Shown in pieces: positions 1 through 43,218 of a DNA stretch of 43,218 bases (its first letter is position 1; every line of letters begins with the position of its first letter). Under the pieces are notes generated by a model. It searched no databases. It was not told the origin of the DNA and worked only from the letters and a program-made list of their open reading frames with translations. The translations under genes were made by a program, and so were the position numbers. Source of the stretch: Desulfobacteraceae bacterium (GTDB lineage: Bacteria; Desulfobacterota; Desulfobacteria; Desulfobacterales; SKZT01); contig JAABTQ010000027.1 in assembly GCA_011389745.1 (NCBI GenBank), positions 1 through 43,218 of the forward strand, written 5' to 3'.

Positions 1-510
1 TGATGGTGACAAAGAGATATTCATTATCACCAATTTACGAAAAAAGCAGCGGATGCACAAAAAAAATATCGGAACTATATCGTGATCGCTGGACAATAGA
101 GACAGCATTTCAGAATCTTGCAACAGATTTGAATTCCGAAATTAATACCCTGGGATATCCCCGGGCTGCTCTGTTCGAGTTTTGTGTCGCCCTGATCTCA
201 TAAATCGTGGTATCGGTCATCAAGGCAGTACTTAGCAGTTCACGGCACCGATATCATAGAAAATACATTGTCCGGCTATTATGTTGCTGATGAAATTTCG
301 GGCATCTACCGGGGAATGATGATTGCCATTGCTGATGAACAATGGATCGTTTTTCAGCAAATGACAATATCTGAGCTGGTGACAATACTTCAACAACTTG
401 CGGGAAATGTGAAATTGTCCAAATTTCGCAAGCACCCCAGAGGCCCGATAAAACCGCAACCGAAGCGAAAAAAAAAGCCCACACGTGTCTACAGCCAGAT
501 TACTTGCTGA
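1..510 (+). pseudogene. IS4-type transposase remnant (C-terminal part)
   Basis: The 5' end lies outside the window. The reading frame from base 3 encodes YRDRWTIETAFQNL, the Y-(2)-R-(3)-E signature that carries the last catalytic Glu of IS4-family DDE transposases. The frame is interrupted by TAA at 201-203. Homologous-looking sequence resumes in another frame near 237 (AVHGTDIIENTLSGYY) and ends with a basic tail (KPQPKRKKKPTRVY) at 510. At least one nonsense change and one frameshift are therefore present and the gene cannot make a full transposase. Terminal inverted repeats were not found downstream. Assignment to IS4 rests on the motif only. Confidence 0.75.
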
Positions 511-640
511 AAGAAAGAAAAAAAGTACTACCTTGAAAGGGATGTTTATACAGACTTAGCCGGTGAAGGCATATTGGATCCTTTGGTGAAGTATTAGGGG
601 AGAAGAAACATTTATATCGCTTTGGATAGGACAGTAAAAA

Positions 641-766
641 ATGGAAACTTATGATATAGAAAGCAAGATAAATTCTTTACCGGATGAATTAAAAAATGAA
701 GTTGTTGATTTTATCGACTTTTTAATAATGAAGAAGAAACGAGGATTTAATCGAAATTCTTCCTAA
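641..766 (+). CDS. Very short DUF2281-like protein (41 aa)
   Basis: ATG at 641 opens a 41-codon frame. Its core (IESKINSLPDELKNEVVDFI) matches my recollection of the DUF2281 pattern found in small antitoxin-like proteins, with an acidic helix followed by a basic end (KKKRGFNRNSS). Usual family members are about 60-80 residues, so this copy is short and may be a 3'-truncated remnant. No PIN or RelE-type partner follows; the next gene is a glycosyltransferase. No clear ribosome-binding site precedes the ATG. It may be an orphan antitoxin fragment or non-functional. Confidence 0.45.
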   Translation: METYDIESKINSLPDELKNEVVDFIDFLIMKKKRGFNRNSS

Positions 767-827
767 AATCCCACCATCGATATTAAAATGTAGAAAATAA
801 TGTATACAACCAATTTAAAAATAAACC

Positions 828-1958
828 ATGACAAAGCATATCATTATTTTTGGTAGTTTAAACAAGTCTCAAGAGTATAGTCGAAGTTTTATTCTTTGCA
901 AAGCATTTGAAGATTTAGGATGCAGACTTACCTATTGTACGGTAAGTTCCGGATTTACGCGATCTGGAATGAGTCCTATGCATAAAATTATTAGAACATT
1001 TCTTAATGCGCCGTTGCGATGGGTTCGTTTGATTTTTAAATATCTTTTGCTTCCTGATTACGACCTGATTTATGTTCCTTATCCTTCCCATTCAGATGCA
1101 TGGATAGCTTGTATATTGGCTAAAATAAAACAGAGTCCTTTAGCAGTAGATGCCTTTTTCGGGTTGTATGACACCATTGTAAGAGATCGAAAAATATTTG
1201 CTCCGACAAGTTTACCGGCAAAGCTGATTTGGCATTATGAAAATCAACTGCTTAAAGCTGCTGATTGTGTGCTTATGGACACTCAGGAACATGTCATTAT
1301 GATAGAAAATGATTATAAAATACCGGAGTACCGGTTAAAGGCAATTCCTGTTGGGATAGATGAGTTTTTATGGAGTCCTTCGGACATTCCTTCTGACGAA
1401 CCATTTAAAGTCATTTTTTGGAGCACCTTTATTCCTCTTCATGGTTCTGAAGTAGTAGCCCATGCTGCAAAATTGCTTGAAACACAATGCCCGGAAATTC
1501 GATTTTTAGTGATCGGAAAAGGACAGGAAGGAAAAAAGTTTAAACAGACAATTGAAAACTTAAAACCTAAAAATCTGCAATGGATTGAAGCTTTTATACC
1601 TTTGCAGCAAATTCAAAAATATGTTCAACAATCTCACTGCTGCCTGGGTATATTCGGAACACAGGAAAAAACTCAAAGAGTGATTCCATACAAAGCTTAT
1701 CAGACATTAGCCTCTTGCAGGCCCTTGATTACCGCACGCACAAGAGCCAGCGATGCTTTGTTTGATAATGGCATTAATGCAATTCTCGTCAATCCTGGTG
1801 ATCCGTTTGATCTATCGATGGCAATTCAACATCTGGCAACGGATCGGGCTCTGACAATGTCCATTGGGAAAAATGGACGTCATTTATATGAAACCCGACT
1901 GTCTAATAGTTTTATCAGAGCCCAGCTTGGAAAAGTTTTAGAATCTGTGGTCAGATGA
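828..1958 (+). CDS. Glycosyltransferase, GT4-like
   Basis: This 376-aa protein has the two-domain look of GT-B glycosyltransferases. The N-terminal half begins with a beta strand (HIIIFGSLNKSQEYSR) and contains DYDLIYVPYPSHSDAW. The C-terminal half has the nucleotide-sugar domain pattern, with FKVIFWSTFIPLHGSE, IRFLVIGKGQEGKKF and, near the end, YKAYQTLASCRPLITARTRAS. It probably transfers a sugar from an activated donor to a lipid or glycan acceptor in the cytoplasm. Its stop overlaps the start of the following membrane protein by 4 nt (ATGA), so the two are translationally coupled. Donor and acceptor cannot be told from sequence. The ATG has a poor ribosome-binding site. Confidence 0.8.
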   Translation: MTKHIIIFGSLNKSQEYSRSFILCKAFEDLGCRLTYCTVSSGFTRSGMSPMHKIIRTFLNAPLRWVRLIFKYLLLPDYDLIYVPYPSHSDAWIACILAKIKQSPLAVDAFFGLYDTIVRDRKIFAPTSLPAKLIWHYENQLLKAADCVLMDTQEHVIMIENDYKIPEYRLKAIPVGIDEFLWSPSDIPSDEPFKVIFWSTFIPLHGSEVVAHAAKLLETQCPEIRFLVIGKGQEGKKFKQTIENLKPKNLQWIEAFIPLQQIQKYVQQSHCCLGIFGTQEKTQRVIPYKAYQTLASCRPLITARTRASDALFDNGINAILVNPGDPFDLSMAIQHLATDRALTMSIGKNGRHLYETRLSNSFIRAQLGKVLESVVR

Positions 1959-2887
1959 AAATCAAAAGGCTAAAGGGATTCATTCAAATTTTGCTACTGA
2001 TGATTTTATTGTATTTTGTCGGCAAAGCAATTATTAAGCAGATCAGTAACATACACTGGGAAACATTAAAGGTTAACTATGTATTTCTGCTATTGGCACT
2101 TTTATCTGATATTATCACAAGGGTTTTCGGGGGAATTCTGTACAGTTCTCTTCTAACGCGACTGAATTCTTTCTTACCATATCGCATTGCCATGTCCATC
2201 AGTTGGTTGTCCCTTTTAGGAAAATATATTCCGGGCAAGATAGCAATTTTGGGAAGTGCTATGTATTTGTTATCTCTGTATAAAGTAAGACCTGAAATCG
2301 CAGCTATCGTGCCGGTTATGGCAAATGGATTGGTTGCTATTGTTTGTCTGTTTCTCTCCCTTCCCTTGCTTTTTTCCCAACAAGGAGGCAAAATCATTCC
2401 TTTCCCTCATTTCTGGTTTTTTCTGCTTCTCTTTATTGGAATTTTAACGATCCTTCCCAAAAATATATTAAGATTAACCAACTGGTTACTCAATCTTATT
2501 AGAAGACAATCTATACAAACGAATCTAAGATTGAAGCAGATGGTAATTCCTTTTGGTATAGTTCTTTTTCAGTGTCTATTTACAGGATTAACAACATGGT
2601 TAATGATGAGAGCGTTGACTACTGTTAGTGTTTCTGCAATTCCTATGGTTATTTCCATCAGCGTGTTGGCAGGAACATTGGGGTTTTTAGCCTTTTTCAG
2701 CCCCGCCGGATTAGGTGTCAGAGAAGGAGTATATTTGTTATTGTTAAGCCCATTTATCGGTTCGGAAATGGCTGTTTTGACAGCTGTGTGTCTTCGTCTT
2801 CTGCAAACTCTAATTGATTTGGTAATGGGTATAGCTGGATCGGGATTATTGCGTTTATCCACACACGAGGAGATAAAAAATGTCTGA
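1955..2887 (+). CDS. Flippase-like membrane protein (lysylphosphatidylglycerol synthase TM-region/UPF0104 family)
   Basis: This 310-aa polytopic membrane protein shows about eight hydrophobic segments and the family hallmarks: WLSLLGKYIPGKIA in the first third and FFSPAGLGVREGVYLLLLS near the C-terminus. The family includes AglD-like and MprF N-terminal domains and is often placed beside glycosyltransferases, where it is thought to help move lipid-linked sugars across the membrane. That role is inferred here. It overlaps the upstream glycosyltransferase by 4 nt and the downstream methyltransferase by 8 nt, which indicates one operon. A second member of the same family is encoded at the far end of the window (42098-43174, minus). 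Confidence 0.8.
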   Translation: MKIKRLKGFIQILLLMILLYFVGKAIIKQISNIHWETLKVNYVFLLLALLSDIITRVFGGILYSSLLTRLNSFLPYRIAMSISWLSLLGKYIPGKIAILGSAMYLLSLYKVRPEIAAIVPVMANGLVAIVCLFLSLPLLFSQQGGKIIPFPHFWFFLLLFIGILTILPKNILRLTNWLLNLIRRQSIQTNLRLKQMVIPFGIVLFQCLFTGLTTWLMMRALTTVSVSAIPMVISISVLAGTLGFLAFFSPAGLGVREGVYLLLLSPFIGSEMAVLTAVCLRLLQTLIDLVMGIAGSGLLRLSTHEEIKNV

Positions 2888-3620
2888 TGAATGGATACCG
2901 ATGCCAAGGTATAAACTGCGCAAGAACTTAATTAAGGCAATATTAAAACGAGAAACACTCAAAAACAAGTCCTGTCTTGAAATTGGATATGGGTCAGGAG
3001 ACATGTTATTGATGTATGCTCGGATGGGACTTCGTGCAGATGGTTATGATTTTTCTTCCATGGCCTATAAAAGTGCAAAAAGAAGAATAATCGAAAACAT
3101 TAAACTTTTTGAACAAAAGGACAAAATTGAAACAAAAGCTTATGATTATTTGATGGCATTTGAAGTCCTGGAGCATATCAAAGATGATGTAATGGCTTTA
3201 AAGGAGTTCGGTAGCTATTTGAAGGAAAATGGGAAAATGATTTTATCCGTCCCTGCCCATAAGTCAAAATGGGGAGCTAATGATATTTGTGCTGGTCATT
3301 TCCGCAGATACGAAAAAGATGAATTGAAAGAAAAATTAAAGACGGCTGACTTTAACCCTATATTTTTGTGGAATTATGGGTATCCTCTATGTCTTGTTCT
3401 TGATCCGATGCTTAACAATAGTCGTTCGTTGGATATAGAAACAAAAAAAGAAATAAAAAAAGAAGAACTATCAAAAGAAAGCGGTGTCAAGCGCAAAAAA
3501 ACTTTGCTGAATCAGATTGTTTCGAGCGATATTTTGCTTTTTCCTTTTTATATACTCCAAAAAATCTTTTTAAACTCTGATTTAGGTTCCGGATATATCA
3601 TTTTTGCAGAGAAATTATAG
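2880..3620 (+). CDS. Class I SAM-dependent methyltransferase
   Basis: This 246-aa protein has the SAM-binding motif I CLEIGYGSGDMLLMYARMG at about residues 34-52. An acidic residue of motif II lies in RADGYDFSS, and the post-II segment is YDYLMAFEVLEHIKDDVMAL. This is the methyltransf_11/23-type layout common in polysaccharide and lipid modification clusters. The start at 2880 is preceded by GAGGAG. The ORF overlaps the flippase-like gene by 8 nt, so it is the last gene of the three-gene unit. The C-terminal third is rich in Lys and Glu (IETKKEIKKEELSKESGVKR) and ends in a hydrophobic stretch. The substrate is unknown; a glycan or lipid acceptor fits the neighbours. Confidence 0.8.
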   Translation: MSDEWIPMPRYKLRKNLIKAILKRETLKNKSCLEIGYGSGDMLLMYARMGLRADGYDFSSMAYKSAKRRIIENIKLFEQKDKIETKAYDYLMAFEVLEHIKDDVMALKEFGSYLKENGKMILSVPAHKSKWGANDICAGHFRRYEKDELKEKLKTADFNPIFLWNYGYPLCLVLDPMLNNSRSLDIETKKEIKKEELSKESGVKRKKTLLNQIVSSDILLFPFYILQKIFLNSDLGSGYIIFAEKL

Positions 3621-3710
3621 TAATCTTTCTTCCTGACAGTTACAAAGGATCGCATTAAAGTCACCCATTTTTTTCTCAAAAATGCGATATCTGGTTTTTG
3701 CCGACCTATG

Positions 3711-4730
3711 CTATGGATTTCCTTTTATTCCCGATTTTTCATTTTGCGCCCGTTTTTTTTCAAGGTATAGAATCCTTTCCTGGGTGATCCGTATTCGGTC
3801 GAACATGTCGGCCAGCAGGCCAGTGACCAGAAATAGAAAACTGAACAACAGCAAAAAACCGGAACTGAAACCCGCCCATAAATGCCCCGTAAACTTTCCG
3901 GTTTGAATATAGTGAAGAAAAAAGAAAGCGCCCAGGAAAAAAGATAACAAAAATAATATGGCAGAAATGATTCCGAAAAATTTCAGAGGCTTGTAATCCC
4001 TGAGGGTTCGGAATATGATTTTGGCGGAATTGAAGGCGTATTTGAACACACTTCCGGCAACTTTTGACTTGCCGTGCTCCCTTTCTCCGCGAACATTCAA
4101 GGGCACTTCAATTATTTTGAGGTTTTTGAATGCCAGATCCAGAAAAGTTTCCTGGGTGTAGGTAAACTTTCCCAATAAATTGAGGTGCAGAAGCGTTTCA
4201 TTGGAATAAGCCCGGAAACCGCAGGAAACGTCATAAAATTTCTGTCCGGCAAGCATGCTTATCAGGCCTGACATACGCCGGTTCCCCCATTTTTTGATCC
4301 ATGGCATGGTTGGAACAAGCTCGGTATTCTTGAACCGGGATGCTGTGACAAAATCAGCACACCCTCCCAGGATCGGTTCCAGAAGCTTTGGAATGTCATT
4401 CGCGTCGAATTGACCGTCGCCGTCCATGTTGACCACTACATCAGCTCCCATGTTAAGTGCCTGCTGAATGCCGGTCTGAAAGGCTGCCCCAACCCCCATG
4501 TTTTGGGTATGAGACACAATATTTGCGCCGTATTTTTTGGATTCGAAAACGCTATTGTCGGTGGAACCGTCATTAATGACCAGAATATCGATAGTGTCAA
4601 TTCCAGGAATGGTTTCGGGAATGGAAGAAATTACTTTTCCAATGGTTTTTTCCTCGTTAAAACAGGGAATGATGACCACCAGGTGTTTTTTGCTATTGGA
4701 TTGGTATGAACCGAAATTGTCAATCGCCAT
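3711..4730 (-). CDS. Glycosyltransferase family 2 with C-terminal membrane segments (DPM1-like)
   Basis: This 339-aa protein opens with the GT2 signature HLVVIIPCFNEEKTIGKVI, followed by ILVINDGSTDNS and the metal-binding DxD region VVNMDGDGQFDANDIPKLL. The GT-A domain occupies about residues 15-235. Two hydrophobic segments follow (FFGIISAILFLLSFFLGAFF and a second near FLLLFSFLFLVTGLLADM), then a basic tail. This matches bacterial polyprenyl-phosphate mannosyl/glucosyl transferases and ArnC/GtrB-like enzymes that charge lipid carriers. It is convergent with the methyltransferase operon and probably serves the same surface-glycan pathway. No strong ribosome-binding site precedes the ATG. Confidence 0.85.
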   Translation of the reverse strand: MAIDNFGSYQSNSKKHLVVIIPCFNEEKTIGKVISSIPETIPGIDTIDILVINDGSTDNSVFESKKYGANIVSHTQNMGVGAAFQTGIQQALNMGADVVVNMDGDGQFDANDIPKLLEPILGGCADFVTASRFKNTELVPTMPWIKKWGNRRMSGLISMLAGQKFYDVSCGFRAYSNETLLHLNLLGKFTYTQETFLDLAFKNLKIIEVPLNVRGEREHGKSKVAGSVFKYAFNSAKIIFRTLRDYKPLKFFGIISAILFLLSFFLGAFFFLHYIQTGKFTGHLWAGFSSGFLLLFSFLFLVTGLLADMFDRIRITQERILYLEKKRAQNEKSGIKGNP

Positions 4731-5018
4731 GATTGTTAGAATTGCTGATATCGTTCAATATTAATGTAATGTACCGGCGTGATGAGCCGGAGATTTTTCA
4801 ATCGCCGAGGTGTCGGGCAGGATTTCGGCGCATATTATCTTTACAGGCTTTGGGCTGCTGAGGGTTGCTCCCTCAGAATGACACATAACAGCAGGGTTGC
4901 CTGAAAATTTTAATACTTACCGTTCATTATCCCTGACACGTTGCATTTCATCCTTCGCCGGAATGACGGAACTTGTTACTTGTAAGCCTCCCACTCGGCA
5001 TGCCGAGCCCAAACCAAT
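4731..5018. other. Intergenic region with fragments of dispersed repeats
   Basis: No gene is apparent. At about 4860-4884 it holds a partial copy, in reverse orientation, of the dispersed repeat whose forward form reads GTCATTCTGAGGGAGC (see 28505 and 31964). At about 4955-4972 there is CTTCGCCGGAATGACGG, an end of the repeat family seen in full at 27397-27481. The segment TCCCACTCGGCATGCCGAG just before 5010 is a hairpin matching the left extension of the palindromic repeats at 5754 and 13210. Confidence 0.5.
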
Positions 5019-5134
5019 AAGTAACTGCTCCCCCCTTTGAAAAAGGGGGGCCGGGGGGATTTGACAAGCTGAGGTCGTTTTAAAATCCCCCTAAATCCCC
5101 CTTTTTCAAAGGGGGGACTTGTGGGAAGTTACTT
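5019..5134. repeat. Palindromic MITE-like repeat, family A copy 1
   Basis: This 116-bp element has perfect 8-bp terminal inverted repeats (AAGTAACT at 5019-5026, AGTTACTT at 5127-5134). Inside it are long G/C tracts able to fold back: CCCCCCTTTGAAAAAGGGGGG on the left and CCCCCTTTTTCAAAGGGGGG on the right. Three further copies lie at 5754-5932, 11743-11848 and 13210-13326. It has no coding capacity, so any movement would need a transposase from elsewhere. Confidence 0.85.
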
Positions 5135-5144
5135 AGAATCACTA

Positions 5145-5199
5145 ATCATTGATAAAATCTCTCAATAAGTCAACCTATAATTTATGGCGGTCAATTTAA
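5145..5199. repeat. Direct repeat X, copy 1
   Basis: The roughly 55-bp stretch beginning ATCATTGATAAAATC and ending GGCGGTCAATTTAA recurs with few differences at 5949-6004. In both places it directly follows a family A palindromic repeat. The two composite modules flank a broken DsbA-like gene. Confidence 0.75.
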
Positions 5200-5200
5200 C

Positions 5201-5240
5201 CCCGATGATGCTTTGGAATTCACTCAACGTAATAGGATAT
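5201..5240. repeat. Short repeat E, copy 1
   Basis: The 40-bp segment beginning CCCGATGATGCTTTGGAATT resembles 6475-6514 (CCCGATGTTGCATTGGAATT), with roughly three quarters or more of positions identical. The first 15 bases also resemble the left arm of the inverted-repeat element at 16373. It may be one end of a mobile element. Confidence 0.5.
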
Positions 5241-5270
5241 GCCGTTAAATAGTAGTCATTCATTGATTCA

Positions 5271-5716
5271 ATGCCTCAAAAATACGGCGGTTTGAAATAT
5301 ATTAGAACCATGATTGAGGCAAACCCGGATAAAATTCGCCTGGTTCATTATCATTTTCCCATGGATCACCAATTCAATCCCATCGTACCGGAACCTTTTC
5401 ACGTGGGCTCGGGATTACTGGCCATGCTGGCCATTCATGCATCCGACCATGACAAATTCTGGGAAGCCAACGATATTTTTTTGTCAATCAATCTGGAAAC
5501 AGGAAAATTGAATATCGCGGAAATCGCATCATTATTGGATCTGGATGAAAAGGCGATGCTTGATTCCCTGAATGACCACACCATTCTGACCCGTCTGAGA
5601 GAAGATATTATCAAGGGTTAAAACTGGGCATTACCGGAACACCCGGATTTATTATCGACGGCATCTTGCACCAGGGGCAGATTCCGCCGGATGTTTTGAA
5701 ACGGTTTATCAGGTAA
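5271..5716 (+). pseudogene. Broken DsbA-like (thioredoxin-fold) protein
   Basis: The first frame (5271-5621) encodes a helical insert typical of DsbA/VKOR-associated thioredoxin domains (IRLVHYHFPMDHQFNPIV, then a helix-rich segment to TRLREDIIKG). A frameshift at about 5617-5622 moves the continuation into another frame. There GLKLGITGTPGFIIDG supplies the cis-Pro loop (GTPGF), and the protein ends VLKRFIR at the TAA at 5714-5716. The N-terminal part with the CxxC redox motif is missing: in-frame stops lie just upstream of 5271. The gene therefore lacks its active site and carries a frameshift. It sits between duplicated repeat modules, which suggests damage by repeat-mediated rearrangement. 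Confidence 0.8.
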
Positions 5717-5753
5717 GAAGCGTCCCACCCGGCTGCGCCGGGCCCAAACCGGC

Positions 5754-5932
5754 AAGTAACTGATACTCACTTTGAAAAATATGCTTGCAGCTGCTCCCCC
5801 ATTTGAAAAGCCGGCAAATAACTGCTCCCCCCTTTGAAAAAGGGGGGCCGGGGGGGATTTGACAAACTGAGGCCAATTTAAAAATCCCCCTAAATCCCCC
5901 TTTTTCAAAGGGGGACTTGTGAGGAGTTACTT
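5754..5932. repeat. Palindromic repeat family A copy 2, with internal partial duplication
   Basis: The core copy runs from 5816 (AAATAACT) to 5932 (AGTTACTT) with the same fold-back G/C tracts as copy 1. A second left end (AAGTAACT at 5754-5761, then a degraded TTTGAAAAAT and a CTGCTCCCCC start) precedes it, so the left side is partly duplicated. Upstream, at 5720-5749, lies the hairpin ACCCGGCTGCGCCGGG, which also precedes copy 4. Confidence 0.8.
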
Positions 5933-5948
5933 GTAAGAAGAAGCTCTG

Positions 5949-6004
5949 ATCATTGATAAAATTCCTCAATAAATCAACCCAATAATTTATGCCGGTCAAT
6001 TTAA
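5949..6004. repeat. Direct repeat X, copy 2
   Basis: This is the second copy of the stretch at 5145-5199. It begins ATCATTGATAAAATTCC, ends GCCGGTCAATTTAA and again follows a family A repeat. Together with copy 1 it brackets the broken DsbA-like gene. Confidence 0.75.
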
Positions 6005-6028
6005 ATTAACCAATGGCTTTTGAACAGT

Positions 6029-6235
6029 CTACAAAAATGGATTGACAATGGTTAAAAATTCGATTTTCTGCTGGTGTTGAAGATCTTCCGAATACAGCAT
6101 TGTGCATTCAGCATGAAGTGCTGCTGAGACAATCAATGAATCATAAAATCCAAATTTCCATCTCTCTGTAAGCTCTAGTGCTTTGTAAAACAGGTTGATC
6201 CCCCCATAAACTTCACACAGAGGCACCAGGACCAT
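6029..6235 (-). pseudogene. VapC-like PIN-domain toxin, N-terminally deleted
   Basis: The 68-aa frame contains only the C-terminal half of a PIN domain: WKFGFYDSLIVSAALHA (with the mid-domain Asp) and MLYSEDLQHQQKIEFLTIVNPF (the SEDLQ motif). Intact VapC proteins are about 130-140 residues. The N-terminal half with the first catalytic Asp and the conserved Glu is absent. The frame overlaps the end of the upstream antitoxin gene by 23 nt in a different phase, consistent with an internal deletion joining the antitoxin's 3' end to the toxin's middle. It cannot be an active nuclease as it stands. Confidence 0.75.
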
Positions 6236-6449
6236 AAAATTCGTCCCGGGAAAAGGTTTTGTTCGCTTTGGCGTAATTTAAATTTTCCATCAGGTTGTCA
6301 TATTCCCCGGAGCTTATCTGAGACTTCACGTACTGGTGCAACCATTCTCTGAATCTGGCATTTAAGGTGGAATTTTCCATTTGTGCCAAATTTCTGGCAT
6401 TTTGAATAAGTTCTTCGTCAGCACTTAAGGTAATATTTTTGATCATCAT
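6213..6449 (-). CDS. Ribbon-helix-helix-like antitoxin of a broken vapBC locus
   Basis: This 78-aa protein begins with the pattern MIKNITLSADEELIQNARNL, a short N-terminal strand then helices, as in RHH-type antitoxins that pair with PIN toxins. The central part (FREWLHQYVKSQ) and an acidic middle segment follow. The last residues (SRDEFYGPGASV) probably differ from the ancestral end, because a deletion appears to have fused this frame to the toxin's interior. Its toxin partner (6029-6235) is truncated, so the antitoxin is probably an orphan. Two adjacent ATGs (6449 and 6446) could start it; AAGG lies just upstream. Confidence 0.65.
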   Translation of the reverse strand: MMIKNITLSADEELIQNARNLAQMENSTLNARFREWLHQYVKSQISSGEYDNLMENLNYAKANKTFSRDEFYGPGASV

Positions 6450-6474
6450 CGCACCTTCATTTTGGTCGTATTAT

Positions 6475-6514
6475 CCCGATGTTGCATTGGAATTCACTCT
6501 GTATAATTGGATAT
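6475..6514. repeat. Short repeat E, copy 2
   Basis: This is the partner of 5201-5240; both share CCCGATG, TTGGAATTCACT and a final GGATAT. It lies immediately upstream of the broken vapBC locus, so the pair brackets the DsbA/vapC scar region. Confidence 0.5.
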
Positions 6515-6572
6515 ACTTAAGAGATTTTTGGTTAAGCGGCAGGATGCTACAAGTGATTTCTCAAAAAAGAGG

Positions 6573-7064
6573 CTATATGACGTTTCCTTCCAGAAGCCTG
6601 CGGATTTTATCCTGACTGTCTTTTGAACAGCTTTCCATTTCGTGATAACATTTTGAGCAAAAATATACGAAATCTTTGACAAAATGAACTTTACCAAAAG
6701 GAATTTTTTCCTCGCAAATACTGCAGTTAAACTCGGGACCCATTGCACACCGGGTTTTATTAATGTGCCGAACCCCAACTCCCCAAGCTTTTCCTCTATT
6801 GATTTCCTTGCACCAGAGAACCTTGGATCGGTAAAAATCGTAAACTTGAATCTCTTTGAAGTTTTTGGGCAACTTTTTTTCCAGCCGGATACATACATCC
6901 GAATGAGGTTTTACCTCATGGCGAGATTCGAAATACATGCCACCTTCGCTGATGTTTCGCATGTGCGCAGGCAACAATTTTTCCGTATTTTGTTTTACAA
7001 ACCTGATCGGTGTTTCCACATGATAACGGGGGTGCATACGTGGAATATAATGAGATTGATACAT
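6573..7064 (-). CDS. PilZ-domain protein with C-terminal zinc-ribbon-like Cys pairs
   Basis: This 163-aa protein has the two PilZ c-di-GMP motifs: RMHPRYHVETPIRF near residue 10 (RxxxR) and MRNISEGGMYFES at about 36-48 (a [D/N]xSxxG variant with Asn first). The remaining strands continue to about residue 110. The C-terminal 50 residues add CSICEEKIPFGK and YFCSKCYHEME, two CxxC pairs likely to bind zinc. It probably couples c-di-GMP to an unknown partner; an HD-GYP protein, an enzyme class that degrades c-di-GMP, is encoded at 23445. The start at 7064 has a GGAGG box. It appears monocistronic. Confidence 0.8.
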   Translation of the reverse strand: MYQSHYIPRMHPRYHVETPIRFVKQNTEKLLPAHMRNISEGGMYFESRHEVKPHSDVCIRLEKKLPKNFKEIQVYDFYRSKVLWCKEINRGKAWGVGVRHINKTRCAMGPEFNCSICEEKIPFGKVHFVKDFVYFCSKCYHEMESCSKDSQDKIRRLLEGNVI

Positions 7065-7106
7065 TTTTGCCTCCTTCCATAACCCAAAATAAGCAATTAG
7101 ATATAA

Positions 7107-7234
7107 GGTTTTAGCGATTAGCTTAATATTTTTAAAATGTTATAGAATGTCTATCTTAACCGGCCAAATGGAAGGCCTTTTAGTCCAATATTTGCCATTT
7201 TCTTGCTAAAACCTGATAGCTAAATGCTAATCGC
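7107..7234. repeat. Inverted repeat element
   Basis: GGTTTTAGC (7107-7115) pairs with GCTAAAACC (7205-7213), and the overlapping GCGATTAGC (7114-7122) pairs with GCTAATCGC (7226-7234). The interior is AT-rich and non-coding. It lies upstream of the PilZ gene. The alternating arms suggest a palindromic dispersed repeat rather than a terminator. Confidence 0.45.
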
Positions 7235-7350
7235 TCCCTTTTAAATTATGAGTGAGTATCTTTTGGATGCCAAAATGCGGGAAATTGTCAATCAGGGTAA
7301 TCCCTTATTAAAGATGGGTTCTTTGTGTATCCGGATTTTGGTTTTTTGGG

Positions 7351-8055
7351 TTATTCGAAACTTTCCAAAAACGGTTGAAACAAATAGCGAATTTCGTCTA
7401 AACATTCATCGATATCGATGAGTGCGAATTTTGCATATACGTCCAACAATATCAGGGCATTCACAGCGGAATCGGTCTGAACGGCGGTTCTGAGCCGTTT
7501 AAGCATGGCATGGTTAACCGTTTGTATCTCTTGGTATACTTTTAAGAGACCGTCCAATTCCACACCCGATGGATGGCCGTCATTTTTCAGAAAGTATTGA
7601 TTCAAAAGAAAAGTTGCAGCGGCTCGAAACAGGGTTTCTTCGTGACTCGCCAAAGGCAGATGAAACCGTCCCATGGGAATAAAAAACCGGGTGGCCGGGC
7701 ACCCGCAGGTTGCAATCAATAATCCCATCAGAGAACTGATTCCCCTTGCCACAGTGGTATCCTGAATAATAGTCCTGTCGTTGGTTACTACCTCAAGATG
7801 CACAGGTTCATATGACACTACATTACCAAACGTATGGATCAGGGGTAAAAGAATAGCAGCCTGGGGACAGTATGGAGTTTTATCCGATTTCAGACTGCAG
7901 TTGTCGCATTGATGAAATCCCAACTTAATCCATTCAGGGGGATTCTCGATGGGTTTTTGTATAAGCTCAAAAGGGTTGTCATTAAAACAATAATGAAAAA
8001 TTTCTTTTTTGCCATCCGGAAAAGTGAAAACATACTCGACCTGATAGGCGCACAT
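7351..8055 (-). CDS. Conserved hypothetical protein with Cys cluster
   Basis: I do not recognise this 234-residue family. The N-terminus is strand-rich (CAYQVEYVFTFPDGKKEIFHY). A Cys cluster follows (HQCDNCSLKSDKTPYCPQ), which could bind metal, then LLIATCGCPATRFF and a long helical C-terminal half rich in Leu and Ala. No signal peptide is visible. The start at 8055 (MCAYQ) is chosen because AGGAGA lies 6 nt upstream; a longer frame opening with TTG at 8085 has no ribosome-binding site. The gene lies 95 bp downstream of the tryptophanase gene on the same strand, so co-transcription is possible. Confidence 0.65.
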   Translation of the reverse strand: MCAYQVEYVFTFPDGKKEIFHYCFNDNPFELIQKPIENPPEWIKLGFHQCDNCSLKSDKTPYCPQAAILLPLIHTFGNVVSYEPVHLEVVTNDRTIIQDTTVARGISSLMGLLIATCGCPATRFFIPMGRFHLPLASHEETLFRAAATFLLNQYFLKNDGHPSGVELDGLLKVYQEIQTVNHAMLKRLRTAVQTDSAVNALILLDVYAKFALIDIDECLDEIRYLFQPFLESFE

Positions 8056-8150
8056 ATAATCTCTCCTGTTATTATTTTTATTCAAAATTCATTTTGAACT
8101 ATATCAAAGATTTTTAAAATATGCGCTCTGTTTTTCATATTTTTAAAATA

Positions 8151-9521
8151 TTATTCAGGCACAAAATGACAGGTAAAGTGCCTTAAAAATTCCGGCTGGT
8201 ATGAAATCCGGTATCCTCGGATATCTTTTCTGTTTTTCCAAACTTCCTCGATAACCTCCAGCACATAATCAAAGTGACTCTGGGTGTAAACACGACGGGG
8301 AAATGCCAGCCTCACCAATTCGAGGGGAGCTGGTATTTCCCGTCCATTTTTATCTGTTTTGCCGAACATGACACTTCCAAGTTCCACGGACCGAATTCCG
8401 CCTTCGATATACAAGGAATTCACCAAACCTATTCCGGGATATCGGTCTGTCGAAATATGAGGCAGAAAAGCCAGGGCATCCAGAAATACGGCATGGCCTC
8501 CCACAGGTTTAACAAAAGGAATCTGAAGGGATTCTAATTTTTTACCCATATAACGGACCGTGGCATGGCGATAAACCTGATAGTCATACTCCAGAGCTTC
8601 CATCAAACCCACGGCGATAGCTTCAAGATCTCTTCCAGCCAAACCGCCATACGTCGGGAATCCCTCCCTGAGAATCAGCAGGTTTCTGAACTTTTCGGCC
8701 CATCGGTCGTCGTTGCAGGCAAGAAAACCTCCGATATTGACAAGGCCGTCTTTTTTACAGCTCATGGTTGCCGCATCAGCAAATGAAAATATTTCCCCGG
8801 CAATATCGAGCAGCGGCATATTTTCGTAAGACGGTTCCCTTTCACGGATAAAAAAGGCATTCTCAGCAAAACGGCAGGCATCGATAATGAGTGGGATGTC
8901 ATGTTTATTGAGAATTTCTTTTACCGCTTTAATATTTTCAAGGGATACGGGTTGGCCTCCTCCGGTATTATTGGTGATAGTGATCATCGCAAAAGGAATC
9001 CGTTGGGAACCATTATCCCTGATACATATTTCGAGCTTTTTCAGATCCATGTTTCCCTTGAAGGGGAGACTTTCCTGGGTCCGGTAGCATTCCTGACACA
9101 ATAAGTCCACCGCATTGGCCCCCACAAATTCAATATTGGCCCGTGTGGTATCAAAATGGCTGTTGTTGGGAACAACGTCACCTTTTTTAAGCAGCGCCTG
9201 AGCAAGAATACCCTCAGCAGCTCTTCCCTGATGAGTCGGGAAAATATGCTTAAATCCGGTAATGCTTTTAACTGTTTTCTCAAATTTTTTCCATGAACGG
9301 CTTCCAGCGTAACTTTCATCGCCGAGCATCAGAGCCGCCCACTGATTTGAAGACATGGCTCCGGTTCCGCTATCGGTAAGCAGATCGATAATGCAATCTT
9401 CAGCATCCAGATAAAAAACATTGTACCTGGCTTTTTCAAGTCTCTCTATCCTTTGCTCACGGGTGGTAAGCCGGATTGGCTCGGTCATTTTAATCCGGAA
9501 TGGTTCAATGATTGTGTTCAT
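8151..9521 (-). CDS. tnaA: Tryptophanase (PLP-dependent beta-eliminating lyase)
   Basis: This 456-aa protein matches the tryptophanase/tyrosine phenol-lyase family over its full length: THQGRAAEG (phosphate region), NNTGGGQPVS, LIIDACRFAEN and the PLP-lysine region MSCKKDGLVNIGGF with Lys256-Lys257. Three positions separate the two enzymes. Here there is Asp in SHFDTTRAN (Thr in tyrosine phenol-lyase), Leu in SVELGS (Arg381 in the lyase) and His448 in FLRHFT (Phe in the lyase); all three favour tryptophanase. It should convert L-tryptophan to indole, pyruvate and ammonia. The start has AGGAG 5 nt upstream. I see no TnaC-like leader peptide; the upstream region holds a heptamer repeat instead. 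Confidence 0.85.
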   Translation of the reverse strand: MNTIIEPFRIKMTEPIRLTTREQRIERLEKARYNVFYLDAEDCIIDLLTDSGTGAMSSNQWAALMLGDESYAGSRSWKKFEKTVKSITGFKHIFPTHQGRAAEGILAQALLKKGDVVPNNSHFDTTRANIEFVGANAVDLLCQECYRTQESLPFKGNMDLKKLEICIRDNGSQRIPFAMITITNNTGGGQPVSLENIKAVKEILNKHDIPLIIDACRFAENAFFIREREPSYENMPLLDIAGEIFSFADAATMSCKKDGLVNIGGFLACNDDRWAEKFRNLLILREGFPTYGGLAGRDLEAIAVGLMEALEYDYQVYRHATVRYMGKKLESLQIPFVKPVGGHAVFLDALAFLPHISTDRYPGIGLVNSLYIEGGIRSVELGSVMFGKTDKNGREIPAPLELVRLAFPRRVYTQSHFDYVLEVIEEVWKNRKDIRGYRISYQPEFLRHFTCHFVPE

Positions 9522-9611
9522 AGTAACTCCTGCTTGTGTTTGTATGGATCGTCATTTGAGAGGGCCGACATCCTTCCTTATCAATTCGTTCCGGTATCCC
9601 TGGGCGACAGA

Positions 9612-9670
9612 CAGTGTTCAGTGTTCAGTGTTCAGTGTTCAGTGTTGAGTGTTCAGTGTTCAGTGTTCAG
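9612..9670. repeat. Tandem heptamer repeat (CAGTGTT)n
   Basis: About 8.4 units of the 7-bp motif CAGTGTT lie head to tail, with one C-to-G change in the fifth unit (GTTGAG). It sits about 90 bp upstream of the tryptophanase start. A shorter trace (AGTGTTCGAGTGTTCAGG) is seen near 28311. A repeat this regular may vary in copy number by slippage. The rest of the 9522-9848 gap shows no gene. Confidence 0.95.
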
Positions 9671-9848
9671 GTTTCAGGCAAAATCTGAAAAACACCAGCG
9701 TCATCAATCCGAAGCACTGAAAACCGGCACCCGAAATATTCTTTTGATAATATTCGGTTCCCATTTAAATAAAAAATTGCTAAATATTCAAGAATTCATT
9801 AACAATTCTAATTTTTCCAATATTTAAAAAAAAAGATACCTGATAATT

Positions 9849-10442
9849 ATGATAATAACGAGAGTTAAAAAGTTGATTTTTGATTCCGCCGGCCTTTCAT
9901 TGTTTAGTTCCGGTTCATGTGAAAAAAAATACCTGCCCATAAGGCCTGGGAAAAAATGGGTTAAAGCACTGGTGGTAAAGATTATATTCATTGTGCTGGG
10001 AAGGGCATTTCAATCCGGGTCCAGGCATGATTTAGAAATCCAAAGGGAAATTGCTGTCTGGCCTGAAAATTTCGTAATTATCATGAATGTTTTTCCCGAA
10101 GGTCCCCGAATGGTTCTTGAAAAAATTCATGATAATTTAATATATCAAGGGAATAAATTTATCAGGAGCGACCTGGTGATCAATTTCAAAAATATGGAAT
10201 GCGCTTTTATGGTGCTGACGCCGCAAATAGGTCCTGTGCAGGCATTTGCCGAAAAGCGGATGACGGTTGCCGGAGATTTGGCCGATGCCATGATTTTCAC
10301 ACGATGTTTAAACATCATGATCGCATACCTTTACCCTAAGTTTATTTGCAAACGATTGCTGAAACGGGTGCCGGCAATGACCGCAAAAAAACAGCTTAAT
10401 CGCGTTATTATTTACATGGCTGGAATACCTTTCGGACTCTGA
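9849..10442 (+). CDS. Hypothetical protein, possibly SCP2-like
   Basis: This 197-aa protein is not confidently recognised. Its middle and C-terminal parts (FKNMECAFMVLTPQIGPVQA, then EKRMTVAGDLADAMIFTRCL) follow the strand-helix rhythm of SCP2 sterol-carrier-like domains, in which a GD[I/L]-type turn precedes a long helix. The remainder (IMIAYLYPKFICKRLLKRVP) is a hydrophobic and basic helix. Residues 37-53 form one hydrophobic segment that might be membrane-associated. There is no clear ribosome-binding site. It stands alone between the tryptophanase region and a toxin-antitoxin pair. The SCP2 suggestion is tentative. Confidence 0.55.
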   Translation: MIITRVKKLIFDSAGLSLFSSGSCEKKYLPIRPGKKWVKALVVKIIFIVLGRAFQSGSRHDLEIQREIAVWPENFVIIMNVFPEGPRMVLEKIHDNLIYQGNKFIRSDLVINFKNMECAFMVLTPQIGPVQAFAEKRMTVAGDLADAMIFTRCLNIMIAYLYPKFICKRLLKRVPAMTAKKQLNRVIIYMAGIPFGL

Positions 10443-10691
10443 GTGCATTGAACATATTAATTAGTGCCTGAACGAAAACAATTATAGTACGAAAATACAG
10501 GCGGTTATGCGTTTATTTTCGATTGAGGATTTATAAAAACATGGCGATCTTAATATTCCATGAGTAAAAAACAAGCGTATAAAAAAATTGTTTTGTACGC
10601 TTTGTTTGTAGACTGAAAATGACCTAAATCAGGGCGGTTAATGCATCGGATTTTGGGAGGGTTTTATACGCACTACTCCCCCACCCGAAAC
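10443..10691. other. Intergenic region with a family B repeat end
   Basis: No gene is evident. TAGTGCCTGAACGAAAA at 10462-10478 matches the left end of the family B repeats at 23288 and 28154, but the rest of that element is missing. The remainder is AT-rich up to the promoter at 10692. Confidence 0.5.
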
Positions 10692-10719
10692 TTGACAATC
10701 CGTTACAATCCGCTATAAT
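10692..10719 (+). promoter_or_regulatory. Sigma70 promoter of the AbrB/RelE-type toxin-antitoxin operon
   Basis: A consensus -35 box TTGACA (10692-10697) and consensus -10 box TATAAT (10714-10719) are separated by 16 nt. It is the only strong promoter seen upstream of the antitoxin start at 10793. The repeated TTACAATCCG/GACAATCCG words in the spacer may be part of an operator for autoregulation by the antitoxin. Confidence 0.75.
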
Positions 10720-10792
10720 TTAATAAATTCAGAAAATAATAAATTCTTAATTTATAAAAATGCCTAAATATTTAAAAATCAAGGAGCCGGAA

Positions 10793-11077
10793 ATGGGACT
10801 GATGAAAATAAGAAAAAATTATCAAATCACAATCCCCCGTAATCTCCGGGACAGGTTCAACCTTGCCGAGGGCGATTATGTGGAAGTGGAAACTAACAAT
10901 GGAACTATCGTGCTAAGGCCTGTAAAGGTGATCCAACCCGACCAGGAATATTTCTACACCAAAGAGTGGCAGGAAAAGGAAGCCGAGGTTGACGAGGAGG
11001 TTCGCCGTGGAGATGTTGTCGGCCCCTTTGACAACGCTCAGGACGCTATCAAAGCTTTAAAGACCGTAAAAATATGA
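10793..11077 (+). CDS. AbrB/MazE-family antitoxin
   Basis: This 94-aa protein opens with the swapped-hairpin AbrB fold pattern MKIRKNYQITIPRNLRDRF followed by LAEGDYVEVETNNGTIVLRP. This is the DNA-binding and dimerisation domain of SpoVT/AbrB-like antitoxins. The acidic, helical C-terminus (EWQEKEAEVDEEVRRGDVVG) would wrap the toxin. The start at 10793 is chosen because AAGGAG lies 7 nt upstream; an upstream ATG at 10760 in the same frame has none. It overlaps the toxin gene by 4 nt and is served by the promoter at 10692. It is expected to repress that promoter. Confidence 0.85.
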   Translation: MGLMKIRKNYQITIPRNLRDRFNLAEGDYVEVETNNGTIVLRPVKVIQPDQEYFYTKEWQEKEAEVDEEVRRGDVVGPFDNAQDAIKALKTVKI

Positions 11078-11340
11078 AGCTGGCTTTTTCCAAGAGATTC
11101 GTCAAAGATTACCGCCGGCTTCCAGCCTCCATTCAAAAAGCAGCCGACAAACAATTGAAGCGGCTGCTTTCTGATTTTCACCATCCTTCTTTAAATACCA
11201 AAAAAATGCAGGACCCGAGAGACATTTGGGAAGGCAGAATCACCAAAGGCTATCGCTTCACTTTTCAGATCTATGACGACCTTTATTTCCTCAGAAGAAT
11301 CGGGACGCATGATTTGTTAAAAAGCCATAACAAAAAATGA
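11074..11340 (+). CDS. RelE/YafQ-type toxin
   Basis: This 88-aa basic protein has the RelE-superfamily layout: an N-terminal strand (MKLAFSKRFVKDYRRLP), two helices (QKAADKQLKRLL) and a sheet ending WEGRITKGYRFTFQIYDD and YFLRRIGTHDLL with basic active-site candidates. Relatives are ribosome-dependent mRNA interferases. The start overlaps the antitoxin stop (ATGA). The final codons overlap the start of a truncated serine-recombinase frame (ATGA at 11337-11340). That arrangement suggests the pair was once coupled to a recombinase gene of a mobile element. Confidence 0.8.
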   Translation: MKLAFSKRFVKDYRRLPASIQKAADKQLKRLLSDFHHPSLNTKKMQDPRDIWEGRITKGYRFTFQIYDDLYFLRRIGTHDLLKSHNKK

Positions 11341-11438
11341 ACCAACCAAAATCCGTGGCCATCTATGCCCGGGTCAGCACGGACAAACAAAAAGTCGAAA
11401 TTTTGGCGGTGGGAGTCAAGCGGTCTTTCCCAGGTTGA
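11337..11438 (+). pseudogene. Serine recombinase N-terminal fragment
   Basis: The 33-aa frame reads MNQPKSVAIYARVSTDKQK, the first strand and catalytic-serine motif (YARVST) of resolvase/invertase serine recombinases. It then runs into unrelated sequence and stops at 11438. Intact proteins have at least 180 residues. The start codon overlaps the toxin stop by 4 nt, so it was the third gene of that operon. Homology breaks at about 11395, exactly where IS66-like sequence begins. Confidence 0.75.
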
Positions 11439-11679
11439 GTTTTGTCATCAAAACGGGCTGATACCCCATCGGATTCATTACTGGAAGCGGCGGATCAGAA
11501 AAAGGGATCAGACGGTCCCTTTTGTGGAGCTTGGAGGTTTGCCCAACCTGATCAGGGCTGTGTTACCAATACGGTTCTTTGATTGCGAAGCGTTAATCGC
11601 CTTGGTGGTCTGGATTCAAGAAAAAAACCACCGGGACTATCTTTCCCATAGAAAGCTTAGGAACTCTCAAATTGGGTAA
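11365..11679 (+). pseudogene. IS66-type accessory orf (TnpA) remnant
   Basis: The first 10 codons of this frame are resolvase sequence read out of phase. From about 11395 it encodes FWRWESSGLSQVEFCHQNGL and HRIHYWKRRIRKRD, the helix-turn-helix start of the small IS66 OrfA/TnpA proteins. After FVELGG the similarity stops and the frame continues into sequence I cannot place. It is a fragment joined to the recombinase fragment by recombination or insertion; no IS66 tnpB/tnpC follows. Confidence 0.65.
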
Positions 11680-11742
11680 ATATCGTTGTAGGGTTATTCA
11701 GCTACATAGAATTTAACCCGCCATGACTGGTACCAAACCGAC

Positions 11743-11848
11743 AAGTAACTGCGCCCTCTTTGAAAAAGGGGGGCCGGGGGGATTTGACAAGCTGATGCCG
11801 TTTTAAAAATCCCCCCTTTTTCAAAGGGGGACTTGTGGGAAGTTACTA
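11743..11848. repeat. Palindromic repeat family A copy 3
   Basis: The left end AAGTAACT (11743-11750) and right end AGTTACTA (11841-11848) surround the same fold-back G/C tracts as the other copies, but the second half is about 10 bp shorter (one CCCCCTAAAT unit is missing). It ends 20 bp before the alcohol dehydrogenase start, so that gene's leader is formed by the repeat edge plus AAGAAGAAGGAG. Confidence 0.85.
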
Positions 11849-11868
11849 AGAAGAAGAAGGAGTAAACC

Positions 11869-13056
11869 ATGTTGCCCGCATATTATGAATTTTTCAGCCC
11901 GGTTAAAATTATTTCCGGAAACAAGGCTCTTGACAACCTGCCTTTTGAACTTGACCGACTGGGTGTCCGACGTCCGTTGATTATTACCGATGCCGGCGTG
12001 ATCAATGCCGGCCTGATTCGATATGTTAAAAGTGCTTTTGACAGTTCGAATATGATCATCGGTGCAATTTTCGATGATGTTCCACCAGATTCTTCCACGG
12101 ATGTGGTCCATCGGGCAGTGGAAGTTTTCAGGCATAACCGTTGTGATTCACTCGTGGCTGTCGGCGGTGGTTCTCCCATGGATACGGCCAAAGCCGCAAA
12201 TATTGTCGTATCTGAAAATTCAGATGATTTAATGAAATACGAAGGCGCCGATCGTCTAAAATCTCCTGTGAAGCCTTTGATCGTTGTTCCCACAACGGCA
12301 GGCACCGGATCGGAAGTCACTTTTGTAGCCGTAATCAAAAACATGCAAAAAAAAGTCAAAATGAGTTTTGCATCCCATCTGCTGTATCCAAAAGTGGCTA
12401 TTTTAGACCCGAGAATGACTGTAACCATGCCGCCGTTTATTACCGCCGCCACCGGCATGGATGCCCTCACCCATGCAATGGAGGCCTGCACCTGTATTCA
12501 GAAAAACCCAATCAGCGATGCCTATGCCTTTGCCGCAATTCAATTGATTGGAAAAAGCCTGATTAATGCCGTCAAAGATGGAAAAAACATTGAAGCACGT
12601 ATGGCTATGGCCAATGCTTCCACAATGGCCGGAATAGCTTTTTCAAACTCTATGGTCGGTATGGTGCATTCCCTGGGCCATGCAGCGGGAGCATTGTGCA
12701 GTCTTCCCCACGGTGTGGCCATGTCGATTTTTCTTCCTTTCGGCCTGGAATATAATTTAAACAAAACCAGATCCTTTGTCAGTGAATTGCTTCTGCCTTT
12801 CGGGGGCCAGGAAGAATTTGTCAGGACAGATAAGAACAGGCGGGCGGAAAGGACCATCGCACTGGTCAGAAAATTTCAGCAAAAGCTTTATGAACTTTGC
12901 GGACTTCCAAGATCACTCAGGGAAGCCGGGGTTTCCGAAACAATGCTGGAACCTGTTGCCGGACACGCGCTAAACGACGGCTCTCTTATATTTAATCCGG
13001 AAGAGCTTGATTATAATGATGCTCTGGCGGTCCTGAAAAAGGCCTATCATCAGTAG
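11869..13056 (+). CDS. Iron-containing alcohol dehydrogenase
   Basis: This 395-aa protein is a full-length group III Fe-dependent dehydrogenase. The NAD-binding motif VAVGGGSPMDTAKA is at about 97-110 and PTTAGTGSEVT at 141-151. The metal ligands are Asp198 and His202 (GMDALTHAMEA), His267 (MVHSLGHAAGA) and His281 (LPHGVAMS). These enzymes interconvert alcohols or diols and aldehydes with NAD(H); the substrate is not predictable. A good ribosome-binding site (GAAGGAG) precedes the ATG. It stands between two copies of repeat family A, with a mobile-element scar just upstream. Confidence 0.9.
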   Translation: MLPAYYEFFSPVKIISGNKALDNLPFELDRLGVRRPLIITDAGVINAGLIRYVKSAFDSSNMIIGAIFDDVPPDSSTDVVHRAVEVFRHNRCDSLVAVGGGSPMDTAKAANIVVSENSDDLMKYEGADRLKSPVKPLIVVPTTAGTGSEVTFVAVIKNMQKKVKMSFASHLLYPKVAILDPRMTVTMPPFITAATGMDALTHAMEACTCIQKNPISDAYAFAAIQLIGKSLINAVKDGKNIEARMAMANASTMAGIAFSNSMVGMVHSLGHAAGALCSLPHGVAMSIFLPFGLEYNLNKTRSFVSELLLPFGGQEEFVRTDKNRRAERTIALVRKFQQKLYELCGLPRSLREAGVSETMLEPVAGHALNDGSLIFNPEELDYNDALAVLKKAYHQ

Positions 13057-13209
13057 TACTTGATCGGAAACTCCCTTTATGATAAAACCCTCCATTATCC
13101 AAACAAATATGCACTCCAAGATTTACGAAAGATGTTTATGAAGACATTGATTCAGTTAAACCTTTTTATTTTTAAGCGTCCCACCCGGCTGCGCCGGGTC
13201 CAAACTGCC

Positions 13210-13326
13210 AAACAACTGCTCCCCCCTTTGAAAAAGGGGGGCCGGGGGGGATTTGGCAAGCTGATGCCGCTTTAAAAATCCCCCTAAATCCCCCTTTTTC
13301 AAAGGGGGACTTGTGGGAAGTTACTT
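13210..13326. repeat. Palindromic repeat family A copy 4
   Basis: AAACAACT (13210-13217) and AGTTACTT (13319-13326) bound the element; the interior matches copies 1 and 2. The hairpin ACCCGGCTGCGCCGGG lies on the left (about 13181-13198), as before copy 2. The element ends 12 bp before the isochorismatase start. The rest of 13057-13209 shows no gene. Confidence 0.85.
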
Positions 13327-13338
13327 GAAAGGATGCTT

Positions 13339-13896
13339 ATGATTCGTCATGAATTTATTGCTGGTTGTGAAGACAGTCTTCTTCTGATAATCGATTTTCA
13401 AGCGGGGATGCTCAAGGCTATAAATTCCTGGGAAAAGGTTGCCGGTAAAGTGAACCAGCTTATACGGGCCGCCAATATCCTCGGCATTCCGATCCTTTTG
13501 ACAGAACAGTACAAAAAGGGTCTCGGTGAAACCCACCCCGAAATACTCAGGGAAATCAAATCTCCCGTGTTATGTCAAAAGGAGCACTTTAGTGCCTGTA
13601 TGGAGCCTGATTTTCTTTCTGCTATTCATTCTTTCCGGCGCAATAAGATCATAGTGGTCGGGATGGAAACCCATGTATGTGTCCTTCAGACTTGTCTGGA
13701 TCTTATCAAAGCAGGCTTTCAGATACACCTGGTAGCTGATGCCGTAGCATCCCGCGTAAAAGAAAACCGCGATATTGCCATAGATCTTTTGCGACAGGCC
13801 GGAGCCGTTGTAAGCTCTACAGAAATTATCATCTTTCAATGGGCATACCGTGCAAACACCGAAAACTTTCGAAAAATCCTTCCTGTTGTCAGATAG
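13339..13896 (+). CDS. Isochorismatase-family cysteine hydrolase
   Basis: This 185-aa protein has the family triad: Asp19 (LLLIIDFQAGM), Lys81 (CQKEHFSA) and nucleophilic Cys114 (GMETHVCVLQT), with a following helix (DLIKAGFQIHLVADAVASR). Members hydrolyse isochorismate, nicotinamide, carbamoyl groups or related amides; the sequence resembles the YcaC-like branch but no substrate can be assigned. The start at 13339 is preferred to the ATG at 13333 because GAAAGG lies 6 nt before it and abuts the earlier one. It may be co-expressed with the alcohol dehydrogenase upstream, although 282 bp including a repeat separate them. Confidence 0.85.
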   Translation: MIRHEFIAGCEDSLLLIIDFQAGMLKAINSWEKVAGKVNQLIRAANILGIPILLTEQYKKGLGETHPEILREIKSPVLCQKEHFSACMEPDFLSAIHSFRRNKIIVVGMETHVCVLQTCLDLIKAGFQIHLVADAVASRVKENRDIAIDLLRQAGAVVSSTEIIIFQWAYRANTENFRKILPVVR

Positions 13897-13899
13897 GGA

Positions 13900-14030
13900 A
13901 AGCGACCCCTGTCACAGAAAAATGGGTGAAAATTCACCATCCGGCTGCGGCCTGGTAAGTCTGTGAACCGCACCGTGCTGACCCGCATGCGGGGTGGTTG
14001 TGGGGACTGGAGCAGAAAATCCCCCGGTTA
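13900..14030. ncRNA. Unassigned structured segment (candidate RNA element)
   Basis: A GC-rich non-coding stretch has several pairings consistent with a folded RNA. They are a long-range helix TCACAGA (13912-13918) with TCTGTGA (13960-13966), enclosing hairpins GGTGAAAATTCACC (13925-13938) and GGCTGCGGCC (13943-13952), then a perfect CCCGCATGCGGG stem (13982-13993). Words such as GGTGAAAAT, CTGTGAA and GACCCGC resemble cobalamin-riboswitch or group II intron domain I consensus. The rest fits neither well, and no plus-strand gene follows. It lies between convergent genes. Strand and identity are undetermined. Confidence 0.4.
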
Positions 14031-14049
14031 CCCGATTCGGTGATTTCTT

Positions 14050-14442
14050 TTACCGTCTGATTAACAAGCCAAGATGTTCTTCCATCGGGTCAAAATCCCG
14101 ATCATTATGAATTAGCTGATAACCATTCTCGATACAGAAGGTCGCGATGATCATGTCGATTGTCTTTCGGATTGTTATTCCTCTTTTTCTCAATAGTCTG
14201 AAATTCATCGATGCCTGAATCGCTATTTCTCTTCCGACAAAATCATGGTACTCCAGACTATCCATGATTTTTTTTGCATCCAGATAATCTTTCTCTTCAC
14301 GAAACCCCTGGAGGAATTCCGCAATTATTATATCCCCTGTAATAAGACGGTTATGAAGAAGCTCATAATCAAGAGCATTTGTGTGAGGGGCATCAATACC
14401 TCGCACATAATCTATCCATGCGGAAGTATCAGCAATGATCAT
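14050..14442 (-). CDS. vapC: VapC-type PIN-domain ribonuclease toxin
   Basis: This 130-aa protein is an intact PIN domain with all acidic residues: Asp5 (MIIADTSAWIDY), Glu42 (GDIIIAEFLQG), Asp96 (RKTIDMIIATFC) and Asp114 (HNDRDFDPM). The four together bind Mg2+ for RNA cleavage. It overlaps the antitoxin gene by 4 nt (ATGA) and is co-transcribed with it. Unlike the locus at 6029-6449, nothing is missing here. Confidence 0.92.
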   Translation of the reverse strand: MIIADTSAWIDYVRGIDAPHTNALDYELLHNRLITGDIIIAEFLQGFREEKDYLDAKKIMDSLEYHDFVGREIAIQASMNFRLLRKRGITIRKTIDMIIATFCIENGYQLIHNDRDFDPMEEHLGLLIRR

Positions 14443-14633
14443 TTGTCAGTTCTCATTGCATCCAGGTCTCCTTCCCATTTAAGTTTTCCCCGGTACTTTC
14501 GAATGTTTGCCTGATTTCTGAGGGTAATGAGTAGTCTCAGTGCTACTTCAACAGTCTCTTTTTTGGTTTTGAGTCCCGAGACTTCAAGTGCTTTATTCAT
14601 TAATTCATCATCTATGACAATGTTTGTTCTCAT
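14439..14633 (-). CDS. vapB: VapB-type antitoxin
   Basis: This 64-aa protein starts MRTNIVIDDELMNKAL, the beta strand plus helix of short VapB antitoxins (type II, MazE/RHH-like), and continues KTKKETVEVALRLLI. The C-terminal part (YRGKLKWEGDLDAMRTDK) has the W-E-G-D-L motif that binds VapC. The start at 14633 is chosen because AAGGAG lies 7 nt upstream; a longer in-frame start at 14675 would place the operator inside the gene. Autoregulation through the palindrome at 14648-14673 is expected. Confidence 0.9.
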   Translation of the reverse strand: MRTNIVIDDELMNKALEVSGLKTKKETVEVALRLLITLRNQANIRKYRGKLKWEGDLDAMRTDK

Positions 14634-14647
14634 TGTTATCTCCTTAT

Positions 14648-14692
14648 GTGTATAATATCTTGCTATTATACACATTATTGGAGTGCTATCAA
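14648..14692 (-). promoter_or_regulatory. vapBC promoter with overlapping palindromic operator
   Basis: On the minus strand a TTGATA -35 box (14687-14692) and a consensus TATAAT -10 box (14665-14670) are separated by 16 nt. A perfect 10-bp inverted repeat, GTGTATAATA / TATTATACAC with a 6-nt spacer (14648-14673), covers the -10 box and the expected start site. A VapB or VapBC dimer bound there would block RNA polymerase. Confidence 0.8.
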
Positions 14693-14731
14693 CTATATTT
14701 TTAATTCCCTCGCGCCGAAGGCATCTTTTTT

Positions 14732-14753
14732 AAAATCAACACGTGTTGTTGAT
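14732..14753 (-). terminator. Possible terminator downstream of the DUF2254 gene
   Basis: Read on the minus strand, ATCAACA and TGTTGAT (14735-14753) form a 7-bp stem with a 5-nt loop, followed by TTTT. The stem is weak, and it lies about 54 nt beyond the DUF2254 stop. It may terminate that transcript before the vapBC promoter. Confidence 0.35.
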
Positions 14754-14806
14754 CCGGGAAAAAAACATATCTGCTTCGTGCTAAAGAACCTGAAATTATG
14801 AAACGG

Positions 14807-16219
14807 CTATAAAATTTTGGAAAATTTTTTTTCCAAAGACCTGCCGATAATAGATTCCTCCTGGAAAGATTCCCGCCTGGTGAGAATTTCGAAAACCCGA
14901 TTGTAACGGTCCTGGATATCCATCCGGTCCTTTTCGCCAAATACATTCTCCTTACAGGCTCGAAGGATCATTTCAGCGTGATGCAGTAAAACTTTACGAT
15001 GTTCATCCCGGCGAACCTGATGGGCAATAGAACCGATAGACTCCAGGAGTCGGAGGGAAACAGCCGGAACAGTATCCGCATTTTGCCGGATCTGGTTGAA
15101 TGCTGCATCTACCACACCGGAAAAAGTTAAGGGCTTGGTGATAACCCGGATTTTTCCATCCTGGTCATAATAAAAAGGATCGTGCATTTTTTTTCCAGCC
15201 AATTTCGAGAGTGCCTCTCCGAGCCAATCAATACAGGTAATTGCCGTAAAGGGATCATTGATTCCCGTTGACAAAGCGCGCACTGCGATCTCCACCAGAA
15301 GATGGATAGGATATTCGATATCCTGCTCCGCCGTCCTTTCCGAACCTATCACAAAAGCACTTTTAAGCTTTTTTCCAAGTTTTTCATCAAGCCTGTTTTT
15401 CGGCCACATCCATAAAAGGGGATTTCTTCCGGTGATGAAATCTCCGGGGCGATGGTCTACCCGGATTAAAATATCTTTTTTAACAGCGATGTCCAACAGT
15501 TCATCGATATCATATGCCACCAAATATCCACCCTTTTCCAAGGCAACACTGCTGATTTCCCGATAATATTTTTCGGAAATGTAGCCCTGTTCTTCAACTA
15601 TATCTTCAAGGGAACGATCGTTTTTTGATCGATCGCTTCCGTATTCTTCCGGAAAAATCCTTTCAATAGATTCTTCCAGCTCAACGCTAACTCTTGCAAT
15701 TATGTTGTTGGCCCGAATGGAGGTGGAAATGCTGTGGATAAAATAAATCAGAACACACAGACTTGCCATGCTCAGAAGGATGCCGATCGTCACCGAAATA
15801 TAAGGAACGAAATAAGTATCTCCTATATCGCGGATATTCTGGAGTGCAATTATGCAGAATACAAAAGTGGCAATGAAGGTGCCCATAACCATCTGGTTTA
15901 TTCTTTGATCTATAAAGTTTCTGATCAGCCGGGGACCAAACTGCGAAGAAGCAAGGGAAAGGACCACAATGGTAATGGAAAAAACAACACCTGCAACCGT
16001 GATCATGGAACCTGCAATGGTTGACAATATTGTTCGGGCACCATCAGGTCCACCAGTATAAAGCCACCATCCCCGAATACTTACAGATTTCAGGTAAAGC
16101 TTGTCGATGGTCAGGGTGGAGATGGAAAGAATGATAGCCCCAATGGTCATCAATGCAGGCACAAACCAGAAACTCGATCGAACCCGGTTCCATAACAATT
16201 TAATGTATTGGATTTTCAT
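14807..16219 (-). CDS. DUF2254 membrane protein
   Basis: This 470-aa protein fits the DUF2254 family in length and layout. Four hydrophobic segments occupy the first 170 residues (near 18-38, 65-90, 105-125 and 140-162), including the conserved VVFSITIVVLSLASSQFGPR. A long soluble C-terminal domain follows, with RPGDFITGRNPL, VRALSTGINDPFTAITCIDWL and SIGSIAHQV. Its function is unknown. The ALSPGINDP-like motif is the family's signature, here with Thr instead of Pro. The gene appears monocistronic and the tRNA-Glu gene lies just upstream on the same strand. Confidence 0.85.
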   Translation of the reverse strand: MKIQYIKLLWNRVRSSFWFVPALMTIGAIILSISTLTIDKLYLKSVSIRGWWLYTGGPDGARTILSTIAGSMITVAGVVFSITIVVLSLASSQFGPRLIRNFIDQRINQMVMGTFIATFVFCIIALQNIRDIGDTYFVPYISVTIGILLSMASLCVLIYFIHSISTSIRANNIIARVSVELEESIERIFPEEYGSDRSKNDRSLEDIVEEQGYISEKYYREISSVALEKGGYLVAYDIDELLDIAVKKDILIRVDHRPGDFITGRNPLLWMWPKNRLDEKLGKKLKSAFVIGSERTAEQDIEYPIHLLVEIAVRALSTGINDPFTAITCIDWLGEALSKLAGKKMHDPFYYDQDGKIRVITKPLTFSGVVDAAFNQIRQNADTVPAVSLRLLESIGSIAHQVRRDEHRKVLLHHAEMILRACKENVFGEKDRMDIQDRYNRVFEILTRRESFQEESIIGRSLEKKFSKIL

Positions 16220-16230
16220 AATATTTTTAT

Positions 16231-16306
16231 TGGTGATCCCACCGGGAATCGAACCCGGGTTTCCGGCGTGAGAGGCCGGCGTCCTAGACCGCTAGACGAT
16301 GGGACC
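16231..16306 (-). tRNA. tRNA-Glu (CTC)
   Basis: Read on the minus strand, the gene begins GGTCCCATCGTCTAGCGGTC and folds into a full cloverleaf. The acceptor stem is GGTCCCA/TGGGATC (with one G-T pair), the anticodon arm is CCGGC-CTCTCAC-GCCGG with anticodon CTC, and the T arm contains GGTTCGAATCC. The 3' CCA is encoded. Its length is 76 nt. Confidence 0.95.
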
Positions 16307-16372
16307 AAGCCTTTCAAAATTAATAGGCTCCCACCTATAGAGTAATTTCCCGGGGATGTCAATTATTATTTA

Positions 16373-16470
16373 CCCCGATGTTGCATTGTACAAAGAGCGG
16401 TTATCAGGAACTTGGCCCTTTAAAAATGGCCGGATTGAAGCAAAAATGCTTATTGTTTGCAACATCGGGG
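16373..16470. repeat. 98-bp inverted-repeat element (MITE-like)
   Basis: Perfect 13-bp terminal inverted repeats CCCCGATGTTGCA (16373-16385) and TGCAACATCGGGG (16458-16470) bound a short non-coding interior with a smaller palindrome (GGCCCTTTAAAAATGGCC). The right end is 1 nt from the stop codon of the small membrane-protein gene. The left arm resembles short repeat E at 5201 and 6475. It could act as a bidirectional terminator or be an immobile MITE. Confidence 0.8.
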
Positions 16471-16471
16471 T

Positions 16472-16687
16472 TTATTTCAATGCCGGCCGCTCAGGTTTCT
16501 TTCCCCGTCTGAAACCTATTGTAAAATAGATAACCGGGCCAATAAAGGGAGTCAGCGCGATGAAGCCCCACAGGGCTTTTTTACCCATACTTCCAAAGTC
16601 TTTCAAGGCGATGTCCAGAATGGCGAGGAATGTGAGTAGAAAAAAGACAACTCCGGTTCCGACAACAACTATTGTAAAGGTGTCCAT
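16472..16687 (-). CDS. Small membrane protein with PLDc_N domain
   Basis: This 71-aa protein has two hydrophobic helices (VVVGTGVVFFLLTFLAILDI and LWGFIALTPFIGPVIYFTIG) with the conserved D-I-A...W-x-F-I-A-L-x-P-F-I-G-P pattern of the phospholipase D nuclease N-terminal (PLDc_N) domain. It ends in a basic tail (RRGKKPERPALK). In cardiolipin synthases this domain precedes catalytic domains; alone it is of unknown function. It lies 6 bp downstream of the MltB-type gene on the same strand, so the two are probably co-transcribed. Confidence 0.8.
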   Translation of the reverse strand: MDTFTIVVVGTGVVFFLLTFLAILDIALKDFGSMGKKALWGFIALTPFIGPVIYFTIGFRRGKKPERPALK

Positions 16688-16693
16688 GCTTTC

Positions 16694-17593
16694 CTATAAC
16701 CCCTGTTTCCCCAATAGATCCTTGATCGTCAAAATGGTGTTGACGTAATAACTGCTTCTGTTATAGGCAAATACGGCTTTTTCAGCCTTCTCCCGGCTGA
16801 CCCCGGGTTTCCATCCGAAAGTTTTCAGATAGTTAGCCACACTAGCGATTGCATCCGCATGGTCGAACAGATCGATTCTGCCGTCACCGTTTCCATCTTT
16901 GGCATAGGCCAAAATGCTTGTGGGCAGAAACTGGGCGATACCTAGAGCCCCTGCATAAGATCCTGAAATAGCTAATGGATCCATATTTTCCCGTTCCGTG
17001 TATTGGAGAAAGGCCTTGAGTTGATCGTATGCCCAGTTCCATCTTCTGTCGGCTTGCTTTTCGAACGTTTCCCGCGGAAGGCGATTGGGGTTTGTGATGT
17101 TTTGAAACAGTGTTTCGCGTCGGTCCGGATCTTTTAATGACGCCATGGTGGCAAGAGTATTTAAAATGGGGCTTGATCCCGTAACGGTTCCCAGGCGGGT
17201 TTCCACGAGTAAAATCGCTGTAATGACATTTTTGTCCACCCCATAAGTTTTTTCCGCCGTGGTCAGCTTATCATGATGTTTCCTGACATAATCCCGAGCC
17301 TTTCTGATGGATTCTTCGGTGGTAAACTGATCATAATTGAGCCTGGCTTCGCTATGGACAAAAAAGAGTGAAACACTCCTGAATGCGGGTTCTATCCTCG
17401 GGTCACCAAATAGCCGCTCTATTTTGGATGGATCAAAACCGTCCCGGATCAAAAGGCTTTTTACCGGGGCAAAAGGGGATTCCGGCACGGATGCTGAAAC
17501 CGGAGAAACAGACACTGTGCAAAAAATAATCACAGTGATCCAGGTTGCGAAAAATATTGGAAATCTAATGAATTTACCTTGAATGTTTCGCAC
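16694..17593 (-). CDS. Lytic murein transglycosylase, MltB family
   Basis: This 299-aa protein carries an N-terminal signal peptide (basic start, hydrophobic FPIFFATWITVIIFCTVSVS, then SASVPES). It then has the SLT_2/MltB domain: YGVDKNVITAILLVETRLG with the catalytic Glu, AISGSYAGALGIAQFLPTS, and DGNGDGRIDLFDHADAIASV with NYLKTFGW. It should cleave the MurNAc-GlcNAc bond to form 1,6-anhydro-MurNAc in the periplasm. There is no lipobox Cys, so it is probably soluble or signal-anchored. It is followed by the small PLDc_N protein gene. Confidence 0.88.
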   Translation of the reverse strand: MRNIQGKFIRFPIFFATWITVIIFCTVSVSPVSASVPESPFAPVKSLLIRDGFDPSKIERLFGDPRIEPAFRSVSLFFVHSEARLNYDQFTTEESIRKARDYVRKHHDKLTTAEKTYGVDKNVITAILLVETRLGTVTGSSPILNTLATMASLKDPDRRETLFQNITNPNRLPRETFEKQADRRWNWAYDQLKAFLQYTERENMDPLAISGSYAGALGIAQFLPTSILAYAKDGNGDGRIDLFDHADAIASVANYLKTFGWKPGVSREKAEKAVFAYNRSSYYVNTILTIKDLLGKQGL

Positions 17594-17880
17594 TTTTTCC
17601 TTCCCTTGATGTTTTTATAGTTGTATTTTTATCCAAAAAACTTATATTTTCAGGGTCTTGGTTGTTAAAGATTATCATCTGAGACTTCAGACTTTATATG
17701 ATAAAAAGACCCAACGCAAGAATAAACGTATCAGAAACGGGGCTGTTTGCTCAAGTATACCGGTCTGAAAATGTTTTTAGAATAATCCATGTCTTGATAC
17801 GATACATGAAAAACGGTACAGTGCTTCAAAATTGTATTGTGAAGCCCTTGATGGAATTAAAAAGATCAAATAAGGTTTAA

Positions 17881-19248
17881 ATGAAAAAAAACGCAGGCAC
17901 TGTTTTCGTGTGCCAGGAATGCGGGTATCAGGCGCCCAAGTGGATGGGCAAATGTCCTGACTGCGGAAAATGGGATACGCTGGTTGAACAGGTTGCTGAA
18001 AAAAGCAGGCAGGGAAGGGCAACGGACCGATTTTCCCTGATTCAAAATGATCCTGTGCCTATGAATTCGATTCAGCTCGATGATGACAACCGTATGCTCA
18101 CCGGAATTAACGAATTTGACAGGGTTCTGGGCGGAGGGCTGGTTTACGGATCTCTGGTGCTGATCGGCGGTGATCCGGGTATCGGAAAATCCACGCTGAT
18201 GCTCCAGGCTTTAAACGGTCTTGCCCTGTCAAAATATCGGGTACTTTATGTTTCCGGAGAGGAATCCGTCAACCAGATCAGCCTGAGGAGCAAACGGCTC
18301 GGAACCAGTTCATCAGAGCTTTATGTGGTTTCCGAAGTGGAACTGGAAACCATATTTCAAATGGTGGACAGGCTGAAACCCCAGGTGCTCGTGATTGATT
18401 CGATCCAGACTATGTTCAATGCCGATTTAACATCACCTCCCGGATCGGTCAGCCAGGTGCGCGAGGCTGCCATGCGCCTGATGATCATGGCCAAAAAAAG
18501 CAATATCCCCACCTTTCTGGTGGGTCATGTCACCAAGGAAGGGGCCATTGCCGGGCCCCGGCTTCTGGAGCATATGGTGGACACGGTGTTATATTTCGAA
18601 GGTGACCGGAACCACATGTTCAGGATTTTAAGGGCTGTGAAAAACAGGTTCGGTTCCACAAATGAAATCGGTGTGTTTGAAATGAAAGAAAGAGGACTTG
18701 ATGAGGTGCCGAATCCATCGGCATTATTTTTATCGGAAATGCCCGAGAATGCATCCGGATCAGTGGTAACCGCCAGCATGGAAGGCACCAGAACGATTCT
18801 TGTGGAGCTGCAGTCCCTTGTTGCAAGCACCAGTTTCGGCACCCCGCGCAGGACTGTTCTGGGACTGGACCACAACCGCGTTGCGCTTTTGGCGGCCGTG
18901 TTGGAAAAAAAACTGGGGATGCATTTGATGAACCACGATATTTTTATGAACGTGGCAGGTGGCGTTAAAATCGACGAGCCTGCCGTGGATCTGGCCATTG
19001 CTGCGGGTATTGCCTCTGCTTTTCTTGATCGTTCCATTCCGGGCGGAACCGTTGTGATGGGAGAAATCGGGCTTACCGGCGAAATCAGGGCCATTAGCCA
19101 TCTGGAAACAAGGGTTTCAGAGATTATCAAGATGGGATTTAAGCGCTGTATAGTTCCTGAAAGCAATTTTAAACGCATGATTATTCCCGAAGGTATTGCC
19201 CTTATCGGAGTCAAAACCCTCGGTGAGGCCATGGATTATCTTTTTTGA
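17881..19248 (+). CDS. radA: DNA repair protein RadA (Sms)
   Basis: This 455-aa protein has the standard RadA architecture: a C4 zinc finger (Cys11, 14, 25 and 28; CQECGYQAPKWMGKCPDCGK), a RecA-like ATPase with Walker A GGDPGIGKST at about 96-105 and Walker B VLVIDSIQT, the diagnostic KNRFG motif and a C-terminal Lon-protease-like domain. It promotes branch migration during recombinational repair. It begins a long co-oriented run; the thioredoxin gene follows after 15 bp. The length is normal for the family. Confidence 0.97.
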   Translation: MKKNAGTVFVCQECGYQAPKWMGKCPDCGKWDTLVEQVAEKSRQGRATDRFSLIQNDPVPMNSIQLDDDNRMLTGINEFDRVLGGGLVYGSLVLIGGDPGIGKSTLMLQALNGLALSKYRVLYVSGEESVNQISLRSKRLGTSSSELYVVSEVELETIFQMVDRLKPQVLVIDSIQTMFNADLTSPPGSVSQVREAAMRLMIMAKKSNIPTFLVGHVTKEGAIAGPRLLEHMVDTVLYFEGDRNHMFRILRAVKNRFGSTNEIGVFEMKERGLDEVPNPSALFLSEMPENASGSVVTASMEGTRTILVELQSLVASTSFGTPRRTVLGLDHNRVALLAAVLEKKLGMHLMNHDIFMNVAGGVKIDEPAVDLAIAAGIASAFLDRSIPGGTVVMGEIGLTGEIRAISHLETRVSEIIKMGFKRCIVPESNFKRMIIPEGIALIGVKTLGEAMDYLF

Positions 19249-19263
19249 TGAAGAGGACATATC

Positions 19264-19869
19264 ATGAACGAACAAAGTGTTATTATTCAATGTAAGGCTT
19301 GCGGAGCAAAAAACCGGATTCCACAGGATAAACCCGGTTTAAAAGCAAAGTGTGGTAAGTGCGGTGAATTTATGGACACGGAAAAAACAACGCCGGAATC
19401 GGGCAGTCAAAATTTCAGCACCGGAAATGTTTACCTGGTGCGATGCTTGTCCTGCGGGGCCAAAAACCGAATTCCGGAAAATAAAATAAATGAAACCGCC
19501 AAATGCGGCAAATGCCATGAGGCCATAGAAACTGCGGGGCTGCTTTCAGGTCGGTCCATGATGGTTTCCGACCGGGATTTTGAAAGCAAGGTCCTGAGAT
19601 CTCCGGTCCCGGTAATGTTTTTTACTTTTGCCAACTGGTGCCCGTCATGTCAGGCCATCATTCCTATTGTGGAGGAACTGGCACGGGAATGGAAAGGAAG
19701 GGTGCGTGTGGCAAAACTCAATATCGATCAAAACTCTTTGACTGCCGGACGCTTTAATATCATGAGTGTGCCGACCATCATTATTTTTGATAACGGCCAG
19801 GCAAAGGACCGGCTCACAGGGGCGGTTCCCAAGCTTCTGATCATGCAAAAGATGGCTCCTTTTATTTAA
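19264..19869 (+). CDS. Thioredoxin with two N-terminal zinc-ribbon modules
   Basis: This 201-aa protein begins with two similar ribbons (CKACGAKNRIPQDKPG...CGKC and CLSCGAKNRIPENKIN...CGKC), each with two CxxC knuckles. A thioredoxin domain follows from about residue 95: FANWCPSCQAI (WCxxC active site, here Pro-Ser) and the cis-Pro loop MSVPTIIIF. Thioredoxin 2 (TrxC) normally has one such ribbon, so the doubled module is distinctive. No signal peptide is seen, so it is a cytoplasmic disulfide reductase. Ribosome-binding site GAGGA. It is co-transcribed with radA and lolA. Confidence 0.9.
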   Translation: MNEQSVIIQCKACGAKNRIPQDKPGLKAKCGKCGEFMDTEKTTPESGSQNFSTGNVYLVRCLSCGAKNRIPENKINETAKCGKCHEAIETAGLLSGRSMMVSDRDFESKVLRSPVPVMFFTFANWCPSCQAIIPIVEELAREWKGRVRVAKLNIDQNSLTAGRFNIMSVPTIIIFDNGQAKDRLTGAVPKLLIMQKMAPFI

Positions 19870-19884
19870 AGACAGGATAAATGA

Positions 19885-20580
19885 ATGAAAATTAAATACT
19901 GTATGATTGTTTTGTTTTTTTTAGTAGTCATAGGCTATGGAGCAACTCTTTTTGCTCAGGATAAATCGGAAAATGCGCAAGATCTAAACTCCCGGGAAAT
20001 GTTGGATAAGATTCTGGATGGTATTGAAAAGCGGTATTCAGTACCCGGATTTTCAGCCGATTTTATCCAGGAGTCAACATTAAAGGCCATGAATATTGTT
20101 GATACTGCCGAGGGAAACCTTAAAGTAAGACGTCCCGGCATGATGCGATGGGAGTATGCATCTCCGGACCCCCAGGTCATTGTTACCGATGGGGACCGTC
20201 TGTGGATTTACCGCCCTGAAGACAATCAGGTCATGGTGGGCACTGCCCCGGCATTTTTTAAAGACGGCAAAGGGGCTGGTTTTCTATCGGATATGAAGCT
20301 TCTTAGGGACAAATTTACCATTTTTTTAGAGAACACAGATACTGCGGCAGGTGAAGATTATCGCATGAAACTTTTTCCGGTAGATCAGTCACTGGATTTG
20401 GCGGCCATTATTTTGGTGGTTGACCCTGATACGTATGTCATCAACAATATTGTAACCTACAACGCTTATGACGATGAAACCCGGATTCGGATGACCAATT
20501 ATCGTTTTGATATAAAATTGGATGATGATATGTTTAATTTTACCATTCCGAAAGGGGTGGATATTCTGGAAATGGAATAG
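19885..20580 (+). CDS. lolA: LolA-like outer-membrane lipoprotein carrier
   Basis: This 231-aa protein has a signal peptide (YCMIVLFFLVVIGYGATLFA ending before QDKSEN). The mature part follows the LolA pattern: FSADFIQESTLKAMNIVDTA, GNLKVRRPGMMRWEY and a VTDGDRLWIYRPEDNQV strand pair. LolA carries lipoproteins through the periplasm from LolCDE to LolB. It is somewhat diverged, as in most deltaproteobacteria. It lies 15 bp after the thioredoxin gene and 22 bp before nadA, within one operon. Confidence 0.88.
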   Translation: MKIKYCMIVLFFLVVIGYGATLFAQDKSENAQDLNSREMLDKILDGIEKRYSVPGFSADFIQESTLKAMNIVDTAEGNLKVRRPGMMRWEYASPDPQVIVTDGDRLWIYRPEDNQVMVGTAPAFFKDGKGAGFLSDMKLLRDKFTIFLENTDTAAGEDYRMKLFPVDQSLDLAAIILVVDPDTYVINNIVTYNAYDDETRIRMTNYRFDIKLDDDMFNFTIPKGVDILEME

Positions 20581-20602
20581 GCAACAGGAGAAAAAATGAT
20601 AA

Positions 20603-21505
20603 ATGGTTGAAAAAATCAGAGCACTTTTAAAAAAGCGAAACGCCATACTTCTTGCACACAATTACCAGCCCCCTGAGATTCAGGACATTGCCGATCTGTG
20701 CGGAGATTCCCTGGAACTGAGTCGTAAGGCAGCACAAACAAGTGCGGAGGTGATTGTTTTTTGCGGAGTGCATTTCATGGCGGAAACTGCCTCGATACTC
20801 TCACCGGAAAAAACCGTGCTTCTGCCCCGGACGGATGCGGGGTGCCCCATGGCGGACATGGTGACCCCTGATAAACTTGAAAATAAAATCAGGGGACTGT
20901 CATCTTCGAAAAAACGTGTCCCGGTGGTTACGTATGTTAACTCTTCAGCAGCGGTCAAGGCTTTATCGGATATTTGCTGCACATCGGCCAATGTGATCTC
21001 GGTGGTCAACAGCCTTGAGGAAAATGAAATACTGATGGTGCCGGATAAAAACCTGGCCCGGTATGCCGCCATGCACACGGACAAGAAAGTTCATTTCTGG
21101 GAGGGATTTTGCCCTTATCATAATCTGCTGACTACCAAAGATGTTCAAAAAGCCAGGGATACCTATCCTGATGCCGTCTTTATGGCTCATCCCGAGTGTC
21201 GCCCGGAGGTGGTTCAACTGGCCGATGTCATCGCCAGCACATCGGGAATGCTCGCCCATGCAAGCCAATCAGACAAAAAGGCGTTTATTGTGGGAACCGA
21301 GGTCGGGTTGATCTATCCGCTTAAAAAATCCAATCCGGACAAGCAATTTTATCCCGCAAGCCTTGCCATGGAATGCAGGGATATGAAAAAAATCAGACTC
21401 GAAGACATCATCAACTGTCTTGAATCCATGACGCCTCAGGTAAACGTGCCTGAAAACATTAGAATTCCCGCTTTAAAAGCTGTTGAACGGATGGTATCTT
21501 TATAA
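20603..21505 (+). CDS. nadA: Quinolinate synthase NadA
   Basis: This 300-aa protein is the short-type NadA. Conserved segments include LLAHNYQPPEIQDIADLCGD, FCGVHFMAETASIL and VNSSAAVKALSDICCTSANV. The three likely [4Fe-4S] ligands are Cys81 (GCPMADM), Cys170 (EGFCPYH) and Cys258 (MECRDMKK). It condenses iminoaspartate with dihydroxyacetone phosphate to quinolinate in NAD synthesis. nadB and nadC are not in the window. An AGGAG box lies about 12 nt upstream of the ATG, and a short frame (ATGATAAATGG) sits between. Confidence 0.96.
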   Translation: MVEKIRALLKKRNAILLAHNYQPPEIQDIADLCGDSLELSRKAAQTSAEVIVFCGVHFMAETASILSPEKTVLLPRTDAGCPMADMVTPDKLENKIRGLSSSKKRVPVVTYVNSSAAVKALSDICCTSANVISVVNSLEENEILMVPDKNLARYAAMHTDKKVHFWEGFCPYHNLLTTKDVQKARDTYPDAVFMAHPECRPEVVQLADVIASTSGMLAHASQSDKKAFIVGTEVGLIYPLKKSNPDKQFYPASLAMECRDMKKIRLEDIINCLESMTPQVNVPENIRIPALKAVERMVSL

Positions 21506-21547
21506 GCACATCGTATAAAAACACCCTCTTGACTTGATGATGTTGTT

Positions 21548-22156
21548 ATGGTTATGAAACGGAGCCGGATGAAACAGAAAACATGGGAAGATCACTTTTC
21601 CCGTAAAGCGAAAAAGGAGAATTTTCCTGCCCGGTCAGTATATAAACTTCAGGAAATCCGGAAAAAATTCAGAATCATTAAAAAAGGAGATGTTATCCTG
21701 GATTTGGGTTGCAGCCCCGGTTCGTGGTTGGTATATGCGGCTGATATGGTCGGGCCGGAAGGGGTTGTTGTGGGTTTGGATCTTAAGCCGGTCGAAATTG
21801 CGGTCCCGCCCAACGTGAAGGTGTTAACAGGAGATGTGGCGGAAAATGGCATTGACCTGTTGAACTCATTGGATTTACAATATAATATAATACTCAGTGA
21901 TATGGCTCCGGCAACCACGGGTCGCAAGGATATAGATTCTTACCGGTCTTTACTGTTGTGCCGGGTCGCCCTGGAAATTGCGGAATCTTTTTTGTTACCC
22001 GAAGGTTGTTTTGTTTGTAAAATTTTTCAGGGGCCGGATTTTAAGGAGTTTTCAGATACCGTTAAAAACTTGTTCAAAGAACAAAAAACGTTTAAACCCC
22101 AAAGCAGCCGAAAGGCCAGCAAAGAGATATATGTGATCGGGATAGGAAAGAAATAG
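21548..22156 (+). CDS. rlmE: 23S rRNA (U2552) 2'-O-methyltransferase RlmE/FtsJ
   Basis: This 202-aa protein has the SAM motif ILDLGCSPGSW and the K-D-K-E catalytic set of the FtsJ family: Lys33 (SVYKLQEI), Asp118 (ILSDMAPATTG), Lys158 (VCKIFQG) and Glu193 (SKEIYVIG). The length matches E. coli RlmE (about 209). It methylates U2552 in the A-loop of 23S rRNA. The start is uncertain among ATGs at 21548, 21554 and 21569, and no clear ribosome-binding site is visible. yebC follows after 12 bp. Confidence 0.95.
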   Translation: MVMKRSRMKQKTWEDHFSRKAKKENFPARSVYKLQEIRKKFRIIKKGDVILDLGCSPGSWLVYAADMVGPEGVVVGLDLKPVEIAVPPNVKVLTGDVAENGIDLLNSLDLQYNIILSDMAPATTGRKDIDSYRSLLLCRVALEIAESFLLPEGCFVCKIFQGPDFKEFSDTVKNLFKEQKTFKPQSSRKASKEIYVIGIGKK

Positions 22157-22168
22157 GAGGTTTTTAGT

Positions 22169-22915
22169 ATGTCAGGTCATAGTAAATGGTCTAGTATCAA
22201 ACATAAAAAAGGTGCGGCTGATGCCAAGCGAGGAAAGGTTTTTACGAAATTGATCAAGGAGATTACCGTGGCGGCACGGATGGGCGGATCAGGAGATCCG
22301 GCCGCCAACCCCAGGCTCCGTACAGCTATTCTTGCGGCAAAAGCTGAAAATATGCCCAAGGACAATATTGATCGTGCGATCAAAAAAGGTACCGGTGAAC
22401 TCGAAGGGGTCAATTATGAAGAAAATAATTACGAGGGTTATGGACCCGGTGGTGCCGCTGTGTTGGTTGAATCCCTGACCGATAACAAAAACCGTGCGGT
22501 GGCCGATATTCGTCATATCTTTGCCAAATGTGGCGGAAACATGGGTGAAAATGGTTGCGTGTCATGGATGTTCGATAAAAGAGGTTATTTTTGTGTGGAT
22601 AAAAAGACCGTTGACGAGGATAAGCTGATGGAAATTGTCCTGGATGCCGGTGCGGAAGATGTCAGGGAAGACAATGGTGTATGGGAAGTGATCACGGCAA
22701 CGGCGGATTTTGAAATGGTCAAAGAGGCTTTGGATAAAGCATCAATTGTTTACAGGGATGCCGAAGTGACCATGCTTCCGAAAAACACCACCAATCTTCA
22801 GGGCAAGGAAGCTGAGCAGATGATCAGGCTGATGGATATGCTGGATGATTGCGAAGATGTTCAGAAGGTTTATACCAATGCGGATATTCCCGATGAGATA
22901 TTTAACGCTGCGTGA
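22169..22915 (+). CDS. yebC: YebC/PmpR-family protein
   Basis: This 248-aa protein has the invariant start [20 protein letters not shown], then [13 protein letters not shown] and the [16 protein letters not shown] segment of the three-domain YebC/TACO1 fold. It was long annotated as a transcriptional regulator; more recent work on the family points to a role in translation elongation. A strong AGGAGG precedes the ATG. It lies between rlmE and a receiver-only response regulator in the same orientation. Confidence 0.95.
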
Positions 22916-22924
22916 GTTTGGAAA

Positions 22925-23290
22925 ATGAATCATAAAATCCTCATTGTAGACGACGAGCCCAAGAATTTGAAATTATTGAAAGATATTTTGGAAGTAACCG
23001 GATATACGGTTCTTGTTGCCGGCAATGGGAGGGAAGCCATAGAAGCAGCAATGATTCACAGGCCCGACCTGATACTCATGGATTTGAATCTTCCGGTTAT
23101 GGACGGCATGGCAGCAACGAAAATATTGAAAAATAACCCGAATACCAGTGACATACCTGTGCTCGTTCTTTCAGGATCAGTTCCCGGCGATAACATCAGG
23201 ATGGGTAAGACCGGTTGTGATGGTTATATTACCAAACCATTCAATCTTGGAGATTTGAGGAATAAAATCCAGGAACATCTCAGTAAATAG
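22925..23290 (+). CDS. Single-domain response regulator (receiver)
   Basis: This 121-aa protein is a lone CheY-like receiver: acidic pair ILIVDDEP, phosphoacceptor Asp in LILMDLNLPVMDG (about residue 56), Ser in LVLSGS and Lys in YITKPFNL. It has no output domain, so it acts through a partner. Its stop codon TAG (23288-23290) coincides with the end of a family B repeat, so the repeat insertion has fixed or replaced the gene's 3' end. The receiver-HD-GYP gene follows the repeat. Confidence 0.92.
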   Translation: MNHKILIVDDEPKNLKLLKDILEVTGYTVLVAGNGREAIEAAMIHRPDLILMDLNLPVMDGMAATKILKNNPNTSDIPVLVLSGSVPGDNIRMGKTGCDGYITKPFNLGDLRNKIQEHLSK

Positions 23291-23412
23291 TGCTTGAACG
23301 AAAAGTCCGTAATTCCCTCTCCCATCGGGGGAGGGTCAGGGTGGGGGTTAATAAAATCAGTAACTTATCTTTCCCTCCCCCAGTCCCTCCCAGTGGGAGG
23401 GGACAAGCACTA
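23288..23412. repeat. MITE-like repeat family B copy 1
   Basis: This 125-bp element is bounded by TAGTGCTTG (23288-23296) and CAAGCACTA (23404-23412), perfect 9-bp inverted ends that include a TA at each edge. The interior pairs a CCCTCTCCCATCGGGGGAGGG hairpin with a similar CCCTCCCAGTGGGAGGG one. Other copies are at 27199-27583 (interrupted), 28154-28288 and, degraded, 28037-28118. TA at both ends would fit IS630/Tc1-like target choice. Confidence 0.85.
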
Positions 23413-23444
23413 AATAGCATAATAACTCCCAATATGACCAATCA

Positions 23445-24548
23445 ATGAGAGAAAAACCATTAATTCTGGTCGCAGATGATGAAGAGCGCAACATTCGATT
23501 AATTGAAGCCATGTTACTTCCAATGGGCTATGACATCGCTATTGCTCAAAACGGCCGGCAGGCATTGGAAAAGGTTAAAGAATTGTTTCCTGATGTGGTT
23601 TTGCTTGATATCATGATGCCTGGGATGGATGGTTATGAAGTGGCCAGACGGATAAGGAAAGACCAATACACCCGCATCATCCCTATTGTCATGATAACAA
23701 ATCTTGGTGATGTCAAAGACCGGGTCAATGCCTTGGAAGCAGGAGCGGACGATTTTTTAAGCAAACCTGTGGAAAAATTGGAACTGATGGCCAGAGTCGG
23801 TTCTTTGGTCAAGGTTAAGGCCTATAATGTTCATTTGCGGAATTACCAGGAAAAGCTGGAATCGGAAGTCAACCAAAGAACCGGACAGCTTAAGGCCGCT
23901 TTAAAAAAAATTAAGGAGGCTTCCCATGAAACCATTTATCGTCTTTGCAGAGCGGCGGAATACAAGGATGACAATACCGCGGGTCACATACACCGTGTGA
24001 GTAATTACGCGGCGTTACTCGCCATCAAACTTGGTCTCAGAAAAAAAACCACTGAATCAATATTGCTGGCGGCGCCCATGCATGATGTGGGCAAGATCGG
24101 GGTTCCGGATCACATATTGCAAAAACCCGGCAAGCTTACACCTGATGAATGGGTAATCATGAAAATGCACACGGTTTTTGGCAGTAAAATTCTGGAAGGT
24201 TCCCATGTGGGTTACATCAGATTTGCCGAGGTCATTGCCTTGACCCATCACGAAAAATGGGATGGTTCAGGGTACCCATTGGGACTCAAGGGTGACAAGA
24301 TTCCTCTCGTGGGAAGAATAATGGCCATGGCGGATGTATTTGATGCGCTGACTTCAAAGCGGCCCTACAAGAAAGCATTTTCTGTTGAAAAATCTTTTGA
24401 AATCATCAAACAAGGCCGTGAAAATCATTTTGATCCTGACATTGTCGATGCCTTTTTTTCAATCACCGATCAAATCCTTGATGTAAAGGAAAAGTACGCG
24501 GATGATGAAATAAATATCATACCTAAACCGAATGTGTTCGGTACTTAG
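23445..24548 (+). CDS. Receiver-HD-GYP response regulator (c-di-GMP phosphodiesterase)
   Basis: This 367-aa protein joins a receiver (residues 5-125; LVADDEE, Asp55 in VVLLDIMMPGMDG, Lys in FLSKPVE) through a coiled-coil linker (about 130-160) to an HD-GYP domain. That domain has HIHRVSNYA, the HD pair in PMHDVGKIGV (213-214), the HH in ALTHHEKWDGSGYP (268-269) and GYP at 276-278. All catalytic residues are present, so it should hydrolyse c-di-GMP when phosphorylated. A PilZ receptor gene lies elsewhere in the window (6573). The metallophosphoesterase gene starts directly after the stop codon. Confidence 0.93.
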   Translation: MREKPLILVADDEERNIRLIEAMLLPMGYDIAIAQNGRQALEKVKELFPDVVLLDIMMPGMDGYEVARRIRKDQYTRIIPIVMITNLGDVKDRVNALEAGADDFLSKPVEKLELMARVGSLVKVKAYNVHLRNYQEKLESEVNQRTGQLKAALKKIKEASHETIYRLCRAAEYKDDNTAGHIHRVSNYAALLAIKLGLRKKTTESILLAAPMHDVGKIGVPDHILQKPGKLTPDEWVIMKMHTVFGSKILEGSHVGYIRFAEVIALTHHEKWDGSGYPLGLKGDKIPLVGRIMAMADVFDALTSKRPYKKAFSVEKSFEIIKQGRENHFDPDIVDAFFSITDQILDVKEKYADDEINIIPKPNVFGT

Positions 24549-25274
24549 ATGAGATTCGCGATTATTTCCGATATCCATGGCAATATGGATGCTTTTCAAC
24601 AAGTGTTGATCGATATTAAAGAATGCTTTATCGATGCCATATTTTGTCTGGGCGATAATATCGGATACGGCCCTGAGCCTGAAGAGGTTCTCCGGGTTTT
24701 ACAGGAAAATACCATTGTGTCGGTATTGGGAAATCATGAAATGGCTTGCCTTGATTCTTCCATGCTCCATTGGTTCAATCCGGTAGCATCCGAATCCCTG
24801 AAAAAAAACATTCAAATGCTCTCTCCGGGTTCTGTAAAATTCATTGGCGGATTTAAAAAATCAATGGTGGCTCACGGCTGTCGTTTTGTCCACGGGTTTC
24901 CCCCGGATTCTCCCATCATCTATTTGTTTCAGGTTTCACAGAAAAACATTCGTCGATACATCTCTCAAATGAAAGAGCGCATTTGTTTTATCGGACATAC
25001 CCACGAATTAAGAATTATTGAATTTGACGGGGAGATATGTATTCCTGATATGCTGAAAAGGGGTGTTACCCAACTCAAAGGACAAAGCTGCTATATCGTC
25101 AATGTTGGAAGCGTTGGTCAGCCCAGAGATGGAAATAATCACGCCAAATACGTGATTTGGGATACAGATAGGGATATAATCGACGTTCGTTTTGTCCGGT
25201 ATGATATCGAAAAGGTGGTCAAAAAAATTATTGCGGCGGGTCTTCCTGTAGTTCATGCGAACAAGCTTCGGTAA
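24549..25274 (+). CDS. Metallophosphoesterase, YfcE/ApaH-like
   Basis: This 241-aa protein contains the calcineurin-like motif set: MRFAIISDIHGNMDAF (DxH), CLGDNIGYGPEPEEV (GDxxGYGP), VLGNHEMACLD (GNHE), ICFIGHTHELRI (GHTH) and VNVGSVGQPRDG. This is the YfcE/MJ0936-type phosphodiesterase family with two metals. The true substrate is unknown. It begins with no gap after the HD-GYP gene, so translation is coupled, and it is followed by the Ser/Thr kinase after 29 bp. Confidence 0.9.
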   Translation: MRFAIISDIHGNMDAFQQVLIDIKECFIDAIFCLGDNIGYGPEPEEVLRVLQENTIVSVLGNHEMACLDSSMLHWFNPVASESLKKNIQMLSPGSVKFIGGFKKSMVAHGCRFVHGFPPDSPIIYLFQVSQKNIRRYISQMKERICFIGHTHELRIIEFDGEICIPDMLKRGVTQLKGQSCYIVNVGSVGQPRDGNNHAKYVIWDTDRDIIDVRFVRYDIEKVVKKIIAAGLPVVHANKLR

Positions 25275-25303
25275 ACCGGAAAAAGTTTTCAAAGGGTTAA
25301 GTC

Positions 25304-26683
25304 ATGAAAATCGGCAGATATGAAGTTTGCGGTATGTTGGGCCGGGGTGGCATGAGCCGGGTCTACAAAGTAAAAGTGCCGGTGACCGGAAAAATTGCAG
25401 CGCTTAAATTATTATCGCCCGACCCGTTACTGGCAAAATTGATGGATACTGGTAAATTAAGGGAATTGTTTACCAGCGAGGCTGTGATCATGGCAGGTTT
25501 GCGTCATGCCAATATTGTTGATGTCTGGGATTTTGATGAAGCCGACGAAAAACTTTTCTATATTATGGATTACTACTGTAATAATCTGGGTACCATGATC
25601 GGCGAAACATATCGTACCGAACAATCTTCAAGAGTGATCCGCCTTGATAAGGCAATACACTATATACGCCAGATACTTGCCGGACTTGCCAGGCTCCACC
25701 ACGCCGGGATCATTCATCGCGATATCAAACCGTTTAACATTCTGGTTACGGAACAAGACACTGTAAAAATCAGTGACTTCGGTCTTTCCAAGCTACGGGG
25801 TGAAATATTTGAAGGTCCCCGGAATCTGAATGTAGGGTCTCCTTGTTATGCTGCCCCGGAACAGGAGAAAAACCCGGATGACGTTGATTTCAGCGCGGAT
25901 ATCTATCCTGTTGGTGTGATGCTTTACAGAATGCTTACCGGAGAACTTCCCCCTGAGGACCGAACTTTGATGAAAATACCGAGTCGTTTTAACCCCGATC
26001 TGGATGAAAACTGGGATCAATTTATCATTAATGCCTTGAATACGGACAGGTTTCAACGTTTTTCAGGGGCAAATAAAATGGCCGAAAACCTTGAATACCT
26101 GGCAGATCTGTGGCATAAAAAAAAGGAAAAGGTATGTAAAATTACCAGCCCGGATTATTTCACACAAAGCGGTGCTAATTCTTCAGAAAGGGTTTCCAGG
26201 GTTCGGAGGTTCGAAAGTGTAAAGGTGTGTCCTTCCCGTGCCCAAAATATTTTTGGCCTGGATAATCTCTGGCGGCCCCTGCAATATGCAGGTAACGATT
26301 TTACAGACCATCAGGACGGTACGGTCACGGATAAAACCACGGGCCTCATTTGGCAGCAATCGGGTTGCCCTTATCCGTTAACCTGGCATGAGGCGAAAAA
26401 ATACATAGACAAACTAAACGAGGACAGATTTGCCGGTCATCAATGCTGGAAATTTCCCACCATAAACGAACTATTGTCCCTGTTGACTCAGACACCCCAT
26501 GGTGAGGCTTTTTGCATTCAGCCGCTTTTTGACCAAACCCAGAAATGGCTCTGGAGTTGTGATCTTCGTTCTTTCATGGCTGCCTGGTATGTCAGCGTGG
26601 AGCTGGGGTTTGTCGCCCGGCATGATTTTACCGGTTATTATTTTGTAAGAGGGGTTTGCAGGGGAGATGTGTTACGGAGGTGA
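25304..26683 (+). CDS. Ser/Thr protein kinase with C-terminal DUF1566 (Lcl-like) domain
   Basis: This 459-aa protein starts with a Hanks-type kinase: GRGGMSRVYKV glycine loop, Lys35 (IAALKLL), HRDIKPFNIL catalytic loop (138-140 HRD), DFG 158-160 and a CYAAPEQEKN APE motif. The kinase ends at about residue 270. After a linker, residues about 325-459 match the DUF1566/Lcl C-terminal pattern (DGTVTDKTTGLIWQQSG, WHEAKKYIDKLN, WKFPTINELLSLL, FVRGVCRG), a domain typical of surface or sensory proteins. There is no transmembrane segment between them, so both parts would be cytoplasmic. It lies next to a metallophosphoesterase and two receivers. Confidence 0.9.
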   Translation: MKIGRYEVCGMLGRGGMSRVYKVKVPVTGKIAALKLLSPDPLLAKLMDTGKLRELFTSEAVIMAGLRHANIVDVWDFDEADEKLFYIMDYYCNNLGTMIGETYRTEQSSRVIRLDKAIHYIRQILAGLARLHHAGIIHRDIKPFNILVTEQDTVKISDFGLSKLRGEIFEGPRNLNVGSPCYAAPEQEKNPDDVDFSADIYPVGVMLYRMLTGELPPEDRTLMKIPSRFNPDLDENWDQFIINALNTDRFQRFSGANKMAENLEYLADLWHKKKEKVCKITSPDYFTQSGANSSERVSRVRRFESVKVCPSRAQNIFGLDNLWRPLQYAGNDFTDHQDGTVTDKTTGLIWQQSGCPYPLTWHEAKKYIDKLNEDRFAGHQCWKFPTINELLSLLTQTPHGEAFCIQPLFDQTQKWLWSCDLRSFMAAWYVSVELGFVARHDFTGYYFVRGVCRGDVLRR

Positions 26684-26686
26684 ATT

Positions 26687-27121
26687 GTGATGGTTGGAAA
26701 GATGATTGAACAATTGAAAGTAGGGGATGCAGCCGAATTCGGCAAAACAATATCCGAATCCGATATTTATCTTTATGCGGGTATTACCGGCGATTTTAAC
26801 CCGGCCCATGTCAATGAATCCTATGCGGAAAACACTTTTTTTAAGACCCGAATCGCTCATGGAATGCTTTCAGCCGGATTAATTTCAGCGGTATTGGCCA
26901 ATCAATTGCCCGGCCCGGGAACCATATATTTGAAACAAGACCTCAGGTTTCTGGCCCCTGTACGTATGGGAGACACCATAACGGCCCGTGTGGAAATCAC
27001 TGAATTGATACATGAGAAAAATCGTGTGCGCCTGAAAACGGTTTGTTCAAATCAGGAGGGTGTCACTGTCCTGGAGGGTGAAGCATTGGTGAGTGCTCCA
27101 AAAGCGGCTAAAGGGCGATAA
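26687..27121 (+). CDS. phaJ: MaoC-like (R)-specific enoyl-CoA hydratase, PhaJ-type
   Basis: This protein of about 144 aa has the hot-dog hydratase-2 motif AGITGDFNPAHVNESYA, in which Asp36 and His41 are the catalytic pair, followed by RIAHGMLSAGLISAVLA. PhaJ makes (R)-3-hydroxyacyl-CoA from trans-2-enoyl-CoA for PHA synthase, and the PHA locus begins 470 bp downstream. Family members also act in other fatty-acid pathways, so the PHA role is inferred from position. GGAGGTGA lies 6 nt before GTG (26687) and 9 nt before ATG (26690); either could start it. It follows the kinase gene by 3 bp. Confidence 0.85.
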   Translation: MMVGKMIEQLKVGDAAEFGKTISESDIYLYAGITGDFNPAHVNESYAENTFFKTRIAHGMLSAGLISAVLANQLPGPGTIYLKQDLRFLAPVRMGDTITARVEITELIHEKNRVRLKTVCSNQEGVTVLEGEALVSAPKAAKGR

Positions 27122-27280
27122 TTAAAGAATATTGGACTGTAGTGTAATGTTGGCCTTCCGAGAATGATAGTCTTAATGCCTCGTCCGAACCTTTTAAATA
27201 GTGCTTGACCGAAAAGTCCATAATTCCCTTTCCCAGCGGGGCAGGGTCAGCTTTCCCTCCCCCAGCCCCTCCCAGTGGGC

Positions 27281-27549
27281 TGATCTTATACACACTTGAC
27301 ACATGGGGTACTGTATCATGCTGAATTTATAATTATTTTATGATTAATATATTCGTTTGGTGATCAAATTTTTTAGGACTACATGTTCCAATTTGCCGTC
27401 ATTCCGGGCGCAGCGAAGCGGAGACCCGGAATCCAGTCAGCCGCTGAAACCCCCTGGATTCCTGCTTTCGCAGGAATGACGAAAAAAACTCGATCATCAA
27501 GATTCAAGCAGTTAAAAATGCCCCCTGTGTCATGTATGTGCAAAGATCA
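27281..27549. mobile_element. Nested MITE-like insertion with ~28-bp terminal inverted repeats
   Basis: The left end TGATCTTATACACACTTGAC (continuing ACATGGGG to 27308) and the reverse complement of the right end (TGATCTTTGCACATACATGA, continuing CACAGGGG) agree at most positions. The 269-bp element has no ORF. It contains another dispersed palindromic repeat (27397-27481) and sits inside family B copy 2, giving three nested layers. Confidence 0.75.
27397..27481. repeat. Dispersed palindromic repeat family D
   Basis: CGTCATTCC (27397-27405) and GGAATGACG (27473-27481) are perfect inverted ends, and between them GACCCGGAATCCAG faces CTGGATTCCTGCTTTCGCAG. This is the 'cgtcattccggcgaaagcaggaatcc' type of repeat common in many proteobacterial genomes. 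It lies inside the nested insertion at 27281-27549. Confidence 0.8.
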
Positions 27550-27591
27550 TCCCACTGGGAGGGGAGTTTTTGTTCAGGCACTATATAATAA

Positions 27592-27855
27592 CTATTCCTT
27601 GGGGATAAAAACTTCTTCCATTTTGGTAAAACTTTCATCTACCGCTTTTTTGAAATCATCCCGGGATTTTTTGTAAAACCCGAGCACATCATTCATGGCC
27701 TTTTTGTTTTCTTCGGGTACCATCGGCATCTGTTTGATAAAACTGTCGACCATGTTTTCGGTCTGTTCGAAGACCATATTCATAGCATGGTAAGAATTTT
27801 CAAAAAGACTTTTTTGAAAATTGATCATTTGTTTGCCCATTTTTTGCATTTCCAT
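27592..27855 (-). CDS. Phasin-like granule protein
   Basis: This 87-aa helical protein opens MGKQMINFQKSLFENSYHAM and ends KSRDDFKKAVDESFTKMEEVF. It has the same layout as the two small proteins at 35148 and 35470 (IIDFQK[A/T]TFDN and KKARSDFKNTVDGNFKK). Phasins coat PHA granules, and these sit in a PHA synthase locus. It has no signal peptide or Cys. AGGAGG lies upstream of the ATG, and farther upstream is a promoter with the TGCAGTGCACAAA motif (27948-27999) shared with the other phasin unit, implying common control by PhaR. Confidence 0.8.
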   Translation of the reverse strand: MEMQKMGKQMINFQKSLFENSYHAMNMVFEQTENMVDSFIKQMPMVPEENKKAMNDVLGFYKKSRDDFKKAVDESFTKMEEVFIPKE

Positions 27856-27947
27856 AATTTTATCCTCCCGATAAAATAGTTATTATGTTTAAATGAATTG
27901 ACCTCAATGCCTTTTGATGATTGTTCTATTATAATTTGAAAAAATGA

Positions 27948-27999
27948 ATTTTAATTGGAAACATATGGTTTGTCAAGATTAAATGATGCAGTGCACAAA
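27948..27999 (-). promoter_or_regulatory. Phasin promoter with putative PhaR operator
   Basis: On the minus strand the -35 box TTGACA (27971-27976) and -10 box TAAAAT (27948-27953) are 17 nt apart. The motif TGCAGTGCACAAA (27987-27999, plus-strand reading; TTTGTGCACTGCA on the minus strand) lies 10 nt upstream of the -35 box. The same motif occurs at the same place before the second phasin unit (35832-35844). TGC-rich palindromic sites are the known type of PhaR target. Confidence 0.7.
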
Positions 28000-28036
28000 T
28001 AAATTTTTTCATTTTATTTAAAAGTAATTTTTCAAA

Positions 28037-28694
28037 TGAGTGTGTGAATAAAAAGTCTATTATTTCCTTCACATTTTTCGATATCTCCAATAAGGAGGGA
28101 AGTTTTCGTTCATGCACAAATTAGATTCTTGATATTGAAAAAAAAGTTTACTATAGTGCCTGAATGAAAAGTCCATAATTCCCTCTCCCATCGGGGGAGG
28201 GTCAGGGTGGGGTAATAATATCAGTAACTTATCTTTCCCTCCCCCAGCCCCTCCTTCTGGGAGTGGAGTTTTCGTTCAAGCACCACTATAACCGATAAGT
28301 AACAAGACTTCAGTGTTCGAGTGTTCAGGAAGGAAAGATTCATAGTCGGCCATTCATTTTGTACCAATAAAATGGAGTTCGCACTCCTTATGAAAAGTGG
28401 CGGTCACGGCCTCCTCACCATGACGGTCGGGGGGTAAAAAGACATGTTGTGCCGGGAACAAGAGATTCTTCGTCGGCCATAGGTTTTGTGCCGGATGATA
28501 AAGCGTATTGCCGGCCTCCTCAGAATGACATTGGCAAAGGTGTCATTCTGAGGGAGCGATCGGAGTGTTTGTCATTCTGAGGGAGCGAAGCGACCGAAGA
28601 ATCTCCTGATCCAGGTTGGCAGTGAACACTAAAACCATTTTACGATAATCAGCGACGAAAAATAACATCTGCAAATAAGGGAGATTTAAAATAG
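28037..28694. repeat. Non-coding block of dispersed repeats upstream of phaE
   Basis: No gene is seen. The block contains a degraded family B element (28037-28118: TGAATAAAAAGTCTATTATT ... GGGAAGTTTTCGTTCATGCAC) and a fuller family B copy 3 (28154-28288, TAGTGCCTG to GCACCACTA). A short heptamer trace lies near 28311. From 28505 to 28612 there are three partial units of family C: one inverted (CCTCAGAATGACA), then two direct copies of TGTCATTCTGAGGGAGCGA. The phaE promoter must lie within or downstream of these repeats; I cannot identify it. Confidence 0.7.
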
Positions 28695-29609
28695 ATGGAA
28701 CAGCAACCGGACCAGAATCAAGAAAAAGAAGCCATGGATATGACCAAAATGTTCAGTATGTGGCTGAAGGCGACCATAAATTTTTGGGAAAATATGCCTC
28801 GGATGAAACCGGATGAAAGTGCAATGTTCAATTTATTTACAAACCAGCCAAAAGGTACGCCTCACCAGGCGCAACAAACATGGGATCGGGGGACTAAAAT
28901 TGCCGGCGCTCTTGTATCCATGCTCAGTGAGCCTGAAAATCTGGATGCCATGTTCAAGGCAACCGATGCTGTTCCCGAATTTATCATGAAAATTTCGCAG
29001 CAGGTTTGGGAGGGATATTTCGAGGCCCAGAAAAATTGGACTGAACGCGCGGTCAGAATAGGTAAGCATGAAAAAGCTTACAATTTTGATGATCTGGATC
29101 AGGAGACCTTTAAAACGTTACGGGACATTTACGAGAAGGAATTTCAGCGCTATTTTTATATTCCGCAAATCGGATTGACGCGATTTTACCAGGAAAGGGC
29201 CAACACGGCCATTGATAAGTATAATATTTTTCAAACTGCATTAAGCGAATTTATTTACATGTTTTATGTCCCCATGGAAAAATCCGCGATGGTCATGCAG
29301 GAAAAAATCAAGGATATGGTGGAAAAGGGTGAAATCAGCGATAACTACAAAGAGTATTATTCCATGTGGATCAAGATACTGGAAGGCCACTATATGAAGC
29401 TATTGCAATCGCCGGAATACACTCAGGTGATGAACAAAACTATTCATTCACTTGTTGCATATCGAAGTGCCCGTGATGAAATGATGTACGATATCCTTAA
29501 AAATTTGCCTATCCCCACAAATCGTGAAATGGATGAGCTTTACAAGGAATTTTATGAGCTGAAAAAAAAGGTGAGGGAGCTTTCCAGGAAGGTTGAAGAA
29601 CAAAAGTAA
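28695..29609 (+). CDS. phaE: Class III PHA synthase subunit PhaE
   Basis: This 304-aa helical protein matches PhaE in length class and position directly upstream of phaC. Recognisable parts are MFSMWLKATINFWENM at the start, RYFYIPQIGLTRFYQER (the PhaE PxxGxxR/YF region) and a C-terminal coiled coil (DELYKEFYELKKKVRELSRK). PhaE is non-catalytic and needed for PhaC activity and oligomerisation. GGGAG lies about 12 nt before the ATG, which is further than usual. phaC follows after 47 bp with its own AAGGAGG. Confidence 0.9.
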   Translation: MEQQPDQNQEKEAMDMTKMFSMWLKATINFWENMPRMKPDESAMFNLFTNQPKGTPHQAQQTWDRGTKIAGALVSMLSEPENLDAMFKATDAVPEFIMKISQQVWEGYFEAQKNWTERAVRIGKHEKAYNFDDLDQETFKTLRDIYEKEFQRYFYIPQIGLTRFYQERANTAIDKYNIFQTALSEFIYMFYVPMEKSAMVMQEKIKDMVEKGEISDNYKEYYSMWIKILEGHYMKLLQSPEYTQVMNKTIHSLVAYRSARDEMMYDILKNLPIPTNREMDELYKEFYELKKKVRELSRKVEEQK

Positions 29610-29656
29610 ACGCCGAAAACTCAACTTAAAGGCTTTGGGGTAAAGGAGGAAAGCTT

Positions 29657-30862
29657 ATGAGCCAGACAAAAATCCCAGTGGATTTAATACTAAACCGGTT
29701 GGCGGAAAGTACCGAGGAGGTCAAGGAAAAAGTTCAAAGGGCTTCGGAAGTATTATTGGGGTCTTTGGAAACCGACATTTCCCAGACCCCCCATGAAATA
29801 GTTTATCAGGAAGACCGGGTTAAAGTAAAATATTACAGACCTGAAAAAATCAAACACAAAATTCCTCTGCTGGTGGTCTATGCTTTGATCAACCGTGAAA
29901 CCATGCTGGATTTGCAGCCTGGAAGAAGTGTGATCCGGAATTTTCTGGAAAGCGGTTTGGAAGTTTATATGATTGATTGGGGTTATCCCAAGCGAAAGGA
30001 TCAGTTTGTTACCATAGATGACCATGTCAATGGCTACATGGATAACATCATTGATTTCGTCAGGAAAAAACATAATTTGAGCAAGATTAACCTGATGGGA
30101 ATATGCATGGGCGGGAGTTTTTGTGTCATGTACTCAGCTCTGCACCCGGAAAAAATTAAAAACCTGGTCACCACGGTTACCCCTACCAATTTCGACACGG
30201 ATAAGGGGTTGCTTCATATCTGGATGAAAAACACATTGGCTGAAGAGATGGGTCCAACCTATGGAAATATGCCGGCGGACATTATGAACCTGGGGTTTCT
30301 TCTCTTAAACCCCGCACGCCTGATTATTGATAAATACATAGGCTTTTTTGAAAATATGGATAACAAAAAGTTTGTGGAAAATTTTGTTCGGATGGAAAAG
30401 TGGATATTTGACAGCCCGGATGTACCCGCAGCAACATTCAAACAGTTTATCGAAGACTGCTATAAGAAAAACCTTCTTATTCAAAGCAAACTTGAACTCA
30501 ACGGAAAGCGTGTGGATTTGAAAAAAATTACCATGCCGCTTTTAAATTTTTACGGAAAATATGACCATCTGGTTCCACCGGAGGCTTGTAACCTGTTGAC
30601 CCAAAAGGTTGGAAGTCAGGATACCGAGGATATCTGTTTGGATACCGGCCATATCGGTATTTATGTCAGTTCGAAGTGTCAAAAGGAATTCACTCCCAAA
30701 ATTTCAAAATGGCTCAAGCAAAGAGAGGGGGACGAAATCACTGAGCCTGCCACCAAAACCCAACCCAAGAAAAAAAAAAGTACTAAAAGTCATCGGAAAA
30801 ATTCCAGGCAAACACCAAAAAAGAGGCTATCCATCAATAAGGGTCAAGGAGAGAAGAGATGA
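29657..30862 (+). CDS. phaC: Class III PHA synthase subunit PhaC with extra basic tail
   Basis: This 401-aa alpha/beta-hydrolase has the synthase lipase-like box GICMGGSF with nucleophile Cys150, Asp303 (NFYGKYDHLVPP) and His332 (LDTGHIGIYVS). These are within one residue of the positions I recall for the Allochromatium class III enzyme. Other signatures are YMIDWGYPKRKD and FVENFVRMEKWIFDSPD. It polymerises (R)-3-hydroxyacyl-CoA to polyester at the granule surface. Classic class III PhaC is about 355 residues; here a Lys/Arg-rich tail of some 45 residues (KKKKSTKSHRKNSRQTPKKR within it) is added. Its stop overlaps the start of the double-GAF gene (ATGA). Confidence 0.95.
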   Translation: MSQTKIPVDLILNRLAESTEEVKEKVQRASEVLLGSLETDISQTPHEIVYQEDRVKVKYYRPEKIKHKIPLLVVYALINRETMLDLQPGRSVIRNFLESGLEVYMIDWGYPKRKDQFVTIDDHVNGYMDNIIDFVRKKHNLSKINLMGICMGGSFCVMYSALHPEKIKNLVTTVTPTNFDTDKGLLHIWMKNTLAEEMGPTYGNMPADIMNLGFLLLNPARLIIDKYIGFFENMDNKKFVENFVRMEKWIFDSPDVPAATFKQFIEDCYKKNLLIQSKLELNGKRVDLKKITMPLLNFYGKYDHLVPPEACNLLTQKVGSQDTEDICLDTGHIGIYVSSKCQKEFTPKISKWLKQREGDEITEPATKTQPKKKKSTKSHRKNSRQTPKKRLSINKGQGEKR

Positions 30863-31905
30863 GCAAATCAAAAAACTATTTTAAGACCATCTGCAATGTA
30901 AGCAAGACCTTCGGGACCACTTACGATAAGGAAAAACTTTTGGATGTCATCGTCGACAGCGCCATCGATATTATGGATGGCAAAGCTGTTTGCTTGTTTC
31001 TGGAAGATGAACGCAAAAACGTTTTTGTCCCGGTGACGCAAAAAGGTCTTTCTGAAAACTATCTTCACGCTGAACCCAGTCAGGCTAAAATAGGTGTGGA
31101 AGATATTCTCACAGGTGGTCATATCGCCATTTATGATGCCGTTTCTGATCCTCGTGTGGAAAATCACGAAGCCAAAAAAGCCGAAGGTATAGCTTCAATT
31201 CTTGTGGTACCTATTCGTGTCAGGGAAAAAGCCATTGGAATTTTATCTCTTTATACGTCAGACCCGCGCAAGTTTAAGGAGGATGAAATTGATTTTCTGG
31301 GAGCATTAGCGGAGCAGGCGGGTATGGCCATCAGCAATGCCCGCCTTGTTGATCGTATGCGCATGAATACCGAATTTTTTCATGATTTAGCGGTCAATAT
31401 TAATTCTACCCTGGATGTCAAAAAAATACTCCAGATAATGTCCGCGGATATTGCCGAGATATTAGGGGTTAAAGGTATTACGATCCGTCTTGTGAACGAA
31501 GAATCCGGCACTCTTATGCTTGTGACAAATTTTGGCCTGAGTAAAAAATACCTGGACAAGGGTCCCTTTTACTATGACAAGACCACTCTGGAGGCTCTGA
31601 AAAAAAGGCCGGTGGTTACAAAGGATGTTGCCGTTGATGAAAACGTGCAATATCGAAAAGAGAAAATGGAGGAAGGAATCGTTTCCATACTCGCCGTACC
31701 TATTCATGCCAGAGATGATGTGATCGGTGTGTTGAAACTTTATTCGGATGTTCCCAGGGAATTTACCGAGGACGATATTATGCTGGTGACTGCCATGGCC
31801 CACCAGGGGGGGCTGGCTATCCAGAATGCTTCCATGTATATACGTCTTCAGGAAGACAAAAAAAGTCTCGAAGAGGACGTATGGAGCCATAGGATGTGGT
31901 TTTGA
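30859..31905 (+). CDS. Double GAF-domain protein
   Basis: This 348-aa protein contains two GAF domains, at about 20-165 and 185-335, each closing with the typical strand-helix pattern (ILVVPIRVREKAIGILSLYT ... and ILAVPIHARDDVIGVLKLYS ...). No kinase, cyclase or DNA-binding domain follows; it ends with a short helix and SHRMWF. It should therefore be a soluble sensor or scaffold whose ligand is unknown. The 4-nt ATGA overlap with phaC indicates translational coupling, so a role in controlling PHA synthesis is plausible but inferred. Confidence 0.85.
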   Translation: MSKSKNYFKTICNVSKTFGTTYDKEKLLDVIVDSAIDIMDGKAVCLFLEDERKNVFVPVTQKGLSENYLHAEPSQAKIGVEDILTGGHIAIYDAVSDPRVENHEAKKAEGIASILVVPIRVREKAIGILSLYTSDPRKFKEDEIDFLGALAEQAGMAISNARLVDRMRMNTEFFHDLAVNINSTLDVKKILQIMSADIAEILGVKGITIRLVNEESGTLMLVTNFGLSKKYLDKGPFYYDKTTLEALKKRPVVTKDVAVDENVQYRKEKMEEGIVSILAVPIHARDDVIGVLKLYSDVPREFTEDDIMLVTAMAHQGGLAIQNASMYIRLQEDKKSLEEDVWSHRMWF

Positions 31906-31963
31906 TCGGAAAGCAGAGTTGTGCCCATAGGTCAGTTTAAATGCCTTTGAATAGCATTTTCCT

Positions 31964-32082
31964 GTCATTCTGAGGGAGCGGCTTTCAGTGGTTTAATGAT
32001 TACCCTGGCGAACGAAGAATCTATCCCTCCACTTGTGCTGATGATCATGTATTGGAAATGAAAGATTCTTCGTCGGGCGGGA
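31964..32082. repeat. Dispersed repeat family C
   Basis: TGTCATTCTGAGGGAGCGG at the left and GAAAGATTCTTCGTCGGGC at the right belong to the repeat seen at 28505-28612 (there with AGCGAAGCGACCGAAGAATC). An inner GAACGAAGAATCT faces AGATTCTTCG, giving an inverted structure. It lies in the gap between the convergent GAF and SDR genes and may serve as a transcription barrier. Confidence 0.65.
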
Positions 32083-32123
32083 ATTTAGTGTCAACGTGGA
32101 GAAGGTATTGTTGACCACCTCTA

Positions 32124-32918
32124 TTATCCTTTGGAGCCGAGTCTCAAACCCCCGTGGATAAAATAAACATCTCCGGCAAGGGCCTCATTTTTGTATAATT
32201 CTCCCACCAGTGATGCCACTTCTTCAGGCTCGACAAGTCTTCCGATGGGCACCTGGGTTAAAATACCATCCAGCGCTTTCTGGTTCATGTCTTTGACCAT
32301 GGGAGTTCCCACATAGCCGGGAGCCACGGCAACACATCGAATCTTATCCGCCAGGCCGCGACGGAAAAATTCCGCTGTAATGACCTTGGGCATAACCGAC
32401 ATGGCTGCCTTGGATGAGGAATAGTTGATCTGACCCGCGGTTCCTAAAGAGCCGGTAGAAGACACCAAACATATCAGCCCTTTGCAATTGTTGTTGATCA
32501 TTCGTTCCGCACATTCCCGAACAGTCAAAAAAACCCCTGTAAGGTTGATGTCCAGAACTTTTTGGAAAAAATCCAAAGGCATTTTCTTTTTGACTTTTCC
32601 GGTTTCACGATCCGTAGAAACCAGGAGGCTGTCTTTGATGATGCCGGCAAAGGGAGCTACCAGGTTAATGGCACCGAATTTTTCAATGGCCGTGTCGGCA
32701 AGCTTCCCGTTGTCTTCCTCCGTGGTTACATCCATCACCACCGTAGAGACCTCACCATGTATGGCCCTTATTTCTTCTTCAGCAAGCTTCAAGGGTTCTT
32801 CAGATATATCCCCGAGAACAACCTTGCCGCCGTTTTCAACCCAGTATTTGGCCAATGAAAGGCCGATACCGCCTCCTCCTCCAGTGATTACCGCAACTGA
32901 ATTCTTAATTTCCAGCAT
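32124..32918 (-). CDS. SDR-family oxidoreductase (possible 3-oxoacyl-CoA reductase)
   Basis: This 264-aa classical short-chain dehydrogenase has TGGGGGIG (13-20) for the cofactor, LVAPFAG in place of the usual NNAG, DINLTGVF, the catalytic Ser near 153 (LVSSTGS) and Y166-SSS-K170. The acidic GDISEE after the second strand suggests NAD rather than NADP, whereas PhaB-type acetoacetyl-CoA reductases usually prefer NADP. Position as last gene of the minus-strand PHA unit suggests it supplies or consumes 3-hydroxyacyl-CoA. It follows the 162-aa gene by 18 bp, with a GGGAGG ribosome-binding site. Confidence 0.85.
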   Translation of the reverse strand: MLEIKNSVAVITGGGGGIGLSLAKYWVENGGKVVLGDISEEPLKLAEEEIRAIHGEVSTVVMDVTTEEDNGKLADTAIEKFGAINLVAPFAGIIKDSLLVSTDRETGKVKKKMPLDFFQKVLDINLTGVFLTVRECAERMINNNCKGLICLVSSTGSLGTAGQINYSSSKAAMSVMPKVITAEFFRRGLADKIRCVAVAPGYVGTPMVKDMNQKALDGILTQVPIGRLVEPEEVASLVGELYKNEALAGDVYFIHGGLRLGSKG

Positions 32919-32936
32919 GGCTTTCTCCCTCCCGGT

Positions 32937-33425
32937 TTAATTATTATCCTTGTCTTCTTTTTGAAAATATTGACCGACGGTATTCATTATTTCCATGAAC
33001 TGTTCACTTTGTTTTGTCATGAGATCCTGAAAAACTTTTGCGGTTTCTCCCTGGTCAATACTTTTATCACGCAAAAGCATTTGCAAATGACGAATGGTTT
33101 CATCCTGGTCGGCAACCTTTTTTTTAAGTGCCTCATATTTTTCTACCAGGCTGATATAATCTTCCTTGGGTACAACACCGACCATTGTCATATATTCCCT
33201 GAATGTGTTCTGGAACTCTTCGGTGGCATTCCGCCAGGTTTTTATGTACTCGGGAGCATCTTTTTCAATGTTTTCGAGGCCGTAAAATTTCCGAAACATG
33301 GCTGCCATTTCTTCAAAGCCTTTAAAACCCTGATGGCTTAATTTGAAAAAATCTTCCATCTGTTTTTGGTTTTTGGCGGCACTTAAGAAAAGATTGCCTA
33401 AAAACTCTAAATACTTGTCATCCAC
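32937..33425 (-). CDS. Small helical PHA-locus protein, possible PhaE-like partner
   Basis: This 162-aa protein is entirely helical, with a predicted coiled coil at about 95-120 (YEALKKKVADQDETIRHLQM) and no Cys or signal peptide. Its length and helical content recall the C-terminal part of PhaE or the PhaR/PhaM-type synthase partners, but I cannot align it confidently to either. It lies 68 bp downstream of the large second synthase-like gene and 18 bp upstream of the SDR gene, so it may be that enzyme's accessory subunit. This is an inference from position. Confidence 0.6.
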   Translation of the reverse strand: MDDKYLEFLGNLFLSAAKNQKQMEDFFKLSHQGFKGFEEMAAMFRKFYGLENIEKDAPEYIKTWRNATEEFQNTFREYMTMVGVVPKEDYISLVEKYEALKKKVADQDETIRHLQMLLRDKSIDQGETAKVFQDLMTKQSEQFMEIMNTVGQYFQKEDKDNN

Positions 33426-33493
33426 TATATTTCTCCGGACACTTTTGAAGGTTTATTGGACCTATATTGAGCGATCCCATCTATAGGAATCTT

Positions 33494-35155
33494 TTAATCT
33501 TTCTTTTTTTTATCGATCTCTTCATCCAGATCAAGATGAAACCTTACAGGACCCCGGCAATTATCACCAAAACAGGTGTGCAGGGCGCATTCTGATGTGG
33601 GAAGTGACCAGGAAGTGGCAATGGCCACATGGCCTTTAGGAAATGCCGAAACCTCTGCTTTGACATAATCGAGAGGTGCTAAGGCTGTTTCTTTTTCCAC
33701 GAGATCATCATTGACCCCAAAACAGATAAGCCATTTGATACCCTTTTGCTCAATCCGCTTCAAATTAAGTTCATGGTCGAACATTTTAACTGGAAGGGTT
33801 CCATCTTTGGTAATAGGGATATTGTAGGAATCGAAACTCATTTTGGTGATGGCCATGGGAAGATCAGTTCTCTCGTAGTTGAGCCAGTAGTTAATGGCTG
33901 CAGCTGTTTTGCCCACTTTGGTTATTTTGGATTTTGCAAGCCGGCCAAACATCATTAAATCCCGGTAGTAGGCGGCGATCGGGGATTCATGCTCAATGCT
34001 TTTGATTTTGTACACCCACCCCATCAGTTTTCCATCCGCTACTTTATTCCCATTGGGATTCGTTTTGGTTCCATAGGCAAGATCATTGAAACGCTCGGGA
34101 AGGCAGTTTAAAAACTTTGCCAGGCCGTCACTTCGGGTTCCATCCATGGGAGCCACACAGGTAATCAGGGCATCAACAAGGCCATCCAGTTTGCCCGTTA
34201 AATAATCACAGACAACCATGTAGCCACCCTGGCAGTATCCGTTAAGGGTGATGGGTTTGGAGTTTCTTTCCAATATTTTTTCACAAAAATACCTGGTGTC
34301 CAGACAGTCGTCTTCAGGGGTCATTAACTGTAGTGCTTCGGTGGTATTGATGTCTTTCATAATCCGGATGTAAGTGGGGATACCGCTGTTGGCAAAGCAG
34401 TGGGCATAACTTCGGTTTTCTTTGGGCAGGAAAGCCAGAATGTTTGCTCCAAGAACAAACGGGGGCACAATGAGAATCGGTTTTTTGTCCGGATCAATTT
34501 TGATTTGATTATCAACAGGGGCTACCTGATAAAGAAAAAAGCGATTTGTTTCCGCTACCAGTTCGTGATGGCCGCGTTCGAAATGAAAACCGTACTCAGG
34601 CTCGATCTCAAGGATCGCCTTGGGGTAATCCTCAGCCAGCATTTTGATCAGATCGGATTGACGGGTTATAAATTCGCTGAGAGTTTCACCTTCATGGCGA
34701 ATGAATGGAAACCATGTTTTGATCACGGCAGCGATCGCATTTTGAATTTCATATTCATGGTAGCTGGAGATAGCTTTCATGCTGCTTTGAAACCCGCGGC
34801 TGAAAATTTCCATATTAAATTCAAGAAGATCCATATAAGACTGGAAGCTTTCCAATGGAGGTGTATTTAGAAGCTTTTTTTGTTCTACCCCGTTGAAATA
34901 TAGTGTCGCCATGAGATACGGAATTGTGAATTCATTGGCATATTTGGAAAATCCGGCATGATAATCCTGGATCATCCGAACCAGTAGCGAGAATGTCTCA
35001 AGGTTTTTAACAGAGTTTAGATCCATATCTTTTCCATTCAGATTGCAATCATGCAAAAACATTTCAGGTAACTCTCCACGATTTAAAATAATAAAAAGGT
35101 ACTCCAGGGGCTTAACCCCTGGAATTCCATTATAACCTTCCATAAAATCAGGCAT
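33494..35155 (-). CDS. Second, large PHA-synthase-like alpha/beta hydrolase
   Basis: From the ATG at 35155 the protein has 553 residues. The hydrolase core contains the synthase-type Cys nucleophile Cys308 in TLNGYCQGGYM, an Asp in CFGVNDDLVEKE (483/484) and His509 in FPKGHVAIAT. About 200 helical residues precede the core. This is close to a class I/II PhaC in size but quite unlike the class III PhaC at 29657. The start overlaps the end of the upstream phasin gene by 8 nt in another phase, so translation is probably coupled; no separate ribosome-binding site is seen. The C-terminus is charged (EEIDKKKKD). Function as polymerase or depolymerase-like enzyme is not proved. Confidence 0.82.
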   Translation of the reverse strand: MPDFMEGYNGIPGVKPLEYLFIILNRGELPEMFLHDCNLNGKDMDLNSVKNLETFSLLVRMIQDYHAGFSKYANEFTIPYLMATLYFNGVEQKKLLNTPPLESFQSYMDLLEFNMEIFSRGFQSSMKAISSYHEYEIQNAIAAVIKTWFPFIRHEGETLSEFITRQSDLIKMLAEDYPKAILEIEPEYGFHFERGHHELVAETNRFFLYQVAPVDNQIKIDPDKKPILIVPPFVLGANILAFLPKENRSYAHCFANSGIPTYIRIMKDINTTEALQLMTPEDDCLDTRYFCEKILERNSKPITLNGYCQGGYMVVCDYLTGKLDGLVDALITCVAPMDGTRSDGLAKFLNCLPERFNDLAYGTKTNPNGNKVADGKLMGWVYKIKSIEHESPIAAYYRDLMMFGRLAKSKITKVGKTAAAINYWLNYERTDLPMAITKMSFDSYNIPITKDGTLPVKMFDHELNLKRIEQKGIKWLICFGVNDDLVEKETALAPLDYVKAEVSAFPKGHVAIATSWSLPTSECALHTCFGDNCRGPVRFHLDLDEEIDKKKKD

Positions 35156-35420
35156 CGGTTTTTGTGCTGTCGAAAAATTCCTGCACTTTTTTAAAATTGC
35201 CGTCCACTGTATTTTTAAAATCACTCCGAGCTTTTTTGTAATTATCGAGCCACTCTTTAATCACTTTTTTGCCTTCCGCAGGAAGCCATTCAGCCTGGTT
35301 CAAAGATGTACTGATCATAGTCTCTCCCTGTTCCTGAAGGGTAGACAGAGCGTTAAAAGAGTTGTCAAAGGTGGCTTTCTGAAAGTCGATGATTTGTTTA
35401 AATAAATGTTTCTGGTCCAT
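35148..35420 (-). CDS. Phasin-like granule protein
   Basis: This 90-aa helical protein (LFKQIIDFQKATFDNSFNAL, then KKARSDFKNTVDGNFKKVQEFF) is a paralogue of the proteins at 27592 and 35470. The ATG at 35420 is chosen because AAGGAG lies 6 nt upstream; an in-frame GTG at 35426 abuts that box. It overlaps the start of the second synthase gene by 8 nt and follows the first phasin by 49 bp. It probably covers the PHA granule surface. Confidence 0.82.
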   Translation of the reverse strand: MDQKHLFKQIIDFQKATFDNSFNALSTLQEQGETMISTSLNQAEWLPAEGKKVIKEWLDNYKKARSDFKNTVDGNFKKVQEFFDSTKTDA

Positions 35421-35469
35421 ATACACTCCTTGTATTTTAATGTCGGTTGTGAGATAAAGCTCTTATTGT

Positions 35470-35718
35470 TTAAACAAAAGGCTCTTCCATTTTTGTAAAA
35501 TTGTCGCTGACCATTTTCTTGTAGTCTTCTCTGGCATTTTTGAACATTTTAACGGAATCGTCAAAAGCCTTTTTGCCCTCTTCAGGCATCCATTGCATCT
35601 GCCCGATAACATCGTTGGCCAGTTTTTCAGCCTGATCCTGAATTTGTACAATTGCATTGTAGGTGTTGTCAAAAGTGGTTTTCTGAAAATCAATGATTTG
35701 CTTTACATAATTTTCCAT
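35470..35718 (-). CDS. Phasin-like granule protein, first gene of the minus-strand PHA unit
   Basis: This 82-aa protein is MENYVKQIIDFQKTTFDNTY followed by a helix with QMQWMPEEGKKAFDDSVKMF and a C-terminus NFTKMEEPFV. The segment [W/M]-x-P-E-[E/G]-[N/G]-K-K is shared by all three phasins of the window. The start at 35718 has AAGGAG 8 nt upstream; the frame could be extended to 35793 but that would place the -10 box within the gene. It is transcribed from the strong promoter at 35793-35820, divergent from phaR. Confidence 0.83.
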   Translation of the reverse strand: MENYVKQIIDFQKTTFDNTYNAIVQIQDQAEKLANDVIGQMQWMPEEGKKAFDDSVKMFKNAREDYKKMVSDNFTKMEEPFV

Positions 35719-35792
35719 GTTATAAACTCCTTGTTTTTTTGTTTTAGTTTGTTGTTTGTTTATTGTGCGTTGCCTGATCAGGTTTAATCTCA

Positions 35793-35844
35793 ATTATAGG
35801 GAATTAATCGATATTGTCAAGGAAAATATATTGCAGTGCACAAA
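35793..35844 (-). promoter_or_regulatory. Promoter and putative PhaR operator of the phasin-synthase unit
   Basis: On the minus strand a consensus TTGACA (35815-35820) and a consensus TATAAT (35793-35798) are 16 nt apart. The motif TGCAGTGCACAAA (35832-35844 on the plus strand) lies 11 nt upstream of the -35 box. The same motif occupies the same place before the phasin at 27855. The site also lies 63 nt upstream of the phaR start, so PhaR could regulate both directions. Confidence 0.78.
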
Positions 35845-35907
35845 AGTTTCTTAATTAATTATGTTGCGTTTTTTTTACCTATATTCCCATACTTCATCAG
35901 AGGAGAA

Positions 35908-36372
35908 ATGGCAGAAATAATACTGCTCAAAAAATATGCCAATCGACGACTGTATGACACGGACCAAAGTGCTTATGTGACACTTAACGAGGTGGCTGAC
36001 CTTATAAAAGCAGGAAATCAGGTTAAGGTCATTGATGCCAAATCCGAAGAAGATGTTACCCCGTTTATACTGTCACAAATCATCATGGAAAATGCCCGTA
36101 AAAAAAATGCGCTTCTTCCGGTAACGTTACTTCATCTGATTATTCGACACGGTGATAATGTACTGGAAGAGTTTTTTGAAAATTACCTCGAGCAGACCAT
36201 CAAGAATTATATCACCTATAAAAGCGCAGTGGATGAGCAATTCAAGAAATGGATGGATTTGGGGATGGATTTATCCGATATGACACAAAAAACAATTACG
36301 GGCTTGTCTCCTTTTAAAAGCATTTTCAAAAATCTCGCCGAGGAAGAGGAAAATGATAAGAAGGGAAAATAG
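35908..36372 (+). CDS. phaR: PHA synthesis regulator PhaR
   Basis: This 154-aa protein starts with the PHB/PHA accumulation regulator DNA-binding domain: ILLKKYANRRLYDTDQSAYV followed by TLNEVADLIKAGNQVKVIDA, nearly the family consensus. The middle (ILSQIIMENARKKNALLP) is the accumulation-regulator domain that binds polymer. PhaR represses phasin genes until PHA granules titrate it away. ATG 35908 is preferred to an in-frame ATG at 35836 because homology begins there; AGGAG is only 2 nt before it, an unusually short spacing. It is divergent from the phasin-synthase unit and shares its control region. Confidence 0.93.
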   Translation: MAEIILLKKYANRRLYDTDQSAYVTLNEVADLIKAGNQVKVIDAKSEEDVTPFILSQIIMENARKKNALLPVTLLHLIIRHGDNVLEEFFENYLEQTIKNYITYKSAVDEQFKKWMDLGMDLSDMTQKTITGLSPFKSIFKNLAEEEENDKKGK

Positions 36373-36411
36373 AGGGTTTTAAAAGATTCACCTGGCCCTC
36401 AAAATCGAATT

Positions 36412-36435
36412 AAAAAAGGTGGGGCAACCTTTTTT
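36412..36435. terminator. Likely bidirectional terminator after phaR
   Basis: AAAAAAGGT (36412-36420) and ACCTTTTTT (36427-36435) form a 9-bp inverted repeat with a 6-nt loop, with an A-run on one side and a T-run on the other. It lies 40 nt after the phaR stop. The stem has only two GC pairs, so efficiency is uncertain. Confidence 0.45.
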
Positions 36436-36526
36436 AAATTGTTTCCGGCACCTTTGAAAATGGGGTGGGCTGAGATAAAATGTGATTTGAGTTTTCACAA
36501 TCCAAAATGGGTTCAGAATATCTTCA

Positions 36527-37378
36527 ATGAAACCATCAAACCATCTGTTTAACTTGACCAGTCAAGAAAACAAAACCCTTTATGAGTCGGACAAGATTCA
36601 ATCTGCAAAGATGTCGGATGTGGATAGTCAAAATATTGTGTCGGGACTGGTTGGGGTGATGGTGGACATTACGGAGCTCCGCAGGGTTGAGCAAGACCTC
36701 TACCTCTACCAGGACAAGCTTCGCGGATTGACAAGTTCCATGACTTTGGCCGAGGAATTTGAACGTCATAAAATTGCCACAGATCTTCATGAACAAATTG
36801 GTCAGGCTTTGGCTGTGTCCAGAATGAAGCTGGGTGCACTTCAAGAGACGGCAATCACTCAGGAAATGTTACAGGCTCTGGGTGAAATCCGGGAACTTAT
36901 CGGTCAGACCATCCAGGATGCAAGATCCCTGACATTTGAATTAAGCCCTCCGGTGCTCCATGAAGTGGGTCTGAAGGCAGCTTTGGAGTGGCTTGTGGAA
37001 AACTTTGCAAGTCAGGGAAAAATCAGCTATAATTACCATGATGATGGGAAAACCCCAAATCTTGATGGCAATATACGTGTTTTGTTGTTTCGGGCAACCC
37101 GGGAGCTTCTTTTCAACGTGGCATTTCACTCCAACGCTGCTAAGGCTTCCTTAGGGTTATCAGAAGATCATGAAAATGTTTACATACGAGTGGAAGATAA
37201 TGGCGTTGGATTTGATCCGGCTAAAATCGACGATAAAGTCGCCGAGCTATCAGGGGTCGGACTATTCAGTATCCGGGAACGAATAAAGCATTTGGGTGGT
37301 CGCCTTGAAATTAAATCCAGGCTTGGGCAAGGAACAAGAGTCACCATTGTTTGCCCCAAAAAATACCAAAGGAAATGA
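36527..37378 (+). CDS. NarL-type sensor histidine kinase, N-terminally short
   Basis: This 283-aa protein has a HisKA_3 dimerisation region with the phospho-His in IATDLHEQIGQALAVSR and an HATPase domain (ATRELLFNVAFHSNA N-box, VEDNGVGFD G1 box, GVGLFSIRERIKHLGG G2). Before it lies only the end of a PAS/PAC domain (VSGLVGVMVDITELRRVEQ), so the sensor part expected in such kinases is missing or degraded. There is no transmembrane segment and no ribosome-binding site at 36527. The kinase may have lost its input domain by deletion; the catalytic part looks intact. Its response regulator follows after 20 bp. Confidence 0.85.
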   Translation: MKPSNHLFNLTSQENKTLYESDKIQSAKMSDVDSQNIVSGLVGVMVDITELRRVEQDLYLYQDKLRGLTSSMTLAEEFERHKIATDLHEQIGQALAVSRMKLGALQETAITQEMLQALGEIRELIGQTIQDARSLTFELSPPVLHEVGLKAALEWLVENFASQGKISYNYHDDGKTPNLDGNIRVLLFRATRELLFNVAFHSNAAKASLGLSEDHENVYIRVEDNGVGFDPAKIDDKVAELSGVGLFSIRERIKHLGGRLEIKSRLGQGTRVTIVCPKKYQRK

Positions 37379-37398
37379 TTCAAAAAAAGGGCGGGGCT

Positions 37399-38049
37399 AT
37401 GAGTATACCGATTTTATTGGCTGATGATCATAAAATTATGCGTGATGGTCTTAGATCGCTGCTTTCCAGGGAACAGGGGCTGGAAGTCGTTGGAGAGGCT
37501 GAAAACGGAAGAATAGCAGTAAAGATGGCCCGAAAGCTCAGCCCGAAAATAGTCATTATGGACATTACCATGCCGGAACTCAATGGTATGGATGCGGCGC
37601 GTCAGATTCTCAATGAATGTCCGGGGGCCAAGATCATTACACTGTCAATGCATTCAGACCGGCGTTTTGTGGTGGAAATGTTCAAAGCGGGTGTATCAGG
37701 TTATTTGCTGAAGGATTGCGCGTTCGAGGAACTGTCCCGCGCTATAAAGGTGGTTCTGGCCAACCAGAAATATGTCAGTCCAGCTATCGCCGGCATGGTT
37801 ATCGAGGACTATGTTGACCATATGTCAAGTGACCGGATACTTGCCGGTGAATTGACCAATCGTGAACGAGAGGTGCTTCAACTGATTGCGGAAGGCATGA
37901 CCACGAAGCAGATTGCCTCCAGATTAAATGTCAGCGCAAAAACCGTTGAAACCCATCGGCGAAAAATTATGAAAAAACTTAATATTCATAGTATTGCGGA
38001 GTTGACCAAGGTGGCTATTCAGGAAGGGCTGACTTCTGTGGATACCTGA
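37399..38049 (+). CDS. NarL/FixJ-family response regulator
   Basis: This 216-aa protein from ATG 37399 has a receiver (LLADDHKIMRDGL, Asp in IVIMDITMPELNG, Lys in YLLKDCAFE) and a LuxR-type helix-turn-helix (LTNREREVLQLIAEGMTTKQ then IASRLNVSAKTVETHRRKIM). The start is chosen because GGGCGGGG precedes it and homology begins there; the frame is open back to 37351. It partners the histidine kinase upstream. Its last 35 nt overlap the 3' end of the convergent aroQ gene. Confidence 0.92.
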   Translation: MSIPILLADDHKIMRDGLRSLLSREQGLEVVGEAENGRIAVKMARKLSPKIVIMDITMPELNGMDAARQILNECPGAKIITLSMHSDRRFVVEMFKAGVSGYLLKDCAFEELSRAIKVVLANQKYVSPAIAGMVIEDYVDHMSSDRILAGELTNREREVLQLIAEGMTTKQIASRLNVSAKTVETHRRKIMKKLNIHSIAELTKVAIQEGLTSVDT

Positions 38050-38509
38050 CTGTACTACGGTTTATCAGTCCGATCAGGCCGTCAAGGGCAAGAGCATAGC
38101 CGACAACTCCAAATCCTGAAATCTGCGCGGTGGCGATGTCGGCGACCAGAGATTTGTGACGGAAAAGTTCCCTTTTATATATGTTGGTGATATGAATTTC
38201 GATGATGGGGGCACCTATAAGAAGCAGTGCATCGCGGATAGCTATACTGGTGTGGGTAAAAGCTGCCGGATTAATGATGATGCCGTTGATGCCTGATAAA
38301 AAAGTGTGCTGAATTTTTTCTACGATGGCACCCTCATAATTGGATTGAAAAGTTTCCACGAGGATTCCGGCCTTTTCTCCCTGACGTTTCAACCCATTGT
38401 TAATTTCCTCAAGGGTTGTGCTTCCGTAAATTTGCGGCTCCCTTTTACCAAGCATATTCAGATTGGGTCCGTGAATAATGAGAATTTTTTGCTCCTGAGT
38501 TTCCGCCAT
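38015..38509 (-). CDS. aroQ: Type II 3-dehydroquinate dehydratase
   Basis: This 164-aa protein has the AroQ signatures IIHGPNLNMLGKREPQIYG, FQSNYEGAIVEKI, IINPAAFTHTSIAIRDAL and EIHITNIYKRE, including the catalytic Tyr, Asn and His. It dehydrates 3-dehydroquinate in the shikimate pathway. The family is usually about 145-150 residues; the extra C-terminal stretch (RSTVRYPQKSALPE) is the part that overlaps the convergent response-regulator gene by 35 nt. It is the last gene of the def-fmt-rsmB-rpe-aroQ run. Confidence 0.94.
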   Translation of the reverse strand: MAETQEQKILIIHGPNLNMLGKREPQIYGSTTLEEINNGLKRQGEKAGILVETFQSNYEGAIVEKIQHTFLSGINGIIINPAAFTHTSIAIRDALLLIGAPIIEIHITNIYKRELFRHKSLVADIATAQISGFGVVGYALALDGLIGLINRSTVRYPQKSALPE

Positions 38510-38527
38510 TCTATTTTCCTTTCAAAT

Positions 38528-39193
38528 TTATACGGCTTTTGCGATTAACTTACGGAATTGGGCAATCGTTTCCTTATAATTTGTGCTTTGGTAAATCGCT
38601 GATCCTGCTACGAATATATCAGCCCCTGCAGATGCAATTTTGCCGATGGTGCTTTTGTTCACGCCGCCATCGATTTGAATCAAGGTTGAATAGCCTCCAT
38701 TGGTGATTATTTGGCGGAGGGTTTTTAATTTTTCAAGGCTGTTTTCAATAAATTTCTGGCCTCCAAAACCCGGATTTACGCTCATAATCAGGACATAATC
38801 AATATCTTCCAGCACCCATTCCAACGCATTTAGCGGTGTTGAAGGGTTAAGCGCTACTCCGGCGCGTATATTTGTATTTTCCTTGATGAGTTGAATGGTT
38901 CGGTGCAGATGCATGCAGGTTTCAGCCTGAACACAAATATGGGTTGCTCCGGCTTTGGCAAAATCATTGATGAATAAATCAGGATTTTCGATCATTAAAT
39001 GCACATCCAGGGGAAGATCCGTCACTTTTTTAGCAGCTTCGACCACCAGAGGGCCCATGGTAATGTTGGGTACAAAATGTCCATCCATGACATCAACGTG
39101 AATCCAGTCAGCCCCGGCATCTTCAACAGCGCGGATTTCTTCGCCCAGGATCGAAAAATCAGCAGATAAAATCGATGGCGCGATCAGTTTCAT
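38528..39193 (-). CDS. rpe: Ribulose-phosphate 3-epimerase
   Basis: This 221-aa TIM-barrel protein begins LIAPSILSADFSILGEEIRA and has WIHVDVMDGHFVPNITMGP (metal-binding His-Asp pair), LPLDVHLMIENPD, MSVNPGFGGQKFI and LIQIDGGVN, the complete set for Rpe. It interconverts D-ribulose 5-phosphate and D-xylulose 5-phosphate. AAGGAG lies upstream of the ATG. It is 13 bp downstream of rsmB and 18 bp upstream of aroQ. Confidence 0.96.
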   Translation of the reverse strand: MKLIAPSILSADFSILGEEIRAVEDAGADWIHVDVMDGHFVPNITMGPLVVEAAKKVTDLPLDVHLMIENPDLFINDFAKAGATHICVQAETCMHLHRTIQLIKENTNIRAGVALNPSTPLNALEWVLEDIDYVLIMSVNPGFGGQKFIENSLEKLKTLRQIITNGGYSTLIQIDGGVNKSTIGKIASAGADIFVAGSAIYQSTNYKETIAQFRKLIAKAV

Positions 39194-39206
39194 TTAAATA
39201 TTCTCC

Positions 39207-40559
39207 TTATTTTATTTTTAGGAATCTGGCTGCAAAAAAACCATCCATGTTGTGCTTATGGGGAAAGGTTCTGAAATACCCCTCGGGAGTGAACAAGGAT
39301 GAATTTAATTCCATCATTGCTTGCGGAGGCTTGTCGAGAGTAAACTCAGGATGTCTTTCCAGGAAAGTTTTTACCACGATATCGGTTTCTTCAGGTTCGA
39401 AGCTGCACACGCCATAAACCAGTATTCCTCCGGGTTTTACAGACAGGGCCAGGTTATCAAGAAAAAGGTTTTGACGTTTGCCGAAGGCTTCTATATTTTC
39501 AGGTTCTATCCGCCACTTGGCATCGGGATTTCGCCTTAGAACCCCTATGCCGGAACAAGGAGCATCCAGTAAAATTCGATCATAAACCGAAAAAGGTTTG
39601 CCTTTTAAAGGTTCGTTTAAATCGTGAATGTGTGCTTTTACAATAGAAATATACTGACGGTTCATGTCCTGGGAAAGTCTTGCAAGTTTGTCTTTTCCCA
39701 CATCCATGGCCACAAGACGTCCGGTATTTTTCATCATCTGAGCGATATGTCCTGTTTTGCCACCAAGGCCGGCACAGGCATCAAGGATCGTTTCTCTGGG
39801 GCGTGGTTCCAGAAGCCCTGTCATCAGCTGGGCGGCTTCATCCTGCACCTGAAACCAGCCTAATCGGAACGCAATTAATTCGGAAATCATCAATCTTGGA
39901 TTTTGGAAAGAAATTCCATCTGCCGAAACAGGAGTGAGCCAAATTTCACCGACTTCACTTTCCAGGGATTTGAAAAGTTTTTCCCTTGTTGTTCGAAGAC
40001 TATTGGTGCGAACCGTAATGGGTGCAATGGTGTTGATGGCATCACACAGGGTTTCGGTTTCATTTGTTCCAAAGCGTTCCAACCATCGCTGGATCAACCA
40101 TTTTGGGAAAGATTTTCTAACCGAAACACTTTCCACAATATCCTTTTCAGGGTCCGGAAATGGAACTGATTCAAATGAAGAGGCAGCGTTTCTCAATACG
40201 GCATTGACAAACTTGACGGTCCATACAGGTGCAAACATCTTTGTCAGGTCCACCGAGGTGTTCACTGATGCGGATACGGGAATACGATTCAGATAAAGGA
40301 TTTGAAAAAGGCCGATTCGCAGAATATTCAAAACAATCGGGTTGATTTTAACAATGGGTATATTCGAATAATGACCGATAATCCAATCGAGTTGCTTTTT
40401 CTGACGTAATACGCCAAATACAATGGCCTGGAGCAGTGCGCGATCTTTTTTATAAGCAAACTTTTTCTTTTGATGGGCGTGATCTAAAAGAATATCCAGA
40501 GTTTTATCACTATTGTCCAACTGATTTAATATTTCCAGTGCAGTAATTCGGGAATCCAT
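39207..40559 (-). CDS. rsmB: 16S rRNA (cytosine-967-C5)-methyltransferase RsmB
   Basis: This 450-aa protein has an N-terminal NusB-like domain (about 1-140; ALEILNQLDNSDKTLDILL) and a C-terminal SAM domain with ILDACAGLGGKTGHIAQMM, LDAPCSGIGVLRRNPD (first Cys) and VYGVCSFEPEETDIV (nucleophilic Cys). Length and architecture match RsmB (Sun/Fmu). It methylates C967 of 16S rRNA. It lies 24 bp after fmt in the same operon. Confidence 0.94.
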   Translation of the reverse strand: MDSRITALEILNQLDNSDKTLDILLDHAHQKKKFAYKKDRALLQAIVFGVLRQKKQLDWIIGHYSNIPIVKINPIVLNILRIGLFQILYLNRIPVSASVNTSVDLTKMFAPVWTVKFVNAVLRNAASSFESVPFPDPEKDIVESVSVRKSFPKWLIQRWLERFGTNETETLCDAINTIAPITVRTNSLRTTREKLFKSLESEVGEIWLTPVSADGISFQNPRLMISELIAFRLGWFQVQDEAAQLMTGLLEPRPRETILDACAGLGGKTGHIAQMMKNTGRLVAMDVGKDKLARLSQDMNRQYISIVKAHIHDLNEPLKGKPFSVYDRILLDAPCSGIGVLRRNPDAKWRIEPENIEAFGKRQNLFLDNLALSVKPGGILVYGVCSFEPEETDIVVKTFLERHPEFTLDKPPQAMMELNSSLFTPEGYFRTFPHKHNMDGFFAARFLKIK

Positions 40560-40583
40560 TTTAATCCGGTTATTTTTAAGTTG

Positions 40584-41528
40584 TCAGGAAAAAGAACTTC
40601 CTGGGGGGATCGAGTTGCCGTGGAGAAAATCAATGATTTTCATTCGTTTGCCGGAGCCACCCTGAATTTCAAGAATGGACAAAGCCCCGTCCAGACCGGA
40701 AGCTACCCGGACTTCATTTTCAAAACCTTTCAAAACGGTGCCGGGAATCGCATTTTTTTCACCGGGAACCGTCATGGCTTTAAATATTTTCAGCCGTCTG
40801 TTTTCATAAAAAGTAAACGCTCCAGGCCCGGGCGCCATTGCACGAATTATATTTTGTATGTTATCAGGAGGTTGTTTCCAGTCAATATGACTGTCATCTT
40901 TTTTTATCATGGGTGCATAAGTGGCCTGTGAATGCTCCTGGGGTTCAGGATGAATCTCTTTATTTTCAAGCTTTTCTAAAGTTTCCATCAAAAGTTTTGC
41001 ACCGAGATCGGCCAGGCGATCATGAAGCGTTCCGGCATTATCGGAATCTTCAATGGGGGTTGCACTAGAAAGGAGAATGTCTCCGGTATCCATCTTTTTT
41101 TCCATCAGCATGGTGGTGACGCCTGTTTCTTTTTCACCGTTTATCAGGGCCCATTGAATAGGCGCTGCACCTCGATATTTTGGAAGAAGCGACGCATGAA
41201 CATTTATGGCGCCATTTTTGGGGATTTTTAGCAGTTTTTCAGAAAATATCTGTCCGAAAGCCGCGACCACAAAGAAGTCAGGAGCTGTTTGAATTACTTT
41301 TTCATAAAAGTCACTGGTGTTTACCGATTCCGGCTGATAAACAGCTAATCCCAGTTCCATTGCCGCTTTCTTAACAGGCGGCGGTAGCATTTTTTGCCCC
41401 CGTCCCTTTGGCCGGTCCGGCTGTGTGACCACCATACTGACGCTATGCCTGGCGTAAATTAATTTCCTGAGTGTGGGAACGGCAAAGTCCGGAGTTCCGA
41501 AAAAAACTATTTGAAGTTTTTTAGTCAT
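40584..41528 (-). CDS. fmt: Methionyl-tRNA formyltransferase
   Basis: This 314-aa protein begins LQIVFFGTPDFAVPTLRKLI. It has the catalytic segment INVHASLLPKYRGAAPIQWA (Asn and His) and MDTGDILLSS (Asp), followed by the C-terminal OB-like domain. It formylates initiator Met-tRNA. The start overlaps the def stop by 4 nt (ATGA), the usual def-fmt coupling. The length is normal. Confidence 0.97.
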   Translation of the reverse strand: MTKKLQIVFFGTPDFAVPTLRKLIYARHSVSMVVTQPDRPKGRGQKMLPPPVKKAAMELGLAVYQPESVNTSDFYEKVIQTAPDFFVVAAFGQIFSEKLLKIPKNGAINVHASLLPKYRGAAPIQWALINGEKETGVTTMLMEKKMDTGDILLSSATPIEDSDNAGTLHDRLADLGAKLLMETLEKLENKEIHPEPQEHSQATYAPMIKKDDSHIDWKQPPDNIQNIIRAMAPGPGAFTFYENRRLKIFKAMTVPGEKNAIPGTVLKGFENEVRVASGLDGALSILEIQGGSGKRMKIIDFLHGNSIPPGSSFS

Positions 41529-42034
41529 GAGCTTTTTAATTTCTTTTGAAGTCGTTTTTTATAAAGCTCGCGCTTTAATAAACTGATTCGGTCAATGAAC
41601 AGTCTGCCTTCAAGATGGTCTATTTCATGCTGTAAAAGAATAGCCAAAAGGCCGTCAGCCTCAATACGTTTGGGTTTTCCTTCCCTGTCATAACCTTCCA
41701 CGAGAACCCTTTCGGCTCTTTTTACATCAGAGCGATAATCAAGGACGCTGAGACATCCTTCACTTTCTGAAATAATTTGCCCCTCCATTTCGATAATCCT
41801 GGGATTGACGAGCACCTGAAGATTTCGCACATCATCTTGCTGCTGAATATCATAAACGATAAAACTATTTGATTTGCCTACCTGAATGGCTGCAAGTCCA
41901 ATACCGCTGGCCGAATACATTGTTTCGGCCATATCATTGATAAATTGCTGAAACTCACCATCAATGTTTTCAACCGGTTTTGTAGGCTTTAATAAGAAAT
42001 CATCCGGATATTTTACTATGTCAAGTAACGACAC
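41525..42034 (-). CDS. def: Peptide deformylase
   Basis: This 169-aa protein contains the three deformylase motifs GIGLAAIQVG, ESEGCLSV (metal Cys) and LLQHEIDHLEG (HExxH). It removes the N-formyl group from nascent proteins. The start codon is GTG at 42034 with AGAGG upstream. The C-terminus is basic (KRELYKKRLQKKLKSS). It is followed by fmt with a 4-nt overlap. Confidence 0.97.
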   Translation of the reverse strand: MSLLDIVKYPDDFLLKPTKPVENIDGEFQQFINDMAETMYSASGIGLAAIQVGKSNSFIVYDIQQQDDVRNLQVLVNPRIIEMEGQIISESEGCLSVLDYRSDVKRAERVLVEGYDREGKPKRIEADGLLAILLQHEIDHLEGRLFIDRISLLKRELYKKRLQKKLKSS

Positions 42035-42097
42035 TTTAACCTCTTTTAGTAATTAATTTTACGTTTTTACAAACATATACTATTAAGCTATTATGAT

Positions 42098-43174
42098 TTA
42101 GTTTTCAATAATCTTTTTCTTTGGAAGCTTCCGAAGGTTCACGCCGGTAATCCATGCAGAAATCAATCCGATTATAATAATGGGAAATATGTTAATAGCA
42201 TGATTAATCAGCGTAAATCCCAAAGCATCTTTTTGATTCACTCCAAAGAGGCTCAAGGCAAAAACACCGCCTGCCTCCCATAACCCCCAATAGCCGGGTG
42301 CCGATGGCAGGGCTATTGCAAAACAGACCAATACCATAACTGCGGTTATCTCAAAAATTGAAAGATCGATCCCCGGACAGCCTTTGGCCATGAGGTAATA
42401 GGAATAACCCGACAATGTCCATATGAACGCGGAATATACCAGACAAGTATAAATACGTTTGGGAGACTTCACAAGGGCAAACCCGGAAACAATATTGCCC
42501 ATGATGTTTGATGTGAAAGTTGTAAATTTTTCCTCAATGATGTGTTTCTGAGATGAACTCAAAAAGAACATCAGAGCCGGCAGTCTGATAATTAATGCTT
42601 CAATTTTATTTCGGGATTTTTCAAAACAGACCAGAATAATAATGGACACGAGAAGAGCCCCCATAAAAAGCATGCCCTTTCCCAAATCCACCATCACCGC
42701 ATGATCGATCCGGTAACTTGCAAATTGGATTTGATGACCATCTTGCGGTTTAATTTTTAATAATATCAATCCAAAAAGAAAGACAAGAAAAAGCAGGTCA
42801 AGCACACGTTCAGCAATTACCGTGGCAAGTCCGGTGGTAAAAGGAACCTGACTTTTTGCGCGTAAGATCAATGGCCTTGCGATTTCTCCCACTCTTCCCG
42901 GATAAACGCAATTGCCCATAAAGCCTATCATGAGAGGATGAAACGCTTCCCAAAAAGAAATTGGCTTTGATGCACCCAAAATAACCTGCCACCGAATCAC
43001 TCTCAGGATAAAAGCAAGGACAATTGCCATAATGGAAGGGATAATCCAGAAATAGTTCACCTCAGCCAAATATTGAAGCAGCTCTGCAAACGGAACATTT
43101 TTAAATGCAAAATATAGCGTTATAACGGAAAACAGGGTTCCCAGGAGTAGGGAGAAGACGATTTTGCTTTTCAT
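42098..43174 (-). CDS. Flippase-like membrane protein (lysylphosphatidylglycerol synthase TM-region family)
   Basis: This 358-aa polytopic protein has about eight membrane segments and the family motifs MIGFMGNCVYPGRVGEIARP, TVIAERVLDLLFLVFLFGLI and LPSAPGYWGLWEAGGVFAL. It resembles AglD/UPF0104 proteins thought to act with glycosyltransferases on lipid-linked sugars, and is a distant counterpart of the protein at 1955-2887. It lies 63 bp upstream of def on the same strand and may share its transcript. The window ends 44 bp after its start. Confidence 0.85.
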   Translation of the reverse strand: MKSKIVFSLLLGTLFSVITLYFAFKNVPFAELLQYLAEVNYFWIIPSIMAIVLAFILRVIRWQVILGASKPISFWEAFHPLMIGFMGNCVYPGRVGEIARPLILRAKSQVPFTTGLATVIAERVLDLLFLVFLFGLILLKIKPQDGHQIQFASYRIDHAVMVDLGKGMLFMGALLVSIIILVCFEKSRNKIEALIIRLPALMFFLSSSQKHIIEEKFTTFTSNIMGNIVSGFALVKSPKRIYTCLVYSAFIWTLSGYSYYLMAKGCPGIDLSIFEITAVMVLVCFAIALPSAPGYWGLWEAGGVFALSLFGVNQKDALGFTLINHAINIFPIIIIGLISAWITGVNLRKLPKKKIIEN

Positions 43175-43218
43175 CTTTAAAGAGAGATAGTGTTGCGTGC
43201 GGTTTCCACATCCTTTTT

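Follow-up and report, generated by a model that had tools for sequence, protein, structure and literature searches.

The DNA analysed here, referred to as the window, is a stretch of 43,218 nucleotides from a Desulfobacteraceae bacterium (contig JAABTQ010000027.1). On its plus strand it carries phaR (35908..36372), encoding a predicted PHA-responsive repressor of 154 aa, which matched PF07879 (PHB_acc_N; E 4.8e-27, 94.3 bits against a cut-off of 25) and TIGR01848 (E 3e-30, 104.6 bits, just below the equivalog cut-off of 109.45). The PHA context of phaR, within 9 kb at most, comprises a class III PhaC (TIGR01836, 402 bits), PhaE, a ketoreductase and phasin-like genes. Divergently from phaR runs a minus-strand unit of two phasin-like genes recognized by a small-phasin profile (82 aa, 35470..35718; 90 aa, 35148..35420), a gene of uncertain start codon whose product is a PhaC-like alpha/beta hydrolase bearing a synthase-type GYCQGG box (33494..35026), a gene for a small helical protein that is PhaE/phasin-like by context and has no family match (32937..33425), and a gene for an SDR ketoreductase of the PhaB/FabG type (32124..32918). 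A detached phasin-like gene of 87 aa is located further away on the same strand (27592..27855; matched by the small-phasin alignment A1 with a profile E of 2.8e-38). The PhaC-like protein of the phaR-side unit matched TIGR01836 with E 6e-8, far under the cut-off of that model, and no Pfam model at E < 0.001; it possibly represents a divergent class of PHA synthase or depolymerase. Two PhaC-type proteins are encoded in the window, and the class III phaE-phaC pair is found at 28695-30862 on the plus strand, beside the second, divergent PhaC-like gene.

A pattern search of the window yielded exactly two copies of the 13-mer TGCAGTGCACAAA, at 27987-27999 and 35832-35844, and when up to 2 mismatches were allowed the next-best match in the window was at 16382 alone. 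The chance expectation for an exact copy, given the base composition of the window, is about 0.0013 per 43 kb. The first copy overlaps predicted PhaR operator 1 (minus strand, 27984..27998), which reads TTGTGCACTGCATCA and fits TNNTGCRNYGCANNA. On the same strand, at 10 nt from the operator core, the detached phasin-like unit has its -35 box, TTGACA (27971..27976), followed with a spacer of 17 by the -10 box TAAAAT (27948..27953). Predicted operator 2 (TTGTGCACTGCAATA; minus strand, 35829..35843) is situated between the divergent phasin-like unit and phaR, and here the minus-strand boxes are TTGACA at 11 nt from the core (35815..35820) and, with a spacer of 16, TATAAT (35793..35798). Downstream of each promoter an ORF for a small helical protein of 82-87 aa begins (ATG 27855 and ATG 35718). 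In comparison with the congener G043, operator 1 is a conserved island. The initial annotation had described the 13-mer as occurring twice, 10-11 nt upstream of a minus-strand TTGACA and in otherwise different sequence, with phaR divergently beside the second copy. These coordinates were reproduced, the plus-strand phaR, with its PHB_acc_N match, has its ATG at 35908, and no homology was detectable between the flanks of the two 13-mers (34% identity upstream; an alignment score matched by 474 of 500 shuffles). It had further stated that each 13-mer drives a phasin gene and that the second precedes a phasin unit. A phasin-like gene is indeed the next one downstream in both cases and the second site does precede such a unit, but no curated phasin model matches these genes and the unit is longer, comprising five minus-strand genes.

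The three small proteins of the window share one profile, and one to several copies of this family were present in nearly every phaR-bearing genome. When compared with the curated phasin models (Pfam PF05597, PF09361 and NCBIfam), 0 of 14 family members reached a cut-off, the closest match being that of one of the 14 to PF05597 at E 0.053. The AlphaFold2 model of the 90 aa protein (35148..35420) is a two-helix hairpin with a pLDDT of 91, and the small phasin had no significant counterpart in the PDB, whether searched by sequence or by fold. These small helical proteins have phaR and PhaC-like genes as neighbours. As none of the curated phasin models recognizes them, we infer the name phasin from their context, size, helicity and co-occurrence with PhaR.

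Conservation was studied in 146 genomes of the same order (Desulfobacterales, judging by the named relatives), 73 of which contain PF07879, with the operator-promoter module defined as TGCN3GCA-N(8-12)-TTGAC; the reading covered 48 loci at which a high-scoring PhaR is encoded and the upstream DNA of phasin-like genes situated away from phaR, in 40 stretches. The module occurs in 33 of the 36 phasin promoters that diverge from phaR and in 25 of the 38 that are detached. Dinucleotide shuffles gave a mean of 0.06-0.07 per set and a maximum of 1 (a reversed-pattern null was avoided because reversal alters the dinucleotide content), and the control promoters of 28 pyruvate:ferredoxin oxidoreductase (PFOR) orthologs gave 0/28. 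The conservation before orthologous phasins that the initial annotation had proposed as a check is thus borne out, operator and -35 distance being kept in 58 of 74 promoters, which are not independent because the genomes are related and which span dozens of genera. In these 58 promoters the distance from operator to TTGAC ranges over 8-12 nt and is most often 10-11, the -35 box is TTGACA in 51, the -10 box has at most one mismatch to TATAAT in 38, the spacer between the two is mostly 16-17 nt long, and the spacer DNA is AT-rich. Position weights revealed a T at -3 in 58/58 and an A at +11 in 57/58, so that the refined operator is the palindrome TNNTGCRNYGCANNA. The module was missing from 13 of the 38 detached phasin promoters, some of which perhaps do not belong to the first gene of a unit, and in the phaR-divergent promoters L049, L067 and L068 the operator cores are not followed by TTGAC at the customary spacing. 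In five genomes (G013, G017, G047, G082 and G119) the region upstream of phaR has neither a detected operator nor a divergent phasin, and the detached phasins carry the module. This implies that the site follows the phasin.

Named relatives with the module are Smithella, Desulforhopalus singaporensis, Desulfocapsaceae and an Olavius symbiont, and it was also found in one Myxococcales MAG. Several Alphaproteobacteria have extended operators upstream of phaR, without the module. Many of the 20 non-phasin matches that were inspected in relatives lie inside coding sequence; those in promoter-like positions stand before two PhaC-like genes, a gene that by eye is DUF3141-like, two further phasin-like genes and atpF. 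Homologs of the PhaC-like protein of the phaR-side unit have a PhaR module upstream in G055 (L228) and G010 (L230). Before phaE of the class III pair in the window no module was found. The module before the atpF-like gene (ATP synthase subunit b) was seen in two species of one genus (G049 C1:2925897, L226; G132 C178:11150, L227).

At the phaR-side promoter a weak operator-like site, TCAGGCAACGCACAA (minus strand, 35763..35777), lies downstream of the -10 box, with a PWM score of 4.8 compared with about 20 for primary sites. It is kept in the congener G043 within the block ACCTGATCAGGCAAYGCACAATAAA. A general two-operator arrangement was considered and rejected, a site scoring >4 downstream of the -35 box being present in 5 of the 58 promoters (0.9 expected). 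Besides, a perfect palindrome, CCTGATCAGG at 35773-35782, overlaps the weak site and is conserved in G043.

The sequence TGCAGTGCACAA, found at both window sites, agrees at every position with the consensus TGCRNYGCASMA of PhaR from Bradyrhizobium diazoefficiens, which was derived by DNase I footprinting together with six other promoters (PMC6201568). In that organism one footprinted PhaR site precedes the -35 region of phaP1 by 6 bp, and phaP1 expression is about 50-fold up without PhaR (PMC6201568). As in the promoters described here, phaP1 and phaP4 of B. diazoefficiens combine the 12-mer consensus with a phasin target, and at phaP1 one site is upstream of the -35 region. However, phaP1 carries another site of full strength just past the -35 region, whereas a single strong site is the rule here, and a further difference is that none of the curated phasin families recognizes the phasins described here. 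The window sites also agree with the PhaR motifs of Herbaspirillum and Sinorhizobium. The PhbF motif of Herbaspirillum seropedicae, TGNTGCN3GCAA, was footprinted at the phbF promoter, and phaP1 and phbF fusions were repressed (PMC3206438); the motif is of the same type as here, but its position relative to the promoter is another one and the gene context is betaproteobacterial. Sinorhizobium meliloti PhaR (AniA) uses a YGCRNYGCR palindrome, mutation of which abolishes EMSA shifts, and the distal one of two sites suffices for binding (PMC12542648). Its palindromic core with AT-rich arms and its phasin promoters are as in the present system, and so may be the extension of its regulon to central carbon metabolism. 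In contrast, two sites flank the -35 element of S. meliloti phaP1 and phaP2, and the regulon comprises dozens of promoters where three strict module copies were counted here. PhaR acts as a strong repressor of phasins both in B. diazoefficiens and in S. meliloti (PMC6201568, PMC12542648). As PMC3206438 and PMC3570403 cite it, PhaR of Ralstonia eutropha H16 is a phaP repressor that binds PHB, and the same accounts place its sites upstream of the phaP -35 region and at the transcription start. In position this pair resembles the strong and weak pair at the phaR-side promoter; a difference is that the R. eutropha sites are described as two 12-bp repeats. The sites of the window, their position in the promoter, their conservation and their match to published PhaR sites are read directly from the DNA.

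One further exact TGCANTGCACAA was found by pattern search in the own genome (G000) outside the window. It belongs to a third intergenic module, C6:16099-16123 (L001 1499-1525), with the sequence TTGTGCATTGCA-ataaagta-TTGACA. The ATG of a 1186-residue ORF identified as PFOR, a single-copy gene in G000, follows about 110 bp downstream. This copy had been overlooked in the initial annotation, which mentioned two phasin sites, both of them real. The own-genome regulon was read from pattern searches; nearly all one-mismatch operator matches elsewhere in the genome are within long open frames, and a module match at G000 C1:132421 was taken as chance because it is inside an MttB-family coding sequence. 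The same site precedes PFOR in G043 (L191), the one congener searched, where operator and -35 box stand out as an island when the diverged DNA of the two species is aligned. None of the 28 more distant PFOR orthologs has the module upstream, and PFOR was rejected as an order-wide PhaR target, since G043 alone shares the site. The pyruvate dehydrogenase gene pdhA of B. diazoefficiens is among the candidate targets of PhaR, although bound more weakly in vitro, and pdhA and pckA are candidate PhaR-activated targets (PMC6201568); pdhA fell in the Bradyrhizobium phaR mutant. As a candidate target, pdhA provides a parallel for PhaR control of the conversion of pyruvate to acetyl-CoA. The PFOR module suggests that acetyl-CoA supply may belong to the same PhaR regulon in this genus. 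We lean, by a little, towards genus-specific direct control by PhaR of PFOR and of the two-helix granule family, which would couple acetyl-CoA supply to storage in an anaerobe. The PFOR site makes this link directly testable in anaerobes.

Both 13-mers are very probably PhaR operators, at which PhaR would repress the phasin-like units until granules titrate it away. PhaR encoded at 35908 would bind the palindrome, which is centred about 15-16 bp upstream of the -35 box, near -50, and the bound protein would repress the near-consensus sigma-70 promoters of both units. When PHA granules form, PhaR would bind the polymer and leave its operators, and phasins would then be made in proportion to the granule surface. 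That PhaR binds these sites, that it represses and does not activate, and that PHA releases it are here presumed after the characterized PhaR of other bacteria. Repression is less obvious than for sites that flank the -35 element, because a single operator near -50 misses the core promoter. From such a position upstream of the core promoter PhaR could instead activate, as it may do at pdhA and pckA of B. diazoefficiens, and this would apply especially to PFOR in view of the fall of pdhA in the phaR mutant. We regard activation of the phasin-like units as unlikely, since near-consensus promoters fit a need for repression rather than for help, the phasins of B. diazoefficiens and S. meliloti are strongly repressed, and a weak second site past the -10 box is in keeping with blocking.

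The small-phasin family was present in 60 of 61 genomes with a high-scoring PhaR compared with 4 of 85 other genomes, the boundary of about 84.8 bits having been chosen after the data were seen. The own genome encodes two further PHB_acc_N proteins with a lower score and different C-termini (G000 C16:3589, L061; C23:99945, L062), and a search of the 9-12 kb surrounding their genes yielded no strict TGCRNYGCASMA site. On the basis of this co-occurrence and of the absence of strict sites near the paralogs, the operators were assigned to PhaR of 35908, and the case for this protein as the probable regulator is strong. With the conservation in 58 of 74 promoters and the fit to published PhaR sites, the proposal of the initial annotation that one regulator, PhaR, acts at both sites appears well founded. 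With three PHB_acc_N genes in the genome, one of the paralogs, or an unrelated protein, could bind the sites instead. That is quite improbable, as module and phasins go with the high-scoring PhaR and not with the paralogs (within the post hoc boundary), strict sites were not found within 9-12 kb around the paralog genes and the sites fit footprinted alphaproteobacterial ones. The three phasin-like genes are paralogs of one another, and the identity of the 13-mers might therefore be a relic of promoter duplication without regulatory role. However, the flanks are unrelated and only operator and promoter elements are shared; the operators of G000 and G043 are conserved islands in diverged DNA, and the same module precedes PFOR and two PhaC-like genes, none of them phasins, which makes such a relic extremely unlikely. 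Chance similarity, for which nothing but the shortness of the 13-mer speaks, has practically no probability left and is refuted by the conservation of the module (58/74 phasin promoters); roughly 0.0013 exact copies would be expected per window.

PhaR operators controlling the phasin-like units would extend the PhaR-phasin feedback of Alpha- and Betaproteobacteria, as a fixed-spacing operator-promoter module, to Desulfobacterota and at least one Myxococcales MAG; no published PhaR regulon for Desulfobacterota or Myxococcales was found in the literature searched. The regulatory site is of a known kind and its comparative support is strong; what it would add is an uncharacterized phasin-like family and a possible new target. 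The module marks a small-protein family unseen by the curated phasin models as well as PhaC-like proteins, and it can be used to find granule genes that are missed by sequence families. Finally, recurring GC-rich stretches resembling dispersed repeats (for example 'tcattctgagggagcgaagcgaccgaagaatct' and 'ccctcccccagcccctcc') were noticed by eye between the genes near the PHA genes of the window, at 27390-27480, 28180-28270, 28500-28600 and 31960-32080.
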